Position numbers and translations under genes: made by a program. Below the pieces are notes generated by a model, which saw nothing but the letters and a program-made list of their open reading frames with translations, was not told where the DNA came from and did not search any database. This document shows positions 1-64,000 of a DNA stretch of 64,000 bases, in pieces. Positions within the stretch are counted from its first letter, which is position 1; every line of letters begins with the position of its first letter. The DNA comes from Streptomyces sp. V3I7 (GTDB taxonomy: Bacteria > Actinomycetota > Actinomycetes > Streptomycetales > Streptomycetaceae): positions 4,319,001-4,383,000 of the forward strand of contig NZ_JAUSZK010000001.1 in assembly GCF_030817495.1 (NCBI RefSeq). The letters are read 5' to 3'.

Positions 1-311
1 ACGGCACGCTGATGAACGAGGGGGCGAAGGGCCTCGTCATCCCGTCCGCTCTGAGCGGCAACGAGACGGAGATCATCAGGAACGGCAAGTCCCTGGGCGG
101 GGCCACGCTGATCGACCCGCACGGCAAGAAGCGGTACTACGTCCTGCGCGACACGGAGGGCCGTCCACTCACGACCACGGGTTTCTCGACGCTCAAGGCC
201 GGTGACGACCTCGCCGTCTTCATGCAGTTCCCGGCGCCCCCGGCGAGCACGAGCGAACTGGACTTCCAGCTACCGACATTCGCGGCCGCCACCATCAAGA
301 TCTCCGGGTGA
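1..311 (+). CDS. C-terminal part of an unidentified protein (5' truncated by window)
   Basis: The frame is already open at base 3 and ends at TGA 309-311, so about 102 C-terminal residues are visible and the start lies upstream of the window. The visible part is mostly polar and beta-rich in character (VIPSALSGNETEIIRNG, GGATLIDPHGKKRYYVLRD) and ends in a Thr/Ile stretch. No family could be named. It stops 7 bp before the GTG of the OmpA-like gene in the same direction, so the two are very likely co-transcribed and this may also be an envelope protein. That placement is inference from spacing only. Confidence 0.7.
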   Translation, partial: GTLMNEGAKGLVIPSALSGNETEIIRNGKSLGGATLIDPHGKKRYYVLRDTEGRPLTTTGFSTLKAGDDLAVFMQFPAPPASTSELDFQLPTFAAATIKISG

Positions 312-318
312 GGCCCCA

Positions 319-939
319 GTGACCACCACACCCCGCCTCCCCCTCGCCGCCGCCACCGCGGCCGCCCTCCTGTTCGCCACGGCGACGGTCGCCCACGCCG
401 ACGACGACCCCGCCGTCCCGCCGGGCACCGAGGCCTCGCCCTCCGCCCCGGTGAAGGTCGACCCCACCGACCCTGATCTGAAGCTCCCGGAGGGGGCCAC
501 CCTCGCCGAGGCCAAGGTGCTGGACATCAAGTCGGTCGTCGAGGAGCAGAGCGGGGACGAGCGCCGTGAGGACACCAACGCCGACGTGAAGTTCGCGCTG
601 CAGGCCGAGGTGCTGTTCGGCAAGGACAGCGCCAAGCTGAGCGGCGAGGCCAAGGCGCGGATCGAGACGATCGCGGAGGAGATCAAGAAGCAGAACGCGA
701 CCCGGATCCGTGTCTTCGGCTTCACGGACAACCTGGGTTCCTCGGCCCACGGCGACGTCCTGTCCAAGCGGCGGGCGAACGCCGTGCAGGCGGTCCTGGA
801 CCAGGATCTGAACGATCCGGACGTCACGTTCGAGGTGCGGGGCTACGGCGAGCAGTACCCGATCGCGGACAACTCCTCCGAGGCGGGCCGGAAGAAGAAC
901 CGAAGGGTGGAGGTCTCCTTCCCGCGCTCGGACGGCTGA
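319..939 (+). CDS. OmpA-family secreted protein
   Basis: A 206-aa protein with an N-terminal export signal (hydrophobic residues about 7-23, likely cleavage after AHA near residue 26), a Pro/Asp-rich linker to about residue 60 and an OmpA-like C-terminal domain from about residue 90. The domain shows the usual blocks: LFGKDSAKLSGEAKARIE, then GFTDNLGSSAHGDVLSKRRA, then GYGEQYP and GRKKNRRVEV near the end. OmpA-like domains bind peptidoglycan, so an extracytoplasmic cell-wall-associated role is expected. The GTG at 319 is chosen because it gives an intact signal peptide. The open frame upstream of it overlaps the preceding gene and is not credible coding. The 7-bp gap to that gene suggests an operon. 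Confidence 0.87.
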   Translation: MTTTPRLPLAAATAAALLFATATVAHADDDPAVPPGTEASPSAPVKVDPTDPDLKLPEGATLAEAKVLDIKSVVEEQSGDERREDTNADVKFALQAEVLFGKDSAKLSGEAKARIETIAEEIKKQNATRIRVFGFTDNLGSSAHGDVLSKRRANAVQAVLDQDLNDPDVTFEVRGYGEQYPIADNSSEAGRKKNRRVEVSFPRSDG

Positions 940-1061
940 GGACGTCGCGAACAGCCGGCCGGCGCACCCGGGTTCCGGGGACCGCGGTTCCGGGATGTCA
1001 CGGACGGCGGCGCTGTCCCGTCGTACGAGGCGCAGGCATCTCTCGACCAAGGAGCGACACG

Positions 1062-1430
1062 ATGGACCTTGCGCTGTGGATCGCCGCCGGACTGCTGGCC
1101 GTGGTGGCGCTCGTCGGTGGCGTCAGTAAGACGTTCGTGCCCGTGGAGAAGCTCGCGGCGGCCCCTGGAGGGGGCTGGACGGAGGACCGCGGCGCCGGGT
1201 TCGTCCGGACGCTCGGCATCCTCGAACTCCTGGCCGCGGCGGGCCTGATCCTGCCCGCCGCCCTCGGCATCGCCCCGGTCCTGATGCCGGTGACCGCCGT
1301 CTGCTGGGTGCTGCTCATGATCGGCGCGGTGATCACCCACGGCCGGCGCGGCGAGTCCGCGTTCGTGGCGCTGAACGTGGTCTACCTCGTGATGGCGGCG
1401 TTCATAGCGTGGGCCGGCTTCGCCGCCTAG
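1062..1430 (+). CDS. DoxX-family membrane protein
   Basis: A 122-aa hydrophobic protein with about four transmembrane segments (near residues 2-20, 48-66, 72-90 and 100-119). The first segment is followed by GGVSKTFVPVEKL, and the second begins RTLGILELLAAAGLILPA, both typical of the DoxX/DoxX-like family. Family members are small membrane proteins, some linked to quinone or redox functions, but the role here cannot be read from the sequence. The ATG lies about 10 bases after an AAGGAG-type ribosome site (caaggagcgacacg). It is a single gene, convergent with the DUF192 gene downstream. Confidence 0.85.
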   Translation: MDLALWIAAGLLAVVALVGGVSKTFVPVEKLAAAPGGGWTEDRGAGFVRTLGILELLAAAGLILPAALGIAPVLMPVTAVCWVLLMIGAVITHGRRGESAFVALNVVYLVMAAFIAWAGFAA

Positions 1431-1465
1431 CCCGCCCATGCTCAGAGGCGCCCGGAGACACCAGT

Positions 1466-1831
1466 TCAATACGACTTGCCCGTCTCGATCGACACCCGGG
1501 CCCCCACCCCCAGCCCCCACCCCGCCATCGCCCCCGCCTCCGCCTCCAGTACGTGGCGGGAGCGGAGGCGGGGGCGGCCGAGGCGGCCCGGGGGCATGGT
1601 GCGGACGGCGATGACGGTGAGGTGGCGGTCGAGGTAGGCGACGTCGATGGGGATGCGCATGCGAAAGGTGTGGATGCTGTTGGCGGGGGAGAGGAGCATC
1701 GCGCCGTCGATGCTGTCCCGACCCAGGAGCCCCTTCGTGCGGGCCCGGTACGAGGACGCGATCTCCAGGGGAACGGTCCCGTCCCTCCCGTCGATCACGA
1801 GCACTCCGTTGCCGTCCGTCCAACGCCCCAC
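1466..1831 (-). CDS. DUF192 family protein
   Basis: A 121-aa protein matching the DUF192 pattern. It has EIASSYRARTKGLLGRDSIDGAMLL near residues 24-48, the hallmark IHTFRMRIPIDVAYLDR near 53-69, then VRTMPPGRL and the C-terminal SRHVLEAEAGAMAGWGLGVG block. DUF192 proteins are small single-domain beta proteins of unknown biochemical function, often in bacteria and archaea. There is no obvious signal peptide, although many homologues are exported. It sits 78 bp downstream of the small 58-codon gene on the same strand and may be its co-transcribed partner. It is convergent with the DoxX gene. Confidence 0.85.
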   Translation of the reverse strand: MGRWTDGNGVLVIDGRDGTVPLEIASSYRARTKGLLGRDSIDGAMLLSPANSIHTFRMRIPIDVAYLDRHLTVIAVRTMPPGRLGRPRLRSRHVLEAEAGAMAGWGLGVGARVSIETGKSY

Positions 1832-1909
1832 GCCCCGCCCCCTGTTACCGCTCCCGTCGGCTCTCTCGTCGCCATGCTCCCGTGCGCCGCGTCCCTGGGT
1901 CCAGCGTCC

Positions 1910-2086
1910 CTAGGTCCAGCGGCCGTTCGGCTGGCGGCGGTCGGGGGGTTGTTCGCGCTTGGCGGGCGGCTGGCTCTTCGCCTGGCGGGGATCTGCCTGA
2001 GGGGCCTGCGTGTGGTAGTAGAGCAGCTTGCCCTGGCCACGGGCCCCGAGGCCGTGGTGGCCCTTCACCGGTGAGTTCTTGCGCAT
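1910..2086 (-). CDS. Small basic protein, 58 aa, unknown function
   Basis: This short frame starts at ATG 2086-2084 with GAGGAG seven bases upstream, and ends at TAG 1912-1910. The product begins MRKNSPVKGHHGLGARGQGK, is rich in Lys, Arg, Gln and Pro, and has no transmembrane segment. A good promoter candidate precedes it: TATGAT at 2149-2144 on the minus strand. Composition is like a small nucleic-acid-binding or ribosome-associated protein, but that is only an impression. I do not recognise a family. It is followed after 78 bp by the DUF192 gene on the same strand. It is easy to miss because of its length, but the ribosome site, promoter and lack of any competing gene support it. Confidence 0.62.
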   Translation of the reverse strand: MRKNSPVKGHHGLGARGQGKLLYYHTQAPQADPRQAKSQPPAKREQPPDRRQPNGRWT

Positions 2087-2143
2087 GGCTCGGCTCCTCG
2101 CGTTCTCGCGACAGCTACGGCTCCGTGCGTTCGGAAGAGCACA

Positions 2144-2149
2144 ATCATA
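2144..2149 (-). promoter_or_regulatory. -10 element candidate for the small basic protein gene
   Basis: TATGAT on the minus strand, within an AT-rich patch (CCTAATAGGTATGATTG) that is exceptional for this GC-rich sequence, about 58 bases upstream of the ATG at 2086. No strong -35 was recognised. Confidence 0.4.
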
Positions 2150-2204
2150 CCTATTAGGCCATTTGTGTGCTTCTTGTCCGCTCCGCTCGCCCCGCTTCAG
2201 TGCT

Positions 2205-2807
2205 TCAGTCCGTGAAGCGCCAGCGGGTCTGGCTGAAGCCCTCGTCCCGGCCGAAGCCGAAGGCGGTACGGGGGTCCACGCGGAAGACCACGGCCCGGCC
2301 CGCGTCCTCCGATTCCTCGGTCGGCGGCGGGGCCGACGTCGTCCCGGCCGTGCCGAAGCCCCCGTCCCGCACCTCGAAGTGCCAGCCGGGGCCGTACTTC
2401 GCCTCCCAGGCCGCCGCCAGCTCGGCCAGCCGCTTCTCGTCGGTGACCCGGACCGCCTCGCCCTCGATCACCAGGTCGCAGCCCTCGCCGTAGGTGTTGG
2501 TGCCGGTGGAGAGGACGACGTGCGGGTTGGCGGCCAGGTTGAGTCCCTTGCGCTCCCGCGCACCGGTCGAGAAGTGGAGCGCGCCGTCCAGCCAGACCGC
2601 CATCAGCGGCGTCACATGCGGGCGCCCGTCCGGACGTACCGTCGACAGCCAGAAGATCTCGGCGTTCTCCAGCCGGGGGACGGCCTCCGACCAGGGCATC
2701 GCGGTGGCTCCGGGGGAGCTGTAGCGCGCGTCCAGATCGGTCCGGGGTTCCTGGGCGTGCGGGTGCGGGTGCGGGTGCGGATGCGGCTGTGGCTGCGACG
2801 CCGGCAT
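2205..2807 (-). CDS. Pyridoxamine 5'-phosphate oxidase-fold protein (FMN/F420-binding family)
   Basis: A 200-aa protein of the split-barrel PNPOx family. The core runs from about residue 33: WSEAVPRLENAEIFWLSTVRPDGRPHVTPLMAVWLDGALHFSTGARERKGLNLAANPHVVL, split here as the first strands, the substrate strand and the phosphate-binding region. It then has IEGEAVRVTDEKRL and a C-terminal FGRDEGFSQTRWRF. Relatives bind FMN or F420 and reduce or oxidise small molecules. The start at 2807 is set by AGAGGAG at about 2814-2820. An unusual feature is an N-terminal run of alternating Pro-His (about five His) at residues 7-17, which could bind metal. It is divergent from the VOC gene. Confidence 0.83.
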   Translation of the reverse strand: MPASQPQPHPHPHPHPHAQEPRTDLDARYSSPGATAMPWSEAVPRLENAEIFWLSTVRPDGRPHVTPLMAVWLDGALHFSTGARERKGLNLAANPHVVLSTGTNTYGEGCDLVIEGEAVRVTDEKRLAELAAAWEAKYGPGWHFEVRDGGFGTAGTTSAPPPTEESEDAGRAVVFRVDPRTAFGFGRDEGFSQTRWRFTD

Positions 2808-2904
2808 GGCGGACTCCTCTCGGCTGCCGGTCCCCCACCCCATGCTTTCCCCGATGTGCCGCCTCCGCCCGGCGACCTGGTCGCCCTCGCCCCACAGTGG
2901 AGAC

Positions 2905-3348
2905 ATGAACCCAGGCGACAGCCACAGGAACAGCGACAGGAACCCGCTGGCACACGCACGCGTGGCGCCCCGGCTCCCCGCCCAGGACCTCGACCGGGCG
3001 CGGCGCTTCTACGCCGAGAAACTCGGCCTGGAACCCGTCGACGAACGGCCCGGCGGGCTGCTCTACCGGTGCGGCGGCGTCGACTTCGTGGTGTTCCGGT
3101 CGACGGGCGCCTCACCCGGCACCTTCACCCAGATGGCGTGGGAGGTCGACGACATCGAGGCATCCGTGGCCGAGCTGAAGCGGCGCGGCGTGGTCTTCGA
3201 GGAGGTCGACGCCCCCGGCTTCCGTACGCGGGACGGCATCGCCGACATCGAGGGCAACTACCCGAGCAAGGGCGCACGGGGCGAGCGCGGCGCCTGGTTC
3301 CGCGACAGCGAGGGCAACCTGATGGGCATCGGCCAGCCGGTGGTGTGA
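2905..3348 (+). CDS. VOC (glyoxalase/bleomycin-resistance) family protein
   Basis: A 147-aa protein with one vicinal-oxygen-chelate fold. It shows the typical opening VAPRLPAQDLDRARRFYAEKLGLEP, the strand GLLYRCGGVDFVVFRS, a second half with MAWEVDDIEASVAELKRRGVVFEE and a final WFRDSEGNLMGIGQP. In this superfamily the metal ligands come from the first and last strands. The ending D-S-E-G-N matches the common D-P-D-G-N motif. The substrate is unknown; homologues include lyases, dioxygenases and resistance proteins. The ATG at 2905 was chosen because upstream sequence in frame belongs to the divergent PNPOx promoter region. Confidence 0.85.
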   Translation: MNPGDSHRNSDRNPLAHARVAPRLPAQDLDRARRFYAEKLGLEPVDERPGGLLYRCGGVDFVVFRSTGASPGTFTQMAWEVDDIEASVAELKRRGVVFEEVDAPGFRTRDGIADIEGNYPSKGARGERGAWFRDSEGNLMGIGQPVV

Positions 3349-3430
3349 GGACCCGCCGACGGCGCCCGGCCGCTGGCCGGTCGGCGGTCTCTCTCCTGCG
3401 AGCCCCGCGGATCGGTGCGAACCTGACTTC

Positions 3431-4612
3431 GTGCATACCTCTGATCTGACTCCCGAAGTCCGGGCCGCTCTGAGCAAGCCGCGCCCGTATCCCGCGATCA
3501 CGCTGGTCATGCCGACCGACCCGGACTTCCCCTTCAGCGAGAAGGACCGGATCCTGCTGCGCGACCTCGTCACGGAGGCCAAGCGGCGGCTGGCGGACGA
3601 CCCGGGCGTGGACCGGGACGCGAGGTTGGAGTTGCGGGACCACCGGCTGGATCCCGCGGCGATCGAGGAGGCGGGCGACCCCTTCCACCCCGACGACGCC
3701 ATGGTCGTCTACGTCGCCGCCAACGAGCCGGTCCAGGTGTGGCGGATGACGTCCCTGGCCGCCGTGGAGCCGCGGGTCGAGTTCGCCACGTCGTTCCTGA
3801 CGCGGTACCTGGTGGCCGCGGAGCAGCGGTCGAAGCCGTACCTGGTCCTTGTCCTCGATCAGGAGATGTGCAGGCTGTACCACGGGTCCGTGCGGCGGCT
3901 GGAGCAGGTGCAGAGCGACGGCTGGCCGGACGCCCCGCGCATCCCCTCGCCCGAGGACGCGTTGCCCGGGCTGATTCCGCACTCGGCGCCGTACGAGGGG
4001 CACGAGGAGCGGGTCGAGCAGTATCTGCGCACCGTCGACAAGCGGCTGGGCGAGACGCTCCGGGAGCACGACGGGGTGCCGCTGTTCGTCGTCGGCGGCG
4101 ACAAGATCCTCTCGGCGTTCAAGAACATCACCGGTTACGGCGACCGGATCACCGGGACGCTGCCGCTGACCGGCATGGACCACGTCCCGGCGAAGGACCT
4201 GGCCAAGCGGCTGCAACCGGTGCTCGACGAGTACCGGCGCGGCCAGGTCGCCGATGCGGTCTCCGCGCTGGACGAGGGGCTCGGACAGGGCAAGTACGTC
4301 GGCGGCCCGGCGGAGGTGTGGACGGCCGTCGCCGACAAGCGCGTGGACCGGCTGGTGGTCGAGGAAGGGCTGTTCCTGGCGGGCAAGATCACCGGCGACG
4401 GCCGGGAACTGGAGCTCGTCGAGGTGGAGAAGCCGGTGACCCTGCCGGACCCGAAGCCGGACGTCCAGCCGCCGGCGCACACCTACGGCGTCGCCACCGA
4501 CATCGTCGAGCAACTCGTGGACCGGGCCATCGAGTCCGGCTCCCGCGTCGTGTTCGTACCCGACGGGACGCTGCCGAGCGCGGGCGGAGTGGCGGCGGTG
4601 ACGCGGTACTGA
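3431..4612 (+). CDS. baeRF-type (archaeo-eukaryotic release factor-like) domain protein
   Basis: A 393-aa protein starting with GTG. The N-terminus (ALSKPRPYPAITLVMPTDP ... DRILLRDLVTEAKRRL) and the middle block VAANEPVQVWRMTSLAAVEP with KPYLVLVLDQEMCRLYHG resemble the bacterial archaeo-eukaryotic release factor (baeRF) families. The C-terminus (about 355-388) reads IVEQLVDRAIESGSRVVFVPD, like the third eRF1-type domain. Such proteins are proposed ribosome-interacting or hibernation-type factors, but I know of no experimental function for this one. It stands alone, 74 bp before the flavin oxidoreductase. Assignment is from pattern memory, so moderate certainty. Confidence 0.65.
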   Translation: MHTSDLTPEVRAALSKPRPYPAITLVMPTDPDFPFSEKDRILLRDLVTEAKRRLADDPGVDRDARLELRDHRLDPAAIEEAGDPFHPDDAMVVYVAANEPVQVWRMTSLAAVEPRVEFATSFLTRYLVAAEQRSKPYLVLVLDQEMCRLYHGSVRRLEQVQSDGWPDAPRIPSPEDALPGLIPHSAPYEGHEERVEQYLRTVDKRLGETLREHDGVPLFVVGGDKILSAFKNITGYGDRITGTLPLTGMDHVPAKDLAKRLQPVLDEYRRGQVADAVSALDEGLGQGKYVGGPAEVWTAVADKRVDRLVVEEGLFLAGKITGDGRELELVEVEKPVTLPDPKPDVQPPAHTYGVATDIVEQLVDRAIESGSRVVFVPDGTLPSAGGVAAVTRY

Positions 4613-4686
4613 GCTGCGGACGGGGTCAACACACCTGCTGAACAAAGCAGTTGTGGTCTCCACCGGCGCCGGGGTAGGAAGGCGGC

Positions 4687-5562
4687 ATGACCGAACTCGG
4701 TGCCGTGTTCCGTCCGCAACTCCCGCCCGAGCGGCTGCGCGCCGTGACCCGGCTCGCCGACGCGAGCGGCCTCGAACAGCTGTGGCTGTGGGAGGACTGC
4801 TTCCGGGAGGGCGGGATCTCGACGGCCGCGGCGGCCCTCGCCTGGACCGAGCGGGTCCGCGTCGGCGTGGGTCTGCTGCCCGTCCCGCTGCGCAATGTCG
4901 CCGTCACCGCGATGGAGGTCGCCGCGCTGCACCGGATGTTCCCAGGGCGCGCGATCGTCGGCGTCGGGCACGGGGTGCAGGACTGGATGGGCCAGGTCGG
5001 GGCGCGGGCCGAGTCCCCGCTGACGCTGCTGCGCGAGCATCTCGAGGCGCTGCGCGCCCTGTTGCGCGGCGAGCGGGTCAGCGTCGCCGGCCGGTACGTC
5101 ACCCTGGACGACGTCGCCCTCGACTGGCCGCCGGACGCCGCCGTCGAGGTCCTCGCGGGCGCGACCGGCCCCCGCACGCTCCGCCTCACCGGCGAGGCCG
5201 CCGACGGCACGGTCCTCACCGCCGCCACCCCACCCGAGGGCGTACGCCGGGCCCGGCGACTCATCGACGAGGGCCGCGCGTCGGCGGGGCGCACCGCCAC
5301 CCCGCACAAGGTCGTGGTCTACCTCCTCGCTGCCACCGGCCCCGACGCGGAGTCCCGGCTGCGCGCCGACCTGACGGCGGAGGGCCTCGCCGACGTCCCG
5401 GGCCTGGGCGCCGCCGGAGACGCCGCGACGGTGGCCAAGGCGGTCCACCGCCTGACGGAGGCCGGCGCGGACGCGGTGATGCTCCAACCAACCGCGGACG
5501 AACCCGACCCGGAGGGCTTCGTGCGGTTCGTGGCGGAGGAAGTCCGACCGCTGGTGTCGTAG
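4687..5562 (+). CDS. LLM-class flavin/F420-dependent oxidoreductase
   Basis: A 291-aa TIM-barrel protein of the luciferase-like monooxygenase class. It shows LTRLADASGLEQLWLWEDCF near residue 20, TERVRVGVGLLPVPLRNVAVTAMEVAALHRMFPGR (here read as two adjacent motifs) near 60-95, and VGVGHGVQDWMGQVG around residue 100. The segment EVLAGATGPRTLRLTGEAADG near 155-175 is the usual cofactor-binding loop region. In actinobacteria many members use F420 rather than FMN. The substrate cannot be predicted. The ATG at 4687 follows a GGAAGG ribosome site. Confidence 0.85.
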   Translation: MTELGAVFRPQLPPERLRAVTRLADASGLEQLWLWEDCFREGGISTAAAALAWTERVRVGVGLLPVPLRNVAVTAMEVAALHRMFPGRAIVGVGHGVQDWMGQVGARAESPLTLLREHLEALRALLRGERVSVAGRYVTLDDVALDWPPDAAVEVLAGATGPRTLRLTGEAADGTVLTAATPPEGVRRARRLIDEGRASAGRTATPHKVVVYLLAATGPDAESRLRADLTAEGLADVPGLGAAGDAATVAKAVHRLTEAGADAVMLQPTADEPDPEGFVRFVAEEVRPLVS

Positions 5563-5642
5563 CCGCGGGGACGAACGCCCGGGCGCGCGGCGGCAGCCCG
5601 GACACTCCGGCGTTGTCAGTGCCCCCTGCCAGACTCGGGCCC

Positions 5643-6188
5643 ATGGCAGAGGTGACGGAGACCGGTGGAGCACAGGTACGGCTGCGGGACGTGACCGAGG
5701 ACGACCTCCCGACCCTCCTCGCCTACGAGCACGACCTGGAGGCGGTCCGGCGGTCGGGATTTCGCCCCCGGTCGCGCGAGGTCTTTCTGGCGCACTGGCG
5801 GGAGCGGGTGCTCGGGGATCCGGGGTGTCTGGCGCTCGCGGTGACCGTGGACGGTGAGACCGCCGGGAACGTCGGCTCCTGGTGGGACGGCGACCGCCGC
5901 CTCCTCGGGTACTGGCTCGGCCGCGCGTACTGGCGGCAGGGCATCGGCACCCGCGCCCTGGGCCTCTTCCTCGAGCGGGAGCGCACCCGGCCCCTCCACG
6001 CCGAGGTCCTCGACGGCAACACGGCGTCCATACGCCTCCTGCGGCGGCACGGCTTCGTGCATGCCGGACCGGCCCCGGACGCCCCGGGCGAGGACGACGG
6101 TCGCCATCTCCTGCTCGTCCTCGGGGCGTCACCCGAAAAATGGGGAGCGCCGGTGACACCGGCTCTGGAACGATCAACTCATGGATGA
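5643..6188 (+). CDS. GNAT family N-acetyltransferase
   Basis: A 181-aa acetyltransferase of the GNAT fold. Motifs read in order: RLRDVTEDDLPTLLAYEHD at the start, TVDGETAGNVGSWWDGDRRLLGYWLGRAYWRQGIGTRALGLFL (strand beta4 and the acetyl-CoA pyrophosphate loop Q-G-I-G-T) and the final HAEVLDGNTASIRLLRRHGF, which is the usual N-x-x-S-x-R-x-x-x-x-x-G-F ending. It resembles the RimJ/RimL-like subgroup. The acceptor is unknown. Its last codons overlap the start of the methyltransferase gene by 8 bp, so the two are translationally coupled. Confidence 0.85.
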   Translation: MAEVTETGGAQVRLRDVTEDDLPTLLAYEHDLEAVRRSGFRPRSREVFLAHWRERVLGDPGCLALAVTVDGETAGNVGSWWDGDRRLLGYWLGRAYWRQGIGTRALGLFLERERTRPLHAEVLDGNTASIRLLRRHGFVHAGPAPDAPGEDDGRHLLLVLGASPEKWGAPVTPALERSTHG

Positions 6189-6966
6189 GAAACGCTCGTT
6201 CGAGAGCCTCGTCGCCGAGGGAGCGGCCGTTCCCACCGACGGGTGGGACTTCTCCTGGTTCGAGGGAAGGGCCACCGAGGCGCGGCCCTCGTGGGGGTAC
6301 GCCCGCGCCGCCGGCGAGCGGCTGGCCCGGGCCGGTGCCGCGCTCGACATCCAGACGGGCGGCGGCGAGGTCCTCGACGTGTCCCTGGGCGTGGCGGGTG
6401 CGAACCGGCCCGGGCTGATCGCCGCCACCGAGGGCTGGCCGCCGAACGTCGCCAAGGCCACCGAGCTGCTGCGGCCGCGCGGGGTCGTGGTCATCGCCGC
6501 CGGGGAGAACGATCCGCTCCCCTTCGCCGACGGCGCCTTCGACCTGGTGCTCAGCCGGCACCCCGTCGCGCCGCACTGGGGCGAGATCGCGCGGGTGCTG
6601 CGGCCCGGCGGGACGTACTTCGCCCAGCACGTCGGGCCGAGCAGCGTCTTCGAGCTCGTCGAGCACTTCCTCGGCCCGCTGCCGCAGGAGGTACGGGCCG
6701 GCCGTCACCCCGAGCGGGAGCGCGCCGGTGCCGAGGCGGCGGGGCTCGAGGTCGCCGACCTGCGGGCGGAGCGGCTGCGGATGGAGTTCCACGACATCGC
6801 CGCCGTCGTCCACTTCCTGCGCAAGGTGGTCTGGATGGTCCCGGACTTCGGTGTCGAGCGGTACGACAAGGAACTGCGCACCCTGCACGAGCGGATCGAG
6901 CGCGAGGGCCGCTTCGTGTCCCACAGCGCGCGCCAGCTCTTCGACGTGCGCAAACCGGAACGGTGA
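6181..6966 (+). CDS. Class I SAM-dependent methyltransferase
   Basis: A 261-aa protein with a Rossmann-like SAM fold. Motif I is LDIQTGGGEVLD at about residue 57-68. The acidic second strand is followed by NVAKATELLRPRGVVVIA, the NDPLPFADGAFDLVLSRHPV block (motif IV) lies near 108-126 and EIARVLRPGGTYFAQHVG near 133-150. It ends with VSHSARQLFDVRKPER. Motif I has Q-T-G-G-G rather than the commonest D-x-G-x-G, which is seen in this actinobacterial subgroup. The substrate is unknown. It overlaps the acetyltransferase gene by 8 bp. Confidence 0.82.
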   Translation: MDEKRSFESLVAEGAAVPTDGWDFSWFEGRATEARPSWGYARAAGERLARAGAALDIQTGGGEVLDVSLGVAGANRPGLIAATEGWPPNVAKATELLRPRGVVVIAAGENDPLPFADGAFDLVLSRHPVAPHWGEIARVLRPGGTYFAQHVGPSSVFELVEHFLGPLPQEVRAGRHPERERAGAEAAGLEVADLRAERLRMEFHDIAAVVHFLRKVVWMVPDFGVERYDKELRTLHERIEREGRFVSHSARQLFDVRKPER

Positions 6967-7344
6967 CGACCGTCCGCACAGGGTTTCCACATTGTTATCG
7001 CAGAGGGCTCGCATCCTCCGCCGCGCGTGCCTTAGGTTCAGACCAAGGTAATTCGCGCCAGCAAAGCTGCGCGTCCGGTGTCGCGCAGTGGAGGGGGCTG
7101 CGTGGTCCCGAATGCGCCCTTGCGCCCGTCAAGCTCCGGTTCGCGACCGGGGTCGCCCGTCGGAGGGACGGGCTCGACCGCCGGTTCGGACGCCGGGATG
7201 ACGCGAACTCTCGCCGCCTTCTTCGCGCACAGGCCGTCTGCCTGGGATTTCGCCGCGAAACGGCGATCCGGAGGCCCTTGAGGAAAGGGTTCCGCATCTG
7301 CCGAGGCGTCGCCGCGTAACTCCGGAGAGTAATTGTGGCACGCC
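6967..7344. other. Gene-free, hairpin-rich region upstream of the 6C-type RNA candidate
   Basis: No protein gene is supported here. The sequence contains several clean hairpins on the plus strand: CCGGT/ACCGG at 7136-7150, an interrupted 10-bp stem at 7152-7178 (GTCG CCCGTC / GACGGG CGAC) and GCCG/CGGC near 7251-7263. A possible -10 element TAGGTT lies at about 7033-7038. The region may be transcribed as a structured RNA leading into the 6C-like element and terminator. Confidence 0.35.
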
Positions 7345-7436
7345 GATGCACGCAGCATCACTCACAAAGGGTTATGGTGGAAACCCCCCCCTCGGGCCGG
7401 TCCGTCTCCCCCCCCACGGACCGGCCCGTTTTTCTT
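7345..7436 (+). ncRNA. Candidate 6C-type small RNA
   Basis: Two runs of eight cytosines (7384-7391 and 7408-7415) sit in successive hairpin contexts. The second is the loop of a perfect 13-bp stem, 7393-7405 with 7416-7428, followed by TTTTTCTT. The first run follows GGGTT...AACCC. This two-C-loop arrangement, with the second hairpin acting as terminator, matches the 6C RNA motif described in actinobacteria. A possible promoter is TTGTGG at about 7333 with CATCAC 17 bases later. The family name rests on pattern recall, and boundaries are approximate. Confidence 0.5.
7393..7436 (+). terminator. Strong intrinsic terminator (end of candidate small RNA)
   Basis: A perfect 13-bp GC-rich stem (CGGGCCGGTCCGT with its complement), a 10-base loop made almost only of C and a T-rich tail TTTTTCTT. 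It is one of the clearest terminators in the window. It lies 230 bp upstream of uppS, so it isolates that gene from upstream transcription. Confidence 0.85.
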
Positions 7437-7669
7437 GCCCGGACATACGGCTCCGCCGCGCCCCCTCCAGGCCACCCGCACGAACCATCCCGAACGCCGC
7501 GCAGCCCCCTCACGCCCCCGAACCCGCAACAAGCCCCCAGAACAACCCACGCCGCCGCCCCAGCCCCCGGCAGGGGTAGGCTTCGGGACCGGACCGCCAC
7601 ACGGGCAGGGTCCGTCCGCGGCCGAGTCCGGGGGGCCTGCCCGATCCGTACGGAGGGGCTGACAATCAC

Positions 7670-8443
7670 GTGAACCTGCGCGACAAGCTGCGCGGCCTGC
7701 TGGTCAGGCTGTACGCGCGCCGGGTGGAAGGTCACCTGGACCACGCTCAGGTGCCCAAGCACATCGGCGTCATCATGGACGGCAACCGCCGCTGGGCGAA
7801 GGCCGCCGGTTCCAGCACCGTCCACGGCCACCGGGCCGGCGCCGACAAGATCGGCGAGTTCCTCGGCTGGTGCAGCGAGACGGACGTCGAGGTCGTCACC
7901 CTCTGGCTGCTGTCCACGGACAACTTCGACCGCCCCAAGGAGGAGCTGGGCCCGCTCCTCGGCATCATCGAGGACGTCGTACGCTCCCTCGCCGAGGACG
8001 GCCGCTGGCGCGTGCACCACGTCGGCACCCCGGACCTGCTTCCCGCCGACATGCAGCACACGCTGAAGGAGGCCGAGGAGTCCACGGCCCACATCGACGG
8101 GATAATGGTCAACGTCGCCATCGGCTACGGCGGCCGCCAGGAGATCGCCGACGCCGTGCGCTCGATGCTGCTCGACGCCCAGGACAAGGGCATCTCCATG
8201 GACGACCTCGCCGAGTCCGTCGACGTCGACATGATCGGCCGCCACCTCTACACCGGCGCCCAGCCCGACCCCGACCTCGTGATCCGCACCAGCGGAGAGC
8301 AGCGGCTGTCCGGATTCATGCTCTGGCAGACCGCCCATTCGGAGTACTACTTCTGCGAGGTCTTCTGGCCGGCCTTCCGCAAGGTCGACTTCCTGCGCGC
8401 CATGCGTGACTACGCGGCGCGCCACCGCCGTTACGGCGGCTGA
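7670..8443 (+). CDS. uppS: Isoprenyl transferase (cis-prenyl, undecaprenyl diphosphate synthase-type)
   Basis: A 257-aa cis-prenyltransferase that condenses isopentenyl diphosphate onto an allylic diphosphate to make the polyprenyl carrier used for cell-wall precursors. The catalytic motif IMDGNRRWAKAAG (Asp37) is followed by GHRAGADKI, LSTDNFDRPKEEL, the NVAIGYGGRQEIADAVR block near 145-161, and RTSGEQRLSGFMLWQTAHSEYYF near 206-228, all standard for this family. The length is normal. GTG at 7670 was chosen since the conserved core begins soon after. Streptomyces usually carry more than one such synthase, so exact chain length is not assignable. Confidence 0.92.
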   Translation: MNLRDKLRGLLVRLYARRVEGHLDHAQVPKHIGVIMDGNRRWAKAAGSSTVHGHRAGADKIGEFLGWCSETDVEVVTLWLLSTDNFDRPKEELGPLLGIIEDVVRSLAEDGRWRVHHVGTPDLLPADMQHTLKEAEESTAHIDGIMVNVAIGYGGRQEIADAVRSMLLDAQDKGISMDDLAESVDVDMIGRHLYTGAQPDPDLVIRTSGEQRLSGFMLWQTAHSEYYFCEVFWPAFRKVDFLRAMRDYAARHRRYGG

Positions 8444-8753
8444 GCGTCTCGCCGTACCCCCGTTCGAGACGGACGTAACAAGGAGTTCACCAGCGCGTCG
8501 TGCTGTGCGTTTGCATGGCTCCGCGTGTTCGAGGGCATAACGCAAGCAGGTCGACGCCCGAACCACGGGCGTCGGATCTCAGCGGGCGGCTCGGGGCCGT
8601 CCGCCCGGGAGGCCCCTTGCACCAGCCCGACCGTGCGGTCGCTGCACGGACGAAGAGGCGGAGGGCCGGTTCTCGGCCCGCGCAAGGCGGCCGGAAACCG
8701 GTCCAGCTCCTTCTCGTCGCTCCCCGACCTCATCCGAGGGGGTACGTCCTTCC
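8444..8753 (+). promoter_or_regulatory. 310-bp structured leader upstream of the PhoH gene
   Basis: No gene is supported in this gap. On the plus strand it holds a perfect 9-bp hairpin CGACGCCCG-AACCA-CGGGCGTCG around 8552-8576, a second stem GCGGGCGG/CCGTCCGC about ten bases later and a smaller GCGTT/AACGC pairing before them. An 86-codon open frame (8500-8760) runs through it but has skewed Arg/Pro composition and no ribosome site. The arrangement suggests a long, structured 5' untranslated region. No known riboswitch family was recognised. Confidence 0.35.
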
Positions 8754-10079
8754 GTGGTGACCAGCACAAAGCGCTACAAGTCAGACCGGCGCACCTATGT
8801 TCTCGACACCAGCGTCCTGCTGGCCGACCCCAGCGCCCTGACCCGCTTCGACGAGCACGAGGTCGTGCTCCCGATCGTCGTGGTCACGGAACTGGAGGCC
8901 AAGCGGCACCATCCGGAACTCGGCTACTTCGCGCGCCAGGCCCTGCGCCTGCTCGACGACTGCCGGGTGCGGTACGGCCGACTGGACGCGCCCATCCCGA
9001 TCGGGGAACTGGGCGGAACGATCCGTGTCGAGCTCAATCACTCGGACCCCAGCGTGCTGCCCACCGGCTACCGCCTGGGGGACAACGACTCCCGCATCCT
9101 CGCGGTCGCCCGCAATCTCCAGGCCGAGGGCTTCGACGTCACCGTCGTGTCGAAGGACCTGCCGCTGAGGATCAAGGCCTCCTCCGTCGGACTCCTCGCC
9201 GAGGAGTACCGCGCGGAGCTCGCCATCACGGACGCCTCCGGGTGGACCGGCATGTCCGAGCTGCCGCTGGCCGCCGAACAGGTGGACCTCCTGTTCGAGG
9301 AGGGGCACGTGTACGTGCCCGAGGCGGCCGACCTTCCCGTCCACACGGGCCTGACGATCCAGTCGGAGCGGGGCAAGGCGCTCGGCCGGGTCACGCCCGA
9401 GGGCAACGTCCGGCTGGTGCGCGGCGACCGGGAGGCGTTCGGCATCAAGGGCCGCAGCGCCGAGCAGCGGATCGCGCTCGACCTCCTCCTCGACCCGGAC
9501 GTGGGCATCGTCTCCATGGGCGGCCGGGCCGGCACCGGCAAGTCGGCGCTGGCGCTGTGCGCCGGCCTGGAGGCGGTCCTGGAGCGCCGCCAGCACCAGA
9601 AGGTGATGGTCTTCCGTCCGCTGTACGCGGTCGGCGGGCAGGATCTGGGCTATCTGCCCGGCACCGAGGCCGAGAAGATGGGCCCCTGGGCGCAGGCGGT
9701 CTTCGACACGCTCTCCGCGGTGACCAGCCGCGAGGTCATCGAGGAGGTCACCGCGCGCGGGATGCTCGAGGTGCTGCCGCTGACCCACATCCGCGGCCGC
9801 TCCCTCCACGACGCGTTCGTCATCGTGGACGAGGCCCAGTCCCTCGAACGGAACGTCCTGCTGACCGTTCTGTCCCGGATCGGCGCCAATTCGCGGGTGG
9901 TTCTGACCCATGATGTGGCGCAACGCGACAATCTGCGGGTCGGACGATACGACGGAGTCGTCGCCGTCGTGGAGAAACTGAAGGGCCATCCGCTGTTCGC
10001 GCACGTCACGCTGAACCGGTCCGAGCGGTCCCAGATCGCGGCACTTGTGACCGAAATGCTGGAGGACGGCCACCTCTGA
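8754..10079 (+). CDS. PIN domain-PhoH family ATPase fusion
   Basis: A 441-aa protein with an N-terminal PIN nuclease domain and a C-terminal PhoH-like P-loop ATPase. The PIN part (about residues 14-150) has [19 protein letters not shown] with the first acidic residue, [10 protein letters not shown] and [13 protein letters not shown] with a later acidic pair. The ATPase part shows Walker [11 protein letters not shown] at about residue 257 and Walker [12 protein letters not shown] at about residue 355. Fusions of this type (PhoH2-like) are RNA helicase/ribonucleases in mycobacteria, so RNA processing is the likely role. Start could be GTG 8754 or the adjacent GTG 8757. Confidence 0.9.
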
Positions 10080-10515
10080 ACCGGGTGCCCCGAGTGCCCC
10101 GGATGCTCAACCTGGGGTGATTGCTTATCCGTTGGCGCCGTTCGGCAAAGGCCCCGAGCCTAGTCGGGCGGCGCCGTAACTTGTGCGGATTCCTTGAAAT
10201 ACCCAGGGGCAAACAGGATGTGAGCTTTCACACGCAGGATGGAATTGCCTTGCGATGGCGGGGTACGGCAGAGTCTCACTCCTGTCAGGCCCCGCATACG
10301 ACACAGCTGTGCCCCCAGCGGTACGGCACCACAACAGCACCAGGATCAACTCCATAGCGACGTCGTATGCCGCCCGAGCATCACGCGGCGCTCCCGTCAC
10401 GGGAGTTGCCCATCGGGTCCGTGCCTCCCGTGACCCCTCAGTTGGGAGGCCAGTGCCAGGGGCACGATTGCGTCCGCCAGGGTCACCGAAGCGGGCGATG
10501 CTGGAAGGAAACCGT
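10080..10515 (+). promoter_or_regulatory. 436-bp structured leader of the SLT lytic transglycosylase gene
   Basis: No gene is supported between phoH and the SLT gene. On the plus strand it holds several inverted repeats: GCATACGAC and GTCGTATGC as a 9-bp perfect pair about 60 bases apart (near 10308 and 10363), a CTCCCGT/ACGGGAG palindrome near 10391, GCCTCCC/GGGAGGC near 10425-10450 and GTGCC/GGCAC just after. Cell-wall hydrolase genes in Streptomyces are known to carry regulatory leaders, some binding cyclic di-AMP, but I did not find the conserved ydaO core here. The strong ribosome site GGAAGGA precedes the start. Confidence 0.45.
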
Positions 10516-11217
10516 GTGAGCCGGATTTCGGTCCGGGGATTCGCAGTGGCCTCGGCCACCGCGGTCACCGCTGTCGGAAGCGTCGTCGGCGTTGCCTCGG
10601 GCAGTGTTGCCCAGAACAACGACGCCGCCGAGGCGACGGCAGACAACGCGACGCTCCTCGCGGACATCCCCGCAGGTCAGCAGGCCCAGGTACAGACCGC
10701 GTCCCTGGCGCAGCAGGCCGATGCCCAGGCCATCGCGGCCGACGCGAGCGCCAAGAAGGACGCCGAGGAGGCGGCCCGCAAGGCTGCCGCCGAGACCGCG
10801 ATCGCGAAGAAGGCTCAGGCCGAGCAGGCGGCCAAGGAGGCCAAGGAGCGCGCCGCGGCGAAGGAAGCGGCCAGCCGTGACGCCGCCCGTCCCGACGCCT
10901 CCAGCTTCGCTCCCCAGAGCTCGTACTCCGTCGCGCAGATCCAGGCGATGGCGCGTCAGATGGTGGGCGCCGGCCAGTTCCAGTGCTTCAGCAACATCGT
11001 GAACCACGAGTCGAGCTGGAACTACCGCGCCGTCAACGCCTCTTCGGGTGCCTACGGTCTCTTCCAGGCACTGCCCGGCTCCAAGATGTCGTCTGTCGGC
11101 GCCGACTGGCAGACCAACCCGGCCACGCAGATCAAGTGGGGCCTCAACTACATGGACGGCCGCTACGGCAGCCCGTGCGAGGCCTGGTCCTTCTGGCAGG
11201 CCAACAGCTGGTACTGA
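10516..11217 (+). CDS. Secreted lytic transglycosylase, SLT domain
   Basis: A 233-aa protein starting at GTG 10516 behind GGAAGGA. It has an export signal (hydrophobic region about 7-32), then a long Ala/Lys/Glu-rich helical segment (about 55-130) with many repeats such as KKDAEEAARKAA, and a compact C-terminal SLT domain. The domain carries the catalytic Glu in CFSNIVNHESSWNYRAVN, with SGAYGLFQALPGSKM and the ending WSFWQANSWY. Such enzymes cut peptidoglycan glycan strands, probably during growth or germination. Length and layout match a Streptomyces wall-hydrolase family. The very long 5' untranslated region suggests RNA-level control. Confidence 0.88.
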   Translation: MSRISVRGFAVASATAVTAVGSVVGVASGSVAQNNDAAEATADNATLLADIPAGQQAQVQTASLAQQADAQAIAADASAKKDAEEAARKAAAETAIAKKAQAEQAAKEAKERAAAKEAASRDAARPDASSFAPQSSYSVAQIQAMARQMVGAGQFQCFSNIVNHESSWNYRAVNASSGAYGLFQALPGSKMSSVGADWQTNPATQIKWGLNYMDGRYGSPCEAWSFWQANSWY

Positions 11218-11253
11218 GACGCCCGGCGGGCCACCGCCGCTCTCAACCCCGCG

Positions 11254-11284
11254 CAGCCCCTCCCCGTCCTAGGGGAAGGGGCTG
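11254..11284 (+). terminator. Hairpin after the SLT gene
   Basis: CAGCCCCTCCCC pairs with GGGGAAGGGGCTG across a six-base loop, with one bulged base. It lies 37 bp after the SLT stop codon. There is no strong T-tract, so it is a GC-type terminator candidate. Confidence 0.5.
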
Positions 11285-11387
11285 TTGCCATGTACGGTCG
11301 TCGGAACGACTCCGGCTCCACGGAACGAACCCAGGCAGCAGGGGCGGACCGGGAGTGTACGGAGAGACCGGGGGAAGAGGGCGGATC

Positions 11388-12761
11388 ATGTCGCGAGTGC
11401 CAGGGTGGCTCAGCCGGCTCGGTGCCGGACTGCACGAGATCGGTGAGCGCTGGGAAGAGCGCCGCGCCGAGGCCGAGAAGGAACTCGCCGAGCCCGGCGC
11501 CGGGCCCGAACCCGTTTCCAGGGTCACCGTGCCCAAGTCACTGCCCGGCCACGCGCCCCCGGCGCCGGCCGCTGCCGCGCCCCGTCCCGACCCCGCGCAC
11601 GCCGTGCCGTGGGGTGTCCGGGTCGCGGCCGAGGCGGGATGGCGGCTGCTGGTGCTCGCCGGGACCCTCTGGGTGCTCATGCGCATCATCAGCGCCGTCC
11701 AGTTGGTGGTGCTCGCGTTCGTGACGGCGCTGCTCTTCACCGCGCTGATGCAGCCCACGGTGGCGCGACTGCGGCGCCACGGGGTGCCGCGCGGCCCGGC
11801 CACCGCGCTGACCGCGGTCCTGGGCTTCGTCGTCATGGGACTGATCGGGTGGTTCGTCACCTGGCAGGTCATGGAGAACATCGACCACCTCTCCGACCAG
11901 GTCCAGGACGGCATCGACGACCTGCGCCGCTGGCTCCTGAACAGCCCCTTCCACGTCACGCCCAAGCAGACCAACGCGATCGCCAAGAACCTGCGCGAAG
12001 CGGTCGGGGCGAACACGGACCAGATAACGTCCGCGGGCCTGGAGGGAGTTCAGGTCATCGTCGAGGCGCTCACCGGCATCCTGCTGACGGTCTTCTCGAC
12101 GCTGTTCCTGCTCCACGACGGCCGGCGCATCTGGGAGTGGACGCTGAAGCTGGTGCCGTCGGCGGCCCGGCCGGGCGTGGCGGGCGCCGGTCCGCGGGCC
12201 TGGCAGACGCTGACCGCGTACGTGCGGGGGACGGTGGTGGTCGCCCTGATCGACGCCATCTTCATCGGCCTCGGCATCTACTTCCTGAACGTCCCCATGG
12301 CCGTGCCGCTGGCCGTCTTCATCTTCCTGTTCTCCTTCATCCCCCTGGTGGGCGCGGTCGCCTCGGGTGCGCTGGCCGTGGTGGTCGCGCTGGTGACGCA
12401 GGGGGTCTTCACCGCGGTGATGACGCTCGCGGTGGTGCTGCTGGTGCAGCAGATCGAGGGCCACGTCCTCCAGCCGTTCATCCTCGGCCGGGCCGTACGG
12501 GTGCACCCCCTCGCGGTGGTGCTCTCGGTCGCCGCCGGCGGCATGGTGGCCGGCATCGGCGGCGCCGTGGTGGCCGTGCCGCTGGTGGCGGTGACGAACA
12601 CGGTGGTGGGGTACCTGCGCCAGTACTCGTTGCAACAGGCCGTGCCACCATCAGCCCGTCCGGCGATCGAGGACGAGGCCGTCCAGGCCGATGGGGGGTC
12701 TGGGGGCGCGGCCTCCAGGGAGGTTCAGGCGAACGCCGGAGGCCTCGCCCACCAGGAGTGA
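11388..12761 (+). CDS. AI-2E family transporter (PerM-like membrane protein)
   Basis: A 457-aa integral membrane protein of the AI-2E/PerM family. A cytoplasmic N-terminus of about 75 residues (charged helix WEERRAEAEKELAEPG, then Pro/Ala linker) precedes eight or so hydrophobic segments from residue 85. Family motifs include FVTALLFTALMQPTVARLRRHGVPRG, the loop DDLRRWLLNSPFHV, the paired GLGIYFLNVPMAVPLAVFIFLFSFIP and QQIEGHVLQPFILGRAVRVHPLAVVL near the end. The last about 38 residues (PSARPAIEDEAVQADGG onward) are encoded by a dispersed Streptomyces repeat, so the C-terminus is atypical. The substrate is unknown. The ATG at 11388 follows a GAAGAGGG site. Confidence 0.88.
   Translation: MSRVPGWLSRLGAGLHEIGERWEERRAEAEKELAEPGAGPEPVSRVTVPKSLPGHAPPAPAAAAPRPDPAHAVPWGVRVAAEAGWRLLVLAGTLWVLMRIISAVQLVVLAFVTALLFTALMQPTVARLRRHGVPRGPATALTAVLGFVVMGLIGWFVTWQVMENIDHLSDQVQDGIDDLRRWLLNSPFHVTPKQTNAIAKNLREAVGANTDQITSAGLEGVQVIVEALTGILLTVFSTLFLLHDGRRIWEWTLKLVPSAARPGVAGAGPRAWQTLTAYVRGTVVVALIDAIFIGLGIYFLNVPMAVPLAVFIFLFSFIPLVGAVASGALAVVVALVTQGVFTAVMTLAVVLLVQQIEGHVLQPFILGRAVRVHPLAVVLSVAAGGMVAGIGGAVVAVPLVAVTNTVVGYLRQYSLQQAVPPSARPAIEDEAVQADGGSGGAASREVQANAGGLAHQE
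12652..12712 (+). repeat. Dispersed repeat copy 1, inside the transporter 3' end
   Basis: About 60 bases starting CAGCCCGTCCGGCG and continuing GAGGACGAGGCCGT closely match 27153-27213 (differences at a few sites). I recall this as a widespread intergenic repeat in Streptomyces genomes. Here it is translated as the transporter C-terminus (SARPAIEDEAVQADGGSGG). Confidence 0.7.
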
Positions 12762-12769
12762 GCGAGGCC
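12741..12769. terminator. Hairpin between convergent transporter and ahpD genes
   Basis: GGCCTCGC (12741-12748) and GCGAGGCC (12762-12769) form a perfect 8-bp stem overlapping the transporter stop codon. It is placed where both convergent genes need termination, and has no T-tract on either side. Confidence 0.5.
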
Positions 12770-12788
12770 CCCGTACAAGCGGCAGCGA

Positions 12789-13322
12789 TTACGCGGAGAG
12801 AACCGCTTCCGCCTCCAGCGTCGTACCGACGGCCTGGATCACCGAGGCGATCTTGAAGGCCTCCTGGATCACGTCACGGTCGAGGCCAGCCTTGCGGAGG
12901 ACCTGCTCGTGGGAGTCCAGGCACATGCCGCAGCCGTTGATCGCGGAGACCGCGAAGGACCACAGCTCGAAGTCGACCTTGTCGACACCGGGGTTGCCGA
13001 TGACGTTCATCCGCAGGCCCGCGCGCAGGGTGCCGTACTCGTGGTCCGACAGCAGGTGGCGGGTGCGGTAGAAGACGTTGTTCATCGCCATGATGGCGGC
13101 TGCGGCCTTGGCCGCGTCGTACGCCTCCGGCGTCAGGTTCGCCTTCGCCTCCGGCTCCAGCTCACGCAGGACGATGGGGGAGCGCGAGGCGATGGCGGTC
13201 GCCAGCACGGTGCCCCACAGCTGCTGCGCGGGAAGGTCGGAGTTGCCGATGACCGAGCCCAGGTTGAGCTTCAGGTCCTTGGCGTAGTCCGGGACGCGGG
13301 ACTTCAGCGAGTCGAGCGACAT
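12789..13322 (-). CDS. ahpD: Alkylhydroperoxidase AhpD
   Basis: A 177-aa AhpD-type reductant/peroxidase. The redox centre is [11 protein letters not shown] with Cys131, Cys134 and His138; Glu residues upstream ([13 protein letters not shown]) complete the proton relay known for AhpD. In Mycobacterium and Streptomyces AhpD passes electrons to AhpC and also has weak peroxidase activity. The ATG at 13322 is preferred because S. coelicolor AhpD, as I recall it, starts at the same place. A GTG at 13328 would overlap the ahpC stop (GTGA). The gene directly follows ahpC and must be co-transcribed. Confidence 0.93.
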
Positions 13323-13324
13323 GG

Positions 13325-13879
13325 TCACTCACCGGCCAGCAGCGCGACCGGGTCCAGGGTGTCCTCGCCCTTGCTCCAGTTGCACGGGCACAGCTCGTCC
13401 GTCTGGAGGGCGTCGAGGACCCGCAGGACCTCCTTGGGGTTACGGCCGACGGAGCCGGCGGTCACCATCGTGAACTGGATCTCGTTGTTCGGGTCCACGA
13501 TGAAGACGGCGCGCTGGGCGAAGCCGTCCTCGCCCTCGATGCCGAGGTCACGCATGAGCTCGTGCTTGGAGTCGGCGAGCATCGGGAAGGGCAGGTCGGT
13601 GAGGTCCGGGTGGTCCTTGCGCCAGGCGTGGTGCACGAACTCGGAGTCGCCGGAGAAGCCGAGGATCTGCGCGTCACGGTCGGCGAACTCGTCGTTCAGC
13701 TTGCCGAACGCGGCGATCTCGGTCGGGCACACGAAGGTGAAGTCCTTGGGCCATGCGAAGACGACCTTCCACTTGCCCTCGTAGGTCTTGTGGTCGATCG
13801 TCGCGAACTCCTTGCCCTTCTCCAGCGAGACGCAGGCAGTGAGTTCGAACTCGGGGAACTTGTCACCGACAGTGAGCAC
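13325..13879 (-). CDS. ahpC: Alkyl hydroperoxide reductase AhpC (peroxiredoxin)
   Basis: A 184-aa typical 2-Cys peroxiredoxin that reduces hydrogen peroxide and organic peroxides. The peroxidatic cysteine is Cys51 in [14 protein letters not shown]. The C-terminal resolving region is TDELCPCNW with Cys164 and Cys166. Conserved [18 protein letters not shown] and the active-site Arg region [19 protein letters not shown] are present. The GTG at 13879 is chosen for its AAGGAGAG ribosome site and because [11 protein letters not shown] is the usual N-terminus. It is divergent from oxyR and the first gene of the ahpCD operon. Induction by oxidised OxyR is the known mode in Streptomyces. Confidence 0.95.
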
Positions 13880-14031
13880 GCGCTCTCCTTGCAGCGAAGG
13901 ATCCCCCGCGGAGTGGGCGGATCCCAGTGGGTTGGACGGTCCCGATGGTGGCACAGGGTGCATTGATTACGGAAATAGCTACACTGGGTCGGGTTGATCG
14001 AGGGTGGTTATGAGTGACGGCGGGTGATTCC
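13880..14031. promoter_or_regulatory. ahpC-oxyR divergent promoter/operator region
   Basis: About 150 bp between the divergent starts. An AT-richer core lies around 13955-13985 (CATTGATTACGGAAATAGCTACAC), the only such patch in the region, and is the likely site of both promoters and of OxyR binding. The exact -10/-35 and OxyR half-sites were not assigned. Confidence 0.55.
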
Positions 14032-15027
14032 ATGGCGCAGAGCGGCAAGAAGAGGCAGCCCAGCCTCGCCCAGCTGCGTGCCTTCGCCGCCGTCGCCGAG
14101 CATCTGCACTTCCGTGACGCGGCCGCGGCCATCGGGATGAGCCAGCCTGCCCTGTCCGGCGCGGTCTCGGCGCTGGAGGAGACCCTCGGCGTCACGCTCC
14201 TGGAGCGTACGACCCGCAAGGTGCTCCTCTCGCCCGCGGGTGAGCGTCTCGCCGTACGGGCGAAGGCGGTGCTGGACGCGGTCGGGGCGCTGATGGAGGA
14301 GGCCGACGCGGTCCGGGCGCCGTTCACCGGCGCGCTGCGGCTCGGGGTGATCCCGACCGTCGCGCCGTATCTGCTGCCGGCCGTCCTGCGGCTCGTCCAC
14401 GACCGGTACCCGGACCTCGACCTCCAGGTGTACGAGGAGCAGACCGCCAGCCTGCTGGACGGGCTCGCCGCCGGACGCCTGGACCTGCTGCTGCTCGCCG
14501 TGTCCTCCGAGGCACCGGACGGCCCCGGCCGCGGACCGGCCGCCGGTCTGCCCGGTGTCGTCGAACTCCCGCTCTACGATGAGGACTTCGTGCTCGCCAC
14601 CCCGCTCGGCCATCCGCTGGGCGGCTGTGAAGGCGTCCCGCGCGGGGCGCTGAAGGGCCTCGACCTGCTCCTCCTCGACGAGGGCCACTGTCTGCGCGAC
14701 CAGGCCCTCGACATCTGCCGGGAGGCGGGCCGCGCGGACGCCCCGGTCACCACCACGGCCGCCGGGCTGTCCACCCTGGTCCAGCTCGTCGCCGGCGGCC
14801 TCGGCTGCACCCTCCTCCCGCGCACCGCCCTGGAGGTCGAGACGGCCCGCGGCAGCCGCCTGTGCACTGCCTCCTTCGCCACCCCGGCCCCCAGCCGGCG
14901 CATCGCCCTGGCCATGCGCACGGGCGCGGCCCGCGCCGCCGAATACCACGAACTGGCCTCCGCCCTACGGGAGTCACTGCGGGGGCTGCCGGTGCGGGTA
15001 CTGGACGGCGAGGGCTCTGAGGCCTGA
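14032..15027 (+). CDS. oxyR: LysR-type hydrogen-peroxide regulator OxyR
   Basis: A 331-aa LysR-type regulator. The N-terminal winged helix-turn-helix reads LAQLRAFAAVAEHLHFRDAAAAIGMSQPALSGAVSALEETLG (given here as two joined motifs of helix 2 and the recognition helix). The C-terminal sensor holds two cysteines, Cys220 and Cys229 (EGHCLRDQALDICREAG), placed like the disulphide pair of E. coli OxyR. Position next to ahpCD fixes the assignment. It activates or represses ahpC in response to peroxide. The start could be the ATG at 14032 or a GTG six codons upstream. It is convergent with the ABC permease gene. Confidence 0.92.
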   Translation: MAQSGKKRQPSLAQLRAFAAVAEHLHFRDAAAAIGMSQPALSGAVSALEETLGVTLLERTTRKVLLSPAGERLAVRAKAVLDAVGALMEEADAVRAPFTGALRLGVIPTVAPYLLPAVLRLVHDRYPDLDLQVYEEQTASLLDGLAAGRLDLLLLAVSSEAPDGPGRGPAAGLPGVVELPLYDEDFVLATPLGHPLGGCEGVPRGALKGLDLLLLDEGHCLRDQALDICREAGRADAPVTTTAAGLSTLVQLVAGGLGCTLLPRTALEVETARGSRLCTASFATPAPSRRIALAMRTGAARAAEYHELASALRESLRGLPVRVLDGEGSEA

Positions 15028-15080
15028 GGGGCTCCGGGACCTGAGGGCTCCGAGACCCCGGGGGCTTCTCTCCTGCTCCG

Positions 15081-17423
15081 TCACTCCGTTCGCAGGCCGT
15101 CCGGGCGTATCAGCCGCAGCAGCGGCGGCAGGCTGAGCAGGGTCACCGTGATGACGACCGCGCCCCCGGCGCCGGCCATCGACAGCACGGCCGTCCAGTC
15201 CACCGTCACCGACGTGTTGGTCATCCGCAGCAGTACGGCGCCCAGGAGCAGGCCGATCGACGAGGCCAGGAGCAGGCCGAGGGCGACCGGGATCGCGGTC
15301 TGCCACAGCACCGACAGGCACAGCGTGCGGCGCCGGGTACCGAAGGCGACCAGGACCGACAGCAGCTTTCTGCGTTCACGCAGCTGCTCCAGCTGGGAGA
15401 CGAGCAGGCTCGCGCCGATCAGCATCAGCACGCAGACCGCGCCGATGAACAGGCCGGTGCGGATGGCGGTGAACCGGTGGGATTCCACGTCGGCCGTCAG
15501 GAGGAACAGGTCCGCGAACGGGTCGAGCGACGCCGCCGTCGTGCGCACGTACTCGTACACGTCCGGCACGGACTCGTCGACCGACAGATAGGCCACCGCG
15601 TCGGTCAGGGCCGCGGCCCGCGCGGGCAGCGCCCCCGGCGTCACCAGGAAGCCGCCCCGGCGCTCGCCCATCAGGTCCGGCGCCGACCGCGCGTGCTTCA
15701 TGCCGGCCGGTACGGTCCAACTGGTCTGCCTGTGAAGGCCCGTTCCGTAGGACGGGTCGAAGTACAGCTTTCTGCCGGGCTCGGCGAGCTTCGCGGTGCC
15801 GGCGTCGAACTCGCTGCCGCTCACCGTGAACACGTCGCCATTTCTGCAGGAGGGCAGCCGCGCCACCTCCCGCAGGGCCGCGCAGTCGCCGACGGTCAGC
15901 TGGGTGGAGTCCTTCGGCGGCAGGCTCCCCGGCCGCGTGCTCCACGGCGTGTCTCCGAGGAAGCCGTGGGACAGTGCCGTGACCTTGCGTACGCCCTTGG
16001 TGTAAGCCAACTCCCTTGCGGAAGAGGCGCGTTCGACGCCCGCCGACAGGGAGATCTTCATCTGGGTCCGGTCGGGGTCCCAGCGTGCGCCCTTCGTGTA
16101 CTCGTCCTGCACTCCGGCGAACAGCATCTGCAGGGCGATCGCCGCGGCCACCGCCACCGCGATGCCGTTGACCATGCGCGCCGCCGCTCCGCTGCTCAAC
16201 TGCAGCCGCCGTACCGCGAGTTGCCAGGCGACGCCGCCGTGGCCGAGCCGGGCGGCGAGCCGCTCCACCGCCCACGGCAGCAGCGCGGTGACGCCGACGA
16301 GCAGGAGAATGACGCCGCCGCCGACCAGGAGCCGGTTGAAGCCTCCGTTGTTCGGGCCTTGGCCGATCATCGGGTACAGCATGGCCAGTCCGGCCGGCGG
16401 CAGCAGCAGCCGCCACCACAGGCGCCGCCGCACGGGACGTGCCGTACGGACCACTCCCAGCGGCTCGATGACCACACGCCGCAGGGCGAACAGGGTGACC
16501 AGGACGGCGGCCACCGGCACCGCGAGGGCCACGACCGCCGTCAGCGTGGCGGACGGGGTCAGATCGCCGGGGAGGACGCTGGTGCCGGCGATCTGAACGG
16601 AGCCCGCGAGCCGGCGGCCGACCAGGAAGAAACCGGCGCCGAGGACCAGGCCGAACAGCGACCCCGCCAGCGCCTCGCCCGCGGCGATCCGCAGCGTCGT
16701 CCGGCGGTCGGAGCCGACCAGCCGCAGCGCCGCCAGCCTCCGGTCGCGCCGCTCACCGCCGAACCGTACGGCCGTCGCGATGAACACGGCGACCGGCGCG
16801 AGCAGGGCGACGAAGACGACGAGGACGAGCAGGACCAGCACCGGGTCCGTCCGCTGGGGCACCGGCTGCGGCGCCCCGAAGGCGTTGATCCGCCCCACCT
16901 TCCAGCCGTCGATTCTCGCGGCGAGCCCCTCGGCGCCCGCGTAGTAGGCGAGTTCGCGCGAGCCGATCAGCCCGCTCGCCCCGATGGTCCCGGTGATCCG
17001 GTACGGGATCCGCTCCCGCAGCAGCCCGGCGCCGTCGGAGGCGAGCAGCTCCTTCAGCGCGGGGGAGACGAGCATGTCGCCCTTCGCCGGGTATCGCTCC
17101 ACTCCCGGCGGCAGCGGCGCCCGCGCCCCCTCCGGCTCGACCAGCCGGCCTCGGACGTCCCCGCCCCGGTAGACCGTGTCGGTGTCGGCGATGACGAGCG
17201 TGTCGTCGGCCCGGGGCCTCGCCTCCGGGGCGTACGTGTAGTCCAGGCGCGCCTGCTCACGCTCGTTCCGCTCCGCCAGCGCGGTCGGTATCGACGCCGT
17301 GAGCAGCAGCAGCGCCACCCCGAGTCCCACCCCCACCCCGGTCAGCAGGGTCCGGGCCCAGCCCTCGCGCCCGCCCGTCACGGCGAATCTGACCCCCATG
17401 GCCAGATCGGCCGACGCCCTCAT
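15081..17423 (-). CDS. FtsX-type ABC transporter permease
   Basis: A 780-aa permease with two FtsX/MacB-like halves. An N-terminal membrane segment (about 21-42) precedes an extracytoplasmic domain to about residue 190. A cluster of four segments follows, with the FtsX motif RRDRRLAALRLVGSDRRTTLRIAAGEALAGSLFGLVLG (two adjoining pieces) near 230-265, then further pairs. A second large extracytoplasmic loop (about 440-640) precedes three final segments with RRKLLSVLVAFGTRRRTL. Such systems export antibiotics or lipids, or couple to cell-wall enzymes. It overlaps the ATPase gene by 4 bp (ATGA), so both form one unit under the PadR regulator upstream. Confidence 0.88.
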   Translation of the reverse strand: MRASADLAMGVRFAVTGGREGWARTLLTGVGVGLGVALLLLTASIPTALAERNEREQARLDYTYAPEARPRADDTLVIADTDTVYRGGDVRGRLVEPEGARAPLPPGVERYPAKGDMLVSPALKELLASDGAGLLRERIPYRITGTIGASGLIGSRELAYYAGAEGLAARIDGWKVGRINAFGAPQPVPQRTDPVLVLLVLVVFVALLAPVAVFIATAVRFGGERRDRRLAALRLVGSDRRTTLRIAAGEALAGSLFGLVLGAGFFLVGRRLAGSVQIAGTSVLPGDLTPSATLTAVVALAVPVAAVLVTLFALRRVVIEPLGVVRTARPVRRRLWWRLLLPPAGLAMLYPMIGQGPNNGGFNRLLVGGGVILLLVGVTALLPWAVERLAARLGHGGVAWQLAVRRLQLSSGAAARMVNGIAVAVAAAIALQMLFAGVQDEYTKGARWDPDRTQMKISLSAGVERASSARELAYTKGVRKVTALSHGFLGDTPWSTRPGSLPPKDSTQLTVGDCAALREVARLPSCRNGDVFTVSGSEFDAGTAKLAEPGRKLYFDPSYGTGLHRQTSWTVPAGMKHARSAPDLMGERRGGFLVTPGALPARAAALTDAVAYLSVDESVPDVYEYVRTTAASLDPFADLFLLTADVESHRFTAIRTGLFIGAVCVLMLIGASLLVSQLEQLRERRKLLSVLVAFGTRRRTLCLSVLWQTAIPVALGLLLASSIGLLLGAVLLRMTNTSVTVDWTAVLSMAGAGGAVVITVTLLSLPPLLRLIRPDGLRTE

Positions 17424-18130
17424 CCGGCGCGCTCCATGCCCAGCGCCCGGGACCGGCCGTCCCGTACGACGACCTCGCGGTCGGACCAGGCCGCCACGCG
17501 CGCCTCGTGCGTGACAAGGACGACGGCGGCATCGGTCGTACGGGCCGCGTCCGTCAGCAGCTCCATCACGCGCTCGCCGTTGAGCGAGTCGAGCGCGCCG
17601 GTCGGCTCGTCGGCGAACAGCACCCGAGGACGGGAGACCAGCGCACGGGCCACCGCGACCCGCTGCCCCTGGCCGCCGGAGACCTCACCGGGCCGCTTGC
17701 CCTTCAGGTCGTCGGCCTCCAGCCGCTCCAGCCAGGAGAGCGCGGTCCGCTCGGCCTCCTTGCGCGGGGTGCCGTTCAGCCTGAGCGGCAGCGCGACGTT
17801 CTCCACACAGGTCAGCTCCGGCACGAGCTGCCCGAACTGGAACACGAAGCCGAACTCGGACCGGCGGAGCGCGCTGCGCCGGGCGTCGTTCATCGTGGCG
17901 AACTTCTGCCCGTCGTACGTGATCGACCCGGAGTCGGGCCGCACGACCCCGGCGAGGCAGTGCAGCAGCGTCGACTTGCCGGAGCCGGAGGGGCCCATCA
18001 CGGCCACGATCTCGCCGGGGTGGAGCGAGAGCGAGGCGTCCTCGAGCGCGACGGTCGGCCCGTACGTCTTGCGCAGCCGCTCGGCGGTGAGCAGGGGAGC
18101 GGGAGAAGAGGAGTACGAGGCGGTGGTCAT
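17420..18130 (-). CDS. ABC transporter ATP-binding protein (MacB/LolD-like)
   Basis: A 236-aa nucleotide-binding subunit. Walker A is GPSGSGKSTLL near residue 45, the Q-loop FVFQFGQLVPELT, the signature VSGGQGQRVAVARALV near 142, Walker B RVLFADEPTGALD near 165 and the switch His in VVLVTHEARVA. The signature and the L-x-x-E-P-T-G-x-L-D pattern place it in the MacB/LolD/FtsE group that works with FtsX-type permeases. The ATG at 18130 overlaps the padR stop (ATGA), and its own stop overlaps the permease start (ATGA). It energises export of an unknown substrate. Confidence 0.92.
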   Translation of the reverse strand: MTTASYSSSPAPLLTAERLRKTYGPTVALEDASLSLHPGEIVAVMGPSGSGKSTLLHCLAGVVRPDSGSITYDGQKFATMNDARRSALRRSEFGFVFQFGQLVPELTCVENVALPLRLNGTPRKEAERTALSWLERLEADDLKGKRPGEVSGGQGQRVAVARALVSRPRVLFADEPTGALDSLNGERVMELLTDAARTTDAAVVLVTHEARVAAWSDREVVVRDGRSRALGMERAG

Positions 18131-18651
18131 CGGGTCACCGCCTCGCGGAGCCGGTCCAGGCGTGCGGCGGTCAGTTCCAGCCAGCGCAGGTCGGCCTCCA
18201 GATGGAACAGGGCGTGGTCGCAGATCAGCTGGTCCGCGAGGTCGCCCCGGCGCTTGCGCTCGGTCAGGACCCGCATGCTGCGCAGGTGCTCGGCGCGCTG
18301 GGTGTCGAGGATGCCGGACGCGTCCCGGTGGGTCAGGAGGGCCAGCACGATCTTGGTGTAGAGCGTGGACTGGAGGTACGGCTCCGGCTTCTCCGGCGTC
18401 ACGAGCCACTGTTCGACGTCGGTGATCCCGGCGTCGGTGATGGCGTACCGCTTGCGCTCGGGGCCGCCGTCCGACTCGATCCCGTCGACCTCGACGAGAC
18501 CGTTCTTCAGCAGCCGGGACATCGTCGCGTAGACCTGGCCGTAGTGCAGCGGCCGGTCGTGACCGAACTGCTCGTCGAAGGCCCGCTTCAGGTCGTAGCC
18601 GTGCCGGGGACCGGACTCCAGGAGCCCGAGAAGTGTGTGACCGATGGACAT
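18127..18651 (-). CDS. PadR family transcriptional regulator
   Basis: A 174-aa PadR regulator. The winged helix (residues 1-80) reads MSIGHTLLGLLESGPRHGYDL, then PLHYGQVYATMSRLLKNGLVEVD and ERKRYAITDAGITDVEQWL. The C-terminal half (about 85-170) is a coiled dimerisation domain. PadR proteins usually repress a neighbouring transporter and lose DNA binding on ligand contact. This one precedes the ABC pair with a 4-bp overlap. There is no ribosome site. A candidate -10 (TAGTGT) ends about 7 bases before the ATG, so the mRNA is probably leaderless. Repeats of GTGTATA lie just upstream. Confidence 0.88.
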   Translation of the reverse strand: MSIGHTLLGLLESGPRHGYDLKRAFDEQFGHDRPLHYGQVYATMSRLLKNGLVEVDGIESDGGPERKRYAITDAGITDVEQWLVTPEKPEPYLQSTLYTKIVLALLTHRDASGILDTQRAEHLRSMRVLTERKRRGDLADQLICDHALFHLEADLRWLELTAARLDRLREAVTR

Positions 18652-18660
18652 GTCAAGCAC

Positions 18661-18693
18661 ACTACACGCTGTGTATACGCGGGGTGTATAGCT
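18661..18693 (-). promoter_or_regulatory. padR promoter with probable PadR operator
   Basis: CTACAC...GTGTATAC...GTGTATAG between 18662 and 18692 forms an imperfect inverted/direct repeat set based on GTGTATA and CTACAC, covering the candidate -10 of padR. AT-rich and symmetric in an otherwise GC-rich region. Autoregulation by PadR is inferred. Confidence 0.5.
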
Positions 18694-18950
18694 GCGGGTG
18701 AGAAAGGCGGCGCCGATGAATTCCGGCCTCGCGGCGAGGGCCGGAAGGTGCTCGATCCGGACATCATTTGCCGTTCCGGGCAACTCTTTGCGGCCGTCGG
18801 TCGTCGGTTCCGGTGGGGCAGGTGCTGATTCTCACGTCCGTAAAAGAGCGGATCGTGGCCCCTTTGTCGCGTGCGGCGGTGTTAGCTTTCTGAGCTGATC
18901 TGATCCACGCACGATGTGACAACCGAGGACGAAGCGGAGTAGACGGACTC
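18694..18950. other. Intergenic region between padR and the penicillin-binding protein gene
   Basis: No gene is supported. The plus-strand promoter of the penicillin-binding protein gene should lie here; an AT-richer patch near 18880-18900 (GTGTTAGCTTTCTGAGCTGATC) is the best candidate. A CGGAG ribosome site precedes the ATG at 18951. Confidence 0.4.
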
Positions 18951-21257
18951 ATGGGACGAGCGGAAGACAGACGGGCGCGCCAGCGCGGTGGCCACCGCGC
19001 CGCACCGGGGCGCCGCTCGGAGCCGGGCGCGGGTGGCGGGTCCGGCCGCAGCGGCATACGCAGGCTGTTCACCTGGCGCAAGATCCTCGGCACGATCCTC
19101 GGCGCCTGCCTGCTCGGCATCTGCTCCTTCATCGTGCTGTACCTGGTGGTCGACGTCCCCGAGGGCAACGCGGCCGCGAAGAGCCAGAGCAACGTCTACA
19201 AGTACAGCGACGGCTCGATCCTGGCCCGCAAGGGCACGGTCAACCGGGAGATCGTGGACCTGTCCAAGGTCCCGAAGCCCGTCCAGCTCAGCTTCGTGGC
19301 GGCCGAGAACAAGACCTTCTACAAGGACGCCGGCGTCGACCTCAAGGGCACCGCCCGCGGCCTGCTCACCACCCTCTCCGGGCGGGGCAAGGCCGGCGGT
19401 TCGACGATCACTCAGCAGTACGTCAAGAACTACTACCTCAACCAGGACCAGACCGTCAGCCGCAAGCTGAAGGAGCTGGTCATAGCGTTGAAGGTGGACC
19501 GCCAGCAGTCGAAGAGCGACATCCTCGCGGGCTACATCAACACCAGCTACTACGGCCGCGGCGCCTACGGCATCCAGGCCGCCGCCCAGGCCTACTACCA
19601 CGTCGACGCCCAGGACCTCGACGTCCAGCAGGGCGCGTACCTCGCCGCGCTGCTCCAGGCGCCGAGCCAGTACGACTGGGCGGCCGCCTCCGCCACCGGC
19701 AAGCGGCTGGTCAAGAACCGCTGGAACTACGTCCTGGACAACATGGTCGAGGAGGGCTGGCTGCCCAAGGCGGAGCGCGACGCCATGAAGTTCCCGGTGC
19801 CCAAGGAGCCCAAGGGCGCCCCCGGTCTGGAAGGCCAGAAGGGCTACCTGGTCGAGCTCGCCAACAAGCAGCTGGAGAAGCAGCTGATGCGGCAGCAGGA
19901 CCTCACCCAGTCCCAGGCGGAGGCCGCGGTCCTCGACCAGGGCTGGACCATCACCCTCAACGTCGACAAGAAGAAGCAGCGGCAGCTGGAGCAGGCCGTC
20001 CGCGGCCAGCTGACCTCCAAGCTCGACCCGAAGCAGCGCAAGGTCGACGGCAGCGTCCAGGCCGGCGCCGTCTCCGTCGACCCGAAGACGGGCGGGATCG
20101 TCGCCCTGTACGGCGGCCAGGACTACTACGACCACTACACCAGCAACGCGACGCGCGCGGACTTCCAGCCGGCGTCGACGTTCAAGCCGCTGATCCTCGC
20201 CGCCGGCCTGGAGGAGAGCGCGACGACCCAGGACGGCCGGCCGATCAACCCGAACACGATCTACGACGGCACCAGCCGCCGCCCCGTCCAGGGCAGCGCC
20301 ATCGGCTTCGCGCCGCCGAACGAGGACGACCACGACTACGGCCGCATCAACGTCCAGACGGCGATGAACAAGTCGGTCAACTCCGTCTTCGCGCAGATGG
20401 GCGTGGACGTCGGCATGAAGAACGTGCTCGGCGTCGCGGGCGACCTCGGCATGGAGACCAAGGGCCTGCAGGCCGTACCGGCGCAGACCCTCGGCACCAT
20501 GGGCGCGAGCCCGCTGGAGATGGCCGGGGTGTACGCCACCCTCGACAACCACGGCCGCAAGGTGACGCCGTCGATCATCAAGTCGGCGGAGAAGCAGAAC
20601 ACCAGCGTCGACATGCCCGACCCGATCGGCGACCAGGTCATCAGCCGCAACGCCGCCGACACGGTGACCTCGGTGCTCACCGGCGTGGTCGACGACGGCA
20701 CGGCCCGCGAGTCCGTCGCCAACAACCCGCTGCGCGACGGCCAGCAGGTCGCCGGCAAGACGGGCACCTCCGACGAGAACCGCTCGGCCTGGTTCACCGG
20801 CTACACGCCCGACCTGGTCACCTCGGTCGGCCTGTTCGGCGAGGACCCCAAGACGAACCATCACACCTCGCTGAGGGGCGCGACCGGCCTGATCCCGGGC
20901 AGCGGCCGGATCAACGGCGGCGGCTACCCGGCGCAGATCTGGGCGGCGTACACCTTCGGTGTCACAGGCGGCGCCCCGTTCGACCTGGAGACCACCCAGG
21001 GCGCGGCCGTCCAGCCGACCGACACGCCGACGACCTCCGCGCCGCCGTCCGACACGCCGACCAGCGAGCCGCCGACCTCCGAGGCGCCGACGTCCGAGGC
21101 GCCGAGCGAGAGCGCGACGCAGAGCCCGAGCACCTCGGCGCCGCCGTCGCAGAGCTCGCCGCCCGGCAGGCCGACCGCGCCGACGACCTCGCCGACGCTC
21201 GACGTCACGGAGAACCCGCTGCGGCCGAAGTCCAAGACGCAGGAGGAGCAGCAGTAA
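18951..21257 (+). CDS. Class A penicillin-binding protein (transglycosylase/transpeptidase)
   Basis: A 768-aa bifunctional wall synthase. A basic cytoplasmic tail precedes one membrane anchor (about 45-66). The glycosyltransferase family 51 domain (about 85-260) has FVAAENKTFYKDAGVDLKG with the catalytic Glu, then GGSTITQQYVKNYYL and KVDRQQSKSDILAGYINTSYYGRGAYGI. The transpeptidase domain (about 370-650) has the serine motif STFK at Ser409, SVN at 475 and KTGTS at 603. The tail from about residue 683 is a Pro/Ser/Thr-rich extracellular extension. It polymerises and cross-links peptidoglycan. It stands alone and ends in a shared terminator. Confidence 0.93.
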   Translation: MGRAEDRRARQRGGHRAAPGRRSEPGAGGGSGRSGIRRLFTWRKILGTILGACLLGICSFIVLYLVVDVPEGNAAAKSQSNVYKYSDGSILARKGTVNREIVDLSKVPKPVQLSFVAAENKTFYKDAGVDLKGTARGLLTTLSGRGKAGGSTITQQYVKNYYLNQDQTVSRKLKELVIALKVDRQQSKSDILAGYINTSYYGRGAYGIQAAAQAYYHVDAQDLDVQQGAYLAALLQAPSQYDWAAASATGKRLVKNRWNYVLDNMVEEGWLPKAERDAMKFPVPKEPKGAPGLEGQKGYLVELANKQLEKQLMRQQDLTQSQAEAAVLDQGWTITLNVDKKKQRQLEQAVRGQLTSKLDPKQRKVDGSVQAGAVSVDPKTGGIVALYGGQDYYDHYTSNATRADFQPASTFKPLILAAGLEESATTQDGRPINPNTIYDGTSRRPVQGSAIGFAPPNEDDHDYGRINVQTAMNKSVNSVFAQMGVDVGMKNVLGVAGDLGMETKGLQAVPAQTLGTMGASPLEMAGVYATLDNHGRKVTPSIIKSAEKQNTSVDMPDPIGDQVISRNAADTVTSVLTGVVDDGTARESVANNPLRDGQQVAGKTGTSDENRSAWFTGYTPDLVTSVGLFGEDPKTNHHTSLRGATGLIPGSGRINGGGYPAQIWAAYTFGVTGGAPFDLETTQGAAVQPTDTPTTSAPPSDTPTSEPPTSEAPTSEAPSESATQSPSTSAPPSQSSPPGRPTAPTTSPTLDVTENPLRPKSKTQEEQQ

Positions 21258-21268
21258 GCGAGAGAGAG

Positions 21269-21292
21269 GGGCCGTGCCACCCGGCGCGGCCC
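21269..21292. terminator. Bidirectional hairpin between penicillin-binding protein and SpoIIE-type genes
   Basis: GGGCCGTGCC and GGCGCGGCCC form a 10-bp stem with one G-T pair and loop ACCC, then TTCCTC. It lies 12 bp after one stop and 4 bp before the other, in a convergent gap. Confidence 0.65.
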
Positions 21293-21296
21293 TTCC

Positions 21297-23396
21297 TCAT
21301 GTGCCGTTCAGCTCGAACCAGACCACCTTGCCGGTGCTCAGCCGGGTCGCGCCCCAGCGCCGGGCCAGCCGGTTCACCAGATACAGCCCGCGGCCGCCCT
21401 CGTCGGTGGCGCGGGCCTGCCGCAGCCGGGGCAGCTGCGGCACGTCGTCACCGACCTCACAGCGCAGCACGTCGGTGCGCAGCAGCCGGAGCGTGATCGA
21501 GCGCGACGCGTAGCGCACCGCGTTGGTGACGACCTCGCTGACCAGCAGCTCCACCGAGTCGCTCAGCTCCTCCAGGCCCCACTCGGCCAGCGCGCCCCGG
21601 GCCAGGCGCCGGGCGCGGCCGGGCGCCGTCTCCTCCGGGTCCAGCGACCAGTACGCCACGTCGCTCGGCGCGATCCCGTCGAAGCGGGCGGCGAGCAGCG
21701 CGATGTCGTCGTCCCGGTCGCCCGGGCCGAGCATGTCGAGCACCTCGTCGCACAGCGCCTCCAGCGGCGGCGGATGGTCCGGCCCGGTCAGCCGGGCGGT
21801 CGCCGCGAGCCGCTCCCGCAGCTGCTCTATGCCGGTCCACACGTCCCGCAGCCGGGACTCCACCAGGCCGTCGGTGTACAGCAGCAGCGTGGCCCCGGCC
21901 GGGGCGTCCAGCTCGACCGCCTCGAAGTCGACACCGCCGACGCCGATCGGCGCGCCCGCCGGCACCCGCAGCACCTCGGCCTCGCCGCTCTGGTGCAGCA
22001 GGACGGGCGGTGGGTGGCCGGCGTTGGCGATCGTGATGCGGTGCGACACCGGGTCGTACACGGCGTACAGGCAGGTCGCCATGCGGTCGGTGCCCAGGCG
22101 CTGCGCCTGCTCGTCGAGGTGGTGCAGCACCTCCTGCGGGGGCAGGTCGAGCCCCGCGAGGGTCTGCGCCGTCGTACGAAGCTGGCCCATGATCGCGGCC
22201 GAGGTCATGGAGTGGCCCATGACGTCGCCGACGACGAGCGCGACCCGGCTGCCGGGCAGCGGTATGGCGTCGTACCAGTCGCCGCCCACGCGGGCCGTCT
22301 CGGCGGCGGGCAGATAGCGGGACGCCAGCCGCACGCCCGTCGGGCGGGGCAGCGTTTCGGGCAGCATGGTGCGCTGGAGCTCGTCGGCGATGTAGGCCTC
22401 GCGGCCGTAGAGCACGGCCTTGTCGATGCCGAGCGCGGTGTGGGTGGCGAGCTGGGCGGCCACCAGCAGGTCGTCAGACTCGAACGCGTGGCGCTCCGGG
22501 CGGCGCAGGAAGACCGCCGCGCCGATGACTCGGCGGCGCCCGCGCAGCGGGGCGAGGATCGCGTGCTGCCCGTCGGGGATCAGCGACTGGGCACCCTCGC
22601 CGATCAGTTCGGGCAGGGCGGCGCGCGCGGCGGGCGCGTCGGCGAACACGGGCCGTACGCCGCGCAGCACCTCGCCCAGGGCGCCGCCGGGGCGCACCTC
22701 GCACAGCTCGGCGGTCAGGGCGGACAGCCCCGAGAGCGCCGCGGGATCGGCGGGCTCCGGCTCGGCGGCCGCCTGCGTGGGCAGGAAGCCGCCGTCGGTG
22801 TCCCGCTCCTCGGGTATCCGGTCGGTGCGGCGCAGCCGCAGCACCACGGGTCCGGTGGGCCGCTCGTCGCCGACCGGCAGCGGGTCGCGGAGATAGACGA
22901 GGATCGCGTCCGAGAACGTCGGTACGGTGGCCCGGCACAGGCCCATCACGATCTCGTCGAGGTCGATGCCGCGGGCGATCCGCCGGGTCGCGGCGCCGAC
23001 GAACCGCAGCCGGTCACCGACCCGCCGCATCGGCATCGGCCGCCCGGGCGGCAGTCCCCGCCCGGTCCTGCGGTCCTCGTCGGGGGCAGGCTGGACGGGT
23101 ATCTCCTCCGAGGCGGGCGCGGGCCGCGGACGGTGCGCGTCGGTCTCGGCGGCGGCGGGCTGCGCGTGCTCGGGGCCGTTGACGGGGGACTCCTTCTCCG
23201 TGCCGCGGGGCGTGGTGGCGCCGGGTGCGGCGGGCGTGTCGCCGGTGCGCGCCTGTGCGGGCAGGGCGGCGGTACCGCAGGGCTGCGGGGCGTGCGAGGG
23301 GTACGGAGCGTGGGGGGCAGGTGCGAGCGCCCCGCGGGGGTCCGCGGGGTCGACGCCCGGCTGGGGGCTGTCGTAGGAGGTGGGCTGCTCCGTCAC
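21297..23396 (-). CDS. SpoIIE-type PP2C phosphatase with GAF and anti-sigma ATPase domains
   Basis: About 699 aa. The first 110 residues are Pro/Ala-rich and disordered. A GAF-like sensor (about 125-335) contains ILVYLRDPLPVGDERP and AILAPLRGRRRVIGAAVFLRR. The PP2C/SpoIIE domain (about 350-560) has VGGDWYDAIPLPGSRVALVVGDVMGHS (two motif pieces with metal-binding Asp), NAGHPPPVLL and LYTDGLVESR. A C-terminal HATPase (about 585-695) has ELLVSEVVTNAVRYA and DEGGRGLYLVNRLA. Such proteins dephosphorylate anti-anti-sigma factors and may inhibit partner sigma factors directly. The start is uncertain: GTG 23396 (giving VTEQPTSYDS) or GTG 23438. Confidence 0.87.
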   Translation of the reverse strand: MTEQPTSYDSPQPGVDPADPRGALAPAPHAPYPSHAPQPCGTAALPAQARTGDTPAAPGATTPRGTEKESPVNGPEHAQPAAAETDAHRPRPAPASEEIPVQPAPDEDRRTGRGLPPGRPMPMRRVGDRLRFVGAATRRIARGIDLDEIVMGLCRATVPTFSDAILVYLRDPLPVGDERPTGPVVLRLRRTDRIPEERDTDGGFLPTQAAAEPEPADPAALSGLSALTAELCEVRPGGALGEVLRGVRPVFADAPAARAALPELIGEGAQSLIPDGQHAILAPLRGRRRVIGAAVFLRRPERHAFESDDLLVAAQLATHTALGIDKAVLYGREAYIADELQRTMLPETLPRPTGVRLASRYLPAAETARVGGDWYDAIPLPGSRVALVVGDVMGHSMTSAAIMGQLRTTAQTLAGLDLPPQEVLHHLDEQAQRLGTDRMATCLYAVYDPVSHRITIANAGHPPPVLLHQSGEAEVLRVPAGAPIGVGGVDFEAVELDAPAGATLLLYTDGLVESRLRDVWTGIEQLRERLAATARLTGPDHPPPLEALCDEVLDMLGPGDRDDDIALLAARFDGIAPSDVAYWSLDPEETAPGRARRLARGALAEWGLEELSDSVELLVSEVVTNAVRYASRSITLRLLRTDVLRCEVGDDVPQLPRLRQARATDEGGRGLYLVNRLARRWGATRLSTGKVVWFELNGT

Positions 23397-23691
23397 GCGC
23401 GTCGAATCCGTCCGTCCGGGGCCGCGTGCCGAGCGCACGGTTCGGCCCGCAGAATTCCCGATACCCGCGATACGTGCCCCGGGAACGGAATTTCCGCGTG
23501 GTCAGGGGCCGTTCCTGTGCCACCGGCGAACCGTCCGCGGTGTGTACCGGTGTCGCCCTCGTACCCGTCGCTCACGAACTGCCGCCCCTTTGTGACGTTC
23601 GGTCAAGCCCGGCACCCGGTCCGGGAGTTGTTGATGTCTACCCTTGCGGAGGACGATCCTACGGTTGTGGACCGGGGGCGCATCAAGGGTC
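23397..23691. other. Intergenic region without a supported gene
   Basis: Separates the SpoIIE-type gene start from the DUF402 gene end (both minus strand). It must contain the SpoIIE-type promoter. AT-richer patches occur near 23450 and 23575. No terminator of note was found. Confidence 0.3.
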
Positions 23692-24393
23692 TCATGAGGA
23701 CACGCGCGTGGGCGTACGGTCCCAGTCGCCCGGCAGCGGCGGTACCGGCCAGGACGGATCGGGGCGCCAGCGCGGCCAGGCCTCCGAGAACGGCGGCCCC
23801 CAGGCGTGGATCACGTCCACCGCGGCCCGCCCGGCCTCCCGCACCCGCTCGGCGAGCCGGGCGTCCATCAGGCCGTCCCGCTGTGCCTGCGCGAACTCGT
23901 CCTCGTCGCGCCAGTGCCAACTGCGGTCCGGGTTCACGGAGATGTCCAGGAAGTGGTCCTCGGAGTCGACGCCGCCCGCCCAACGCCTCAGCGGCTCCTC
24001 GAGATTGACGTACCAGTTCTTGAACCGCCAGCCCGGTTCCCAGAACAGCCACACCGACCAGGGCTCACCGGGCCGGGCCAGCTTCAGCACGCCCGTGCCG
24101 AACCAGCGGTCGCGCTGCACGGCGCGGGGCTTGGTGTAGCGGGACTCCAGCGGCTCGACGTGCACGGGGGTGCCGTCGGCGAGGACCGGGCGTACGCACT
24201 CGGTGCCGGGCGCCATCCACACGGCCAGCACTTCCGGGTCGTCGCGGACGACGGTGACGGGGCGCGCGATGTGGATGTGCTCGCCGGCGTTCTCCCGGTA
24301 TCGCCACAGGATGTGACTCCCGGGCGCCCAGAAGCCCGTCGATCCGCCCGCTCCCCCGCGTTCTTCGCGCCGCACTGCTCCGCCGTCTGCCAT
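23692..24393 (-). CDS. DUF402 domain protein (FomD-like)
   Basis: A 233-aa protein of the DUF402 family. The core has TGVLKLARPGEPWSVWLFWEPGWRFKNWYVNLEEPLRRW (adjoining pieces) followed by GVDSEDHFLDISVNPDRSWHWRDEDEF, whose clustered Asp/Glu residues are the likely metal/nucleotide phosphate ligands known in FomD. Relatives act as phosphohydrolases or nucleoside diphosphatases, and FomD is a CMP-ester hydrolase in fosfomycin synthesis. The present substrate is unknown. TAATAT on the minus strand sits about 9 bases before the ATG, with no ribosome site, which points to a leaderless mRNA. Confidence 0.82.
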   Translation of the reverse strand: MADGGAVRREERGGAGGSTGFWAPGSHILWRYRENAGEHIHIARPVTVVRDDPEVLAVWMAPGTECVRPVLADGTPVHVEPLESRYTKPRAVQRDRWFGTGVLKLARPGEPWSVWLFWEPGWRFKNWYVNLEEPLRRWAGGVDSEDHFLDISVNPDRSWHWRDEDEFAQAQRDGLMDARLAERVREAGRAAVDVIHAWGPPFSEAWPRWRPDPSWPVPPLPGDWDRTPTRVSS

Positions 24394-24404
24394 GGAGAGA
24401 TATT

Positions 24405-24433
24405 AGGTGCCGCAGGCACCTGACGCTGCGGCA
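24405..24433. promoter_or_regulatory. Overlapping alternative hairpins upstream of the DUF402 gene
   Basis: AGGTGCC-GCA-GGCACCT (24405-24421) is a perfect 7-bp hairpin. It overlaps TGCCGCA (24408-24414), which can instead pair with TGCGGCA (24427-24433). The two foldings exclude one another. It covers the DUF402 promoter, so it may equally be an operator. Confidence 0.35.
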
Positions 24434-24523
24434 CACGTCACGGTGACCGGTGGCTCCGGAGGCGTCCGAGGCCGCGGGAGCGTGTCACCGGTGCGCGTCG
24501 ACGCCGCGTGTCATGAGTGCGCG

Positions 24524-25909
24524 TCATGGGTGCGTCATACGGAGTACGTCCAGGGCCTCGTCGAGCTGTTCGAGCGTGAGGACGCCGCGTTCCACGTAGC
24601 CGCCGTCGAGGACGGCCTGCCGGATGGTCGTGCGCTCCGCGAGGGCCTTCTTGGCCACCTTGGCGGCCTCCTCGTACCCGAGGTACCGGTTGAGCGGGGT
24701 GACCACGGACGGCGAGGACTCGGCGTACTCGCGGGTCCGCTCCCGGTCGGCGGTGATCCCGTCGACGGTGCGGTCGGCGAGGAGGCGGGTGGCGTTCGTC
24801 AGCAGGCGGACGGATTCCAGGACGTTCTTCGCGATCACCGGGAGCATCACGTTCAGCTCGAAGTTCCCGGCGGCGCCGGCCGTGGTGATGGTGACGTCGT
24901 TGCCGATGACCTGCGCGCAGACCATGAGCACGGCCTCCGGGACGACCGGATTGACCTTGCCCGGCATGATCGACGACCCCGGCTGGAGGTCGGGCAGCCG
25001 GATCTCGGCGAGTCCCGTGCGCGGCCCCGACGCCATCCAGCGCAGGTCATTGGCGATCTTGGTCAGCCCGACGGCGATGGTCCGCAGCTGCCCGCTGGTC
25101 TCCACGATCCCGTCCCGCGCCCCCTGCGCCTCGAAGTGGTCGCGCGCCTCGGTCAGCGGCAGCCCCGTCGCCCGCGCGACCTCCTCGATCACGGCGGCGG
25201 AGAACCCCGGCGGCGTGTTGATCCCGGTCCCGACGGCGGTCCCGCCCAGCGGCAGCTCGGCGAGCCGGGGGAGCGAGGCGCGCAGCCGCTCGACCCCGTA
25301 CCGCACCTGGGCGGCGTACCCCCCGAACTCCTGCCCCAGGGTCACCGGAGTCGCGTCCATCAGATGCGTTCGCCCGGACTTCACGACGTCGCCGAACTCC
25401 TCGGCCTTGCGTGCCAGCGCGTCGGCGAGGTGCTCCAGCGCCGGGATCAGATCACGGCTGACGGCGGCGGTGGCGGCGATGTGGATCGACGACGGAAAGA
25501 CGTCGTTGGACGACTGCGACGCGTTGACGTGATCGTTGGGATGCACGTCCCGCCCGAGCCGCTCGCTCGCCAGCGTCGCGATGACCTCGTTGGCGTTCAT
25601 GTTGGACGACGTGCCGGACCCCGTCTGGAAGACGTCGACGGGAAACTCCGCGTCCCACTTCCCCTCGGCCACCTCGGCCGCCGCGTCCTGGATGGCCTCG
25701 GCGGCCTCCCCGTCGAGCACCCCGAGCCCGGCGTTCACCTTCGCCGCCGCCCCCTTGATCCGCCCGAGCGCCTCGATGTGGGCCCGCTCCAGCCGCTGCC
25801 CGGACACGGGAAAGTTCTCGACGGCCCGCTGCGTCTGCGCCCGCCACTTGGCGTCGACGGGGACGCGGATCTCGCCCATGGAGTCGTGCTCGATGCGGTA
25901 TTCGCTCAT
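24524..25909 (-). CDS. fumC: Class II fumarate hydratase
   Basis: A 461-aa fumarase of the iron-independent class, interconverting fumarate and malate in the TCA cycle. Conserved blocks are [17 protein letters not shown] near 97, [19 protein letters not shown] near 126, the [18 protein letters not shown] block near 177-194 and the signature [15 protein letters not shown] near 316. The length is normal. ATG at 25909 begins [17 protein letters not shown] as usual. A separate class I fumarase lies 1.4 kb away on the same strand. The short SDR gene between them has no clear link. Confidence 0.95.
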
Positions 25910-26003
25910 GCCGGGTACAGCGACGGGGACGGTGGGGATGTTCCGCGCCTGGGCCGTTCGGGTGCGTTCGGCGTCGGCGAGAGCACCGGGCTCGGGCTCG
26001 GGC

Positions 26004-26789
26004 TCAGTGCACGGAGAACCCGCCGTCGACGAAGACGGACTGCCCGGTGACGTAGGCGGAGGCGGGGCTCGCGAGGAAGACCGCGGCGCCGGCGAAGTCG
26101 TCGGCCAGGCCGTTGCGGCCGACCAACGTGCGCGCGGCCAGGGCCGCGACCTTCTCGGGGTCGGAGGACAGCTGGGTGTTGAGCGGCGTCATCACGAAGC
26201 CCGGGACCAGCGTGTTGCAGGTGACGCCGTACGGCGACCAGGCCTCGGCCTGCGAACGGGCCAGCGACTCCAGCGCCCCCTTGGAGACGCCGTAGGCGCC
26301 GCTGTGGACGAACGCCCGGTGCGCCTGCTGCGAGGTGATGTGGATGATCCGCCCGAAGCCCCGCTCGGCCATCCCGGGCCCGAACCGCTGTCCCAGCAGG
26401 TACGGCGCCTCCAGGTTCACCGCCATCGTGGCGTCCCACTCCGCCTCGCTCAACTCGCCCATCGGCGGACGCACGTTGATCCCGGCGGAGTTGACAAGGA
26501 TGTCCGGCTCCCCGAACACCCCGACGGCCTCCTCGGCCGCCGCCCGCATCCCGGCACGCGTACTCAAGTCCCCACTCACCCAGCCCGCCTGACACCCGTC
26601 GCCGACCAACTCATCGACGGTGGCCTTCAGTTCCCCCTCCCTGCGTGCCACCACGACAACCCGTGCCCCGGCCCGGGCGAGCGCCCCGGCAATACCCCGG
26701 CCGATGCCGGAACTCCCCCCGGTGACCAGGGCCGTTCGACCGTCCAGGGAGAACAGCTCGGAGAGGTACGTCTGCGTCTGAGAGGTCAT
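26004..26789 (-). CDS. Short-chain dehydrogenase/reductase, SDR family
   Basis: A 261-aa classical SDR. The NAD(P) motif TGGSSGIG is at residues 23-30, NSAG at 100-103 and the catalytic triad Ser153, Tyr166 and Lys170 ([21 protein letters not shown]) is intact. The C-terminal part has [15 protein letters not shown] and [18 protein letters not shown]. It resembles 3-oxoacyl-ACP reductase or gluconate 5-dehydrogenase type SDRs. Substrate is not predictable. ATG 26789 is the start closest to the conserved region. It sits between two fumarase genes on the same strand, 94 bp upstream of fumC. Confidence 0.88.
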
Positions 26790-26989
26790 GGACCGCACAT
26801 TAGGCGATGGCCGACACCACTCAGCACGTGGGAGCGGGCATGATCGATGCGGGCGACAGACGCCACGGAGCGGCGCCCCGCCCGCCCGGCCGCCCACCCA
26901 CCCGGTCCGCGACCAACTGGCGCGTACGGCCGCTCACCCATCTGGCCCGGCCTCACCCAGCCCGTCCCGACCGCCGACTCACCTGGTCC

Positions 26990-27125
26990 GGCCTCACCCA
27001 GCCCGTCCCGGCCCCGCCCACCCACCTGGCCCGGCCCACCCATCTGGCCCGGCCCACCCACCCGGTCCGGCCCACCCACCCGGTCCGGCCCGCCCACCCG
27101 GTCCGGACCCACCCATTTCGTCCGG
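26990..27125. repeat. Degenerate 18-bp tandem repeats
   Basis: At least three nearly exact copies of CCCACCCACCCGGTCCGG lie between about 27053 and 27110, with diverged copies on both sides back to about 26880. Read on the minus strand the unit would encode Gly-Pro-Asp-Arg-Val-Gly repeats, but there is no gene start. Confidence 0.65.
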
Positions 27126-27152
27126 CCGCTCACCCCGGTGGCCCGGCCCACC

Positions 27153-27213
27153 CAGCCCGTCCGGCGTTTGAGGACGAGGCCGTTCAGGCCGATGCGGGGT
27201 CTGGGGCGGGGCC
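27153..27213 (+). repeat. Dispersed repeat copy 2
   Basis: Nearly the same 60 bases as 12652-12712 (CAGCCCGTCCGGCG, GAGGACGAGGCCGT, CAGGCCGATG, GGGGTCTGGGG). I recognise it as a common intergenic repeat of Streptomyces chromosomes. Confidence 0.7.
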
Positions 27214-27290
27214 CCAGCGGGGTGCAGGGGCGGAGCCCCGCAGGGGTCCAGGGGGCGGAGCCCCCGGCGGGGTCGAAGGGGCGGAGCCCC
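27201..27290. repeat. Cluster of short GGGGCGGAGCCCC hairpins
   Basis: CTGGGGCGGGGCCCCAG at about 27201-27217, then GGGGCGGAGCCCC at 27227-27239, GGGGGCGGAGCCCCC at 27251-27265 and GGGGCGGAGCCCC at 27278-27290. All are self-complementary. They follow the class I fumarase stop codon on the minus strand and may act as a composite terminator. Confidence 0.6.
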
Positions 27291-27351
27291 TGGGGATGGG
27301 ACGGGTAGGGGCGGCGGGGGCGAGATCCCCCCACCCCACCGCCCGGCAGGG

Positions 27352-29022
27352 CTAGGCCAGCCCGGGCCCCCGCACCGGAATCGACGTGAACGTCGGCTGC
27401 GGCGCCGGATCCTGGAAGAAGTCGTTGCCCTTGTCGTCCACGACAATGAACGCCGGGAAGTCCTCGACCTCGATCTTCCAGACCGCCTCCATGCCGAGCT
27501 CCTCGTACTCGACGACCTCGACCTTCTTGATGCAGTCCTGGGCGAGCCGCGCGGCCGGGCCGCCGATGGAACCGAGGTAGAAGCCGCCATGGGCCCCGCA
27601 CGCGTCGGTGACCTGCTTGCTCCGGTTGCCCTTGGCCAGCATCACCTTCGAGCCGCCCGCCGCCTGGAACTGCTCGACGTAGGAGTCCATGCGTCCGGCC
27701 GTCGTCGGCCCGAAGGAGCCCGACGCGTAGCCCTCGGGGGTCTTCGCGGGGCCGGCGTAGTACACCGGGTGGTCCTTCAGGTACTGCGGCATCTCCTCAC
27801 CCGCGTCGAGCCGCTCCTTGATCTTGGCGTGCGCGATGTCGCGCGCCACGACCAGCGGACCGGTCAGTGAAAGCCGCGTCTTGACCGGGTACTTCGTCAG
27901 CTCGGCCAGGATCTCGTCCATCGGCTGGTTCAGGTCGATCTTGACGACGTCCGAGGACTCGTCGGAGAGGTGCTCGTCCGTGGTCTCCGGCAGGAAGCGC
28001 GCCGGGTCCGTCTCGAGCTGCTCCAGGAAGACGCCCTCGGCCGTGATCTTCGCGACGGCCTGCCGGTCGGCCGAGCAGGAGACGGCGATGGCGACCGGGC
28101 AGGACGCACCGTGCCGCGGCAGCCGCACCACACGCACGTCGTGGCAGAAGTACTTGCCGCCGAACTGCGCGCCGATGCCGATCTTCTGGGTGAGCTCGAA
28201 GACCTTCTCCTCCAGCTCCTTGTCCCGGAAGCCGTGTCCGAGCTCCGAGCCCTCCGCCGGGATCTCGTCCAGGTAGTGCGCGGAGGCGTACTTCGCCGTC
28301 TTCAGCGCGTACTCGGCGGACGTACCGCCGACGACGATCGCCAGGTGGTACGGCGGGCAGGCGGCCGTACCGAGCGAACGGATCTTCTCCTCCAGGAACT
28401 TCATCATGGAGGCCTCGTTCAGGACGGCCTTCGTCTCCTGGTACAGGAAGGACTTGTTGGCGGAGCCGCCGCCCTTGGCCATGAACAGGAACTTGTACGC
28501 GCCGCCGTCGGTGGCGTACAGCTCGATCTGGGCCGGCAGGTTGGAGCCGGTGTTCTTCTCCTCCCACATGGTGAGCGGAGCCATCTGCGAGTAGCGCAGG
28601 TTCAGCTTGGTGTAGGCGTCGTAGATGCCGTGGGAGAGGGCCTTCTCGTCCTCACCTTCGGTGAGGACGTTCTGGCCGCGCTTGCCCATGACGATCGCTG
28701 TGCCGGTGTCCTGGCACATCGGGAGCACGCCCGCCGCCGCGATGTTCGCGTTCTTCAGCAGGTCCAGGGCGACGAACTTGTCGTTGCCGGAAGCCTCGGG
28801 GTCGTCGACGATCCGGCGCAGCTGGGCGAGGTGAGCCGGGCGCAGGTAGTGCTGGATGTCGTGGATCGCCTCTTCGGCGAGCTTGCGCAGCGCCTCGGGC
28901 TCGACCTTGAGGAACGTCCGCCCGTCGGCCTCGAAGGTGGAGACACCCTCGGAGGTCACCAGCCGGTACGGGGTGGTGTCCCTTCCCTGGGGGAGCAGAT
29001 CGGTGTACGCGAACTCAGGCAT
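27352..29022 (-). CDS. Class I fumarate hydratase (iron-sulphur)
   Basis: A 556-aa single-chain class I fumarase of the [4Fe-4S] type (E. coli FumA/FumB-like). The first cluster Cys is Cys103 in [19 protein letters not shown]. The other cluster ligands lie in the [21 protein letters not shown] region and the [21 protein letters not shown] region. The C-terminal beta domain has [28 protein letters not shown] (two pieces) and ends [10 protein letters not shown]. It hydrates fumarate in the TCA cycle under iron-replete conditions, while fumC nearby is iron-independent. ATG at 29022 is the start of the conserved N-terminus. Divergent from the DUF1707 gene. Confidence 0.93.
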
Positions 29023-29217
29023 GGGTGCCCATTCCTCACTCGGCAGACGGCGGCTGGCCTCCGTTGGCAGCGCGGCGTCCACCAGCGTAGAACCTGCCGT
29101 CGGGGGCGGGCTTGTGAGGTAAGGCTCAGTCGGCGGAGAGCCGTTGTCCACAGGCGTCCCGGGAAGGTTGTCCACACCCCCTAGTCGCGATCTATCGCGT
29201 TTCGGTACGCTGCTGCC
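29023..29217. promoter_or_regulatory. Divergent promoter region, class I fumarase and DUF1707 genes
   Basis: On the plus strand TACGCT at 29206-29211 lies six bases before the GTG at 29218, consistent with a leaderless DUF1707 mRNA. An inverted repeat CGCGAT/ATCGCG at about 29186-29199 overlaps the -35 position and could be an operator. Confidence 0.4.
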
Positions 29218-29919
29218 GTGGACCTTCAGAAGCACGCCCAGAAGCCGGACACGGCACGGCCCGCCGTCGAGCTGCGCGCCTCGGACGCCGACCGCGACCG
29301 CGTCGCCGACCTCCTGCGCGACGCCCTCGCCGAGGGGCGTCTGACCGCCGTCGAGCACGCCGAGCGCGTGGAGGGGGTGCTGAGCGCCAAGACGGTCCGT
29401 GAGCTGGAGGTCTTCATCGAGGACCTGCCCGCCGCCCACCAGCGCCGCGCGACCCCCGCCTACGCGCCGGTGCCGCCGCGGCCCATGGCCGGCGCGATAC
29501 CGGCCGAGGCCGACGCCAGCGTGGTCGCGGTGTTCAGCAGCGCCATGCGCAGGGGCCGTTGGCGCGCCGGGCGCCGGCTGCACGCGTACGCCGTCTTCGG
29601 CAGCGTCGAGATCGACCTCAGCGAGGCGATCTTCGAGTACCAGCAGGTGGTCATCAAGGCCGTCTCGGTCTTCGGCAACGTCGAGATCCGCGTTCCGGAG
29701 AACGTGTCGCTGCGCGGCACCGGCGGCGGCGTGCTGGGCAACTTCGAGGTGGACACGCTGGATTCGGCCGAGTCCGACGCGCCCGTCGTCTACGTCGACG
29801 GCTGGGCCGTGCTCGGCAACGTCGAGGCGCGGCCGAAGCGCGGCAAGCGGGTCGCGGACATCCTCGACCGCGTCCAGGACAAGGTCGACCAGGCTTTGCG
29901 CAAACACCTGGACCGTTGA
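29218..29919 (+). CDS. DUF1707 domain protein with LiaF-like C-terminus
   Basis: A 233-aa cytoplasmic protein. The N-terminal DUF1707 domain (about residues 18-70) reads [53 protein letters not shown] (several adjoining motifs). The C-terminal half has alternating strands [30 protein letters not shown] and [14 protein letters not shown], like the LiaF/DUF2154 cell-wall-stress response domain. DUF1707 often precedes membrane or regulatory domains in actinobacteria, and the function here is unknown. GTG at 29218 has no ribosome site but a -10 just upstream, so probably leaderless. Confidence 0.88.
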
Positions 29920-30095
29920 CGCGGGCGAATCGGGCCGCCATCCGAAACGGATCGATCCGTCGTTCACAGAGCACGTGACGTCGTGAACCGGCCGTTGCCC
30001 GCTTGCCGTTCGGAACGCTGTGCATAGGCCCGCGCACAGCGGGTAGGGCTTGCTGCATCGTCTCTCGCTCGCGAAGCCGTCGTCAGGAGTAGACC

Positions 30096-30473
30096 GTGCT
30101 GCAACCGCCGCGTTCGTCCCTGCAGGTCGCTGTCGTTCCGGCGCAGCGGACAGCGCGAGACAGGGACCAAGACGCCCCCTGGCACACCGAGGCGGTGTGC
30201 CGGCGTGACGAGGCTGGCCTGTTCTTCGCCCCGTCCAAGGAACCCACCGCCGCCCGGCTGTCGCGCGAGGAGGCCGCCAAGCGCGTGTGCGCACGCTGCC
30301 CGGTGATGGTCGAGTGCCGCGAGCACGCCCTGCTCCAGCCCGAGCCCTACGGCGTCTGGGGCGGCCTCACCGCCGCCGAACGCCGCGTGGTCCTGGCCCG
30401 GCGCCGGCGCCGCGACATGGAGCTGAAAAAGGCGCCCCGCACCACGGTCAGCCCCATAGCGGCGGCGGGCTAG
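30096..30473 (+). CDS. wblI: WhiB-family iron-sulphur transcription regulator
   Basis: A 125-aa Wbl protein. Four cluster-binding cysteines are Cys35 and the set Cys65-x2-Cys68-x5-Cys74 ([12 protein letters not shown]). The turn motif GVWGGLT is at residues 86-92, followed by the basic DNA-contact tail [12 protein letters not shown]. Wbl proteins bind a [4Fe-4S] cluster, interact with the principal sigma factor and control development or redox responses. The symbol wblI is from memory of the S. coelicolor gene next to glpX, so treat it as probable. GTG at 30096; monocistronic, ending in a strong terminator. Confidence 0.87.
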
Positions 30474-30490
30474 CACCGCGAGCAGGCAGG

Positions 30491-30531
30491 AAAAAGGGAC
30501 GCCCCCTTCCGCACAAGGGGGCGTCCCTTTT
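30491..30531. terminator. Strong bidirectional terminator after the whiB-like gene
   Basis: AAAAAGGGACGCCCCCTT pairs with AAGGGGGCGTCCCTTTT across the six-base loop CCGCAC. The A-tract and T-tract on both sides allow termination from either direction, serving the convergent whiB-like and glpX genes. Confidence 0.9.
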
Positions 30532-30552
30532 CGACCCGCGGTGAGGTCACTC

Positions 30553-30615
30553 ACTTAAGGGGCGCGGGGAACTGCGCGACAAGCCGCAACGGACGCGCAC
30601 CAGACCACCGGCCGC
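30553..30615. repeat. Dispersed Streptomyces repeat (GGGGCGCGGGGAACTGCGCGAC type)
   Basis: The sequence AGGGGCGCGGGGAACTGCG continuing CGACAAGCC and ending GACCACCGGCCGCAG matches a repeat I recall as very common between Streptomyces genes. It lies between the terminator and the glpX stop codon. Only one copy is seen in this window. Confidence 0.5.
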
Positions 30616-30639
30616 AGTCATCCGGCTGAACCGACGGAG

Positions 30640-31674
30640 TCACTTGGCCCGGTCGAAGTCCACGGCGCTGTAGGCCCGTAGCTTGCTCAGCCGGTGCTCG
30701 GAGTCGATGCGCCGTACCGTGCCGGACCGCGAGCGCATGACGATCGAGTCGGTCGTGGCGGTCTCGGAGCCGTAGCGCACGCCCCGCAGCAGCTCGCCGT
30801 CGGTGATGCCCGTGGCGACGAAGAAGACGTTCTCGCCGGTGACCAGGTCCTCGGTCGTCAGGACGCGGTCGAGGTCATGCCCGGCGTCGATCGCCCGCTG
30901 CCGCTCCTCGTCGTCCTTGGGCCACAGCTTGCCCTGGATGGTGCCGCCCAGGCACTTCACGGCGCAGGCCGAGATGATGCCCTCGGGCGTGCCGCCGATG
31001 CCGAGCAGCAGGTCGATGCCGGTGCCCTCGCGCAGCGCCAGGATCGAGCCGGCCACGTCACCGTCGGAGATCAGCTTGATGCGCGCGCCGGTCTCCCGGA
31101 TCTCCTGGATGATGCCCTCGTGCCGCGGCCGGTCCAGGATCACCACGGTGACGTCCTCGGGCGCGCAGCGCTTGGCCTTGGCGACCCGGCGGATGTTCAC
31201 GGACACGGGCGCGTCGATGTCGACGAAGTCGGCGGCCTCGGGACCGGTGACCAGCTTGTCCATGTAGAAGACGGCGGACGGGTCGAACATGGACCCGCGC
31301 TCGGCGGCGGCCAGTACCGCGATCGCATTGGGCATGCCCTTCGCGGTCAGCGTGGTGCCGTCGATCGGGTCGACCGCGATGTCGCACTCGGGGCCGCTCC
31401 CGTCGCCGACGCGCTCCCCGTTGAAGAGCATCGGGGCCTGGTCCTTCTCGCCCTCCCCGATGACGACGACGCCGTTCATCGAGACGGTGGAGACGAGGGT
31501 GCGCATGGCGCGCACCGCGGCACCGTCGGCGCCGTTCTTGTCGCCGCGGCCGACCCAGCGGCCCGCGGCCATCGCCGCGGCTTCGGTGACCCGGACGAGT
31601 TCGAGCGCCAGGTTCCGGTCGGGAGCCTCGGCGGGAACATCGAGTTCGGACGGCAATTGATGATTCTCGGTCAT
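30640..31674 (-). CDS. glpX: Class II fructose-1,6-bisphosphatase
   Basis: A 344-aa GlpX-type fructose 1,6-bisphosphatase, the only class used in most actinobacteria for gluconeogenesis. Metal and phosphate motifs are [15 protein letters not shown] near 41, [16 protein letters not shown] near 70, [21 protein letters not shown] near 97-117 and [12 protein letters not shown] near 203, followed by [15 protein letters not shown]. The ending FDRAK is typical. ATG at 31674 sits shortly after a GAAAGG-type ribosome site. It is divergent from the DUF4245 gene. Confidence 0.94.
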
Positions 31675-31801
31675 CGGAGCGCACCTTTCTGATACGGCGA
31701 CGGCCGGATGAGGGTGTAAGCCCTGACTCTATCGCTGGGCCGACAAAATGAGCAGGGGCCCCCACGGATGAGCGCGCCGGACACCTGCGACGATAGGGGA
31801 C

Positions 31802-32326
31802 GTGGCAGGTTCGAACGGAAAGCAGAAGACGGTCCGGGACATGGTTCTTTCCCTGGGCCTGATCGGGATAGCGGCGGGTTTCATCTACCTGTTCATCCCG
31901 CACGACGACCACCCCACGCAGCTCAAGCGGGTCGACTACCGCGTGGAGCTCCTCACCGCGCGCCGGGCCGCTTCCTACCCGGTGGCGGCGCCCGAGGGCC
32001 TGCCCCGCACCTGGAAGGCGACCTCGGTCCGCTACCAGGGGGAGAAGGCCGACCGCTGGCACCTGGGCTTCCAGCTCCCCGACGGCCAGTACGTCCAGGT
32101 CGAGCAGTCCGCCCGCAAGCGTGCGGAGTTCATCGACGAGGCCAGCCAGGGCGGCAAGGCCACCAAGGTCACCGAGAAGATCGGCGACCGCACGTGGACC
32201 CGCTACACCGGCGGCCGCTACGACGCCCTCGTCCTGGAGAACACCCCGGGCTCCACGACCGTGGTGGCGGGCACGGCGCCGTTCACCGAGCTGGCGAAGA
32301 TGGCCGGCGCCCTGAAGCTGGCCTGA
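31802..32326 (+). CDS. DUF4245 membrane-anchored protein
   Basis: A 174-aa protein with a short cytoplasmic N-terminus (MAGSNGKQKTVRDM), one membrane anchor at about residues 15-34 and an extracytoplasmic domain. Family features are the YPVAAPEGLPRTWKATSVRY block near 60, LGFQLPDGQYVQVEQS near 90 and RTWTRYTGGRYDALVLEN near 130. DUF4245 is restricted to actinobacteria and commonly lies between glpX and xse genes, with no known function. GTG 31802 follows a GGGGA site. It ends in a hairpin and is convergent with xseB. Confidence 0.88.
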   Translation: MAGSNGKQKTVRDMVLSLGLIGIAAGFIYLFIPHDDHPTQLKRVDYRVELLTARRAASYPVAAPEGLPRTWKATSVRYQGEKADRWHLGFQLPDGQYVQVEQSARKRAEFIDEASQGGKATKVTEKIGDRTWTRYTGGRYDALVLENTPGSTTVVAGTAPFTELAKMAGALKLA

Positions 32327-32331
32327 GCGCC

Positions 32332-32355
32332 CGCCCGGCGCACACCGGCCGGGCG
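32332..32355. terminator. Hairpin between convergent DUF4245 and xseB genes
   Basis: CGCCCGGC (32332-32339) and GCCGGGCG (32348-32355) form a perfect 8-bp stem with an 8-base loop. It sits inside the 36-bp convergent gap. Confidence 0.6.
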
Positions 32356-32362
32356 CCCGCCG

Positions 32363-32608
32363 TCACTCGGAGCCCCCGGCCTCCTCGGTGGTCGCGGACC
32401 CCGTCTCCTCCTCGGCCAGCGCGGCGTCCAGCCGGGCCCGCGCGCCCTCCAGCCAGCGCCGGCACACCTTGGCCAGCTCCTCGCCGCGCTCCCACAGGGC
32501 GAGGGACTCCTCCAGGCTCGTACCGCCGGTCTCCAGCCGCCGTACGACCTCGATCAGTTCGTCCCGCGCCTGCTCGTACGAGAGCGCCTCTTCCGTCCTG
32601 CCGGTCAT
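32363..32608 (-). CDS. xseB: Exodeoxyribonuclease VII small subunit
   Basis: An 81-aa helical protein that binds the XseA large subunit to form exonuclease VII, which degrades single-stranded DNA. The typical helical hairpin reads [38 protein letters not shown] (adjacent pieces), followed by [19 protein letters not shown]. The start ATG at 32608 is 31 bp after the xseA stop, so the two genes form an operon. Confidence 0.92.
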
Positions 32609-32639
32609 CCACTCATCCTCAGCATCGGTTTGTACGGGC

Positions 32640-33848
32640 TCAACCCTCGACCCGTACCGTGAACTCGCCCTCGGCCACCCGCGCGCGGAGCGCCTCGGCC
32701 TCCGCCACCTCGTGCGGACCGCGCACCACGTGCCCGTCGCCGCGCTGGAGCACCGCGTAGCCGCGCTTCAGCGTCGCCGCGGGCGAGAGCGCCACCACGC
32801 GCGCGTGGGTGTGGCCCAGCTCGGAGTCGGCGCGGTCGAGCAGATGCCCGAGCGTGCGCCGCCCGCGGTCGAGCACGGAGGCGACATCCTCGGCCCGTAC
32901 GTCGATCATCCGGTGCGGGTCCTCGATCGAGGGCCGCGCGAGGGCATGGGCGAGCCCTCGCTCCTCCCGGTCGAGCAGTGCCCGTACGCAGCGCCGCGAG
33001 CGGTCCCGCAGCATCCGCATCCGCTCCAGCTCCTCGCTCACGTCCGGTACGACCTTCTTCGCGGCGTCGGTCGGTGTGGAGGCGCGCAGGTCGGCGACGT
33101 AGTCGAGGAGCGGGGTGTCGGGCTCGTGCCCGATGGCGGAGACGACGGGCGTACGGCACGCGGCGACGGCGCGGATCAGCTGCTCGTCGGAGAACGGCAG
33201 CAGGTCCTCCACGCTGCCGCCGCCGCGCGCGACGACGATCACGTCGACGTCCTCGGTCGCGTCGAGCTCCTTGACCGCCTGCACCACCTGCGGCACCGCG
33301 TGCACGCCCTGCACCGGCACGTTGCGCACCTCGAAGCGCACGGCGGGCCAGCGGTGGCGGGCGTTCTCCAGCACGTCGCGCTCCGCGGCCGAGGCGCGTC
33401 CGCAGACCAGGCCGATGAGCTGGGGAAGGAAGGGGAGCGGCTTCTTCCGCTCGGGTGCGAAGAGGCCCTCCGCCGCCAGCGTCTTCTTCAGCCGCTCCAG
33501 CCGGGCCAGCAGCTCGCCGACACCGACCGGCCTGATCTCGGCGGCGCGCAGCGACAGCTGCCCGCGCGGGGCGTACCACTCGGGCTTGGCGTGCACCACC
33601 ACGCGCGCGCCCTCGCCGACGACGTCGGCGACCGCGTCGAACACCTGCCGGTAGCAGGTCACGCTCACCGAGATGTCGTGCGACGGATCGCGCAGGGTCA
33701 GGAACACCACGCCCGCGCCGGGCCGGCGCGACAACTGGGTGATCTGCCCCTCGACCCAGATCGCGCCGAGCCGGTCGATCCAGCCCCCGATGAGCCGCGA
33801 CACCTCCCCGACGGGCAAGGGGGTGTCCGCGGACGTGTTCACAGCCAT
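32640..33848 (-). CDS. xseA: Exodeoxyribonuclease VII large subunit
   Basis: A 402-aa catalytic subunit of exonuclease VII. The N-terminal OB fold (about 10-105) has [24 protein letters not shown]. The catalytic domain has [20 protein letters not shown] near 155, [29 protein letters not shown] (two pieces) near 210 and [29 protein letters not shown] near 245. A long helical region follows and the C-terminus carries [18 protein letters not shown] 33848 is chosen because upstream in-frame sequence consists of tandem repeats. It forms an operon with xseB and is divergent from ispH. Confidence 0.93.
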
Positions 33849-33930
33849 GCGCCCGAGCGTAACGGCCGGTTGTGACAATGCGGCCCACGGCGACGGCTCC
33901 CCGCGCGCGGGGACACACGCGACCCGCGAA

Positions 33931-34130
33931 CCGATGGGGCGGCCTGCGTACCGATGGGGCGGCCTGCGTACCGATGGGGCGGCCTGCGTACCGATGGGGC
34001 GGCCTGCGTACCGATGGGACGGCCCGCGTACCGATGGGACGGCCCGCGTACCGATGAGACGGCCCGGCCCGTGTATCCGACCGGACGGCCCGTGTATCCG
34101 ACCGGACGGCCCGCGAATCCGACCGGACGT
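33931..34130. repeat. Tandem array of 20-21-bp repeats between xseA and ispH
   Basis: Five copies of CCGATGGGGCGGCCTGCGTA start at 33931 and are exact or nearly so. Two variants with GGGACGGCCCGCGTA follow, then about three 21-bp units of the related form GTGTATCCGACCGGACGGCCC up to about 34130. Units are directly adjacent with no unique spacers. The array fills most of the divergent intergenic region and ends about 40 bp before the ispH start. Confidence 0.9.
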
Positions 34131-34157
34131 GTGATCTTCGGCCGCGCGGTGCGGCCT

Positions 34158-34163
34158 TACGAT
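34158..34163 (+). promoter_or_regulatory. -10 element candidate of ispH
   Basis: TACGAT seven bases before the ATG at 34171. Such spacing suggests a leaderless ispH mRNA that begins at or next to that ATG. Confidence 0.45.
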
Positions 34164-34170
34164 GGGTGCC

Positions 34171-35193
34171 ATGACTGCTTCGCCTGGCCGCCGTGTCCTG
34201 CTTGCCGCCCCCCGAGGCTACTGCGCGGGTGTGGACCGCGCCGTGATCGCCGTCGAGAAGGCCCTGGAGCAGTACGGGGCCCCGATCTACGTCCGCCACG
34301 AGATCGTCCACAACAAGTACGTCGTGCAGACCCTGGAGAAGAAGGGCGCCATCTTCGTCGAGCAGACGGAGGAGGTGCCACCGGGCAACATCGTGATGTT
34401 CTCGGCGCACGGCGTGGCCCCCGTCGTCCACGAGGAGGCCGAGAAGGGCCGCCTCGCCACCATCGACGCGACCTGCCCCCTGGTGACCAAGGTCCACAAG
34501 GAGGCCGTCCGCTACGCCGGCGACGACTACGACATCCTGCTGATCGGCCACGAGGGCCACGAGGAGGTCATCGGCACCTCCGGCGAGGCCCCCGACCACA
34601 TCCAGCTCGTCGACGGCCCCGAGGACGTCGCCAAGGTCGAGGTCCGCGACCCGTCCAAGGTCGTCTGGCTCTCCCAGACCACCCTCTCCGTGGACGAGAC
34701 CATGGAGACCGTCGACGCCCTGAAGACGAAGTTCCCCGGACTCGTCTCCCCGCCCAGCGACGACATCTGCTACGCCACGCAGAACCGCCAGCTCGCCGTG
34801 AAGCAGATGGGCGCCGAGGCCGACCTGGTCATCGTCGTCGGCTCCCGCAACTCCTCCAACTCCAAGCGGCTCGTCGAGGTCGCCAAGCTCGCCGGTGCCC
34901 GCGACGCCCACCTCGTGGACTTCGCGAGCGAGATCGACGCGGCCTGGCTGGAGGGCGTCACCACCGTCGGTGTCACCTCCGGCGCCTCCGTCCCGGAGGT
35001 CCTGGTCGAGGAGGTCCTCCAGTGGCTCGCCGAGCGCGGCTACGAGGACGTCGAGATCGTCAAGGCCGCCGAGGAGTCCATCACCTTCTCGCTGCCCAAG
35101 GAGCTGCGCCGCGACCTGCGCGACGAGGCGGCCGCCCTGGTCGCGGAGCGGGGCGGATCCGGGGCCGGGGCTTCCGGCGCATCCGGGGAGTGA
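34171..35193 (+). CDS. ispH: 4-hydroxy-3-methylbut-2-enyl diphosphate reductase
   Basis: A 340-aa IspH (LytB) that makes IPP and DMAPP in the last step of the MEP pathway using a [4Fe-4S] cluster. The three cluster cysteines lie in [11 protein letters not shown] (Cys18), [13 protein letters not shown] and [11 protein letters not shown]. Conserved EIVHNKYVV, the [23 protein letters not shown] block with catalytic His, [12 protein letters not shown] and [14 protein letters not shown] are present. Start ATG 34171 is preferred because a -10 (TACGAT) lies 7 bases upstream; an in-frame ATG at 34162 would add three residues. Ends 29 bp before ppgK. Confidence 0.94.
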
Positions 35194-35222
35194 CCGTCAG
35201 TCCCGCGTCGTAACGTGGGGCC

Positions 35223-35978
35223 ATGCAGATCTTCGGCGTGGACATCGGCGGATCCGGGATCAAGGGTGCCCCTGTGGACCTGGACCGCGGGGAACTGGCC
35301 CAGGAGCGCTGCAAGGTGCTCACTCCGCACCCGGCGACGCCCGACGGCGTCGCCGAGGGCGTGCGTCAGGTCGTCCAGCACTTCGGCTGGACGGGCCCGG
35401 TCGGCCTGACCTTCCCGGGCGTGGTCACCGACGGATCCACCATCCGCACCGCGGCCAACGTCGACAAGAGCTGGATCGACACGGACGCGCGGGCGCTGTT
35501 CAGCGAGCGGCTGGACGGGCTGCCGGTGACCGTGACCAACGACGCGGACGCGGCGGGCGTGGCCGAGATGCGGTACGGCGCGGGCCGCGGCCACCGGGGC
35601 ACGGTCATCGTGCTCACCCTCGGTACGGGCATCGGCAGCGCCGTCTTCGTCGACGGCGCCCTCGTCCCCAACACCGAGCTGGGCCACCTGGAGCTGCACG
35701 GCCACGACGCCGAGAAGAAGGCCTCCAGCAAGGCCAAGGAGGACGAGGACCTGTCGTGGGAGCACTGGGCCAAGCGCCTCCAGAAGTACCTCGCCCACCT
35801 GGAGATGCTGTTCTCCCCCGAGCTGTTCATCCTCGGCGGCGGGGTCAGCCGTAAGGCCGACAAGTTCCTGCACCTGATCCACGGCATCCGGGCCGAGATC
35901 GTCCCCGCGCAGCTCCAGAACAACGCGGGGATCGTGGGCGCGGCGATGCTGGCGGCGCGGGACGAGCAGGCGGCGTAG
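35223..35978 (+). CDS. ppgK: Polyphosphate glucokinase
   Basis: A 251-aa ROK-family sugar kinase, typical of actinobacterial polyphosphate/ATP glucokinases. It shows the phosphate-1 motif [13 protein letters not shown] at the N-terminus, [12 protein letters not shown] near 60, [19 protein letters not shown] near 101-119, [27 protein letters not shown] (two pieces) and the Lys-rich [26 protein letters not shown] segment that is characteristic of polyphosphate glucokinases. It phosphorylates glucose for glycolysis. It is 29 bp downstream of ispH and may share its transcript. Confidence 0.92.
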
Positions 35979-36030
35979 CTACTTCGGAGCGTCCGGGGCC
36001 GGGGCCGGGAGCCCCGCTCGGGCCCCGGGG

Positions 36031-36573
36031 TCAGCCGGCCGCGTTCCGCAGCCGCCGCCTGCGCCGCACCAGCCGGATCCGGCGCACGAGCGCGATCGTG
36101 CCGGCGGTGAGCGTCCCGGCGTACAGCCACAGGGCCTGGGTGGCCAGGGCGGTCGCCAGGCCCATCAGACGGCCCGCGAAGCCCCCGCCGCCGTCCGCGA
36201 CGGGGACGAGGCCCACCGCGAAGGCGATCGGCGCCACGATGGGCGCGGTCATCAGGTCGCTGCCGCGCAGCCACAGCGCGGTCAGCACGCACACCGGCAG
36301 GAACAGCACGTCGTACGCGGTCAGGGATGCTCCGAACAGCAGCGCGTCCAGGCAGCCGAGCAGCAGCATCAGCACGATGCCGAACAGGCCTCCGCCGAGT
36401 GCGGTGAGCCGGGGGTTCGGGAGCCGCCGGGCGGGCGGCCGCGCCACGCGCACCGGACCCGCGGCGGACGGCCGCACGCCCGCCGGACGGCGTCTGGCCT
36501 GCGACGGCAGGGACGCCGGCGGCCTGTCGCGTCGCGGTCCGGACTGCGGAGGTCGGGTCCTGTGCTGCTCCAT
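36031..36573 (-). CDS. Membrane protein with DUF6542-like C-terminal region
   Basis: A 180-aa protein. The first 50 residues are Arg/Pro-rich and cytoplasmic. Four hydrophobic segments follow (about 57-80, 83-101, 108-126 and 133-155), with NPRLTALGGGLFGIVLMLLLG and a basic ending RRIRLVRRRRRLRNAAG. This layout matches a Streptomyces-restricted family sitting between ppgK and ychF. No function is known. Convergent with ppgK and divergent from ychF. Confidence 0.75.
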   Translation of the reverse strand: MEQHRTRPPQSGPRRDRPPASLPSQARRRPAGVRPSAAGPVRVARPPARRLPNPRLTALGGGLFGIVLMLLLGCLDALLFGASLTAYDVLFLPVCVLTALWLRGSDLMTAPIVAPIAFAVGLVPVADGGGGFAGRLMGLATALATQALWLYAGTLTAGTIALVRRIRLVRRRRRLRNAAG

Positions 36574-36763
36574 TGGACCAACTTAGGTCGGTTTATGTGC
36601 CCAGTCGCTCCTCAGACACGCCGTTGACCGGAGCCGACCCCCTGGGTTCCGAGCGGCCGCCGAGCTTGCACGCCTCACGCCGTAAACTGGTGGATCGGCC
36701 AGTCCGCTGGCCGTGGCCCTCTCGCCCAGCCCTCTGGCCCTCTCACGTACGGGAAGTCGCAAC

Positions 36764-37852
<1,089 letters not shown>

Positions 37853-37878
37853 GCGTGTGAAGCAACACCACGTCGGGG

Positions 37879-37910
37879 ATGGGGTCGGCTCTTCTGGGAG
37901 CCGACCCCAT
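37879..37910 (+). terminator. Terminator after ychF
   Basis: ATGGGGTCGGCTC and GAGCCGACCCCAT form a perfect 13-bp stem with the loop TTCTGG, then GCTGTTTCC. It lies 27 bp after the ychF stop and separates it from the toxin-antitoxin operon. Confidence 0.85.
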
Positions 37911-37943
37911 GCTGTTTCCCGTACTGGGATGGCGCCCGTAATG

Positions 37944-37966
37944 AGTGGTACGTCTTCGGTACCACT
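37944..37966. promoter_or_regulatory. Operator candidate of the yefM-yoeB operon
   Basis: AGTGGTAC and GTACCACT are perfect inverted repeats separated by seven bases, 20 bp upstream of the antitoxin start. Position and symmetry fit a site for the autoregulating YefM antitoxin and its complex with the toxin. Confidence 0.6.
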
Positions 37967-37985
37967 TGAGGTAGGGAGGCAGCCC

Positions 37986-38267
37986 ATGTCGATAACCGCG
38001 AGCGAAGCCCGCAAGGCTCTCTTTCCGCTGATCAAGAAGGTCAACGACGATCACGAGGCCATCGAGATCGTCTCCAAGCACGGCAACGCCGTGCTCGTCT
38101 CAGCCGAGGACTACGCGGCTCTGCGCGAGGGTGCGTGCCTGCTGCGTTCGCCCGCGAACGCGCGGCGACTGCTCAAGGCGTACGAGAACGCCTTGGAGAA
38201 CACCAACGTGTCGGAGCATGAGTTGATCGATCCGAACGCGGCGGACCCAGCTGCGGGTGCTGCGTGA
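37986..38267 (+). CDS. yefM: Type II antitoxin, Phd/YefM family
   Basis: A 93-aa antitoxin. The Phd/YefM DNA-binding fold (residues 1-55) reads MSITASEARKALFPLIKKVN, then HEAIEIVSKHGNAVLVSAEDYAALRE. The toxin-binding tail begins CLLRSPANARRLLKAYENA, which closely resembles E. coli YefM, and ends acidic. It neutralises the downstream YoeB toxin and represses the operon through the inverted repeat upstream. ATG 37986 follows AGGGAGG. Its stop overlaps the toxin GTG by 4 bp (GTGA). Confidence 0.9.
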   Translation: MSITASEARKALFPLIKKVNDDHEAIEIVSKHGNAVLVSAEDYAALREGACLLRSPANARRLLKAYENALENTNVSEHELIDPNAADPAAGAA

Positions 38268-38518
38268 GGCTTGTCTTCGAGGATCAGGGCTGGGAGGACT
38301 ACACGTCCTGGCTCAGGAACGACCGCAAGATGCTCGCTCGGATCAACAAGCTCATCGAGGACGTCAAGCGCGACCCTTTCACGGGGATCGGTAAGCCGGA
38401 GCCGCTGAAGTACCACTTGCCTGGGGCGTGGTCGAGGCGGATCGACGACGAGCACCGCCTCGTGTACTTGGTCACGGACAAGGAGATCGTGATCCTCGCG
38501 GCTCGCTATCGCTACTAG
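38264..38518 (+). CDS. yoeB: Type II toxin, Txe/YoeB family, with His83 replaced by Arg
   Basis: An 84-aa ribosome-dependent mRNA endonuclease, the same length as E. coli YoeB. Aligned by eye, catalytic-site Glu46 (GKPEPLK) and Arg65 (DDEHRLVY) are kept, but the ending is ARYRY where YoeB normally ends CRYHY. So the important His83 is Arg here, while Tyr84 remains. This could weaken or alter RNA cleavage. The gene starts with GTG inside the antitoxin stop (GTGA). Its TAG stop lies in the CTAG that forms the left edge of an inserted 700-bp cassette, but the coding sequence itself is not cut. Confidence 0.9.
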   Translation: MRLVFEDQGWEDYTSWLRNDRKMLARINKLIEDVKRDPFTGIGKPEPLKYHLPGAWSRRIDDEHRLVYLVTDKEIVILAARYRY

Positions 38519-38548
38519 TGCCGCATCAGGCAACGTTCGCCCTGTTGT
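38519..38548 (+). repeat. Left terminal inverted repeat
   Basis: A 30-bp sequence that is the exact reverse complement of 39189-39218. Including the CTAG flank and one more base the identity spans 35 bp. Confidence 0.9.
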
Positions 38549-38593
38549 CGGCCCTGCCCGTCGGGAGCTTCGGTCGATGGCGATAATCGACTG

Positions 38594-39106
38594 ATGAGCG
38601 CCATCGAACGCCCCATGCCGCCGCTGAATGCCGACGAGCGCATCACGCTCGAAAGCTGGCTCGACTTCCACCGGACCACCCTCGCCATGAAGTGCGAGGG
38701 CCTGGACGACGAGCAGGCCGCTGTCGCGTCCGTGCCACCATCCGGCTTCACATTGACCGGCCTCGTTCAGCACATGGCGGAGGTGGAACGGAACTGGTTC
38801 CGTCGCGTGTTCGCCGGAGAGCAGGCCCCGCCGATCTACGACCCGCAGGCCGACCCGGATGCCCCCGACGGCGGCTTCGAACTCGCCACGGGCGCCACCC
38901 TGCGCGACGCCCTCGCCACTTGGCACGCGGAGATCGCCAGCGCCCGGGAGCACTGCGCCGACCGTGCGCTGGCCGACACCGGTCGCTTCATGGAGCAGGA
39001 CGTGAGTCTCCGCTGGATCTACGTCCACATGATCGAGGAGTACGCCCGCCATAACGGCCACGCGGATCTGCTCCGGGAACGCATCGACGGGATCACTGGC
39101 GTATAG
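38594..39106 (+). CDS. DinB/DUF664 family protein, passenger of the inverted-repeat cassette
   Basis: A 170-aa four-helix protein of the DinB/DUF664 superfamily. The opening [22 protein letters not shown], the first metal-site helix [26 protein letters not shown] and the last one [26 protein letters not shown] are typical, with three candidate metal-binding His residues. Members bind a divalent metal, and include mycothiol- or bacillithiol-dependent transferases. The reaction here is unknown. It is the only gene inside the cassette. ATG 38594 lies 75 bp inside the left repeat, and a 12-bp hairpin terminator follows the stop. Confidence 0.88.
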
Positions 39107-39150
39107 CGCGGGTCAGGGTCGTTCTGCCACGAGAACAGCATGGCGTGTCC

Positions 39151-39180
39151 GCGCCGTCCGGGCCGCGACCCGGACGGCGC
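39151..39180 (+). terminator. Terminator of the cassette DinB gene
   Basis: GCGCCGTCCGGG and CCCGGACGGCGC form a perfect 12-bp stem with a six-base loop, 45 bp after the DinB stop and 8 bp before the right inverted repeat. No T-tract follows. Confidence 0.7.
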
Positions 39181-39188
39181 GTCACATC

Positions 39189-39218
39189 ACAACAGGGCGA
39201 ACGTTGCCTGATGCGGCA
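39189..39218 (-). repeat. Right terminal inverted repeat
   Basis: Exact 30-bp reverse complement of 38519-38548, followed by the CTAG target-site copy. Confidence 0.9.
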
Positions 39219-39341
39219 CTAGTTAGGCGGCTCCGCCTTTGGGCGCCGTAGCCGACGCTGTCGGGTGCGCCACGCGGCCCCGCGTGTCGGTCAACGCGCA
39301 GCTTCGGCAGGGCCGGCCCCGTACGGCCCCGCCGGCGCCCG

Positions 39342-40643
39342 TTACGCCAGCGTCTTCAGCGCGCTCTCCGCTGCTGCCACCACCGTGCGGGTCTGGTGTT
39401 CGATCTGGTGGGGGATCGGGACCCAGCGGACCTGGAGGGCTTCCGTGAAGGTTGCGCACCAGGTGGTGAAGAGGTCGTCCAGTTCGCGGTGGAGGGATGG
39501 GGCGTCAGCGGTCTCCAGCAGGCGCAGGAGGAGGCCCGCCGCGCGGAGGGGCTGGCGGCGGGCGACGATGTCCAGGGCGGCGACCTGGGCCGTCGTCAGC
39601 TGGGGGACAGCGGGGTCGTGCGCGGCGGTGGCCGCCTGGCGGGCGAGGGGTTCCCAGGAGGCGGCTACCAGGTCGTAGAGGCCGTCGGCCATCCACTCCA
39701 CCACGCGCCGGAACGGGTCGTCCTTCGCCGGGGGCAGGAATCCGCGCGCCTTTTCGAGGACGGCGGTGACCTGGCGGCCGCCGTCCAGCACCAGGCCGGC
39801 CAGGTCGCGCAGGGCGTCGGCGGCCCTCGGATGCGGGGTGAGGTCCTCGGCCAGGTCCGTGGCGAACATGGGGACTTCGACGATCGCCGTGACGCCGCCG
39901 TACCGCTGCGGTGCGCACCAGGTGGACAGGCCGATGTTCTCCGAACCGGCCGCCAGGCGGGCGGTGCTGTCCGGCGGCGGCAGGACGTAGACCGCGGGAG
40001 CGGGGTTCTCCCAGTACAGGGCGTCGTAGGTGCCGTACTGGAGCGGGATGTTGAGCTCGTCGGCCGACGTCCCGAAAGGGGCGGCCAGTTCGGGCAGATC
40101 GCGGGTCAACTGGACCCAGCTGCCGCCCACATCGGTGCTGTGCAGGGAGCACTGGAGGAAGGGCTTCAGTTCCTCCATCACGTCGAACAGCGCCTGGCTC
40201 TCCGGTAGTTGACGTCCCGCGATCGGGGCCCACTCCGGCTGTTCCGCCGCGATCGGGCGGTAGGCGCCGCGGTAGTAGCTCCGGAGGGTGTGCGCGGACG
40301 CCGCCCCGCCGGTTCCGACCTCGCTCAGTGCCGCGCCGTCCGGGTCCAGGCACAGCACGATGTCCCAGGTGACGAGGCCGGGGTCGGTCGCCGCGGACAG
40401 CCGGTCGCCGCGGGCCACCCGCTCCGCCAGCGCGAGCGCGGTCGCGCCGCCGACCGGCTCGTCCGGGTGCGGTCCGGCCACCACCAGGACGTGGCGCGGC
40501 CCGTGTCCCACGGACAGCATCTCGATCGGCCGGCCCGCACGGGACGTCCCGATCCGGCGCAGCCGGCCGGCCCCGGGGAACCCGGAGACCAGCCGACGCG
40601 CCGCCTCGGTGACCTCCGCGACCGTGGGGTAGCGGTGCACCAT
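39342..40643 (-). CDS. M14-family zinc carboxypeptidase-like protein of a putative RiPP locus
   Basis: A 433-aa protein with an M14 metallocarboxypeptidase core. Zinc ligands are His59 and Glu62 in VVAGPHPDEPVGG and His168 in FLQCSLHSTDVGG. The catalytic Glu probably lies in GVTAIVEVPMF near residue 258. A helical C-terminal region of about 150 residues follows. M14 enzymes remove C-terminal residues or cut amide bonds. The gene starts 10 bases after the stop of a 25-aa Gly-rich peptide gene on the same strand, which makes that peptide the obvious substrate. ATG 40643 is preferred; a GTG at 40673 would overlap the peptide gene. Confidence 0.8.
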   Translation of the reverse strand: MVHRYPTVAEVTEAARRLVSGFPGAGRLRRIGTSRAGRPIEMLSVGHGPRHVLVVAGPHPDEPVGGATALALAERVARGDRLSAATDPGLVTWDIVLCLDPDGAALSEVGTGGAASAHTLRSYYRGAYRPIAAEQPEWAPIAGRQLPESQALFDVMEELKPFLQCSLHSTDVGGSWVQLTRDLPELAAPFGTSADELNIPLQYGTYDALYWENPAPAVYVLPPPDSTARLAAGSENIGLSTWCAPQRYGGVTAIVEVPMFATDLAEDLTPHPRAADALRDLAGLVLDGGRQVTAVLEKARGFLPPAKDDPFRRVVEWMADGLYDLVAASWEPLARQAATAAHDPAVPQLTTAQVAALDIVARRQPLRAAGLLLRLLETADAPSLHRELDDLFTTWCATFTEALQVRWVPIPHQIEHQTRTVVAAAESALKTLA

Positions 40644-40653
40644 TCGAGTCCGA

Positions 40654-40731
40654 TCAGGCGCCGCCGTTGCCACCGCTGTCGCCGGTGGTCTCCTTCTTGT
40701 CCAGCGGACGGATCTCGATCCTCTTCGGCAT
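40654..40731 (-). CDS. Candidate RiPP precursor peptide, 25 aa
   Basis: ATG 40731-40729 follows GGAAGGA with a seven-base gap, one of the best ribosome sites in the window, and the frame ends at TGA 40656-40654. The product starts MPKRIEIRPLDKK and ends GDSGGNGGA. The charged N-terminal half resembles a recognition leader. The C-terminal part is Gly-rich with one Ser, two Thr and no Cys. It lies between a divergent ThiF-like adenylating enzyme with a PqqD-like domain and the M14 peptidase gene, which follows at once. No known precursor family was recognised. Its identity as substrate is inference from size, context and composition. Confidence 0.65.
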   Translation of the reverse strand: MPKRIEIRPLDKKETTGDSGGNGGA

Positions 40732-40858
40732 GTCGCGTCCTTCCGATGGGGTTGCGCGCGCTTTTTGACGCGCTCTTGTCAGAATTCGTGTACCGGATCA
40801 GTGTTGTCAATGACTGGTGCCGACCAGCGGATCGGGTGCTGACGAGATTGGCGCGAAG
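40732..40858. promoter_or_regulatory. Divergent promoter region of the putative RiPP locus
   Basis: An AT-richer 127 bp between the precursor peptide and ThiF-like genes. It contains TTTTTGACGCGC, TTGTCAGAATTCG and TTGTCAATGAC, so -35-like elements exist on both strands. No confident -10 was assigned. Confidence 0.4.
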
Positions 40859-42103
40859 ATGACGGTGCAAGCGATGCGGCTGCCTCGGATCAAGCCGGAA
40901 CACCGGGCCTACCGGACGGTGGACGGCCACGTCAGGATCGGCAGCGTCGTCCACGGCATCGGGTCCGAGGTCAAGGATCCCGACGGCTGGGTGTGGACGC
41001 TCGTGCAGGCCATGGACGGTACGCGGGGCGTGTCGGAGATCGTGGCCGAGGTCGCCCGCCGCCATCCGGAGACGGATCTGACGGCTCCCGACATCGCCGA
41101 GGCGATGACGGACCTCGCGCTGGCCGGGTTCGTGGAGGACGCCGGCGTCGCGCCGCCGGCCGAGCTGTCCGAGCGGGAACGGGAGCGGTACGGCCGGAGC
41201 ATGACACTGCTGCGCTGGATGGACCTGCGGCCGCGGGAGAGCGCCTGGGAGCCGCAGGTACGGCTGTGCCGCGCGCGGGTGCTGCTGATCGGCGTCGGCG
41301 GTACGGGCGGCGCCGCCGCGCGGGACCTGGTGGCGTCCGGGGTGGGGCTGCTGCACTGCGTCGACCCGGACGTCGTCGAGCTGTCCAACCTCAACCGGCA
41401 GACCCTCTATCGCGAGGACGACCTCGGGACGCCCAAGGTGGACGCGGCGCTGGCGGCGCTGCGCGCCCTGAACTCCGACACGACGGTCACCGGCGAGCGC
41501 TGCGAGGTGCGGGGGCCGGCGGACCTCGAAGCCCTGCTGACCGGCGGCTCCGGCCCCGCCCGCTCCGGCTCCGCCGCCCCCGGCCGCTCCGGCGGCCCGC
41601 CAGGCCGCTCGGCCCCCGCCTCCGACCACCCCACCCCCGCCTACGACGCCCTGCTGCTCGCCGCCGACCGTCCCGCCACGATCCGCCGCTGGGCCAACCA
41701 GGCCTGCCTGGCCACGGGTACGCCGTGGGCCGAGGCCGGTTACCGTGGCCCGCGGGTGAGTGTCGGGGTGTTCACGCCCGGGCGGGGCGCGTGCTGGGAG
41801 TGTCTGCGTCTGGCCGAGGCCGAGCGGCGCGATTTGCGGCTGCCGCCAGGTCAGGACGAGGACGTCGCCTCGCCCCGGATGCCGTGGAATCCGGTCAACG
41901 CCGTCACCGCAAGCCTGTCGGGCAGTCTGCTGGCCCACGCCGCCATCGCGCTGCTGTGCGGTGTGCCGCCGATCGACCCCGGCTGCCGGTTCGGCGTCAA
42001 CCTCATGCTGCCCGGCGACCCGGTCATGGAGCGCTCGGAACGGCGTACCGACTGCCCTGCCTGCCAGGGCGAACCGGCCCCGCGACCGGCGGGCGCCCGG
42101 TGA
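40859..42103 (+). CDS. ThiF/E1-like adenylating enzyme with PqqD-like N-terminal domain
   Basis: A 414-aa protein. Residues about 15-95 look like a PqqD/RiPP-recognition domain (TLVQAMDGTRGVSEIVAEVA, then IAEAMTDLALAGFVED). From residue 138 there is an E1/ThiF fold: nucleotide loop GVGGTGG at 145-151, acidic Asp169, the SNLNRQTLYREDDLGTPKVDAA signature at about 176-197, and a zinc knuckle of Cys312-x2-Cys315 with Cys399-x2-Cys402. Such enzymes adenylate a C-terminal carboxylate or a side chain, as in microcin C and pantocin. It overlaps the M50-like gene by 4 bp. A Gly/Ser/Pro-rich insert lies at 228-260. The start could be ATG 40874. Confidence 0.85.
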   Translation: MTVQAMRLPRIKPEHRAYRTVDGHVRIGSVVHGIGSEVKDPDGWVWTLVQAMDGTRGVSEIVAEVARRHPETDLTAPDIAEAMTDLALAGFVEDAGVAPPAELSERERERYGRSMTLLRWMDLRPRESAWEPQVRLCRARVLLIGVGGTGGAAARDLVASGVGLLHCVDPDVVELSNLNRQTLYREDDLGTPKVDAALAALRALNSDTTVTGERCEVRGPADLEALLTGGSGPARSGSAAPGRSGGPPGRSAPASDHPTPAYDALLLAADRPATIRRWANQACLATGTPWAEAGYRGPRVSVGVFTPGRGACWECLRLAEAERRDLRLPPGQDEDVASPRMPWNPVNAVTASLSGSLLAHAAIALLCGVPPIDPGCRFGVNLMLPGDPVMERSERRTDCPACQGEPAPRPAGAR

Positions 42104-43305
42104 CGGACACCGCCGCCCGGATCGACCCGTCGGCGTGCGTGCTGCTGCACGACCTGGCGGTGCGGCGGGACCGGGACGAGTGGATCGTCGGCCGCATGGC
42201 GACCCGTACCTTCGTCGCCCTGCCGGAGGCCGGGGCGCGGGCGGTGCAGCTGCTGGGCGACGGGCTGAGCGTGGGCCGGACCGCGGAGGCGCTGCGGGCC
42301 GAGACCGGCGAGGAGTTCGAAGTCGCGGATTTTGTACGTGACTTGGCGGCGCTCGGGTTCGTGGCGCGCATCGGCGACCGGCTGGTTCCGGATGATCAGT
42401 CGCCGTCCGCCTCCCTGTCGTGGCTCCGCCCGCACCATGTCCGGCTCGCCCTGCATCCCGCGCTCCCCGTGCTCGTCGGGCTGCTGCTGGCGGCCGCCGT
42501 CGTCGTCCTGGTCCGCCGGCCCGACCTCGTGCCGGGCTACCGTGACCTGCTGTGGAGCCCGCACGGCAGCCTGGTCGTGCTGAGCGCGGCGGCAGCCGGG
42601 TGGGTGCTGCTGCTGGCCCACGAACTGGCGCACCTGGTCACCGCCCGCGCCGCGGGGGTGCCGGGGCGGATGCGGCTGGGCACCCGGCTGCAGTTCCTCG
42701 TCATGCAGACCGACATCAGCGGCATCGAACTCGCGCCCCGCCGCCACCGGTTGACCGCCTACCTGGCCGGCATCGCCCTCAACCTCTCCGTCGCGTCGGC
42801 CCTCGTCCTGACCCTGGCCGTCACGGACACCGGGACGACGGCCCATCGGCTGGAGTCCGCCGCACTGCTGCTGGCCCTGCTGCCGCTGCCGTTCCAGCTG
42901 ATGGTGTTCACGCGCACGGACCTGTACTTCGTCCTCCAGGACCTCACCGGCTGCCGCAACCTGTACGGCGACGGGCTCGCCTACGCCCGGTACGTCGCCC
43001 GGTGCGCGGTGCGCCCGCCCCGTTCCGGCCGGACCGCCCGGTCCGAGGACCCCAGCACCCGACTGCCCCCGCACGAGCGCGCGGCCGTACGCCTCTACAG
43101 CGTCGTCCTCGTGGCCGGCACCGTGGTCTGTCTCGGCTTCATGGCCGCCGTCACGCTGCCCGTGGACGTCACCCTGCTGGTCCGCGCGGTACGGGGCCTC
43201 GGGCCGGGGCACGGCCTCGCGCGCAACGCCGACGCGGCGGCCGTACTGATCACCCTGGGCGGTGCCAACGTGCTCTGGGCGGTCACCTGGTGGCGCAACC
43301 GCTGA
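42100..43305 (+). CDS. PqqD-like domain fused to M50-type membrane metalloprotease
   Basis: A 401-aa protein. Residues 1-95 resemble a second PqqD-like domain (WIVGRMATRTFVALPEAGAR, then VADFVRDLAALGFVARIGD). The rest is an integral membrane protein with about six segments. The zinc site is HELAH (His174, Glu175, His178), and the third ligand is probably Asp274 in RTDLYFVLQDLTGCRNLYGDG, a pattern seen in M50-like proteases linked to peptide natural products. It may cut or export the modified peptide at the membrane. GTG 42100 overlaps the ThiF-like stop (GTGA). The LysR gene follows after 83 bp on the same strand. Confidence 0.83.
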   Translation: MTDTAARIDPSACVLLHDLAVRRDRDEWIVGRMATRTFVALPEAGARAVQLLGDGLSVGRTAEALRAETGEEFEVADFVRDLAALGFVARIGDRLVPDDQSPSASLSWLRPHHVRLALHPALPVLVGLLLAAAVVVLVRRPDLVPGYRDLLWSPHGSLVVLSAAAAGWVLLLAHELAHLVTARAAGVPGRMRLGTRLQFLVMQTDISGIELAPRRHRLTAYLAGIALNLSVASALVLTLAVTDTGTTAHRLESAALLLALLPLPFQLMVFTRTDLYFVLQDLTGCRNLYGDGLAYARYVARCAVRPPRSGRTARSEDPSTRLPPHERAAVRLYSVVLVAGTVVCLGFMAAVTLPVDVTLLVRAVRGLGPGHGLARNADAAAVLITLGGANVLWAVTWWRNR

Positions 43306-43388
43306 CGCGGCACGCCGTCGCTCGGTCACCCCCGCCCAACTGCCCTACCATCGTTCTCTTCTGGCTTGCGAAGGACGGGTGTTGGGCC

Positions 43389-44390
43389 ATGGTGAGTATG
43401 AGTTCGCTGCGGACTCTGCAGGAGCTGAGACGGCAGGGGTCGGTGCACGCGGCGGCCCAGTCGATGCACTTGGCCCCGTCGTCGGTCTCGCACCGCATCA
43501 AGGGGCTCGCCGAGGCGTGCGGCATGGCGCTGTACGAGCGGGACGGCCGGGGCGGACGCCTCACCGACCAGGGCGAGATGGTGGCCGAACTGGCCGAGGA
43601 AGTAACCAGGTTGTGGGACCGCGGGCTGACCGGGGTGCGCAACGGCGGCGGTCCGCTGCCCCGGCGCACGATACGCATCGGCGCGTTCCCCTCCGCTCTG
43701 GGCGAGTGCGTGCTGCCGGCCGTCGAACGGCTCAGGGACACAAGGAACTTCCGCATCGAGGTGCTGGAGGTGGACCCGCGCGAGGCGGCCAGCCTGGTGG
43801 AGCACGCGCAGCTCGACATGGTCGTCACGCTGCGGGAGATCCTCGACACCGACCTGGCCGGCGACCCCCGGCTCACCTCGTACGGCCTGTGGCGCGAGCC
43901 GTTCGCGCTCGTCATGCCCAAGGGGTTCATCGCCACCGGCAAGGAGTACGACTCCGCGCGCAACTACGCCGATCTGCCCTGGGTGTTGCCGCGCCGTGGC
44001 TCCGCGTGCGACCAGATGGTCGGGCGCTATCTCGCGCGGCTCGGCATCCGCCCGCGCGCGGCGGCCCGCTCCGACGACTGGTCGATCGTCCAGCGGATGG
44101 TCCGGGCGGTCCAGGCCGTGACCCTGGTGCCGGTCTCGTGTCTGCACCCGGCCGACGACGGCGTACGGGTGGTGGCCCTGCGCGAGGGCGAGGTGCTGGA
44201 GCGCACCGCCGTCCTGCTGGAGTCCGCGGACACGGCCGGCTCGCGCTGGCTTCCCGCCGTACGCCGTGAACTGATGGACTCCGTCGGGCGGATGGCGGAC
44301 CGGGTGGCGCGCTCCGCCCAACCGAAGCTGGGCGGAGTCGTGCCCTACTCGCCGAAGGGGGCCGGCGCCGAGGCGCCGTCGTTCGGCTGA
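43389..44390 (+). CDS. LysR-type transcriptional regulator
   Basis: A 333-aa LysR regulator. The N-terminal helix-turn-helix reads LRTLQELRRQGSVHAAAQSMHLAPSSVSHRIKGLAE (adjacent pieces), and the sensor domain starts at RTIRIGAFPSALGECVLPAVERL. A Pro-rich tail ends the protein. It sits between the RiPP-like genes on its own strand and the oxygenase operon on the other, and its last 46 bp overlap the end of the PNPOx-fold gene tail to tail. It could control either set. LysR proteins usually sense a pathway intermediate. Start may be ATG 43389 or ATG 43398. Confidence 0.87.
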   Translation: MVSMSSLRTLQELRRQGSVHAAAQSMHLAPSSVSHRIKGLAEACGMALYERDGRGGRLTDQGEMVAELAEEVTRLWDRGLTGVRNGGGPLPRRTIRIGAFPSALGECVLPAVERLRDTRNFRIEVLEVDPREAASLVEHAQLDMVVTLREILDTDLAGDPRLTSYGLWREPFALVMPKGFIATGKEYDSARNYADLPWVLPRRGSACDQMVGRYLARLGIRPRAAARSDDWSIVQRMVRAVQAVTLVPVSCLHPADDGVRVVALREGEVLERTAVLLESADTAGSRWLPAVRRELMDSVGRMADRVARSAQPKLGGVVPYSPKGAGAEAPSFG

Positions 44391-44968
44391 CGGGGGAGGA
44401 TGCCCTCGTACTCGGGCTTGAGTTTCCAGTCGGGTGTGGGTGGTCGGTAGTCGGGGCGCGGGCAGTGCGCCGAGTGGGTTCCCGCGGCACGGTCGTGCAG
44501 ATAGCGCGGGCAGTTCTCGAAGACCTCCCGGATCGCGACGCGCAGCACCGCCTCCGCGCCCGGATGCCCGTCGAGGGACTCGGGGCCGGTGTACAGCTCG
44601 CACCGCCCGTTCACCCGGAGCTTGGCCTTGCGCCCGGGGAAGAGGAAGAGCAGGCCGACCTCGGGGGAGGACCGGGCGTTGCCGAGCGTCCGGTACATCC
44701 CGTTGCCGTCGTAGCTGGGGATCTCCAGGGTGCGCGGGTCGTGCACCCGGATGAAGCCGGGCAGCCCGCCCTTGTACGAGCACTCCGGGTGGCCGTCCGG
44801 GGAGACCGTCGCGAGGTACACCTCGTCGGCCTCCCCGATCCACTCGACGTGCTCGGGGGAGAGGTGGTCCTCCACGTAGTTCGCCGCGATGTGGTCGGCG
44901 AGCCTCTCGGTGCCGAAGGTGCCCTGAAGGCGCCGGCTGTCCTCGTGGTAGAAGTCGTCCGGCTTCAC
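44345..44968 (-). CDS. Pyridoxamine 5'-phosphate oxidase-fold protein, last gene of the oxygenase operon
   Basis: A 207-aa PNPOx-like protein. After FYHEDSRRLQGTFGTERLADHI, the split barrel reads EADEVYLATVSPDGHPECSYKGGLPGFIRVHD (two pieces), GNGMYRTLGNARSSPEVGLLFLFPGRKAKLRVNGRCEL (two pieces), then an Arg/Cys/His region ENCPRYLHDRAAGTHSAHC. It resembles FMN-binding oxidase-like proteins of unknown reaction. GTG 44968 overlaps the desaturase stop (GTGA), so it is translationally coupled to it. The stop lies inside the 3' end of the LysR gene. Confidence 0.8.
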   Translation of the reverse strand: MKPDDFYHEDSRRLQGTFGTERLADHIAANYVEDHLSPEHVEWIGEADEVYLATVSPDGHPECSYKGGLPGFIRVHDPRTLEIPSYDGNGMYRTLGNARSSPEVGLLFLFPGRKAKLRVNGRCELYTGPESLDGHPGAEAVLRVAIREVFENCPRYLHDRAAGTHSAHCPRPDYRPPTPDWKLKPEYEGILPRQPNDGASAPAPFGE

Positions 44969-45891
44969 GGGCGCTCCATCAGGGCCCGGCAGACGGACCA
45001 GTAGAAGGCCGGGTAGGTGCGGGTGACGTACACCGCGCGCCGCTCGACCTCGGGGTGGCGCTCCCGCAGCCGGTTGATCGGCACCGTCATGGCCGCGTGG
45101 TGCTCGACGTGCAGGTTGTTGCCGTTGGTGAACCAGGTGCTGAACCAACTGCCGCTGATCGAGCGGGTGTTGCGCAGTACGTCCGCGCTCTCCGTCTCGC
45201 ACAGCAGGTGTTCCGGCAGCTCCACCAGGAAGTGCAGCGGCACCGCCACGGCCAGCGGCAGCAGCCACAGCCTGAGCACCTCCTCGCCGCCGCCCAGGAG
45301 GCTCACGCAGACGAGGCCCAGCAGGGCCGCGCCGAAGAAGCGGTACTCGGCGACGATGTCCTGGCGCATCCGCTCGGAGCTCTGCCCGTCCGTGTAACGC
45401 CAGGTGTTCCGCCAGGAGAGCCAGATGTCGCGGAGCGTCCGCGCCACCCGCGGGTAGTCGAAGAGCCCCCCGAGCATGCCGCGCCAGGTGACGCCCTGCC
45501 GGGTGTCGAAGCCGAAGAACTCGGTGTCGTTCGGCGTGCCCAGGTAGCGGTGGTGCTGGAGGTGGCGGACGCGGTAGTGGGAGTAGGAGACGAGCAGGGG
45601 GAGGCCGAGCGGGACGCCGAAGAAACGGTTCACGGCGGACCGGCGGAAGGCCGAGTGGTGCAGGCACTGGTGCTGGAGCTCCACCCCGTGGGTGTAGCCG
45701 GCGGCCAGGAGCACGACGCCGGGTGCCGCGAGGAGGAACGAGTCCTGGAGCGCCAGCCAGGCGCCGGTCGCGAGGATCGTGGCGAGGACCGCGAGCTTGC
45801 CGACGAACACGCGCTCGTCGCGTAAGGAGACGCGGCATCTCTCGAAGAGCGGGTCGGATGCGCGTCCGACCCGCTCCGTCAGCTCGGTCAT
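44965..45891 (-). CDS. Membrane fatty-acid desaturase-type diiron oxygenase
   Basis: A 308-aa membrane protein. Three His boxes are intact: His74-x3-His78-His79, His110-x2-His113-His114 and His261-x2-His264-His265, with an extra His228. Hydrophobic segments lie at about 33-50, 53-70, 90-103, 187-200 and 208-225. The family holds acyl desaturases, hydroxylases and N-oxygenases. Here it follows a soluble diiron oxidase gene by two bases and precedes a PNPOx-like gene with overlap, which points to a small-molecule pathway more than bulk lipid metabolism. ATG 45891 is the start closest to the upstream stop. Confidence 0.87.
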   Translation of the reverse strand: MTELTERVGRASDPLFERCRVSLRDERVFVGKLAVLATILATGAWLALQDSFLLAAPGVVLLAAGYTHGVELQHQCLHHSAFRRSAVNRFFGVPLGLPLLVSYSHYRVRHLQHHRYLGTPNDTEFFGFDTRQGVTWRGMLGGLFDYPRVARTLRDIWLSWRNTWRYTDGQSSERMRQDIVAEYRFFGAALLGLVCVSLLGGGEEVLRLWLLPLAVAVPLHFLVELPEHLLCETESADVLRNTRSISGSWFSTWFTNGNNLHVEHHAAMTVPINRLRERHPEVERRAVYVTRTYPAFYWSVCRALMERP

Positions 45892-45893
45892 GG

Positions 45894-46856
45894 TCAGCGC
45901 ACGCCCTTCATCTGCTGCCAGATGCGCTCGTAGTAGGCGTTGGCGACCCGCACCCGGGTGAGCACCCCGAGGCTGATCTCCCGCAGCAGTTCGGGCGACT
46001 CCTGCACGAGGGGGACGAAGACGCCCTCGAACCACTCCGCGCCGTGGTCGGCGTCGACGTGCACGTGGATGCGCTGGTAGTGGATGACGTCCTCGGGGAC
46101 GCCGAGCCGGGCGCAGCCGTCGACCATGGCCTGGAAGCGGGGCGAGGCGCTCTGCTCCAGTACGCCCATGGCGCCCAGGGCGCGCGGGACGAGGTGACGG
46201 TGGATGCCGTACATCAGCAGCAGGCAGGCGTTCTCGTACACCTCGGAGCAGTAGAGCTCGACGTCGTCGATCCGGAGTTCGGCGAGCTGTTTCCGCATGT
46301 ATTGGGCGGAGTGCTCGAAGAGGCGCGTGTGCATGTCCTCGAGCTTTCCTTCGCCCATCTCGTCCCAGTAGTTCTCGGCGATGGTGAGCTTGGTGTTTCC
46401 CTGGGTGCCGATCTGCACCATGGCCATGAGATCGTCGAACTTCGAGTCGACGAGTTCCTCGGCCATGAAGAAGAGCGCGATCTCGCCCAGCGTCGCCTCG
46501 TCGGCCAGGTATTCGCAGAATTCCGGCTGTACGTGGTTGTCCGCGACCTCCAGGAACCAGGTGCGGAACTCCTCTGCCGAGCGGGGGAGGGTGGCGGGGT
46601 CGACCTGGCGGTCCTCCCAGGCGAGCCAGGCGTCCTCGATGGCTGTGATCTGCGGGTCGGCGTTCAGCCGGGGTATCGAACCGAACGTCTCGGGGCCGCC
46701 CATGTAGGCGAGGTAGTGCTCGTGGAGCCGGCGCAGCAGGGCGAACCGGATCTCCAGGTCGGGCTTGGCATCCACTTCCCGAGGGAAGGCCTTCACTATG
46801 TCGGCGTCAGTGAAGGCCCGTGCCGCTTTCGCCCCACCGCATATCGGATCGGACAC
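45894..46856 (-). CDS. Haem-oxygenase-like diiron oxidase (iron-containing redox enzyme family)
   Basis: A 320-aa all-helical protein of the haem-oxygenase-like diiron oxidase type (the group of UndA, BesC and SznF). Candidate ligands lie in FFMAEELVDSKFDDL (Glu133, Glu134), AENYWDEMGEG (Glu161), DMHTRLFEH (His176), SEVYENACLLLMYGIHR (Glu209) and the cluster HVHVDADHGAEWF (His264, His266, Asp268, Asp270, His271). Members cut C-C bonds of fatty or amino acids, or oxidise N. GTG 46856 has GGAG about 13 bases upstream. It is 2 bases from the desaturase start and about 190 bp after the 2-oxoglutarate oxygenase stop. Confidence 0.82.
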   Translation of the reverse strand: MSDPICGGAKAARAFTDADIVKAFPREVDAKPDLEIRFALLRRLHEHYLAYMGGPETFGSIPRLNADPQITAIEDAWLAWEDRQVDPATLPRSAEEFRTWFLEVADNHVQPEFCEYLADEATLGEIALFFMAEELVDSKFDDLMAMVQIGTQGNTKLTIAENYWDEMGEGKLEDMHTRLFEHSAQYMRKQLAELRIDDVELYCSEVYENACLLLMYGIHRHLVPRALGAMGVLEQSASPRFQAMVDGCARLGVPEDVIHYQRIHVHVDADHGAEWFEGVFVPLVQESPELLREISLGVLTRVRVANAYYERIWQQMKGVR

Positions 46857-47044
46857 TGGAATTTCTCCGTTCGGGTTCAGAAGTATTTCCCGAGGTGCAT
46901 TTTCCGTAAGGTCAACAACATGGTCGAAGCAATTCCCGTCCCCGGGCGCGGCGTTGCCGTCGCCCGAAGCGTCTGGGCGAGATTCTGCGGCATCATCGTG
47001 TTGTTTTCAACGACTGTTCGAAAAGCCCGTCGGCCGGCGGGATT
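46857..47044 (-). promoter_or_regulatory. AT-richer gap inside the oxygenase operon, possible internal promoter
   Basis: 188 bp with unusual AT content (for example AAGTATTTCCC and TTGTTTTCAACGACTGTTCGAAAAG). TTGACC occurs on the minus strand near 46910 as a -35 candidate. No convincing -10 at standard spacing. It may allow separate control of the diiron oxidase, desaturase and PNPOx genes. Confidence 0.35.
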
Positions 47045-47788
47045 TCAGTCGCGACGGGTGATGACGGCGATGAAGGTGTCCCGATGGCCCACTATGTCCT
47101 CGCTTGTCGGCGTGACCGGGGTGACCCCGTGCATCGTCCGTTCGTCATCGTTGAACAGAAACTGGCCGGGCGGCTGCAGCGCGACGCTGACCACGCGCTT
47201 GCCGTGTCGGCCGTCGCCCAGCGGCTCGTACAGGCCGCTGACTCCGCCGTCGACGGCGTGCCGGCCGACGACGACGGTGAAGACGTAGTCGACGCCGTCC
47301 CGGTGCACGCCCTCGGGCGCCGGCTTCCCGGACCGGCCGGCGCGGGCGAGTATGCGGTTCTGGAAGACCTGGGCGTACCAGGTGGCTCCACCGCGCCCCT
47401 CCGTCTCGTCCAGTTGACGGGCGCACCAGGACAGCAGGGTGTGGACGACGGGGCCGTTCGCCACCTCGTCCTCGAAGGGCTCGAAGAGCCGGTCCACGCC
47501 GCCGTTCAGGTAGTTGATGTCCTTGGCCTGGGTGTACGGCACGTGCGGCAGCAGGCGTACGGAGTCGGCGGTGCAGTCGAACTCCGAGTAGCGGCGCAGC
47601 CGGTAGTCACCGCCGTCGGCCATGAACGGGTCGAGCGCCAGCCGCTCCCAGGAGCTGAGGAACCGCTGCCACTCGGGGCCGCGCGTCAGCTCCTCCCCGA
47701 ACTCCTCGTCGAGGTCTCCCGCCGCCCAGCCCTCCTCCCGCAGTCCTGCCGCGATCGTCGTGCTCGCCTTCACGTTCACTGCCGTCAT
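47045..47788 (-). CDS. Fe(II)/2-oxoglutarate dioxygenase, PF10014-like (BsmA/IDO type)
   Basis: A 247-aa protein. Iron ligands are His162 and Asp164 in [12 protein letters not shown] and His220 in [10 protein letters not shown]; Arg236 ([14 protein letters not shown]) is the likely 2-oxoglutarate-binding residue. The YRLRRYSEF start block and [18 protein letters not shown] match the family that includes isoleucine 4-hydroxylase, whose substrates are free amino acids. Because the Asp of the H-x-D motif is kept, hydroxylation is more likely than halogenation. It overlaps the EamA gene by 4 bp (ATGA), so synthesis and export are coupled. ATG 47788. Confidence 0.83.
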
Positions 47789-48768
47789 CCCTTCTTGGTC
47801 TCGCCCGCCGGTGCGGCGGATGCCGCCTTGGGCGTGGTGTCTGTACGGTCGGAACTCGCCGCGTCCGGGCCCTGGTTCGCCGTGGGGCGGTCGCCGGTGA
47901 TCCGGCCCGGTGCCTTGAAGGCGTCGGGGCGGATGACGGCGACGACGCCGCCGAGGATCAGCGCGCCGCCGATCCAGTCGGCCGTGGTGGGCACCTCGCC
48001 GAGCGCCAGCCACGCGGTGGCCATGCCGACCACGGGCACGAGCAGGGAGAAGGCGCTGACGGAGGAGGCCGTGTTCGACCTGAGCAGCGAGGCCCAGATG
48101 CCGAACGCGACGATCGTGGACAGCACGACGGTGAACGCCAGCGCGCCGACCCCCTGCCAGTCCAGCGAGGCGAGCGCCGCCCGGTCCCGCTCCGGGCCCT
48201 CGAAGACGAGCGAGAGCAGCGTGAGCGGCACGGGCGCGGCCAGCGCGGACCAGATCGTCAGCTTGAAGCCGTTCTCGGGCTTGGCGATACGGGTGGTGAT
48301 GTTCGCCGCCGCCCAGCAGGCACCCGCCGCCACCACCACGAGCAGGGCGCCGAGCGAGACGGAGCCGGTGCCGAGCGCGATGACGGTCAGGCCGGCGACC
48401 CCGGCGAGGACGCCCGCCGCGACGATCGGGCCCGGCCGCTCGCGCAGCACCAGGAAGGCGAAGAGCACGGTGAACGCCGCCTGCCCCTGGAGCACGAGCG
48501 AGGCCAGCCCCGGCGGGACGCCCAGGTTCATGCCCACGAAGAGCAGCCCGAACTGGCCCGCGCCCTGGAGGATCCCGACCAGCGCGACCAGCTTCCAGGG
48601 CGCCCCCGGCCTGCCGACGAAGAACACCGCGGGCAGGGCGACGAACGTGAACCTCAGCGCCGCGAAGAGCAGAGGCGGGAAGGAGTCCAGCCCGACGTCG
48701 ATGACGACGAAGTTCGTGCCCCAGATGAAGACGACGAGCAGGCCCAGGAACATATGGCGGCGCGGCAC
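47785..48768 (-). CDS. EamA/DMT-family transporter
   Basis: A 327-aa membrane protein with ten hydrophobic segments in two EamA repeats. Motifs are [20 protein letters not shown] and [11 protein letters not shown] in the first repeat, and [30 protein letters not shown] (two pieces) with [15 protein letters not shown] in the second, followed by a polar tail. Family members export amino acids and other small metabolites. It is the first gene of the oxygenase operon, so export of the pathway product is likely. GTG 48768 is preferred because AGGGG lies about seven bases upstream; a TTG at 48774 is possible. Confidence 0.88.
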
Positions 48769-49029
48769 GGGCAACCCCTAGTGCAGAAGTGCGGAGCATC
48801 CAGTGTCGAAGTGGCGGCCCGCATCCCCAAGGGGCGGTCGACAACTTCGAACACCGTCTCAACTCCCGGTGACGTTCTGCTGCCAAAACCTCTCATAAGG
48901 GGTGTGATCGCAGCCCGGGACGCGCTGACTCTGCGACGCCGTCGAACGGTCGGCCCGGTGCGCTTACCATGCGCTTATTCGTACGTCCGTTCAGCGCTGT
49001 CCCCGCCCGAATCCAGGAGCACGGTGCCC

Positions 49030-50292
49030 GTGTCCATACCTCCGCCTCCCGGCCCCCAGCAGCCCGCGCCGCAGGGCCCGTACGCGCAAGGCCCCTACGG
49101 GCAGCCGGGATACGGACAGCCGGGATACGGGCAACAGGCCTACGGGCAACAGGCCTACGGGCAACAGGCCTACGGACAACCGGCATACGGACCCCCGGTG
49201 CACGGGCAGCCGGCGTACCAGCCCTGGGCGCAGGGATACAGCCCCTACAACCGGCCCGCGTCCGTCAACGCGCTCGCCGTCGCCTCCCTCGTCCTCGGTG
49301 TCCTGTGCTGTGTGCCCGGCCTGGGGCTGGTGCTCGGGATCGTCGCCCTCGGCCAGATCCGCAGGCGGGGCGAGCGCGGCAGGGGGATGGCGATCGGCGG
49401 CAGCGTGCTGTCCGGGATCGGGCTCGCGCTGTGGGTGCTGGCGCTCGCGACGGGCGGCGCGACCGCGTTCTGGCAGGGCGTCAAGGAGGGAGTGGACGAC
49501 GGCGCGAGCATCTCGCTGGCCAAGGGTGAGTGCTTCGACGCGCCCGGCGGCGCGCTGGAGGGCGACACGTACGACGTCGACAAGGTGCCGTGCTCCCGCG
49601 GCCACGACGGCGAGGTGTTCGCCTCCTTCCGGCTGACCGGCAGCGCCTACCCGGGCGACACGAAGGTCGCCGACCTGGCGGACCAGCGCTGCTACGGGCT
49701 GCGGGACGGCTACGCGATGGACACCTGGGCCGTCCCCGGCGACGTCGACGTCTACTACCTCACCCCCACCCGCGACAGCTGGTCCGTCGGCGACCGCGAG
49801 GTCACCTGCGTCTTCGGCAACACGGTCGCGGGAGCGGACCTGACCGGCTCGCTGCGCAACGACCAGACCGTCCTCGACGCCGACCAGGTCGCCTATCTGA
49901 AGGCCGCTCACGTCCTCAACGCCGTCATGGAGAACGCGCCCGAGGCGGACTACGTCGAGGACGACCTGCCCGGACACAAGGCCTGGGCGGGCCAGGTCGC
50001 GGCCGCGATCACCCGGCAGTCCGAACTGCTGCGCGCCCACACCTGGCCGGCGGACGCGCGCGGGCCGGTCACCGTCGTCGTGGACGGGCTCGGCAGGGCC
50101 CGCGAGGAGTGGGCCAAGGCCGCCGACGCGTCCGACGCCGACGCCTTCTACGCCCACTACGAGAAGGGCCTGGAACTCCTCGACCCGAGCCGGGCGGTCA
50201 CCGCGCGCGAGGCCCTGGGTCTGGAGACGACCCCGCCGTCCGACGAGCGCTCCGGCGGGGCGGGGCGAGGCGGCGCGGGGATGGAGGTGTGA
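49030..50292 (+). CDS. DUF4190 and septum-formation domain membrane protein
   Basis: A 420-aa protein. The first 75 residues are a Pro/Gly/Gln/Tyr repeat region with several copies of the QQAYG and QPGYG type. The DUF4190 domain has two membrane segments (about 82-108 and 122-148) around [23 protein letters not shown]. The extracellular C-terminal part begins [35 protein letters not shown] (two pieces), matching the septum-formation family, with four conserved Cys. A role in cell-envelope or septum biology is inferred. AGGAG at 49015-49019 allows GTG 49024 or 49030. It is divergent from the EamA gene. Confidence 0.85.
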
Positions 50293-50442
50293 CCGCGCCC
50301 ATTAGCGGGGAGAAAGTGCCTGCGTGAAGCCCTCTCCCGGCCGAAGTCATCACTTCGAGTGATTCCCTGGCCTTTGCTTGCACGTCTCAACCAACGGTTG
50401 CCACGCTGTTGCTGTCTGTAAAACCTGAGGGGGGAGCGGCCA

Positions 50443-51195
50443 GTGACATTCGGTGAGCAGCCGGCGTATCTGCGTGTCGCGGGTGATCTCCGCAAGAAGA
50501 TCGTCGACGGTTCGCTGCCACCCCACACCCGGCTCCCCTCCCAGGCCCGCATCCGCGAGGAGTACGGCGTCTCCGACACCGTCGCGCTCGAGGCCCGCAA
50601 GGTGCTGATGGCCGAGGGCCTGGTCGAGGGCCGCTCCGGTTCGGGGACGTACGTACGTGAGCGGCCCGTGCCGCGGCGCGTGGCGCGCTCCGGATACCGG
50701 CCGGACGGTGGCGCCACACCCTTCCGTCAGGAGCAGGCCGAGGCCGCGGTGCGCGGCACCTGGGAGTCGAGCAGCGAGCAGGCCGAGGCGAGCGCCGCCA
50801 TCGCCGACCGGCTCGGCATCCGCTCGGGCGACCGCGTGATGTGCACCAAGTACCTGTTCCGGGAGGCCGGTGAGCCGATGATGCTCTCCACTTCCTGGGA
50901 GCCCCTCACGGTCACCGGCCGTACGCCCGTGATGCTGCCCGAGGAGGGCCCCCTCGGCGGCATGGGCGTCGTCGAGCGCATGCGGGCCATCGACGTCATC
51001 GTCGACAACGTCACCGAGGAGGTCGGCGCGAGACCCGGCCTCGCCGAGGAACTCGTCGTCCTCGGCGGCGTACCCGGTCATGTCGTCCTCGTCATCCAGC
51101 GCACGTACTACGCCTCGGGCCGCCCCGTGGAGACGGCCGACGTGGTGATCCCCGCCGACCGGTACCGGGTCGCGTACCACCTGCCTGTGAAGTAG
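50443..51195 (+). CDS. GntR-family regulator with UTRA sensor domain
   Basis: A 250-aa GntR/HutC-type regulator. The N-terminal winged helix (residues 7-75) reads YLRVAGDLRKKIVDGSLPPH, then TRLPSQARIREEYGVSDTVALEARKVLMAEGLV. The C-terminal UTRA domain (about 100-245) has DRVMCTKYLFREAGEPMMLSTSWEP and ends VVIPADRYRVAYHLPVK. Such proteins sense small ligands and repress nearby genes; its targets are not visible here. GTG 50443 follows GGGGGGAG. Some Streptomyces homologues regulate development. Confidence 0.88.
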   Translation: MTFGEQPAYLRVAGDLRKKIVDGSLPPHTRLPSQARIREEYGVSDTVALEARKVLMAEGLVEGRSGSGTYVRERPVPRRVARSGYRPDGGATPFRQEQAEAAVRGTWESSSEQAEASAAIADRLGIRSGDRVMCTKYLFREAGEPMMLSTSWEPLTVTGRTPVMLPEEGPLGGMGVVERMRAIDVIVDNVTEEVGARPGLAEELVVLGGVPGHVVLVIQRTYYASGRPVETADVVIPADRYRVAYHLPVK

Positions 51196-51496
51196 CGCAC
51201 GCCCGCGGCCCGTTGACGCCGCGCCCACCGCGATCCGCCTCTGATCATGGGTTGTCGGCGATGCGCGGTCGTACGCCCGTTCCCGCAGGTGAGCCCGGCC
51301 GCCCTCGCGTGCCCTCGCTCGAACGCGCCCCCGAGTGCGCGGCGGCGCATCCGTTTCCGTGCGCCCCGATGTTTCCGCAGGTTGTGTACCTCTTTGTGAA
51401 AAGCCGTACTCGCAGCGTAAAGGTTGGGCGTACGCTCGGGCATATGCGGAGTGCGGTTTCCTCAGCGGGTGGGGCGACGGGCAGCGGAGGGGCGAG
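51196..51496. other. 301-bp intergenic region, promoter of the small SPOR-like gene
   Basis: No gene is supported. An AT-richer patch at about 51370-51440 (GTTGTGTACCTCTTTGTGAAAAG, then CGTAAAGG and GGGCATATGCGG) is the likely promoter site. CATATG at about 51440 is palindromic. Confidence 0.35.
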
Positions 51497-51688
51497 ATGA
51501 GCGACGGCACGGTCTCTCTTCCCTGGCTCGTCATACGGCAGGACGACAACGGCCATCGCTACCGCGTGGGCAGATACGCGACCCGGGCCGAGGCCCAGAA
51601 GATCGCCGACACCCTCGACGGCCGCGGCCACCGGCAGCTCTACTGGGTCGAGCGCGTCGGCCGTACCGGGGCCAACGCCCAGAACTGA
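51497..51688 (+). CDS. Small conserved protein with SPOR-like pattern, 63 aa
   Basis: A 63-aa protein starting ATG 51497 behind GGAGG. The sequence LPWLVIRQDDNGHRYRVGRYATRAEAQKIADTLDGRGHRQLYWVER (adjacent pieces) shows the alternating pattern of SPOR-type peptidoglycan-binding repeats or related small beta-alpha-beta units: two strands around a helix with RVGRYATRAEAQKIADTL. It has no signal peptide. Short proteins of this kind are common in Streptomyces and have no known function. It lies 30 bp before the Nudix gene and is probably co-transcribed with it. Confidence 0.75.
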   Translation: MSDGTVSLPWLVIRQDDNGHRYRVGRYATRAEAQKIADTLDGRGHRQLYWVERVGRTGANAQN

Positions 51689-51718
51689 CCCCGGCCCGGC
51701 TCCCGTAGGCTCCGCCGT

Positions 51719-52129
51719 ATGACGGAACGGATCGTGGTGGTCGGAGCCGCCCTGCTCGATGACGGCCGCCTGCTCGCCGCGCGCCGCAGCGCTCCCCCCG
51801 AGCTGGCCGGCCGCTGGGAGCTGCCCGGCGGCAAGGTCGAACCCGGCGAGACGCCCGAGGACGCCCTGGTGCGCGAACTGCGCGAGGAACTCGGCGTCGA
51901 CGCCGAGGTCGTGGAGCGCGTTCCGGGGGAGTGGCCGCTGAAGTCCCCGTACGTCCTGCACGTGTGGACCGCCCGGCTGCGTCCCGGCTCCGCCGCACCC
52001 GAACCGCTCCAGGACCACGACGCGCTGCGCCGGCTCACCCCCGCTGAGATCTGGGACGTGGACTGGCTCGACCAGGACGTCCCCGCCGTGCGCGAGGTCG
52101 TGAGCCGTCTCGAAGCCGGGGCCGTCTGA
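51719..52129 (+). CDS. Nudix hydrolase (MutT-like)
   Basis: A 136-aa Nudix protein. The Nudix box GGKVEPGETPEDALVRELREELGV is complete (Gly-x5-Glu-x7-Arg-Glu-x2-Glu-Glu), starting near residue 37, after VVVGAALLDDGRLLAARRS. The size and WELPGGK context fit 8-oxo-dGTP or (d)CTP pyrophosphohydrolases. It cleans oxidised nucleotides or related diphosphates. The ATG at 51719 comes 30 bp after the small SPOR-like gene. Confidence 0.9.
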   Translation: MTERIVVVGAALLDDGRLLAARRSAPPELAGRWELPGGKVEPGETPEDALVRELREELGVDAEVVERVPGEWPLKSPYVLHVWTARLRPGSAAPEPLQDHDALRRLTPAEIWDVDWLDQDVPAVREVVSRLEAGAV

Positions 52130-52198
52130 GTTCGGCAGTACGCCGTTCGTGCCACAGTGCGCCGTCCCAGGCGGTACTGCCTCCGGGATATCGGGTAT

Positions 52199-52657
52199 GT
52201 GCCCATTAACCCCACGAAACCGGACATGGGTGAGTTCGCTGCCTGGGAAGTGATCGGCGTGATCGACACCGAAGGCGACTGCGCCGAGTGGACCTTTCCC
52301 GCGGACCCGGGTGCCGTACGCACCGCCCGCGCGGCGGTCCGCACCCAGCTGCGCGGCTGGGAACTCGACAGTCTCGCCGACGTCACGGCGCTCCTGGTGA
52401 GCGAGCTGGTGACGAACGCTCTGCGGCATGCCACGGGACCCATCGGCGTACGTCTCGTCCGTCCCGCCGAGCTCGACGACGGGCTGCGGGTGGAGGTCTC
52501 CGACCCGCTGCCCGATCTGCCGCGCGAGCGCGCCCCCCGCCCCGACGACGAGAGCGGCCGCGGCCTCCAGCTCGTCGCCATCTCCTCGCGCAGCTGGGGC
52601 ACCCGGCCCGGGGACGCCGGCAAGACGGTCTGGTTCGAGCTCGCGGTCCCCGGATAG
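52199..52657 (+). CDS. Stand-alone ATP-binding protein, anti-sigma (RsbW-like) type
   Basis: About 152 aa with one GHKL ATPase domain. The N box is ALLVSELVTNALRHATGPIGVRLV, the G1-type box LRVEVSDPLPDLP and the G2-type box DESGRGLQLVAISSRSWG. Such single-domain kinases in Streptomyces act as anti-sigma factors or bind regulatory partners. It precedes a large SpoIIE-type phosphatase with a related ATPase domain, so the two may belong to one partner-switching network. The start is uncertain: GTG 52157, GTG 52199 and ATG 52226 are all in frame and none has a strong ribosome site. Confidence 0.82.
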   Translation: MPINPTKPDMGEFAAWEVIGVIDTEGDCAEWTFPADPGAVRTARAAVRTQLRGWELDSLADVTALLVSELVTNALRHATGPIGVRLVRPAELDDGLRVEVSDPLPDLPRERAPRPDDESGRGLQLVAISSRSWGTRPGDAGKTVWFELAVPG

Positions 52658-52915
52658 ACCCCTCGGAGGGTCCGCCGCCGCCCCGTGGCCGGTTCGCGGC
52701 GGTGGCGGTTGCCGTGGCGGGTGATTCGACGGCGTGTTCCCTGGTTAGAAGACGGGAAGTGTTGTGTGAGTCCGGTCGCAGGCAGGTCCAAAAGTCACCT
52801 GGTCCATGCTGTGATCGTGAACACCGTGTTGCGCGGCGTCGTAGTGCTGGATACTGCGGGCAGCCGCCTTTCGGTGACCGGTGCCGGACGCGGTGAGCTG
52901 GAGGGGACGGTTCGC

Positions 52916-55504
52916 GTGAGCGAGATACCAGCGAAGGCCACGGAGTCCGAGGACCCGTCGGACGGCGAGAGGAGGGAGCTCGCGGAGGGTGCCGCGGCAC
53001 CCGGCTACGCCCTGTGGCAGAGCAGCCCGCCCGGCTCCATCTACGACTACATCCGGGTCGCCTCCTTCTCCATCGGCCCCAGCGGTCTCGTCGATCAGTG
53101 GAGTCTGCGCGCCGAGCAGATCTTCGGCGTCCCCGCCGCGCGGGCCGTCGGCATGGATCCCATCGAGGCGTTCATCGACCCCGACCTGCGCGAACGCGGC
53201 CAGCGGAAGATGGCCGAGATCCTCGACGGGCGCGAGTGGACCGGCGTCGTCCCCTTCCGGATGCCGGACCCGCTGGACGGCGGGCGCGGTGAGGACGGGA
53301 TCGCCGAGGTCTACGTCATGCCGACCCGGACCGTGGAGGGCGAGCGCGCCGCCGTCTGCATCGTGGTCGACTTCCGCACCCTGCGCGGCATGGAGACCGA
53401 CCTCGCCGCCTCGCAGTCGATTTTCGGCCAATCTCCCTTCGGTTTCCTGCTGATCGACCCCGACCTGCGGATCCGCCGTGCCAACGAGCGGTTCGCCTCC
53501 ACCTTCGGCGGCAGTCCCGACGACCACCGCGGCCGCGGCGTCAACGACTATCTGCCGCGCGGCGAGGCCGAGCGGCTCGACGCCACCATGCGCCGTGTCC
53601 TGGAGACCGGCGAGTCGGTGACGGACATGCACGTCACCGGCTTCGTGCCCGGTCAGGACGAGCGCAGGCACTGGTCCATCAACCTCTACCGCGTGCACAG
53701 CGGCAGCGGCCGCCCCATCGGCATCGCCTGGCTCGGCACCGACGTCACGGCCCGCCGCGCCGCCGCCCGCGAGGCCGCCGCCGCCCGGCGGAATCTCGCC
53801 CTCCTCAACGACGCCGGCGCCCGCATCGGCAACTCCCTCGACCTGGAGACCACGGCCCGCGAACTCCTCGACGTCGTCGTCCCCGGCTTCTGCGACCTGG
53901 CGACCGTCGACCTCTACCAGGGTCTGCTGGCCGGCGACGAGGCCCCGCCCGGGCTCGCCGACGGCAGCGCCGAACTGAGGCGCGTCGCCTTCGCCAGCGC
54001 GGTCTCCGACACCCCGCTCGTCGGCGGCGGCCCGCCGGTCCCGGTGGGCGCGGTCCACCACTACGCCTTCAACTCGCCCTGCGCGGACGCCCTGCGCACC
54101 GCGCGCCCCAAGAGCGTCCCCGCCGCGGACGGCGGCCTCGTCCAGTGGACGCTGGCCGTGCCGATGGTCGCCCACGACACGGTTGTCGGACTCGCGCAGT
54201 TCTCCCGGACCAAGGGCAGCGAGCCCTTCGGCGACCGCGACCGGGACCTCGCGGTGGAGCTGGCGGCCCGCGCGGCCGTCTGCATCGACAACGCCCGCCT
54301 GTACCGCCGCGAGCACGAGCGCGCGCTGATACTGCAGCGGTCCCTCCTCCCGCCCGGCGACCCCGAGGCCTCCGGCCTGGACATCGCCTGCCGCTATCTG
54401 CCGGGCAACGCGGCGACGGAGGTCGGCGGCGACTGGTTCGACGTCATCGAACTCCCCGGTCACCGCACTGCGTTGGTGGTCGGCGACGTCATGGGTCGCG
54501 GGCTGCGCGCCGCCGTCGCCATGGGTGAACTCCGTACGGCCGTACGCACCCTGGCCCTGCTGGACCTCGAACCGGCGGAAGTCCTCTCGGCGCTGGACGA
54601 GATCGCCCGCGGCCTCGGCACCCCCGGCGGCATCCAGCAGGCGACCCGCACCGCCCGCCAGCCCCGCGCCGCGGACCTGTCCGAGGTCTACCTCGCCACC
54701 TGCGTGTACGCCGTGTACGACTCCGTGACCCGGCGGTGCACCTTCGCCAACGCCGGCCATCTGCCGCCGGTGCTGATGGAACCGGGCGAGGCGGCGCTGA
54801 TGCTCGACGTGCCGCCCGGGATGCCGCTCGGCGTGGGCGGCGAGCCCTTCGAGGAGGTCGAGGTGGAGCTCCCCGAGGGCGCCCTCCTCGCCCTCTACAC
54901 GGACGGCCTGGTCGAGTCACGGGACCACCCGCTGGACGAGGGCCTCCAGGCCTTCGTCGGCGCGCTCACCGACCCGACCCGGCCGCTGGAGGACGTCTGC
55001 GACCACGTCCTCAACACCCTCGACACCCATCACGGCGAGGACGACATCGCCCTGCTCATGGCCCGCGTCCAGGGCCTGCCCGCCGAGTCCGTCGGCGACT
55101 GGACCCTGCCGCGTGAGCCGCGCAGCGTGGGCCGCGCCCGCGAGTACGCCCGCGCCCAGCTGCTGAGCTGGGACCTGGAGCCGCTGGTCGACACCGCGGA
55201 GCTCCTGGTCAGCGAGCTGGTCACCAACGCCCTGCGCTACGGCGAGGGCGAGATCCGGCTCCGCCTGCTCCTGGACCGTACCCTGGTCTGCGAGGTCTGG
55301 GACTCCGGCCTGGTCCAGCCCCGCCGCCGCCGGGCCCGCGACACCGACGAGGGCGGCCGCGGCCTGCAACTCGTCGGCCTCCTCAGCGCGGCCTGGGGCT
55401 CCCGCCGCACCCCCCAGGGCAAGACCGTCTGGTTCGAACTCCCCCTCCCCGACGGCGAGAACGGCCTGACGGACCCGGCGGAGGCGTTGCTGAGCCTGTT
55501 CTGA
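52916..55504 (+). CDS. PAS-PAS-GAF-SpoIIE phosphatase-HATPase sensor protein
   Basis: An 862-aa multidomain protein. A first PAS (about 30-150) has FSIGPSGLVDQWSLRAEQIFGV, a second PAS (about 160-280) has GQSPFGFLLIDPDLRIRRANERF, and a GAF domain spans about 290-460. The PP2C/SpoIIE domain (about 475-700) has EVGGDWFDVIELPGHRTALVVGDVMGRG (two pieces), NAGHLPPVLM, LYTDGLVESRD and GEDDIALLMARV. The C-terminal HATPase (about 730-850) has ELLVSELVTNALRYG and DEGGRGLQLVGLLSAAWG. It probably controls a sigma factor by dephosphorylating anti-anti-sigma partners. GTG 52916 has GGAGGGG upstream. The region 52658-52915 holds its promoter and no gene. Confidence 0.9.
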   Translation: MSEIPAKATESEDPSDGERRELAEGAAAPGYALWQSSPPGSIYDYIRVASFSIGPSGLVDQWSLRAEQIFGVPAARAVGMDPIEAFIDPDLRERGQRKMAEILDGREWTGVVPFRMPDPLDGGRGEDGIAEVYVMPTRTVEGERAAVCIVVDFRTLRGMETDLAASQSIFGQSPFGFLLIDPDLRIRRANERFASTFGGSPDDHRGRGVNDYLPRGEAERLDATMRRVLETGESVTDMHVTGFVPGQDERRHWSINLYRVHSGSGRPIGIAWLGTDVTARRAAAREAAAARRNLALLNDAGARIGNSLDLETTARELLDVVVPGFCDLATVDLYQGLLAGDEAPPGLADGSAELRRVAFASAVSDTPLVGGGPPVPVGAVHHYAFNSPCADALRTARPKSVPAADGGLVQWTLAVPMVAHDTVVGLAQFSRTKGSEPFGDRDRDLAVELAARAAVCIDNARLYRREHERALILQRSLLPPGDPEASGLDIACRYLPGNAATEVGGDWFDVIELPGHRTALVVGDVMGRGLRAAVAMGELRTAVRTLALLDLEPAEVLSALDEIARGLGTPGGIQQATRTARQPRAADLSEVYLATCVYAVYDSVTRRCTFANAGHLPPVLMEPGEAALMLDVPPGMPLGVGGEPFEEVEVELPEGALLALYTDGLVESRDHPLDEGLQAFVGALTDPTRPLEDVCDHVLNTLDTHHGEDDIALLMARVQGLPAESVGDWTLPREPRSVGRAREYARAQLLSWDLEPLVDTAELLVSELVTNALRYGEGEIRLRLLLDRTLVCEVWDSGLVQPRRRRARDTDEGGRGLQLVGLLSAAWGSRRTPQGKTVWFELPLPDGENGLTDPAEALLSLF

Positions 55505-55674
55505 CGGGGTGGGGTCGGCGAGGGCGTCGTCGCTCGAGGTCGCGCTGCTTCTGGTTCGTTGAGTCGGTGGCCGGGGCGCGCGTTCCGTCGGCTCGGGCTT
55601 TGCCGACGACGTGCCCATCCGCGTCGGTCGTCGCCGGGACGGCGCGTCCGCGTCGCCCCACCCCGTACGTAGGG

Positions 55675-57267
55675 CTACCCCTGCGGCATCCGCAGGCGCG
55701 CCCGCGTCGTGGGGCCGCCGAAGGAGGCCGGGGGGCCTCCGTCGGGTTCGTCGGCGAGGAGGACGCCGCCGAGGACCGCGCCGGCCAGACCGCTCGCGTG
55801 CTCGGCCGTGCCGGCGTACGGGTTGCCGTGCGTCCGTACGTCCCGTTCCGCCAGCTCACGGGCCTCGCGCGCCAGGTCGTCGGCGGTCGCGGCGTCGCCC
55901 TCGGCGAGCAGTCGCACCGCTTCGGCGAGCCGGGTGCGGGCCTGAGCGCCCACCGCTCCCCGGTGCGTGGCGACGAAGTCCTCCGCGGCGCCCGTGGCAC
56001 TGCGCGCGGCGAGCCGGGCGCCGGCCGGCACCTCACCGACGGCCGCCACCCCCAGCGGCTCCACCGCCCGGGCGACGCGCCGCAGCGCCTCCACCGGGTT
56101 GTACGACCCCCGCGCCGACTCCTCCCGTACGGCGGCCAGGACGGCGTCCGCGTGCGCGAGGCGGGCGTGCAGCTCACCGGCCGGCATCCGCGCGGGCGGC
56201 ACCGCCGTGGTACCGCCGGTCAACCATGCCCGCGGCACGGCCACTTGAGCCTCCGCGTCGGTGAGCACGGCCGGGATGCGCTCGGCCGCCGCCCTCAACT
56301 CCGTCCCCAGTCGTTCCACTCCGCTCACGAAGACGTCAGCCTGGGCGAGGGCCCCCTCGGCGGCCCGCAGGTGCCGTACCGCCCGGCGCTCGTCGCCCGA
56401 ACCGGCCCGCTGCCGGGCCGCGTTGAGCTGCGTCGTCGCGAACACCAGCCGGTTCTTGGCCTGTTCGACGAAACCCAGCACCGGCGCCACCGCCGAGGAG
56501 GCGAACCGCTCCCTCAGCGCGCCCAGTGACTCCTCCGCCCACCCCGTCCGCCCCGCAAGCTCCTGGAACCGCGCCTCCGCGGTCTCCAGCGCCCCGCCCG
56601 TTCCCCGCTCCAGCCCCCGCATCCGGTCGAAGGCGTCCGCCTCCGCGTCCAGCCGCCGCCCCGCCTCCGCGCACCGCCCGACGACCCCCACGAGCGCCTG
56701 CCGTCGCGCCGCCTCGTCCTCCGGCACCCCCTGTTCGTACCGCAGCCGTATCGCGAACGCCGCCGACAGTTCGGCCTGAGCCGCCCGCAGGGCCCGCGCG
56801 AACGGCTCGACGGCCTCCGCTCCCAACTGGGCCTCGGCTGCGGCGATTTCCTCGCCGCTCGTCCGCACGCAGTCGTCCGCCGCGACCAGCGCGGCCCGCG
56901 CCTGCCGCTCCGACTCCGCCGGTGACGCCACCGGCGGACGGGCGGACACCTCACCGCCGGGCGTCGTACGGGTCCGGGCCCGCCGGGTGCGGCGCAGATA
57001 CGCGTAGCCCGCCAGCGCCGCCGTCGCGCCCGCGACGGCGATGGGCAGGATCAGATCGACGGGGGAGGGCTCCTGCCGCTCCTGCGCGGTGGGCGCGACG
57101 GCCGCCGGACCCGGGGGCACGGGAACCGGATCCACGTCGCTGATCGTCCCCCCTGGCAACACCAGCCACGCCAGCCCGACCGCACCGCCCAGCAGGGCGT
57201 GAACCACCCGCACGGATATGTGCGACCTGGCACGCCTCGGCCGGCCCCGGATCAAGGATGACGTCAC
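55675..57267 (-). CDS. Coiled-coil membrane protein, TPM-family relative lacking the TPM domain
   Basis: A 530-aa protein. A signal-like hydrophobic region (about 21-37) and a 40-residue Pro-rich linker lead to a membrane segment (about 73-93) with RRTRRARTRTTPGGE after it. The rest is a long helical region: AESERQARAALVAADDCVRTSGEEIA, VEQAKNRLVFATTQLNAARQRAGSG and THRGAVGAQARTRLAEAVRLLAEGDA. This matches the C-terminal part of Streptomyces TPM-domain proteins, which normally carry a TPM domain between signal and membrane segment. That domain is absent here. GTG 57267 follows a -10 candidate (TACGCT) by seven bases. Confidence 0.72.
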   Translation of the reverse strand: MTSSLIRGRPRRARSHISVRVVHALLGGAVGLAWLVLPGGTISDVDPVPVPPGPAAVAPTAQERQEPSPVDLILPIAVAGATAALAGYAYLRRTRRARTRTTPGGEVSARPPVASPAESERQARAALVAADDCVRTSGEEIAAAEAQLGAEAVEPFARALRAAQAELSAAFAIRLRYEQGVPEDEAARRQALVGVVGRCAEAGRRLDAEADAFDRMRGLERGTGGALETAEARFQELAGRTGWAEESLGALRERFASSAVAPVLGFVEQAKNRLVFATTQLNAARQRAGSGDERRAVRHLRAAEGALAQADVFVSGVERLGTELRAAAERIPAVLTDAEAQVAVPRAWLTGGTTAVPPARMPAGELHARLAHADAVLAAVREESARGSYNPVEALRRVARAVEPLGVAAVGEVPAGARLAARSATGAAEDFVATHRGAVGAQARTRLAEAVRLLAEGDAATADDLAREARELAERDVRTHGNPYAGTAEHASGLAGAVLGGVLLADEPDGGPPASFGGPTTRARLRMPQG

Positions 57268-57294
57268 ATTTCGGAGCGTATGGGCGGGTGAGCG

Positions 57295-57729
57295 GCCGCG
57301 CGAGCGGGGTGAATGCGCGCGGGGGACGGCTTCGACCTGGGCCGCGACCACCAACCACCCCAAGTGGTGGTCGCAGAAGTTCTTCGGGCAGGTGGCCCGC
57401 CGTGTCGACCAGATCGCCGTGATGTCGTACGACACCATGCAGCCGCTGGAGAGCCTGTACGGCGGCTACGTCGCCCAGCAGACGGCACTCGCCCTGGAGG
57501 TCACCCCGCCTCCACCGACCTCCTCATGGGCCTGCCCTTCTATCACGAGAACCGCTTCGGACACTGGGCGCACGCCGAGACCGTCCCGGCCGCTGTCCGG
57601 GGCGTCCGCCTCGGCCTGTCCCGCACGAACGCGGACCGCGCCCGCTTCGGCGTGGCCCTGTACGTGGACTTCGCGGCCACGGAGGCCGACTGGTCGGCCT
57701 ACCGGAAGGGCTGGGTGCAAGCGCGCTGA
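57295..57729 (+). pseudogene. Frameshifted fragment resembling the C-terminus of a GH18-like protein
   Basis: Two frames together read like one protein. The first gives HPKWWSQKFFGQVARRVDQ, IAVMSYDTMQPLESLYGG and YVAQQTALALEVTP up to about 57508. The second continues STDLLMGLPFYHENRFGHW, AHAETVPAAVRGV and FGVALYVDFAATEADWSAYRKGW to the stop at 57729. The D-x-x-x-x-M-x-Y-D-like and LMGLPFY pieces suggest a chitinase-like (GH18) barrel end. The 5' part is missing and one frameshift separates the halves, so it is not functional. The family is a tentative reading. Confidence 0.5.
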
Positions 57730-58096
57730 CGCGGTGCGCCGGACCCTTGTGCCCGACGCGGAAGCGCTGTCGATGGCGGTACGCGGCGACGGGGGGATGA
57801 TGGCGCTGATCAAAGCCGCGCCGGACCGTGATGTCGAGATCGTCACGTCGGCACTCACCACGATCCAGGCCTGGGACCCGCAAGTGGGAAGGGCGGCATG
57901 AGCCTGTGGGACTGGGCGCTCTCCCGGATTCGGGTGGTCCACACGGGTCGAAGAGGCGGAGCGTCGAAGAGGACTGGGGCTCAACCTCGTCGCGGGCCCG
58001 CTCCGGCTGCTCGACGGGGACTTTCCCTTTACGGAAACCATGCGAGGTATTGCGGAACACAACATGGTCCAGGCGCTGGATCTGGTGGCACGCTGA
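57728..58096 (+). pseudogene. Degenerate remnants, including a PIN-domain-like fragment
   Basis: The stretch RTLVPDAEALSMAVRGDGGM and DVEIVTSALTTIQAWDPQVGRAA stops at about 57901. It then continues in another frame as WDWALSRIRVVHT, much like actinobacterial PIN-type toxin proteins broken by a frameshift. A third open piece follows in another frame (GLGLNLVAGPLRLLDGDFP, TETMRGIAEHNMVQALDLVAR) to a stop at 58096, which I cannot assign. None has a proper start or full domain. Confidence 0.45.
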
Positions 58097-58127
58097 TCAT
58101 CATGCACATGATCTTGGTGGGGGGCGC

Positions 58128-58424
58128 ATGAATACCGTGGATATGGTCGTGGACGTGCTGGGGGCGGTGCTCGTGGCGCTGCTCGTGGTGAGCGGTGTCG
58201 CGGCCATCGCGTCCGGATGGATCCTGCCGATCGGCCGGCAGCGGTACCGGGTCCGGATTCTCAGGCCGAGGCTGTGGGGGTGCGCCACGCTGGTGTTCGG
58301 GATCGGGGCGGCCGTGATGATCTTCAGGCCCTTCGGCTTCCCTTATGACCTCGTCGGGTTGGCCATGTTCCTGTCGGGCCTGGCGCTGCGGACGAGGAGT
58401 GAGCGCCCCGGCCCCACCGCCTGA
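58128..58424 (+). CDS. Small membrane protein, 98 aa, unknown
   Basis: A 98-aa protein with three hydrophobic segments (about 5-30, 48-65 and 70-86). The motif GWILPIGRQRYRVRILRPRLWG sits between the first two. ATG 58128 follows GGTGGGGGG. No family recognised. It lies between the gene remnants and the convergent sdhB gene, 5 bp from its stop. It may itself be a survivor of the decayed region. Confidence 0.6.
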   Translation: MNTVDMVVDVLGAVLVALLVVSGVAAIASGWILPIGRQRYRVRILRPRLWGCATLVFGIGAAVMIFRPFGFPYDLVGLAMFLSGLALRTRSERPGPTA

Positions 58425-58429
58425 CCCTG

Positions 58430-59200
58430 TCAGGAAGACCGCCTCCGGATCTTCGAACCGAGCCACACCAACGGGTCGTACTTCCGGTCCACGGCCCGTT
58501 CCTTCAAGGGGATCAAGGCATTGTCCGTGATCTTGATGCCCTCCGGGCAGACCTCCGTGCAGCACTTGGTGATGTTGCAGTAGCCGAGGCCGTGTTCCTC
58601 CTGGGCCGCGGTCTTGCGGTCCAGGCCGGTCTCGGCGGCCGCGTCCAGGGGGTGCATGTCCAGCTCGGCCACGCGCATCAGGAAGCGCGGTCCGGCGAAC
58701 GCCTTCTTGTTCTCCTCGTGGTCGCGGACCACATGGCACGTGTCCTGGCACAGGAAGCACTCGATGCACTTGCGGAACTCCTGCGAGCGCTCGACGTCCT
58801 CCTGCATCATCCGGTACTCGCCCGGACCGAGTCCGGCAGGCGGCACGAAGGACGGAACCTCCCTGGCCTTCTGGTAGTTGAAGCCGACGTCGGTCACCAG
58901 GTCACGGATCACCGGGAACGCGCGCAGCGGCGTGACCGTGATCGTCTCGTCCTGGGTGAACACCGACATCCGCGTCATGCACATCAGCCGGGGCCGCCCG
59001 TTGATCTCGGCGGAGCACGAACCGCACTTGCCCGCCTTGCAGTTCCAGCGCACGGCGAGGTCGGGCGCCTGGGTGGCCTGGATGCGGTGGATGATGTCGA
59101 GGACGACCTCGCCCTCGTTCACCTCGACCTTGAAGTCCTCCAGGCCGCCGCCCTCGTCGTCGCCGCGCCACACCTTGAAGCGGGCCTCGTAGCTACTCAA
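58430..59200 (-). CDS. sdhB: Succinate dehydrogenase/fumarate reductase iron-sulphur subunit
   Basis: A 256-aa iron-sulphur subunit. The [2Fe-2S] site is NCKAGKCGSCSAEINGRPRLMC near residue 57-78 (three early Cys plus the later one). The [4Fe-4S] and [3Fe-4S] ligands are in CIECFLCQDTCHVV and GYCNITKCCTEVCPEGI. It passes electrons from SdhA to quinone in the TCA cycle and respiratory chain. The start is TTG 59200, which overlaps the sdhA stop (TTGA). I recall S. coelicolor SdhB with the same N-terminus (SSYEARFKVW). Confidence 0.93.
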   Translation of the reverse strand: MSSYEARFKVWRGDDEGGGLEDFKVEVNEGEVVLDIIHRIQATQAPDLAVRWNCKAGKCGSCSAEINGRPRLMCMTRMSVFTQDETITVTPLRAFPVIRDLVTDVGFNYQKAREVPSFVPPAGLGPGEYRMMQEDVERSQEFRKCIECFLCQDTCHVVRDHEENKKAFAGPRFLMRVAELDMHPLDAAAETGLDRKTAAQEEHGLGYCNITKCCTEVCPEGIKITDNALIPLKERAVDRKYDPLVWLGSKIRRRSS

Positions 59201-61155
59201 TCGTAGAGCTCCTCTTCGGCCAGGTACTTGACCAGCTCCTCCTTCTCGAAGAGGGCGAGCAGGTCGGGGCGGACGGGTTCGGTGGTCTCGCGGCTGAGCC
59301 GGATCTGGCCGCGGACCGGGTCGGTGGCCGCCAGGCCGCCCGTGGGGTCGGCGAGCGCGCACAGCAGGTTCACGTTGCGCCAGCGCCGGTCCATCGTCGG
59401 ATGGTCCTCGCGGGTGTGGCCGCCGCGCGACTCGGTGCGCTCCAGCGCCGCCCGGGCCACGCACTCGCTGACCAGCAGCATGTTCCTGAGGTCCAGGGCG
59501 AGATGCCAGCCCGGGTTGAACTGGCGGTGCCCCTCGACCCCGGCCCGCCGCGCCCGCACACGCAGCTCGGCCAGCTTCTGCAGGGCCTGCTCCATCTCCC
59601 CCTCGCGGCGGATGATGCCGACCAGGTCGTTCATGGTCTGCTGGAGTTCCTGGTGGAGGGTGTACGGGTTCTCCGGCGGCCGCCCCTCCTCCTCGCCCTC
59701 GACCGGGCCCTCCGCCGAGAACGGCCGCAGCGCCTCCGCCGCCGCCGTGTCGACCTGGACCTCATCCACGGCAGGGCGTCCCGTGAGCCCCGTCGCGTAC
59801 TCCGCCGCGTGCCAGCCCGCCCGGCGTCCGAACACCAGCAGGTCGGAGAGCGAGTTGCCGCCGAGCCGGTTGGAGCCGTGCATGCCGCCCGCGACCTCCC
59901 CGGCCGCGTACAGCCCGGGCACCCCGCGGGCCGCCGCCGTGTCGGAGTCGACCGCGATGCCGCCCATCACGTAGTGGCAGGTCGGCCCGACCTCCATCGC
60001 CTCCGCCGTGATGTCGACGTCCGCCAGCTCCTTGAACTGGTGGTACATCGACGGCAGCCGGCGCCGGATCACCTCGGCGGGCATGCGCGTGGAGACGTCG
60101 AGGAAGACACCGCCGTGCGGGGAGCCGCGGCCCGCCTTCACCTCGGCGTTGATGGCGCGGGCCACCTCGTCACGGGGGAGCAGCTCCGGGGGACGCCGGT
60201 TGTTGTCCGGGTCGTCGTACCAGCGGTCGCCCTCCTCCTCGGACTCGGCGTACTTCTCCTTGAAGACGTCCGGGATGTAGTCGAACATGAACCGCTTGCC
60301 CTCGGAGTTCCGCAGGACACCGCCGTCGCCGCGGACGGACTCGGTGACCAGGATGCCCTTCACCGACGGCGGCCAGACCATGCCCGTCGGGTGGAACTGC
60401 ACGAACTCCATGTTCAGCAGCGGCGCCCCGGCGAGGAGCGCCAGCGCGTGGCCGTCGCCCGTGTACTCCCACGAGTTCGACGTGACCTTGAAGGACTTGC
60501 CGATCCCGCCCGTCGCGACCACGACGGCGGGTGCTTCGAGCACGAGGAAACGGCCCGACTCGCGCTCGTACGCGAAGACGCCGCTCACCCGCGAGCCGTC
60601 CTTCAGGATCCGGGTGACCGTGCACTCCTGGAAGACCTTCAGCCGGGACTCGTAGTCCCCGGTCTCCGAGAAGTCCTCCTGCTGGAGCGCCACGATCCTC
60701 TGCTGGAGCGTGCGGATCAGCTCAAGGCCCGTGCGGTCGCCGACGTGGGCGAGGCGCGGGTACTCGTGGCCGCCGAAGTTGCGCTGGGAGATCTTCCCGT
60801 CCTTGGTGCGGTCGAACAGCGCGCCCCAGGTCTCCAGCTCCCACACCCGGTCCGGGGCCTCGCGCGCGTGCAGCTCGGCCATCCGCCACTGGTTGAGGAA
60901 CTTGCCGCCGCGCATGGTGTCGCGGAAGTGGACCTGCCAGTCGTCGTGCTCGTTGACGTTGGCCATCGCCGCCGCGATACCGCCCTCGGCCATCACGGTG
61001 TGCGCCTTGCCGAACAGCGACTTGCAGATCACGGCCGTACGGGCGCCGCGCTCGCGTGCCTCGATGGCGGCACGCAGCCCGGCGCCACCGGCGCCGACCA
61101 CGACGACGTCCCATTCCTGCCGGTCGACCACGGACATCAGAAGGTCCCACCCCAT
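59197..61155 (-). CDS. sdhA: Succinate dehydrogenase/fumarate reductase flavoprotein subunit
   Basis: A 652-aa flavoprotein that oxidises succinate to fumarate. FAD binding is VVVVGAGGAGLRAAIEARERG near residue 17 and the flavin attachment region is LFGKAHTVMAEGGIAAAMANV with the His. The active-site blocks FVQFHPTGMVWPPS, TESVRGDGGVLRNSEGKRFM and GLYAAGEVAGGMHGSNRLGGNSLSDLLVFGRRAG (two pieces) are standard. ATG 61155 abuts the stop of the cytochrome subunit gene. MSVV at 61137 is an alternative. It is the middle gene of a three-gene operon. Confidence 0.94.
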   Translation of the reverse strand: MGWDLLMSVVDRQEWDVVVVGAGGAGLRAAIEARERGARTAVICKSLFGKAHTVMAEGGIAAAMANVNEHDDWQVHFRDTMRGGKFLNQWRMAELHAREAPDRVWELETWGALFDRTKDGKISQRNFGGHEYPRLAHVGDRTGLELIRTLQQRIVALQQEDFSETGDYESRLKVFQECTVTRILKDGSRVSGVFAYERESGRFLVLEAPAVVVATGGIGKSFKVTSNSWEYTGDGHALALLAGAPLLNMEFVQFHPTGMVWPPSVKGILVTESVRGDGGVLRNSEGKRFMFDYIPDVFKEKYAESEEEGDRWYDDPDNNRRPPELLPRDEVARAINAEVKAGRGSPHGGVFLDVSTRMPAEVIRRRLPSMYHQFKELADVDITAEAMEVGPTCHYVMGGIAVDSDTAAARGVPGLYAAGEVAGGMHGSNRLGGNSLSDLLVFGRRAGWHAAEYATGLTGRPAVDEVQVDTAAAEALRPFSAEGPVEGEEEGRPPENPYTLHQELQQTMNDLVGIIRREGEMEQALQKLAELRVRARRAGVEGHRQFNPGWHLALDLRNMLLVSECVARAALERTESRGGHTREDHPTMDRRWRNVNLLCALADPTGGLAATDPVRGQIRLSRETTEPVRPDLLALFEKEELVKYLAEEELYD

Positions 61156-61977
61156 CTAGAAGAAGCGCGGATCGGCGAAGACGCCGGACGCCAGCAGGTA
61201 TACGTAGAAGTCGGCGAGCGCCACGCTCACCAGCGACGCCCAGGCGAGCTGCATGTGCCGGGCGTTGAGCGCGCTGACCCACTGCCACAGCCGGTAGCGC
61301 ACCGGGTGCCGGGAGAAGTGCTTGAGCTTCCCGCCGACGATGTGCCGGCAGGAGTGGCAGGAGAGGGTGTACGCCCAGATCAGCACGATGTTGGCCAGGA
61401 ACACCAGGGTGCCCAGGCCCATGTGGCCCCACCGGTAGTGCTCGTCACGGAAGGCGAGCACGGTGTCGTAGGTCAGCACGCCGGCGACCAGGAGAGCGGC
61501 GTAGAAGAAGTACCGGTGGACGTTCTGCAGGATCAGCGGGAAGCGGGTCTCGCCGGTGTACTTCTGGTGCGGCTCGGCCACCGCGCAGGCGGGCGGGGAC
61601 GCCCAGAAGCTGCGGTAGTAGGCCTTGCGGTAGTAGTAGCAGGTCAGGCGGAAGCCCAGCGGGAAGATCAGGATGATGATCGCCGGGGAGATCGCCCACC
61701 AGCTGCCGAAGAGGTCGGCGTTCGGGCCGCCGTGCATGGTCGCGCAGTTCTCCGCCAGACAGGGCGAGTAGAACGGCGAGACGTACGGCGCCGCGTAGTA
61801 GTCCGCGTCGGCGAAGGCCCGCCAGGTCGAGTAGACGACGAAGGCGAGCAGACCGGCCGCGGTGACGGCGGGCGCCAGCCACCAGCGGTCGGTGCGCAGG
61901 TTCGAAGCGGCGATCTCGGCGCGTGCGGGGGCGTGGACACCCCCGCTGTTCTGTTGAGGTTCCGTACCAGTGGCCAA
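61156..61977 (-). CDS. sdhC: Succinate dehydrogenase membrane anchor/cytochrome b subunit
   Basis: A 273-aa membrane protein with five hydrophobic segments (about 33-55, 88-108, 150-172, 181-203 and 240-260). It follows the actinobacterial single-anchor type: conserved His residues in LILQNVHRYFFYAALLVAG, EHYRWGHMGLGTLVF and SCHSCRHIVGGKLKHFSRHP are candidate haem ligands. It anchors the flavoprotein and iron-sulphur subunits and hands electrons to menaquinone. Start is TTG 61977, supported by CGGAG seven bases upstream. It is the first gene of the operon, though a short conserved gene precedes it by 24 bp. Confidence 0.88.
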   Translation of the reverse strand: MATGTEPQQNSGGVHAPARAEIAASNLRTDRWWLAPAVTAAGLLAFVVYSTWRAFADADYYAAPYVSPFYSPCLAENCATMHGGPNADLFGSWWAISPAIIILIFPLGFRLTCYYYRKAYYRSFWASPPACAVAEPHQKYTGETRFPLILQNVHRYFFYAALLVAGVLTYDTVLAFRDEHYRWGHMGLGTLVFLANIVLIWAYTLSCHSCRHIVGGKLKHFSRHPVRYRLWQWVSALNARHMQLAWASLVSVALADFYVYLLASGVFADPRFF

Positions 61978-62001
61978 TTGACGACTCCGGTCGGGATCGG
62001 G

Positions 62002-62292
62002 TTACGGGGCGTGCCGGTCGCGGGCGCCGAGGCCCTCGTCGTCCGAGTCCGTCCACAGGGTGATGTCGTAGGGGGTGTCGGAGATGGTCACGAGCTCGGG
62101 GCTGCGCTGCTGGGACAGCCGGGGCGCCGCCTCCCGCAGCAGCGCGAGGCTCTCGCGCAGGTGGTCGGCGTCGGCTCGGACGCGGCGCATCTCCAGTCCG
62201 CCGCTTCCGAGCCGCTGCTCCAGGCGGTCGACGGACCGGGACAGCTCGTCGACGCAGCGCTGTACTGATGTCAGGTCGTCGTTCACGGACAT
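62002..62292 (-). CDS. Small coiled-coil protein upstream of the sdh operon, 96 aa
   Basis: A 96-aa acidic protein. The first half is a predicted coiled coil (DDLTSVQRCVDELSRSVDRLEQRLG, then VRADADHLRESLALLREAAPRL). The second half is acidic and ends TDSDDEGLGARDRHAP. ATG 62292 follows GGAAGTGAGG. It is 24 bp ahead of the sdhC-type gene and so may be the first cistron of the operon. No family was recognised, though the position suggests a conserved actinobacterial accessory gene. Confidence 0.75.
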   Translation of the reverse strand: MSVNDDLTSVQRCVDELSRSVDRLEQRLGSGGLEMRRVRADADHLRESLALLREAAPRLSQQRSPELVTISDTPYDITLWTDSDDEGLGARDRHAP

Positions 62293-62626
62293 GACGTGAC
62301 CTCACTTCCGCGGACCTCATGGTCCAAGGCGGCAACGTTCATGCGCCTGCGAGTGTTGCGCGTCACACCTGTCGATGTGAAGGCGTGTGCAGCGATTGGC
62401 GGATCGTGCCCCTGTGCCGTGCGCCCGCACACCCACATGCGCGCTGTGTGTGCGCCGGGGCGCGTGTTGCGCCGCACGGGTGGGCTTGGGAGCCCCCGTC
62501 GCCGTGTCGCCCCCGGCGGGCGAACCATTTCCTCTTCAGTGGGTCCGTAGATCTGATCAGCTCCAAAATACCGCCAAATGTGAACAGACCACACCCACGT
62601 CACCGGGCTCCCCGGAGGTAGCAGAG
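62293..62626. promoter_or_regulatory. Divergent promoter region: sdh operon and peptide-binding lipoprotein
   Basis: 334 bp without a supported gene. It must hold the promoter of the sdh operon (minus strand) and of the solute-binding protein gene (plus strand). AT-richer patches are near 62528-62590 (CATTTCCTCTTCAG, ATCTGATCAGCTCCAAAATACC). TGATCA there is palindromic. A GGAGG ribosome site at 62614-62618 precedes the ATG. Confidence 0.4.
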
Positions 62627-64000
62627 ATGTCCCACGACGGCGTCGGACTCCGCGCGGTCATGCGCGCGGTCGCCTTCCTCTCCGCCGGCGCGCTCGCGGC
62701 CGGCTTCCTCGCCGGCTGCAGTTCCGACGAAGAGGCGAGCCACCCGCTGGCCGGCCAGGACATCGCGCCCGCCGGCCGCGCCCAGGTCGCCGACGGCGGC
62801 ACCCTGCACTGGGCCGTGGACGCGATGCCGGAGACCCTCAACGCCTTCCAGGCCGACGCCGACGCGGGCACCACCCGGGTCGCCCAGGCCGTCCTGCCGT
62901 CGATGTTCCGGCTCGACAAGGCCGGGCGTCCGGTGCGCAACCCCGACTTCCTGGAGAGCGCCAAGGTCGTCGCGACCGAGCCCCGCCAGGTCGTCCTGTA
63001 CAAGCTCAACCAGCAGGCCGTCTGGAGCGACGGCCGGGAGATCGGCGCCGCCGACTTCGCCGCCCAGTGGCGCGCCCTGGCCGGCAAGGACACCGCCTAC
63101 TGGACCGCCCGCAACGCCGGCTACGACCGCATCGAGAAGATCGAGCGCGGCGCCAACGACCTGGAGGTACGGGTCACCTTCAGCCGCCCGTACGCCGACT
63201 GGAAGTCGCTGTTCTCCCCGCTGTACCCGAAGGACGTCACGGGCACCCCGGACGCCTTCAACGACGGGGCGCGCCGCAAACTGGCCGTCACCGCCGGCCC
63301 CTTCCAGGTGCAGAAGGTCGACACGGCCGGCAAGGACATCGTCCTCGCCCGCAACCCCCGCTGGTGGGGCCACCCGGCCAAGCTGTCCGAGATCGTGCTC
63401 CAGGCCGTGCCCCGCGACCAGCGCACCGCCGCCCTCACCGCCGGCACCGTCGACCTCGCCGACGTCGACCCGGCCGACGCCGAGCGCATCTCCTCCGCGC
63501 CCAAGGGCAACGGCGGCCCGGTCCAGGGCGGCGGGCGCACCTCCGTCAAGAAGCTGCTGCGGGAGCAGGCCCTCAGCGGCTTCGAGCTCCGCAAGTCCCT
63601 GGAGCCCGCCTACACCCAGCTCGCGCTCAACGGCTCCAGCGGCCCGCTCACCGACGAGCGCGTGCGCCGCGCCGTCGCCCGCGCCCTCGACCGGGAGCAG
63701 ATCGCCAAGGCCGTCCTCACACCGCTCGGCCTGCCCGCCAAGCCCGTCGGCAGCCACCTCGCCCTGTCCGGACAGGACGCCTACGCCGACAGCAGCGACG
63801 CCCTCGGCGGCCAGGACACCGAGGAGGCGCAGGCCCTGCTCGCCGACGCGGGCTGGGTGCCCGGCGGCCCCGTCAAGGCGGAGAAGAAGCCCGAGAAGGC
63901 GGCCGGTCCCGAGGCGGGCGCGGACCAGGAGAGCGGGCAGCCCTCCGAGGACGGCGACGACGGCACGTACATCGTCGGCGAGGACGACAACAAGGCGCCC
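62627..64000 (+). CDS. ABC transporter substrate-binding lipoprotein, family 5 (3' truncated by window)
   Basis: The first 458 residues of a peptide/nickel-type solute-binding protein run off the window end in frame. A lipoprotein signal with lipobox LAGC (FLAGCSSDEEAS, Cys near residue 32) marks it as a lipid-anchored extracellular receptor. The family 5 fold shows MPETLNAFQADADAGTTRVAQAVLPSMFRLD, the DAFNDGARRKLAVTAGPFQVQKVDTAG-like region and AALTAGTVDLADVDPAD (each in pieces). A late acidic Lys/Glu-rich insert (about 425-455) is atypical. ATG 62627 follows GGAGG. It probably imports oligopeptides with permease genes beyond the window. Confidence 0.88.
   Translation, partial: MSHDGVGLRAVMRAVAFLSAGALAAGFLAGCSSDEEASHPLAGQDIAPAGRAQVADGGTLHWAVDAMPETLNAFQADADAGTTRVAQAVLPSMFRLDKAGRPVRNPDFLESAKVVATEPRQVVLYKLNQQAVWSDGREIGAADFAAQWRALAGKDTAYWTARNAGYDRIEKIERGANDLEVRVTFSRPYADWKSLFSPLYPKDVTGTPDAFNDGARRKLAVTAGPFQVQKVDTAGKDIVLARNPRWWGHPAKLSEIVLQAVPRDQRTAALTAGTVDLADVDPADAERISSAPKGNGGPVQGGGRTSVKKLLREQALSGFELRKSLEPAYTQLALNGSSGPLTDERVRRAVARALDREQIAKAVLTPLGLPAKPVGSHLALSGQDAYADSSDALGGQDTEEAQALLADAGWVPGGPVKAEKKPEKAAGPEAGADQESGQPSEDGDDGTYIVGEDDNKAP

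Follow-up and report, generated by a model that had tools for sequence, protein, structure and literature searches.

A recurrent oxygenase gene set of Streptomyces sp. V3I7 that probably makes and exports a small N-oxidised amino acid

Judging from their protein families and relatives, six neighbouring genes of Streptomyces sp. V3I7 are probably responsible for making a small N-oxidised amino acid and exporting it. They lie in the window, the whole stretch of 64,000 nucleotides that was analysed, and encode an EamA-family exporter, a PF10014 Fe(II)/2-oxoglutarate dioxygenase (OG), a haem-oxygenase-like diiron oxidase/oxygenase related to HrmI (HDO), an integral-membrane diiron desaturase/hydroxylase (DES), a PNPOx-fold (FMN-type) flavoprotein, and a LysR-family regulator. 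We somewhat favour a free-standing pathway to a small, N-oxygenated, non-proteinogenic amino acid with the following steps. HDO would start from a free L-diamino acid (Lys or Orn) and, like HrmI, oxidise its side-chain amine to an N-hydroxy group and on toward an oxime or nitro group. OG would abstract hydrogen at a side-chain carbon of the HDO intermediate, resulting in hydroxylation or ring closure, and DES would hydroxylate or desaturate another carbon. The PNPOx protein would act on an intermediate or supply electrons to both diiron enzymes, which are its fusion partners in some species. EamA would export the product, and LysR would control the genes. In proteobacteria that carry the set, the product, or an N-acetyl form of it, would act on arginine biosynthesis, with an extra ArgC serving as a spare, insensitive target.

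This proposal for substrate, reaction order, product, and target builds on the gene set, its recurrence, natural fusions, presumed metal ligands, and kinship. The set would represent a further branch of the partnership between HDO and PF10014 enzymes, one that brings in a flavoprotein and a membrane diiron enzyme and ranges from Streptomyces to Vibrionaceae and Burkholderiaceae. It is compact enough for reconstitution, offers a lead on a flavin partner common to two diiron oxygenases, and has an arginine pathway link that is open to testing. No description of the gene set was found in the literature, as covered by open-licence papers.

Gene set and layout in the window

The operon spans 44345-48753 on the minus strand. 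It comprises EamA (47785..48753, ATG start; PF00892, 106.2 bits), OG (47045..47788; PF10014, 193.7 bits), HDO (45894..46856, GTG start; PF14518, 127.7 bits against a cut-off of 28.9), DES (44965..45891; PF00487, 133.8 bits), and PNPOx (44345..44968, GTG start; PF01243, 42.7 bits). The LysR gene (43389..44390, plus strand; PF03466, 80.1 bits; PF00126, 55.5 bits) converges on it. The Pfam scores of all six proteins are above cut-off, confirming what a sequence-only reading had described: five genes on one strand, among them an exporter and a PF10014 2-oxoglutarate oxygenase, plus a convergent LysR gene. An alternative TTG start for EamA is possible upstream, at 48774. EamA scores 179.8 bits against the O-acetylserine/cysteine exporter model, under its cut-off of 472.

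From the coordinates, EamA and OG overlap by 4 bp, HDO and DES are 2 bp apart, DES and PNPOx overlap by 4 bp, and the convergent ends of PNPOx and LysR overlap by 46 bp. The junctions are mostly 2-4 bp, as that reading had stated; the exception is a 188-bp gap between OG and HDO (46857..47044, minus strand), a possible promoter of HDO-DES-PNPOx. The operon may therefore form two transcription units. Profile searches within the window gave no NRPS Condensation match and no ketoacyl-synthase match, in line with the claim that a peptide synthetase and a ketosynthase are absent. Additionally, none of the six genes matched a halogenase family in Pfam or NCBIfam. The 6.55-Mb genome holds three PF00487 genes. 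Because this family is rare in the genome and the same genes occur together again elsewhere, the grouping is more than chance. A neighbouring ThiF/M50-like pair (40817-43305) was considered as a set member since proteobacterial sets carry a ThiF, and was rejected as gene clustering found no homologue beside the S. olivoreticuli operon.

A 16-bp candidate regulator site lies inside the OG/HDO gap (47007..47022, minus strand), and a similar site precedes the same gene in another locus (L023, 9891-9906). At up to three mismatches, the window contains two matches versus 0.64 expected, a count that 12 of 100 window shuffles reach, and L023 contains two versus 0.34 expected (3 of 100 shuffles). In the remaining loci, searched at 6-13.5 kb, the pattern was matched only with three to four mismatches. 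Its candidacy as a LysR operator is suggestive only, because the pattern derives from the very sites it scores and because of the window shuffles. The regulator has a homologue 64% identical in S. olivoreticuli, and LysR genes also adjoin the set in three further loci (L042, L043, and L046).

Recurrence and natural fusions

The genes form a real unit. We compared 40 loci that encode relatives of HDO: DES lies close by in 21 of them, PNPOx in 17, OG in 9, and EamA in 5. DES and PNPOx occur together in 14 loci, accompanied by OG in 8 and by both OG and EamA in 2. The combination of DES, PNPOx, and OG near HDO is found in Actinomycetota and Pseudomonadota, and EamA joins it in S. olivoreticuli and Trinickia. 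Conserved clustering, set beforehand as a test of the sequence-only reading, was thus observed, although DES is not nearby in 19 of the 40 loci. The 18 actinobacterial loci lack OG in 14 cases and PNPOx in 6. OG is rarer in them than in 16 control loci (p 0.014), whose HDOs are ~35% identical and, in 15 cases, belong to the HrmI clade; OG is nearby in 11 of these controls. DES occurs in none of the 16, and PNPOx appears as one partial match.

Natural fusions connect the flavoprotein to both diiron enzymes. PNPOx is fused to HDO in L043 (the same protein as P0241, 99% over PNPOx), L106, and P0242, with Moritella and a Vibrionaceae as hosts, and to DES in L040 (= P0121) and P0122-P0124, with Frankia among the hosts. 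In P0125, it is fused to a PF04199 cyclase. Those to DES and the cyclase take the top five places in one of the searches. However, many other proteins listed join PNPOx to unrelated domains, such as SRPBCC and ferredoxin reductase, and the argument from fusions is weaker for it. The window protein scores 92.8 bits against TIGR04025 (the MSMEG_1061 FMN-dependent PPOX subfamily; cut-off 170), placing it outside that subfamily. For DES, the nearest curated NCBIfam model is GntB (NF041365), the L-arginine gamma-hydroxylase of guanitoxin, yet its 42.5 bits fall far under the 380-bit cut-off and DES is a non-member. The same model is nearest for the DES of five relatives scanned (33-75 bits, including the window). 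An unsaturated product through DES is possible, going by its family.

ArgC in the proteobacterial versions

A distinct ArgC gene is present in all six proteobacterial loci that have HDO, DES, and OG, and it is a second genome copy in each of the five host genomes tested. ThiF and GNAT are frequent partners of these sets. Gene clustering found no ArgC in the actinobacterial loci, and the single full-length argC of the source genome lies far from the operon. The presence of ArgC in all six loci hints at an arginine-pathway target, and the addition of GNAT and ArgC suggests that the product may act on arginine biosynthesis.

An unlikely but serious alternative is that ArgC, GNAT, and ThiF are biosynthetic, activating and reducing the carboxylate of an N-acetylated glutamate-like intermediate, and confer no self-resistance. 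Such a role fits the five cluster ArgCs compared, which retain the GCYPT cysteine and have pairwise identities of 47-75%, and it fits the frequency of ThiF and GNAT. However, there is no aminotransferase among the part of the neighbours that was scanned with Pfam, and gene clustering did not find ThiF in Trinickia. That a producer carries an extra target enzyme also follows the phaseolotoxin pattern, where, in a passage on that pathway, ArgK is the additional target enzyme (PMC4530439). Here, the extra arginine-pathway enzyme is ArgC, and only in the proteobacterial versions. The mangotoxin pathway likewise employs an HDO, according to a passage of PMC13185094; the enzymes and target of both toxins differ from those of this set. 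The phaseolotoxin Pbo cluster was rejected as the same system: the paper on it describes an ATP-grasp ligase alongside a PF10014 protein and mentions no heme oxygenase or redox enzyme.

A bolder form of the target reading, which we consider quite improbable, is a cross-phylum, assembly-line-free pathway to an electrophilic nitro amino acid derived from Orn or Lys (for example, nitro-unsaturated or nitro-hydroxylated). The FMN protein would partner two diiron oxygenases, the GNAT-acetylated form would mimic N-acetylglutamyl phosphate and trap the catalytic cysteine of ArgC, and the second ArgC would protect producers. If true, this would establish ArgC as a new natural target for antibiotics.

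Kinship of HDO and OG

The nearest solved relative of HDO, and the sole strong one, is HrmI (9n1a, E 7.4e-35 in a PDB search). Residues E133, E166, H176, H264, D268, and H271 are identical in HrmI and invariant in 50 rows of five groups, and we take them, from the spacing in SznF, to be the 3H/3C diiron ligand set. Most conserved polar residues of HDO are also common to HrmI, and one homologue (P0052) shows a gap of two residues at H264, a presumed ligand. A review passage assigns HrmI a 3H/3C ligand set. Passages on HrmI and BelK report conversion of Lys to 6-nitronorleucine (PMC10764440, PMC13108848), with HrmI turning the side-chain amine into a nitro group. In a quick-method tree with long branches flagged and HrmI as a partial sequence, the window's HDO falls in a 38-row clade (SH-aLRT 100) and 9n1a in a separate 18-row clade (92), so HDO appears to lie outside the HrmI clade.

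OG shows a parallel pattern. H162, D164, H220, and R236 are invariant across the rows compared, and R236 would bind 2OG. Its PDB matches are 3pl0, 9dq0, 8jms, and 9dqp; L-isoleucine-4-hydroxylase 6lnh is matched only very weakly (E 0.14), and the OG tree contains no isoleucine hydroxylase rows. The window's OG groups in a clade with 99/99 support, outside a 12-row clade (100/100) of HrmI-type partner OGs that includes 9dq0, presumably a BelL-type enzyme given its near-identity to those partners. OG thus seems related to the presumed BelL/HrmJ-type cyclopropanases yet placed outside their clade, in a tree built without BelL and HrmJ themselves. Beside the HxD motif, it has V166-D167 versus mostly H-E in that clade. 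BelL-type enzymes, its nearest named kin, act on an amino acid in the published passages.

These placements bear on whether the set follows the HrmI/HrmJ-type nitrocyclopropane pathway, in which HDO would convert Lys to 6-nitronorleucine, OG would cyclopropanate it, and DES would then hydroxylate or desaturate. OG lies close to HDO, as in the HrmI/HrmJ and BelK/BelL systems for the nitrocyclopropyl amino acids of hormaomycin and belactosin; both enzymes are related to HrmI and to PF10014 partners of HrmI-like HDOs, and passages on the known pairs report nitrocyclopropylalanine. We nevertheless regard this pathway as improbable: in each tree, the HrmI-type enzymes stand apart from those of the window, the HxD-adjacent residues differ, and OG is missing in 11 of 15 actinobacterial loci with HDO and DES. 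The window set also has DES and PNPOx. In the hormaomycin and belactosin pathways, NRPS or ATP-grasp ligases insert the amino acid into a peptide; on the NRPS side, the window gave no Condensation match. Position outside both clades implies that reaction and substrate may differ.

HDO could instead be a BesC- or PolF-like lyase or desaturase that gives an olefinic product from a hydroxylated amino acid, with no N-oxidation. HDO and BesC share a superfamily, DES could provide the hydroxylated substrate, and a Pseudomonas HDO relative (L050) adjoins HalD ('Halogenase D') and an ATP-grasp ligase; gene clustering places HalD next to HDO relatives in further Pseudomonas loci. BesD supplies chlorolysine to BesC; no halogenase family matched the window's own set, and HalD is a neighbour in the Pseudomonas loci. 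BesC is matched only marginally (E 0.04 in the PDB; 19.2 bits against NF042919, cut-off 500), and such a role has a slim chance. The closer match to HrmI and the shared presumed ligands likewise leave unsupported the earlier suggestion of a cleaved amino acid. Among other systems considered, published passages on azaserine/diazo and N-nitroglycine pathways name no desaturase or pyridoxamine, and these candidates were rejected; of the papers listed by one open-licence literature search, none names acivicin, whose type of pathway involves Orn N-oxidation.

HDO distribution is patchy. Homologues above 60% identity occur in 3 of 295 Streptomyces genomes, the source genome included, and plasmid copies exist. 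Counts at E<=1e-40, query genomes included, are 1/369, 2/247, and 7/299 genomes for the class, family, and family, respectively, of three proteobacterial hosts. LysR regulators and exporters are found in stress operons too, and lipids are the substrates of most known PF00487 enzymes, so a detoxification or catabolic operon, or a DES acting on membrane lipids, would fit part of the set, but the patchy distribution, plasmid copies, and variable tailoring partners and ligases of HDO loci make the absence of a natural-product pathway very improbable. These counts added eight new loci, of which only L106 has the set; the other seven, all from Burkholderiaceae, have no DES, and their HDO genes are accompanied by genes for ATP-grasp and PLP-decarboxylase enzymes.

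Gene organization and proposed pathway

Five genes lie on the minus strand and encode an EamA exporter (47785–48753), a PF10014 Fe/2-oxoglutarate oxygenase (OG; 47045–47788), a haem-oxygenase-like diiron enzyme (HDO, PF14518; 45894–46856), a membrane diiron desaturase/hydroxylase (DES, PF00487; 44965–45891), and an FMN-type flavoprotein (PNPOx, PF01243; 44345–44968). A convergent LysR regulator gene (43389–44390, plus strand) overlaps the PNPOx gene by 46 bp. All six genes were located as described in the sequence-only reading. The junctions of mostly 2–4 bp claimed there hold for EamA/OG and DES/PNPOx, which overlap by 4 bp, and for HDO/DES, with a 2-bp gap, whereas 188 bp separate OG from HDO. 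Because of this spacing, the set may comprise two transcription units. The same reading was right that the window lacks peptide synthetase and ketosynthase genes, as neither Condensation nor ketosynthase matches were found within it. The window (G000:C1:4319001–4383000) belongs to a 6.55-Mb genome that encodes three PF00487 genes.

A candidate 16-bp site before the HDO gene (47007–47022, minus strand) resembles a site before the S. olivoreticuli HDO gene, and a weaker copy precedes EamA in that strain. This putative regulatory element is a lead only, since the pattern was derived from these same sites and its count in the window was reached in 12 of 100 shuffles. Just upstream of LysR, a ThiF/E1-like protein has a weak N-terminal PaaA-like match, and the protein that follows it has an M50 peptidase match, both below cut-off. 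The pair (40817–43305) is perhaps a peptide-modifying system.

Direct observations on the pathway comprise its genes with their clustering and fusions, the kinship of the enzymes, and the presumed ligand residues; we infer its substrate, reaction order, and product. Most likely, HDO would oxidise a diamino acid at its side-chain nitrogen, after which OG and DES would act on carbons. PNPOx would process an N–O intermediate or supply electrons, and EamA would export the product. We regard the set as a variant of the known HDO/PF10014 amino-acid pathways to which a membrane diiron enzyme and a flavoprotein have been added. The gene set is not described in the searched literature, which covered open-licence papers only, so an earlier description elsewhere is possible.

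Kinship of HDO and OG

The residues E133, E166, H176, H264, D268, and H271, which we take to be the diiron ligands from SznF spacing, are identical in HrmI and all five compared groups of HDOs. D137, D141, D142, K156, D165, R220, E234, R240, Y260, and R301 are also identical throughout. This comparison used 50 of 62 rows; L011, L053, L055, L061, and L062 were removed beforehand, and L003, L004, L017, L041, L057, L058, and L060 were assigned to no group. One member of a separate alignment, which held 20 close homologues, shows a gap of two residues at H264 (P0052). HrmI (9n1a) is the sole strong solved relative of the window HDO (E 7.4e-35), and the match to BesC is marginal (E 0.04; 19.2 bits, cut-off 500). 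According to reviews, HrmI and BelK convert Lys to 6-nitronorleucine, and the ligand set of HrmI is of the 3H/3C type (PMC10764440, PMC13108848). A 62-row tree, built by a quick method with long-branch warnings and with HrmI as a partial stretch only, places the window HDO inside a 38-row clade (SH-aLRT 100), separate from an 18-row HrmI clade (SH-aLRT 92).

The best PDB matches of OG are 3pl0 (uncharacterised), 9dq0/8jms, and 9dqp, and it matches L-isoleucine 4-hydroxylase very weakly (E 0.14). In a 25-row tree, the window OG belongs to a six-row clade (99/99) with OGs from S. olivoreticuli, Frankia, S. nanshensis, and S. himastatinicus (two locus ids). A second clade (86/94, not starred) comprises five proteobacterial OGs, and a third (100/100) consists of 12 rows, namely 9dq0 and the OGs adjoining HrmI-like HDOs. 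The window OG has V166-D167 where this 12-row clade mostly has H-E. Given this kinship and residue difference, the window OG is a relative, rather than an established member, of the presumed BelL/HrmJ-type cyclopropanases. The HDO and OG trees alike separate HrmI-type enzymes from those of the window. They are not identical, because the proteobacterial rows form one OG group but two HDO groups.

Clustering and fusions

Two HDO peptide patterns, run against 84,980 species genomes, picked out 40 loci, whose fetched flanks (up to 10 kb per side, some shorter) were searched at E ≤ 1e-5. DES lies near the HDO relative in 21 loci, PNPOx in 17, OG in nine, and EamA in five (one match of just 106 residues); DES and PNPOx are both present in 14. 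The compact five-gene pathway proposed from the window is upheld in part. DES, PNPOx, and OG occur together in eight of the 40 loci (L023, L029, L033, L040, and L042–L045), joined by EamA in S. olivoreticuli (L023) and Trinickia (L042), but DES is not near the HDO in 19, including eight Pseudomonas loci (L050–L056, L059) and Burkholderiales L047–L049. DES was not found in seven of eight further loci either, and these DES-less loci are evidence against tight linkage of the set. The Trinickia order is DES-PNPOx-HDO-OG-EamA-GNAT-ArgC-LysR, and in Tumebacillus (Bacillota, L060) HDO and PNPOx are accompanied by a DES some way off.

Of the 18 actinobacterial loci (L023–L040), 15 have DES nearby, 12 have PNPOx, and four have OG. 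As a control, 18 Streptomyces loci with HDOs of ~35% identity were chosen and 16 refetched with ~10 kb per side where the contig allowed (L013 and L016 excluded). Fifteen control HDOs fall within the HrmI clade; the other, from L080 (= L011), sits outside on a long branch. The 16 control loci contain no DES or EamA, one PNPOx (a 76-residue match), and 11 OGs. Fisher tests of these against the 18 actinobacterial loci give p values, a guide only because the loci are related, of 4.5e-7 for DES and 3.7e-4 for PNPOx; the value for OG, 0.014, points the opposite way, as fewer loci of the window's actinobacterial group than of the control have OG.

PNPOx and HDO share a single open frame in Moritella (496 aa) and in a genome of the Aliivibrio family (506 aa). 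A third fusion of this kind is P0242, and P0241 shares 99% identity with the Moritella protein over PNPOx; these are two among 62 proteins found. A single open frame likewise joins DES to PNPOx in Frankia (P0121) and in P0122–P0124, and P0125 joins a PNPOx part 66% identical to the window's to a PF04199 cyclase; P0121–P0125 are the best five of 120 listed proteins in the PNPOx search. The cyclase fusion agrees with the HDO-PNPOx-cyclase order in L037–L039 and on a Streptomyces plasmid. Many weaker matches among the 120 listed join PNPOx to SRPBCC, ferredoxin reductase, GNAT, and others, which marks PNPOx as a mobile module. The fusions therefore speak for a joint role without proving it.

ArgC and other variable partners

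An ArgC is encoded in all six proteobacterial loci where HDO, DES, and OG were found together (L042–L046, L106), of which L046 has no PNPOx match. The ArgCs of L042–L046 score 370–421 bits against TIGR01851 (cut-off 229.85), share 47–75% mutual identity, and keep the GCYPT cysteine motif; that of L106 is 50% identical to the L045 ArgC. A further argC lies elsewhere in each of the five host genomes checked (L042–L046), although the Winslowiella match contains an in-frame stop. The ArgCs of L042–L046 are 35–40% identical to Trinickia's other copy and 25–30% to three housekeeping copies. Pfam identified a GNAT in L042, L044, L045, and L046, and clustering or alignment revealed one in L043 and L106; ThiF was recognised by clustering in L043–L046 and by alignment in L106. 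The simplest reading is that the extra ArgC is a spare target, combined with N-acetylation, but ArgC may instead have a biosynthetic role in the proteobacterial sets. ArgC is not among the clustered genes of actinobacterial loci, and the single full-length argC of the window genome lies far outside the window; thus, the ArgC clue is not directly applicable to Streptomyces. The S. olivoreticuli genome has a second full-length argC (G300:C1:5422948–5423973) ~110 kb from its set.

In 12 Streptomyces and Actinomadura loci (L024–L031, L033–L036), HDO-DES is followed by a small protein of 114–144 aa, one member of which was scanned and had no Pfam match. Most of these proteins carry a GGTWW-like motif. 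Partners in some loci include an Asp/Glu racemase, an EamA or MFS transporter, a PF04199 cyclase, a nitroreductase, and a PreATP-grasp ligase, identified by Pfam on one member per gene cluster (two for the ligase). The pattern looks like changing tailoring genes around one core.

Related loci show other combinations. PhyH, HDO, PNPOx, and PF04199 cyclase genes occur in this order without DES in L037–L039 and L081 (5645–11172), and two of these loci, L038 and L081, also contain TauD; L081 is located on a 223-kb linear Streptomyces plasmid. The HDOs of Pseudomonas L050–L056 and L059 belong to the window's 38-row clade. By Pfam, L050 encodes a HalD-type halogenase, an ATP-grasp ligase, a Na/H exchanger, and EamA, and most other Pseudomonas loci have the same gene clusters. 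Burkholderiales loci (L047–L049, L083, L107–L113) combine HDO with ATP-grasp proteins and a PLP decarboxylase, and L048 encodes by Pfam an additional borderline HDO-like protein and a carbamoyltransferase. An MbnB/TglH/ChrH-family gene adjoins the Moritella set (L043, 11396–12238).
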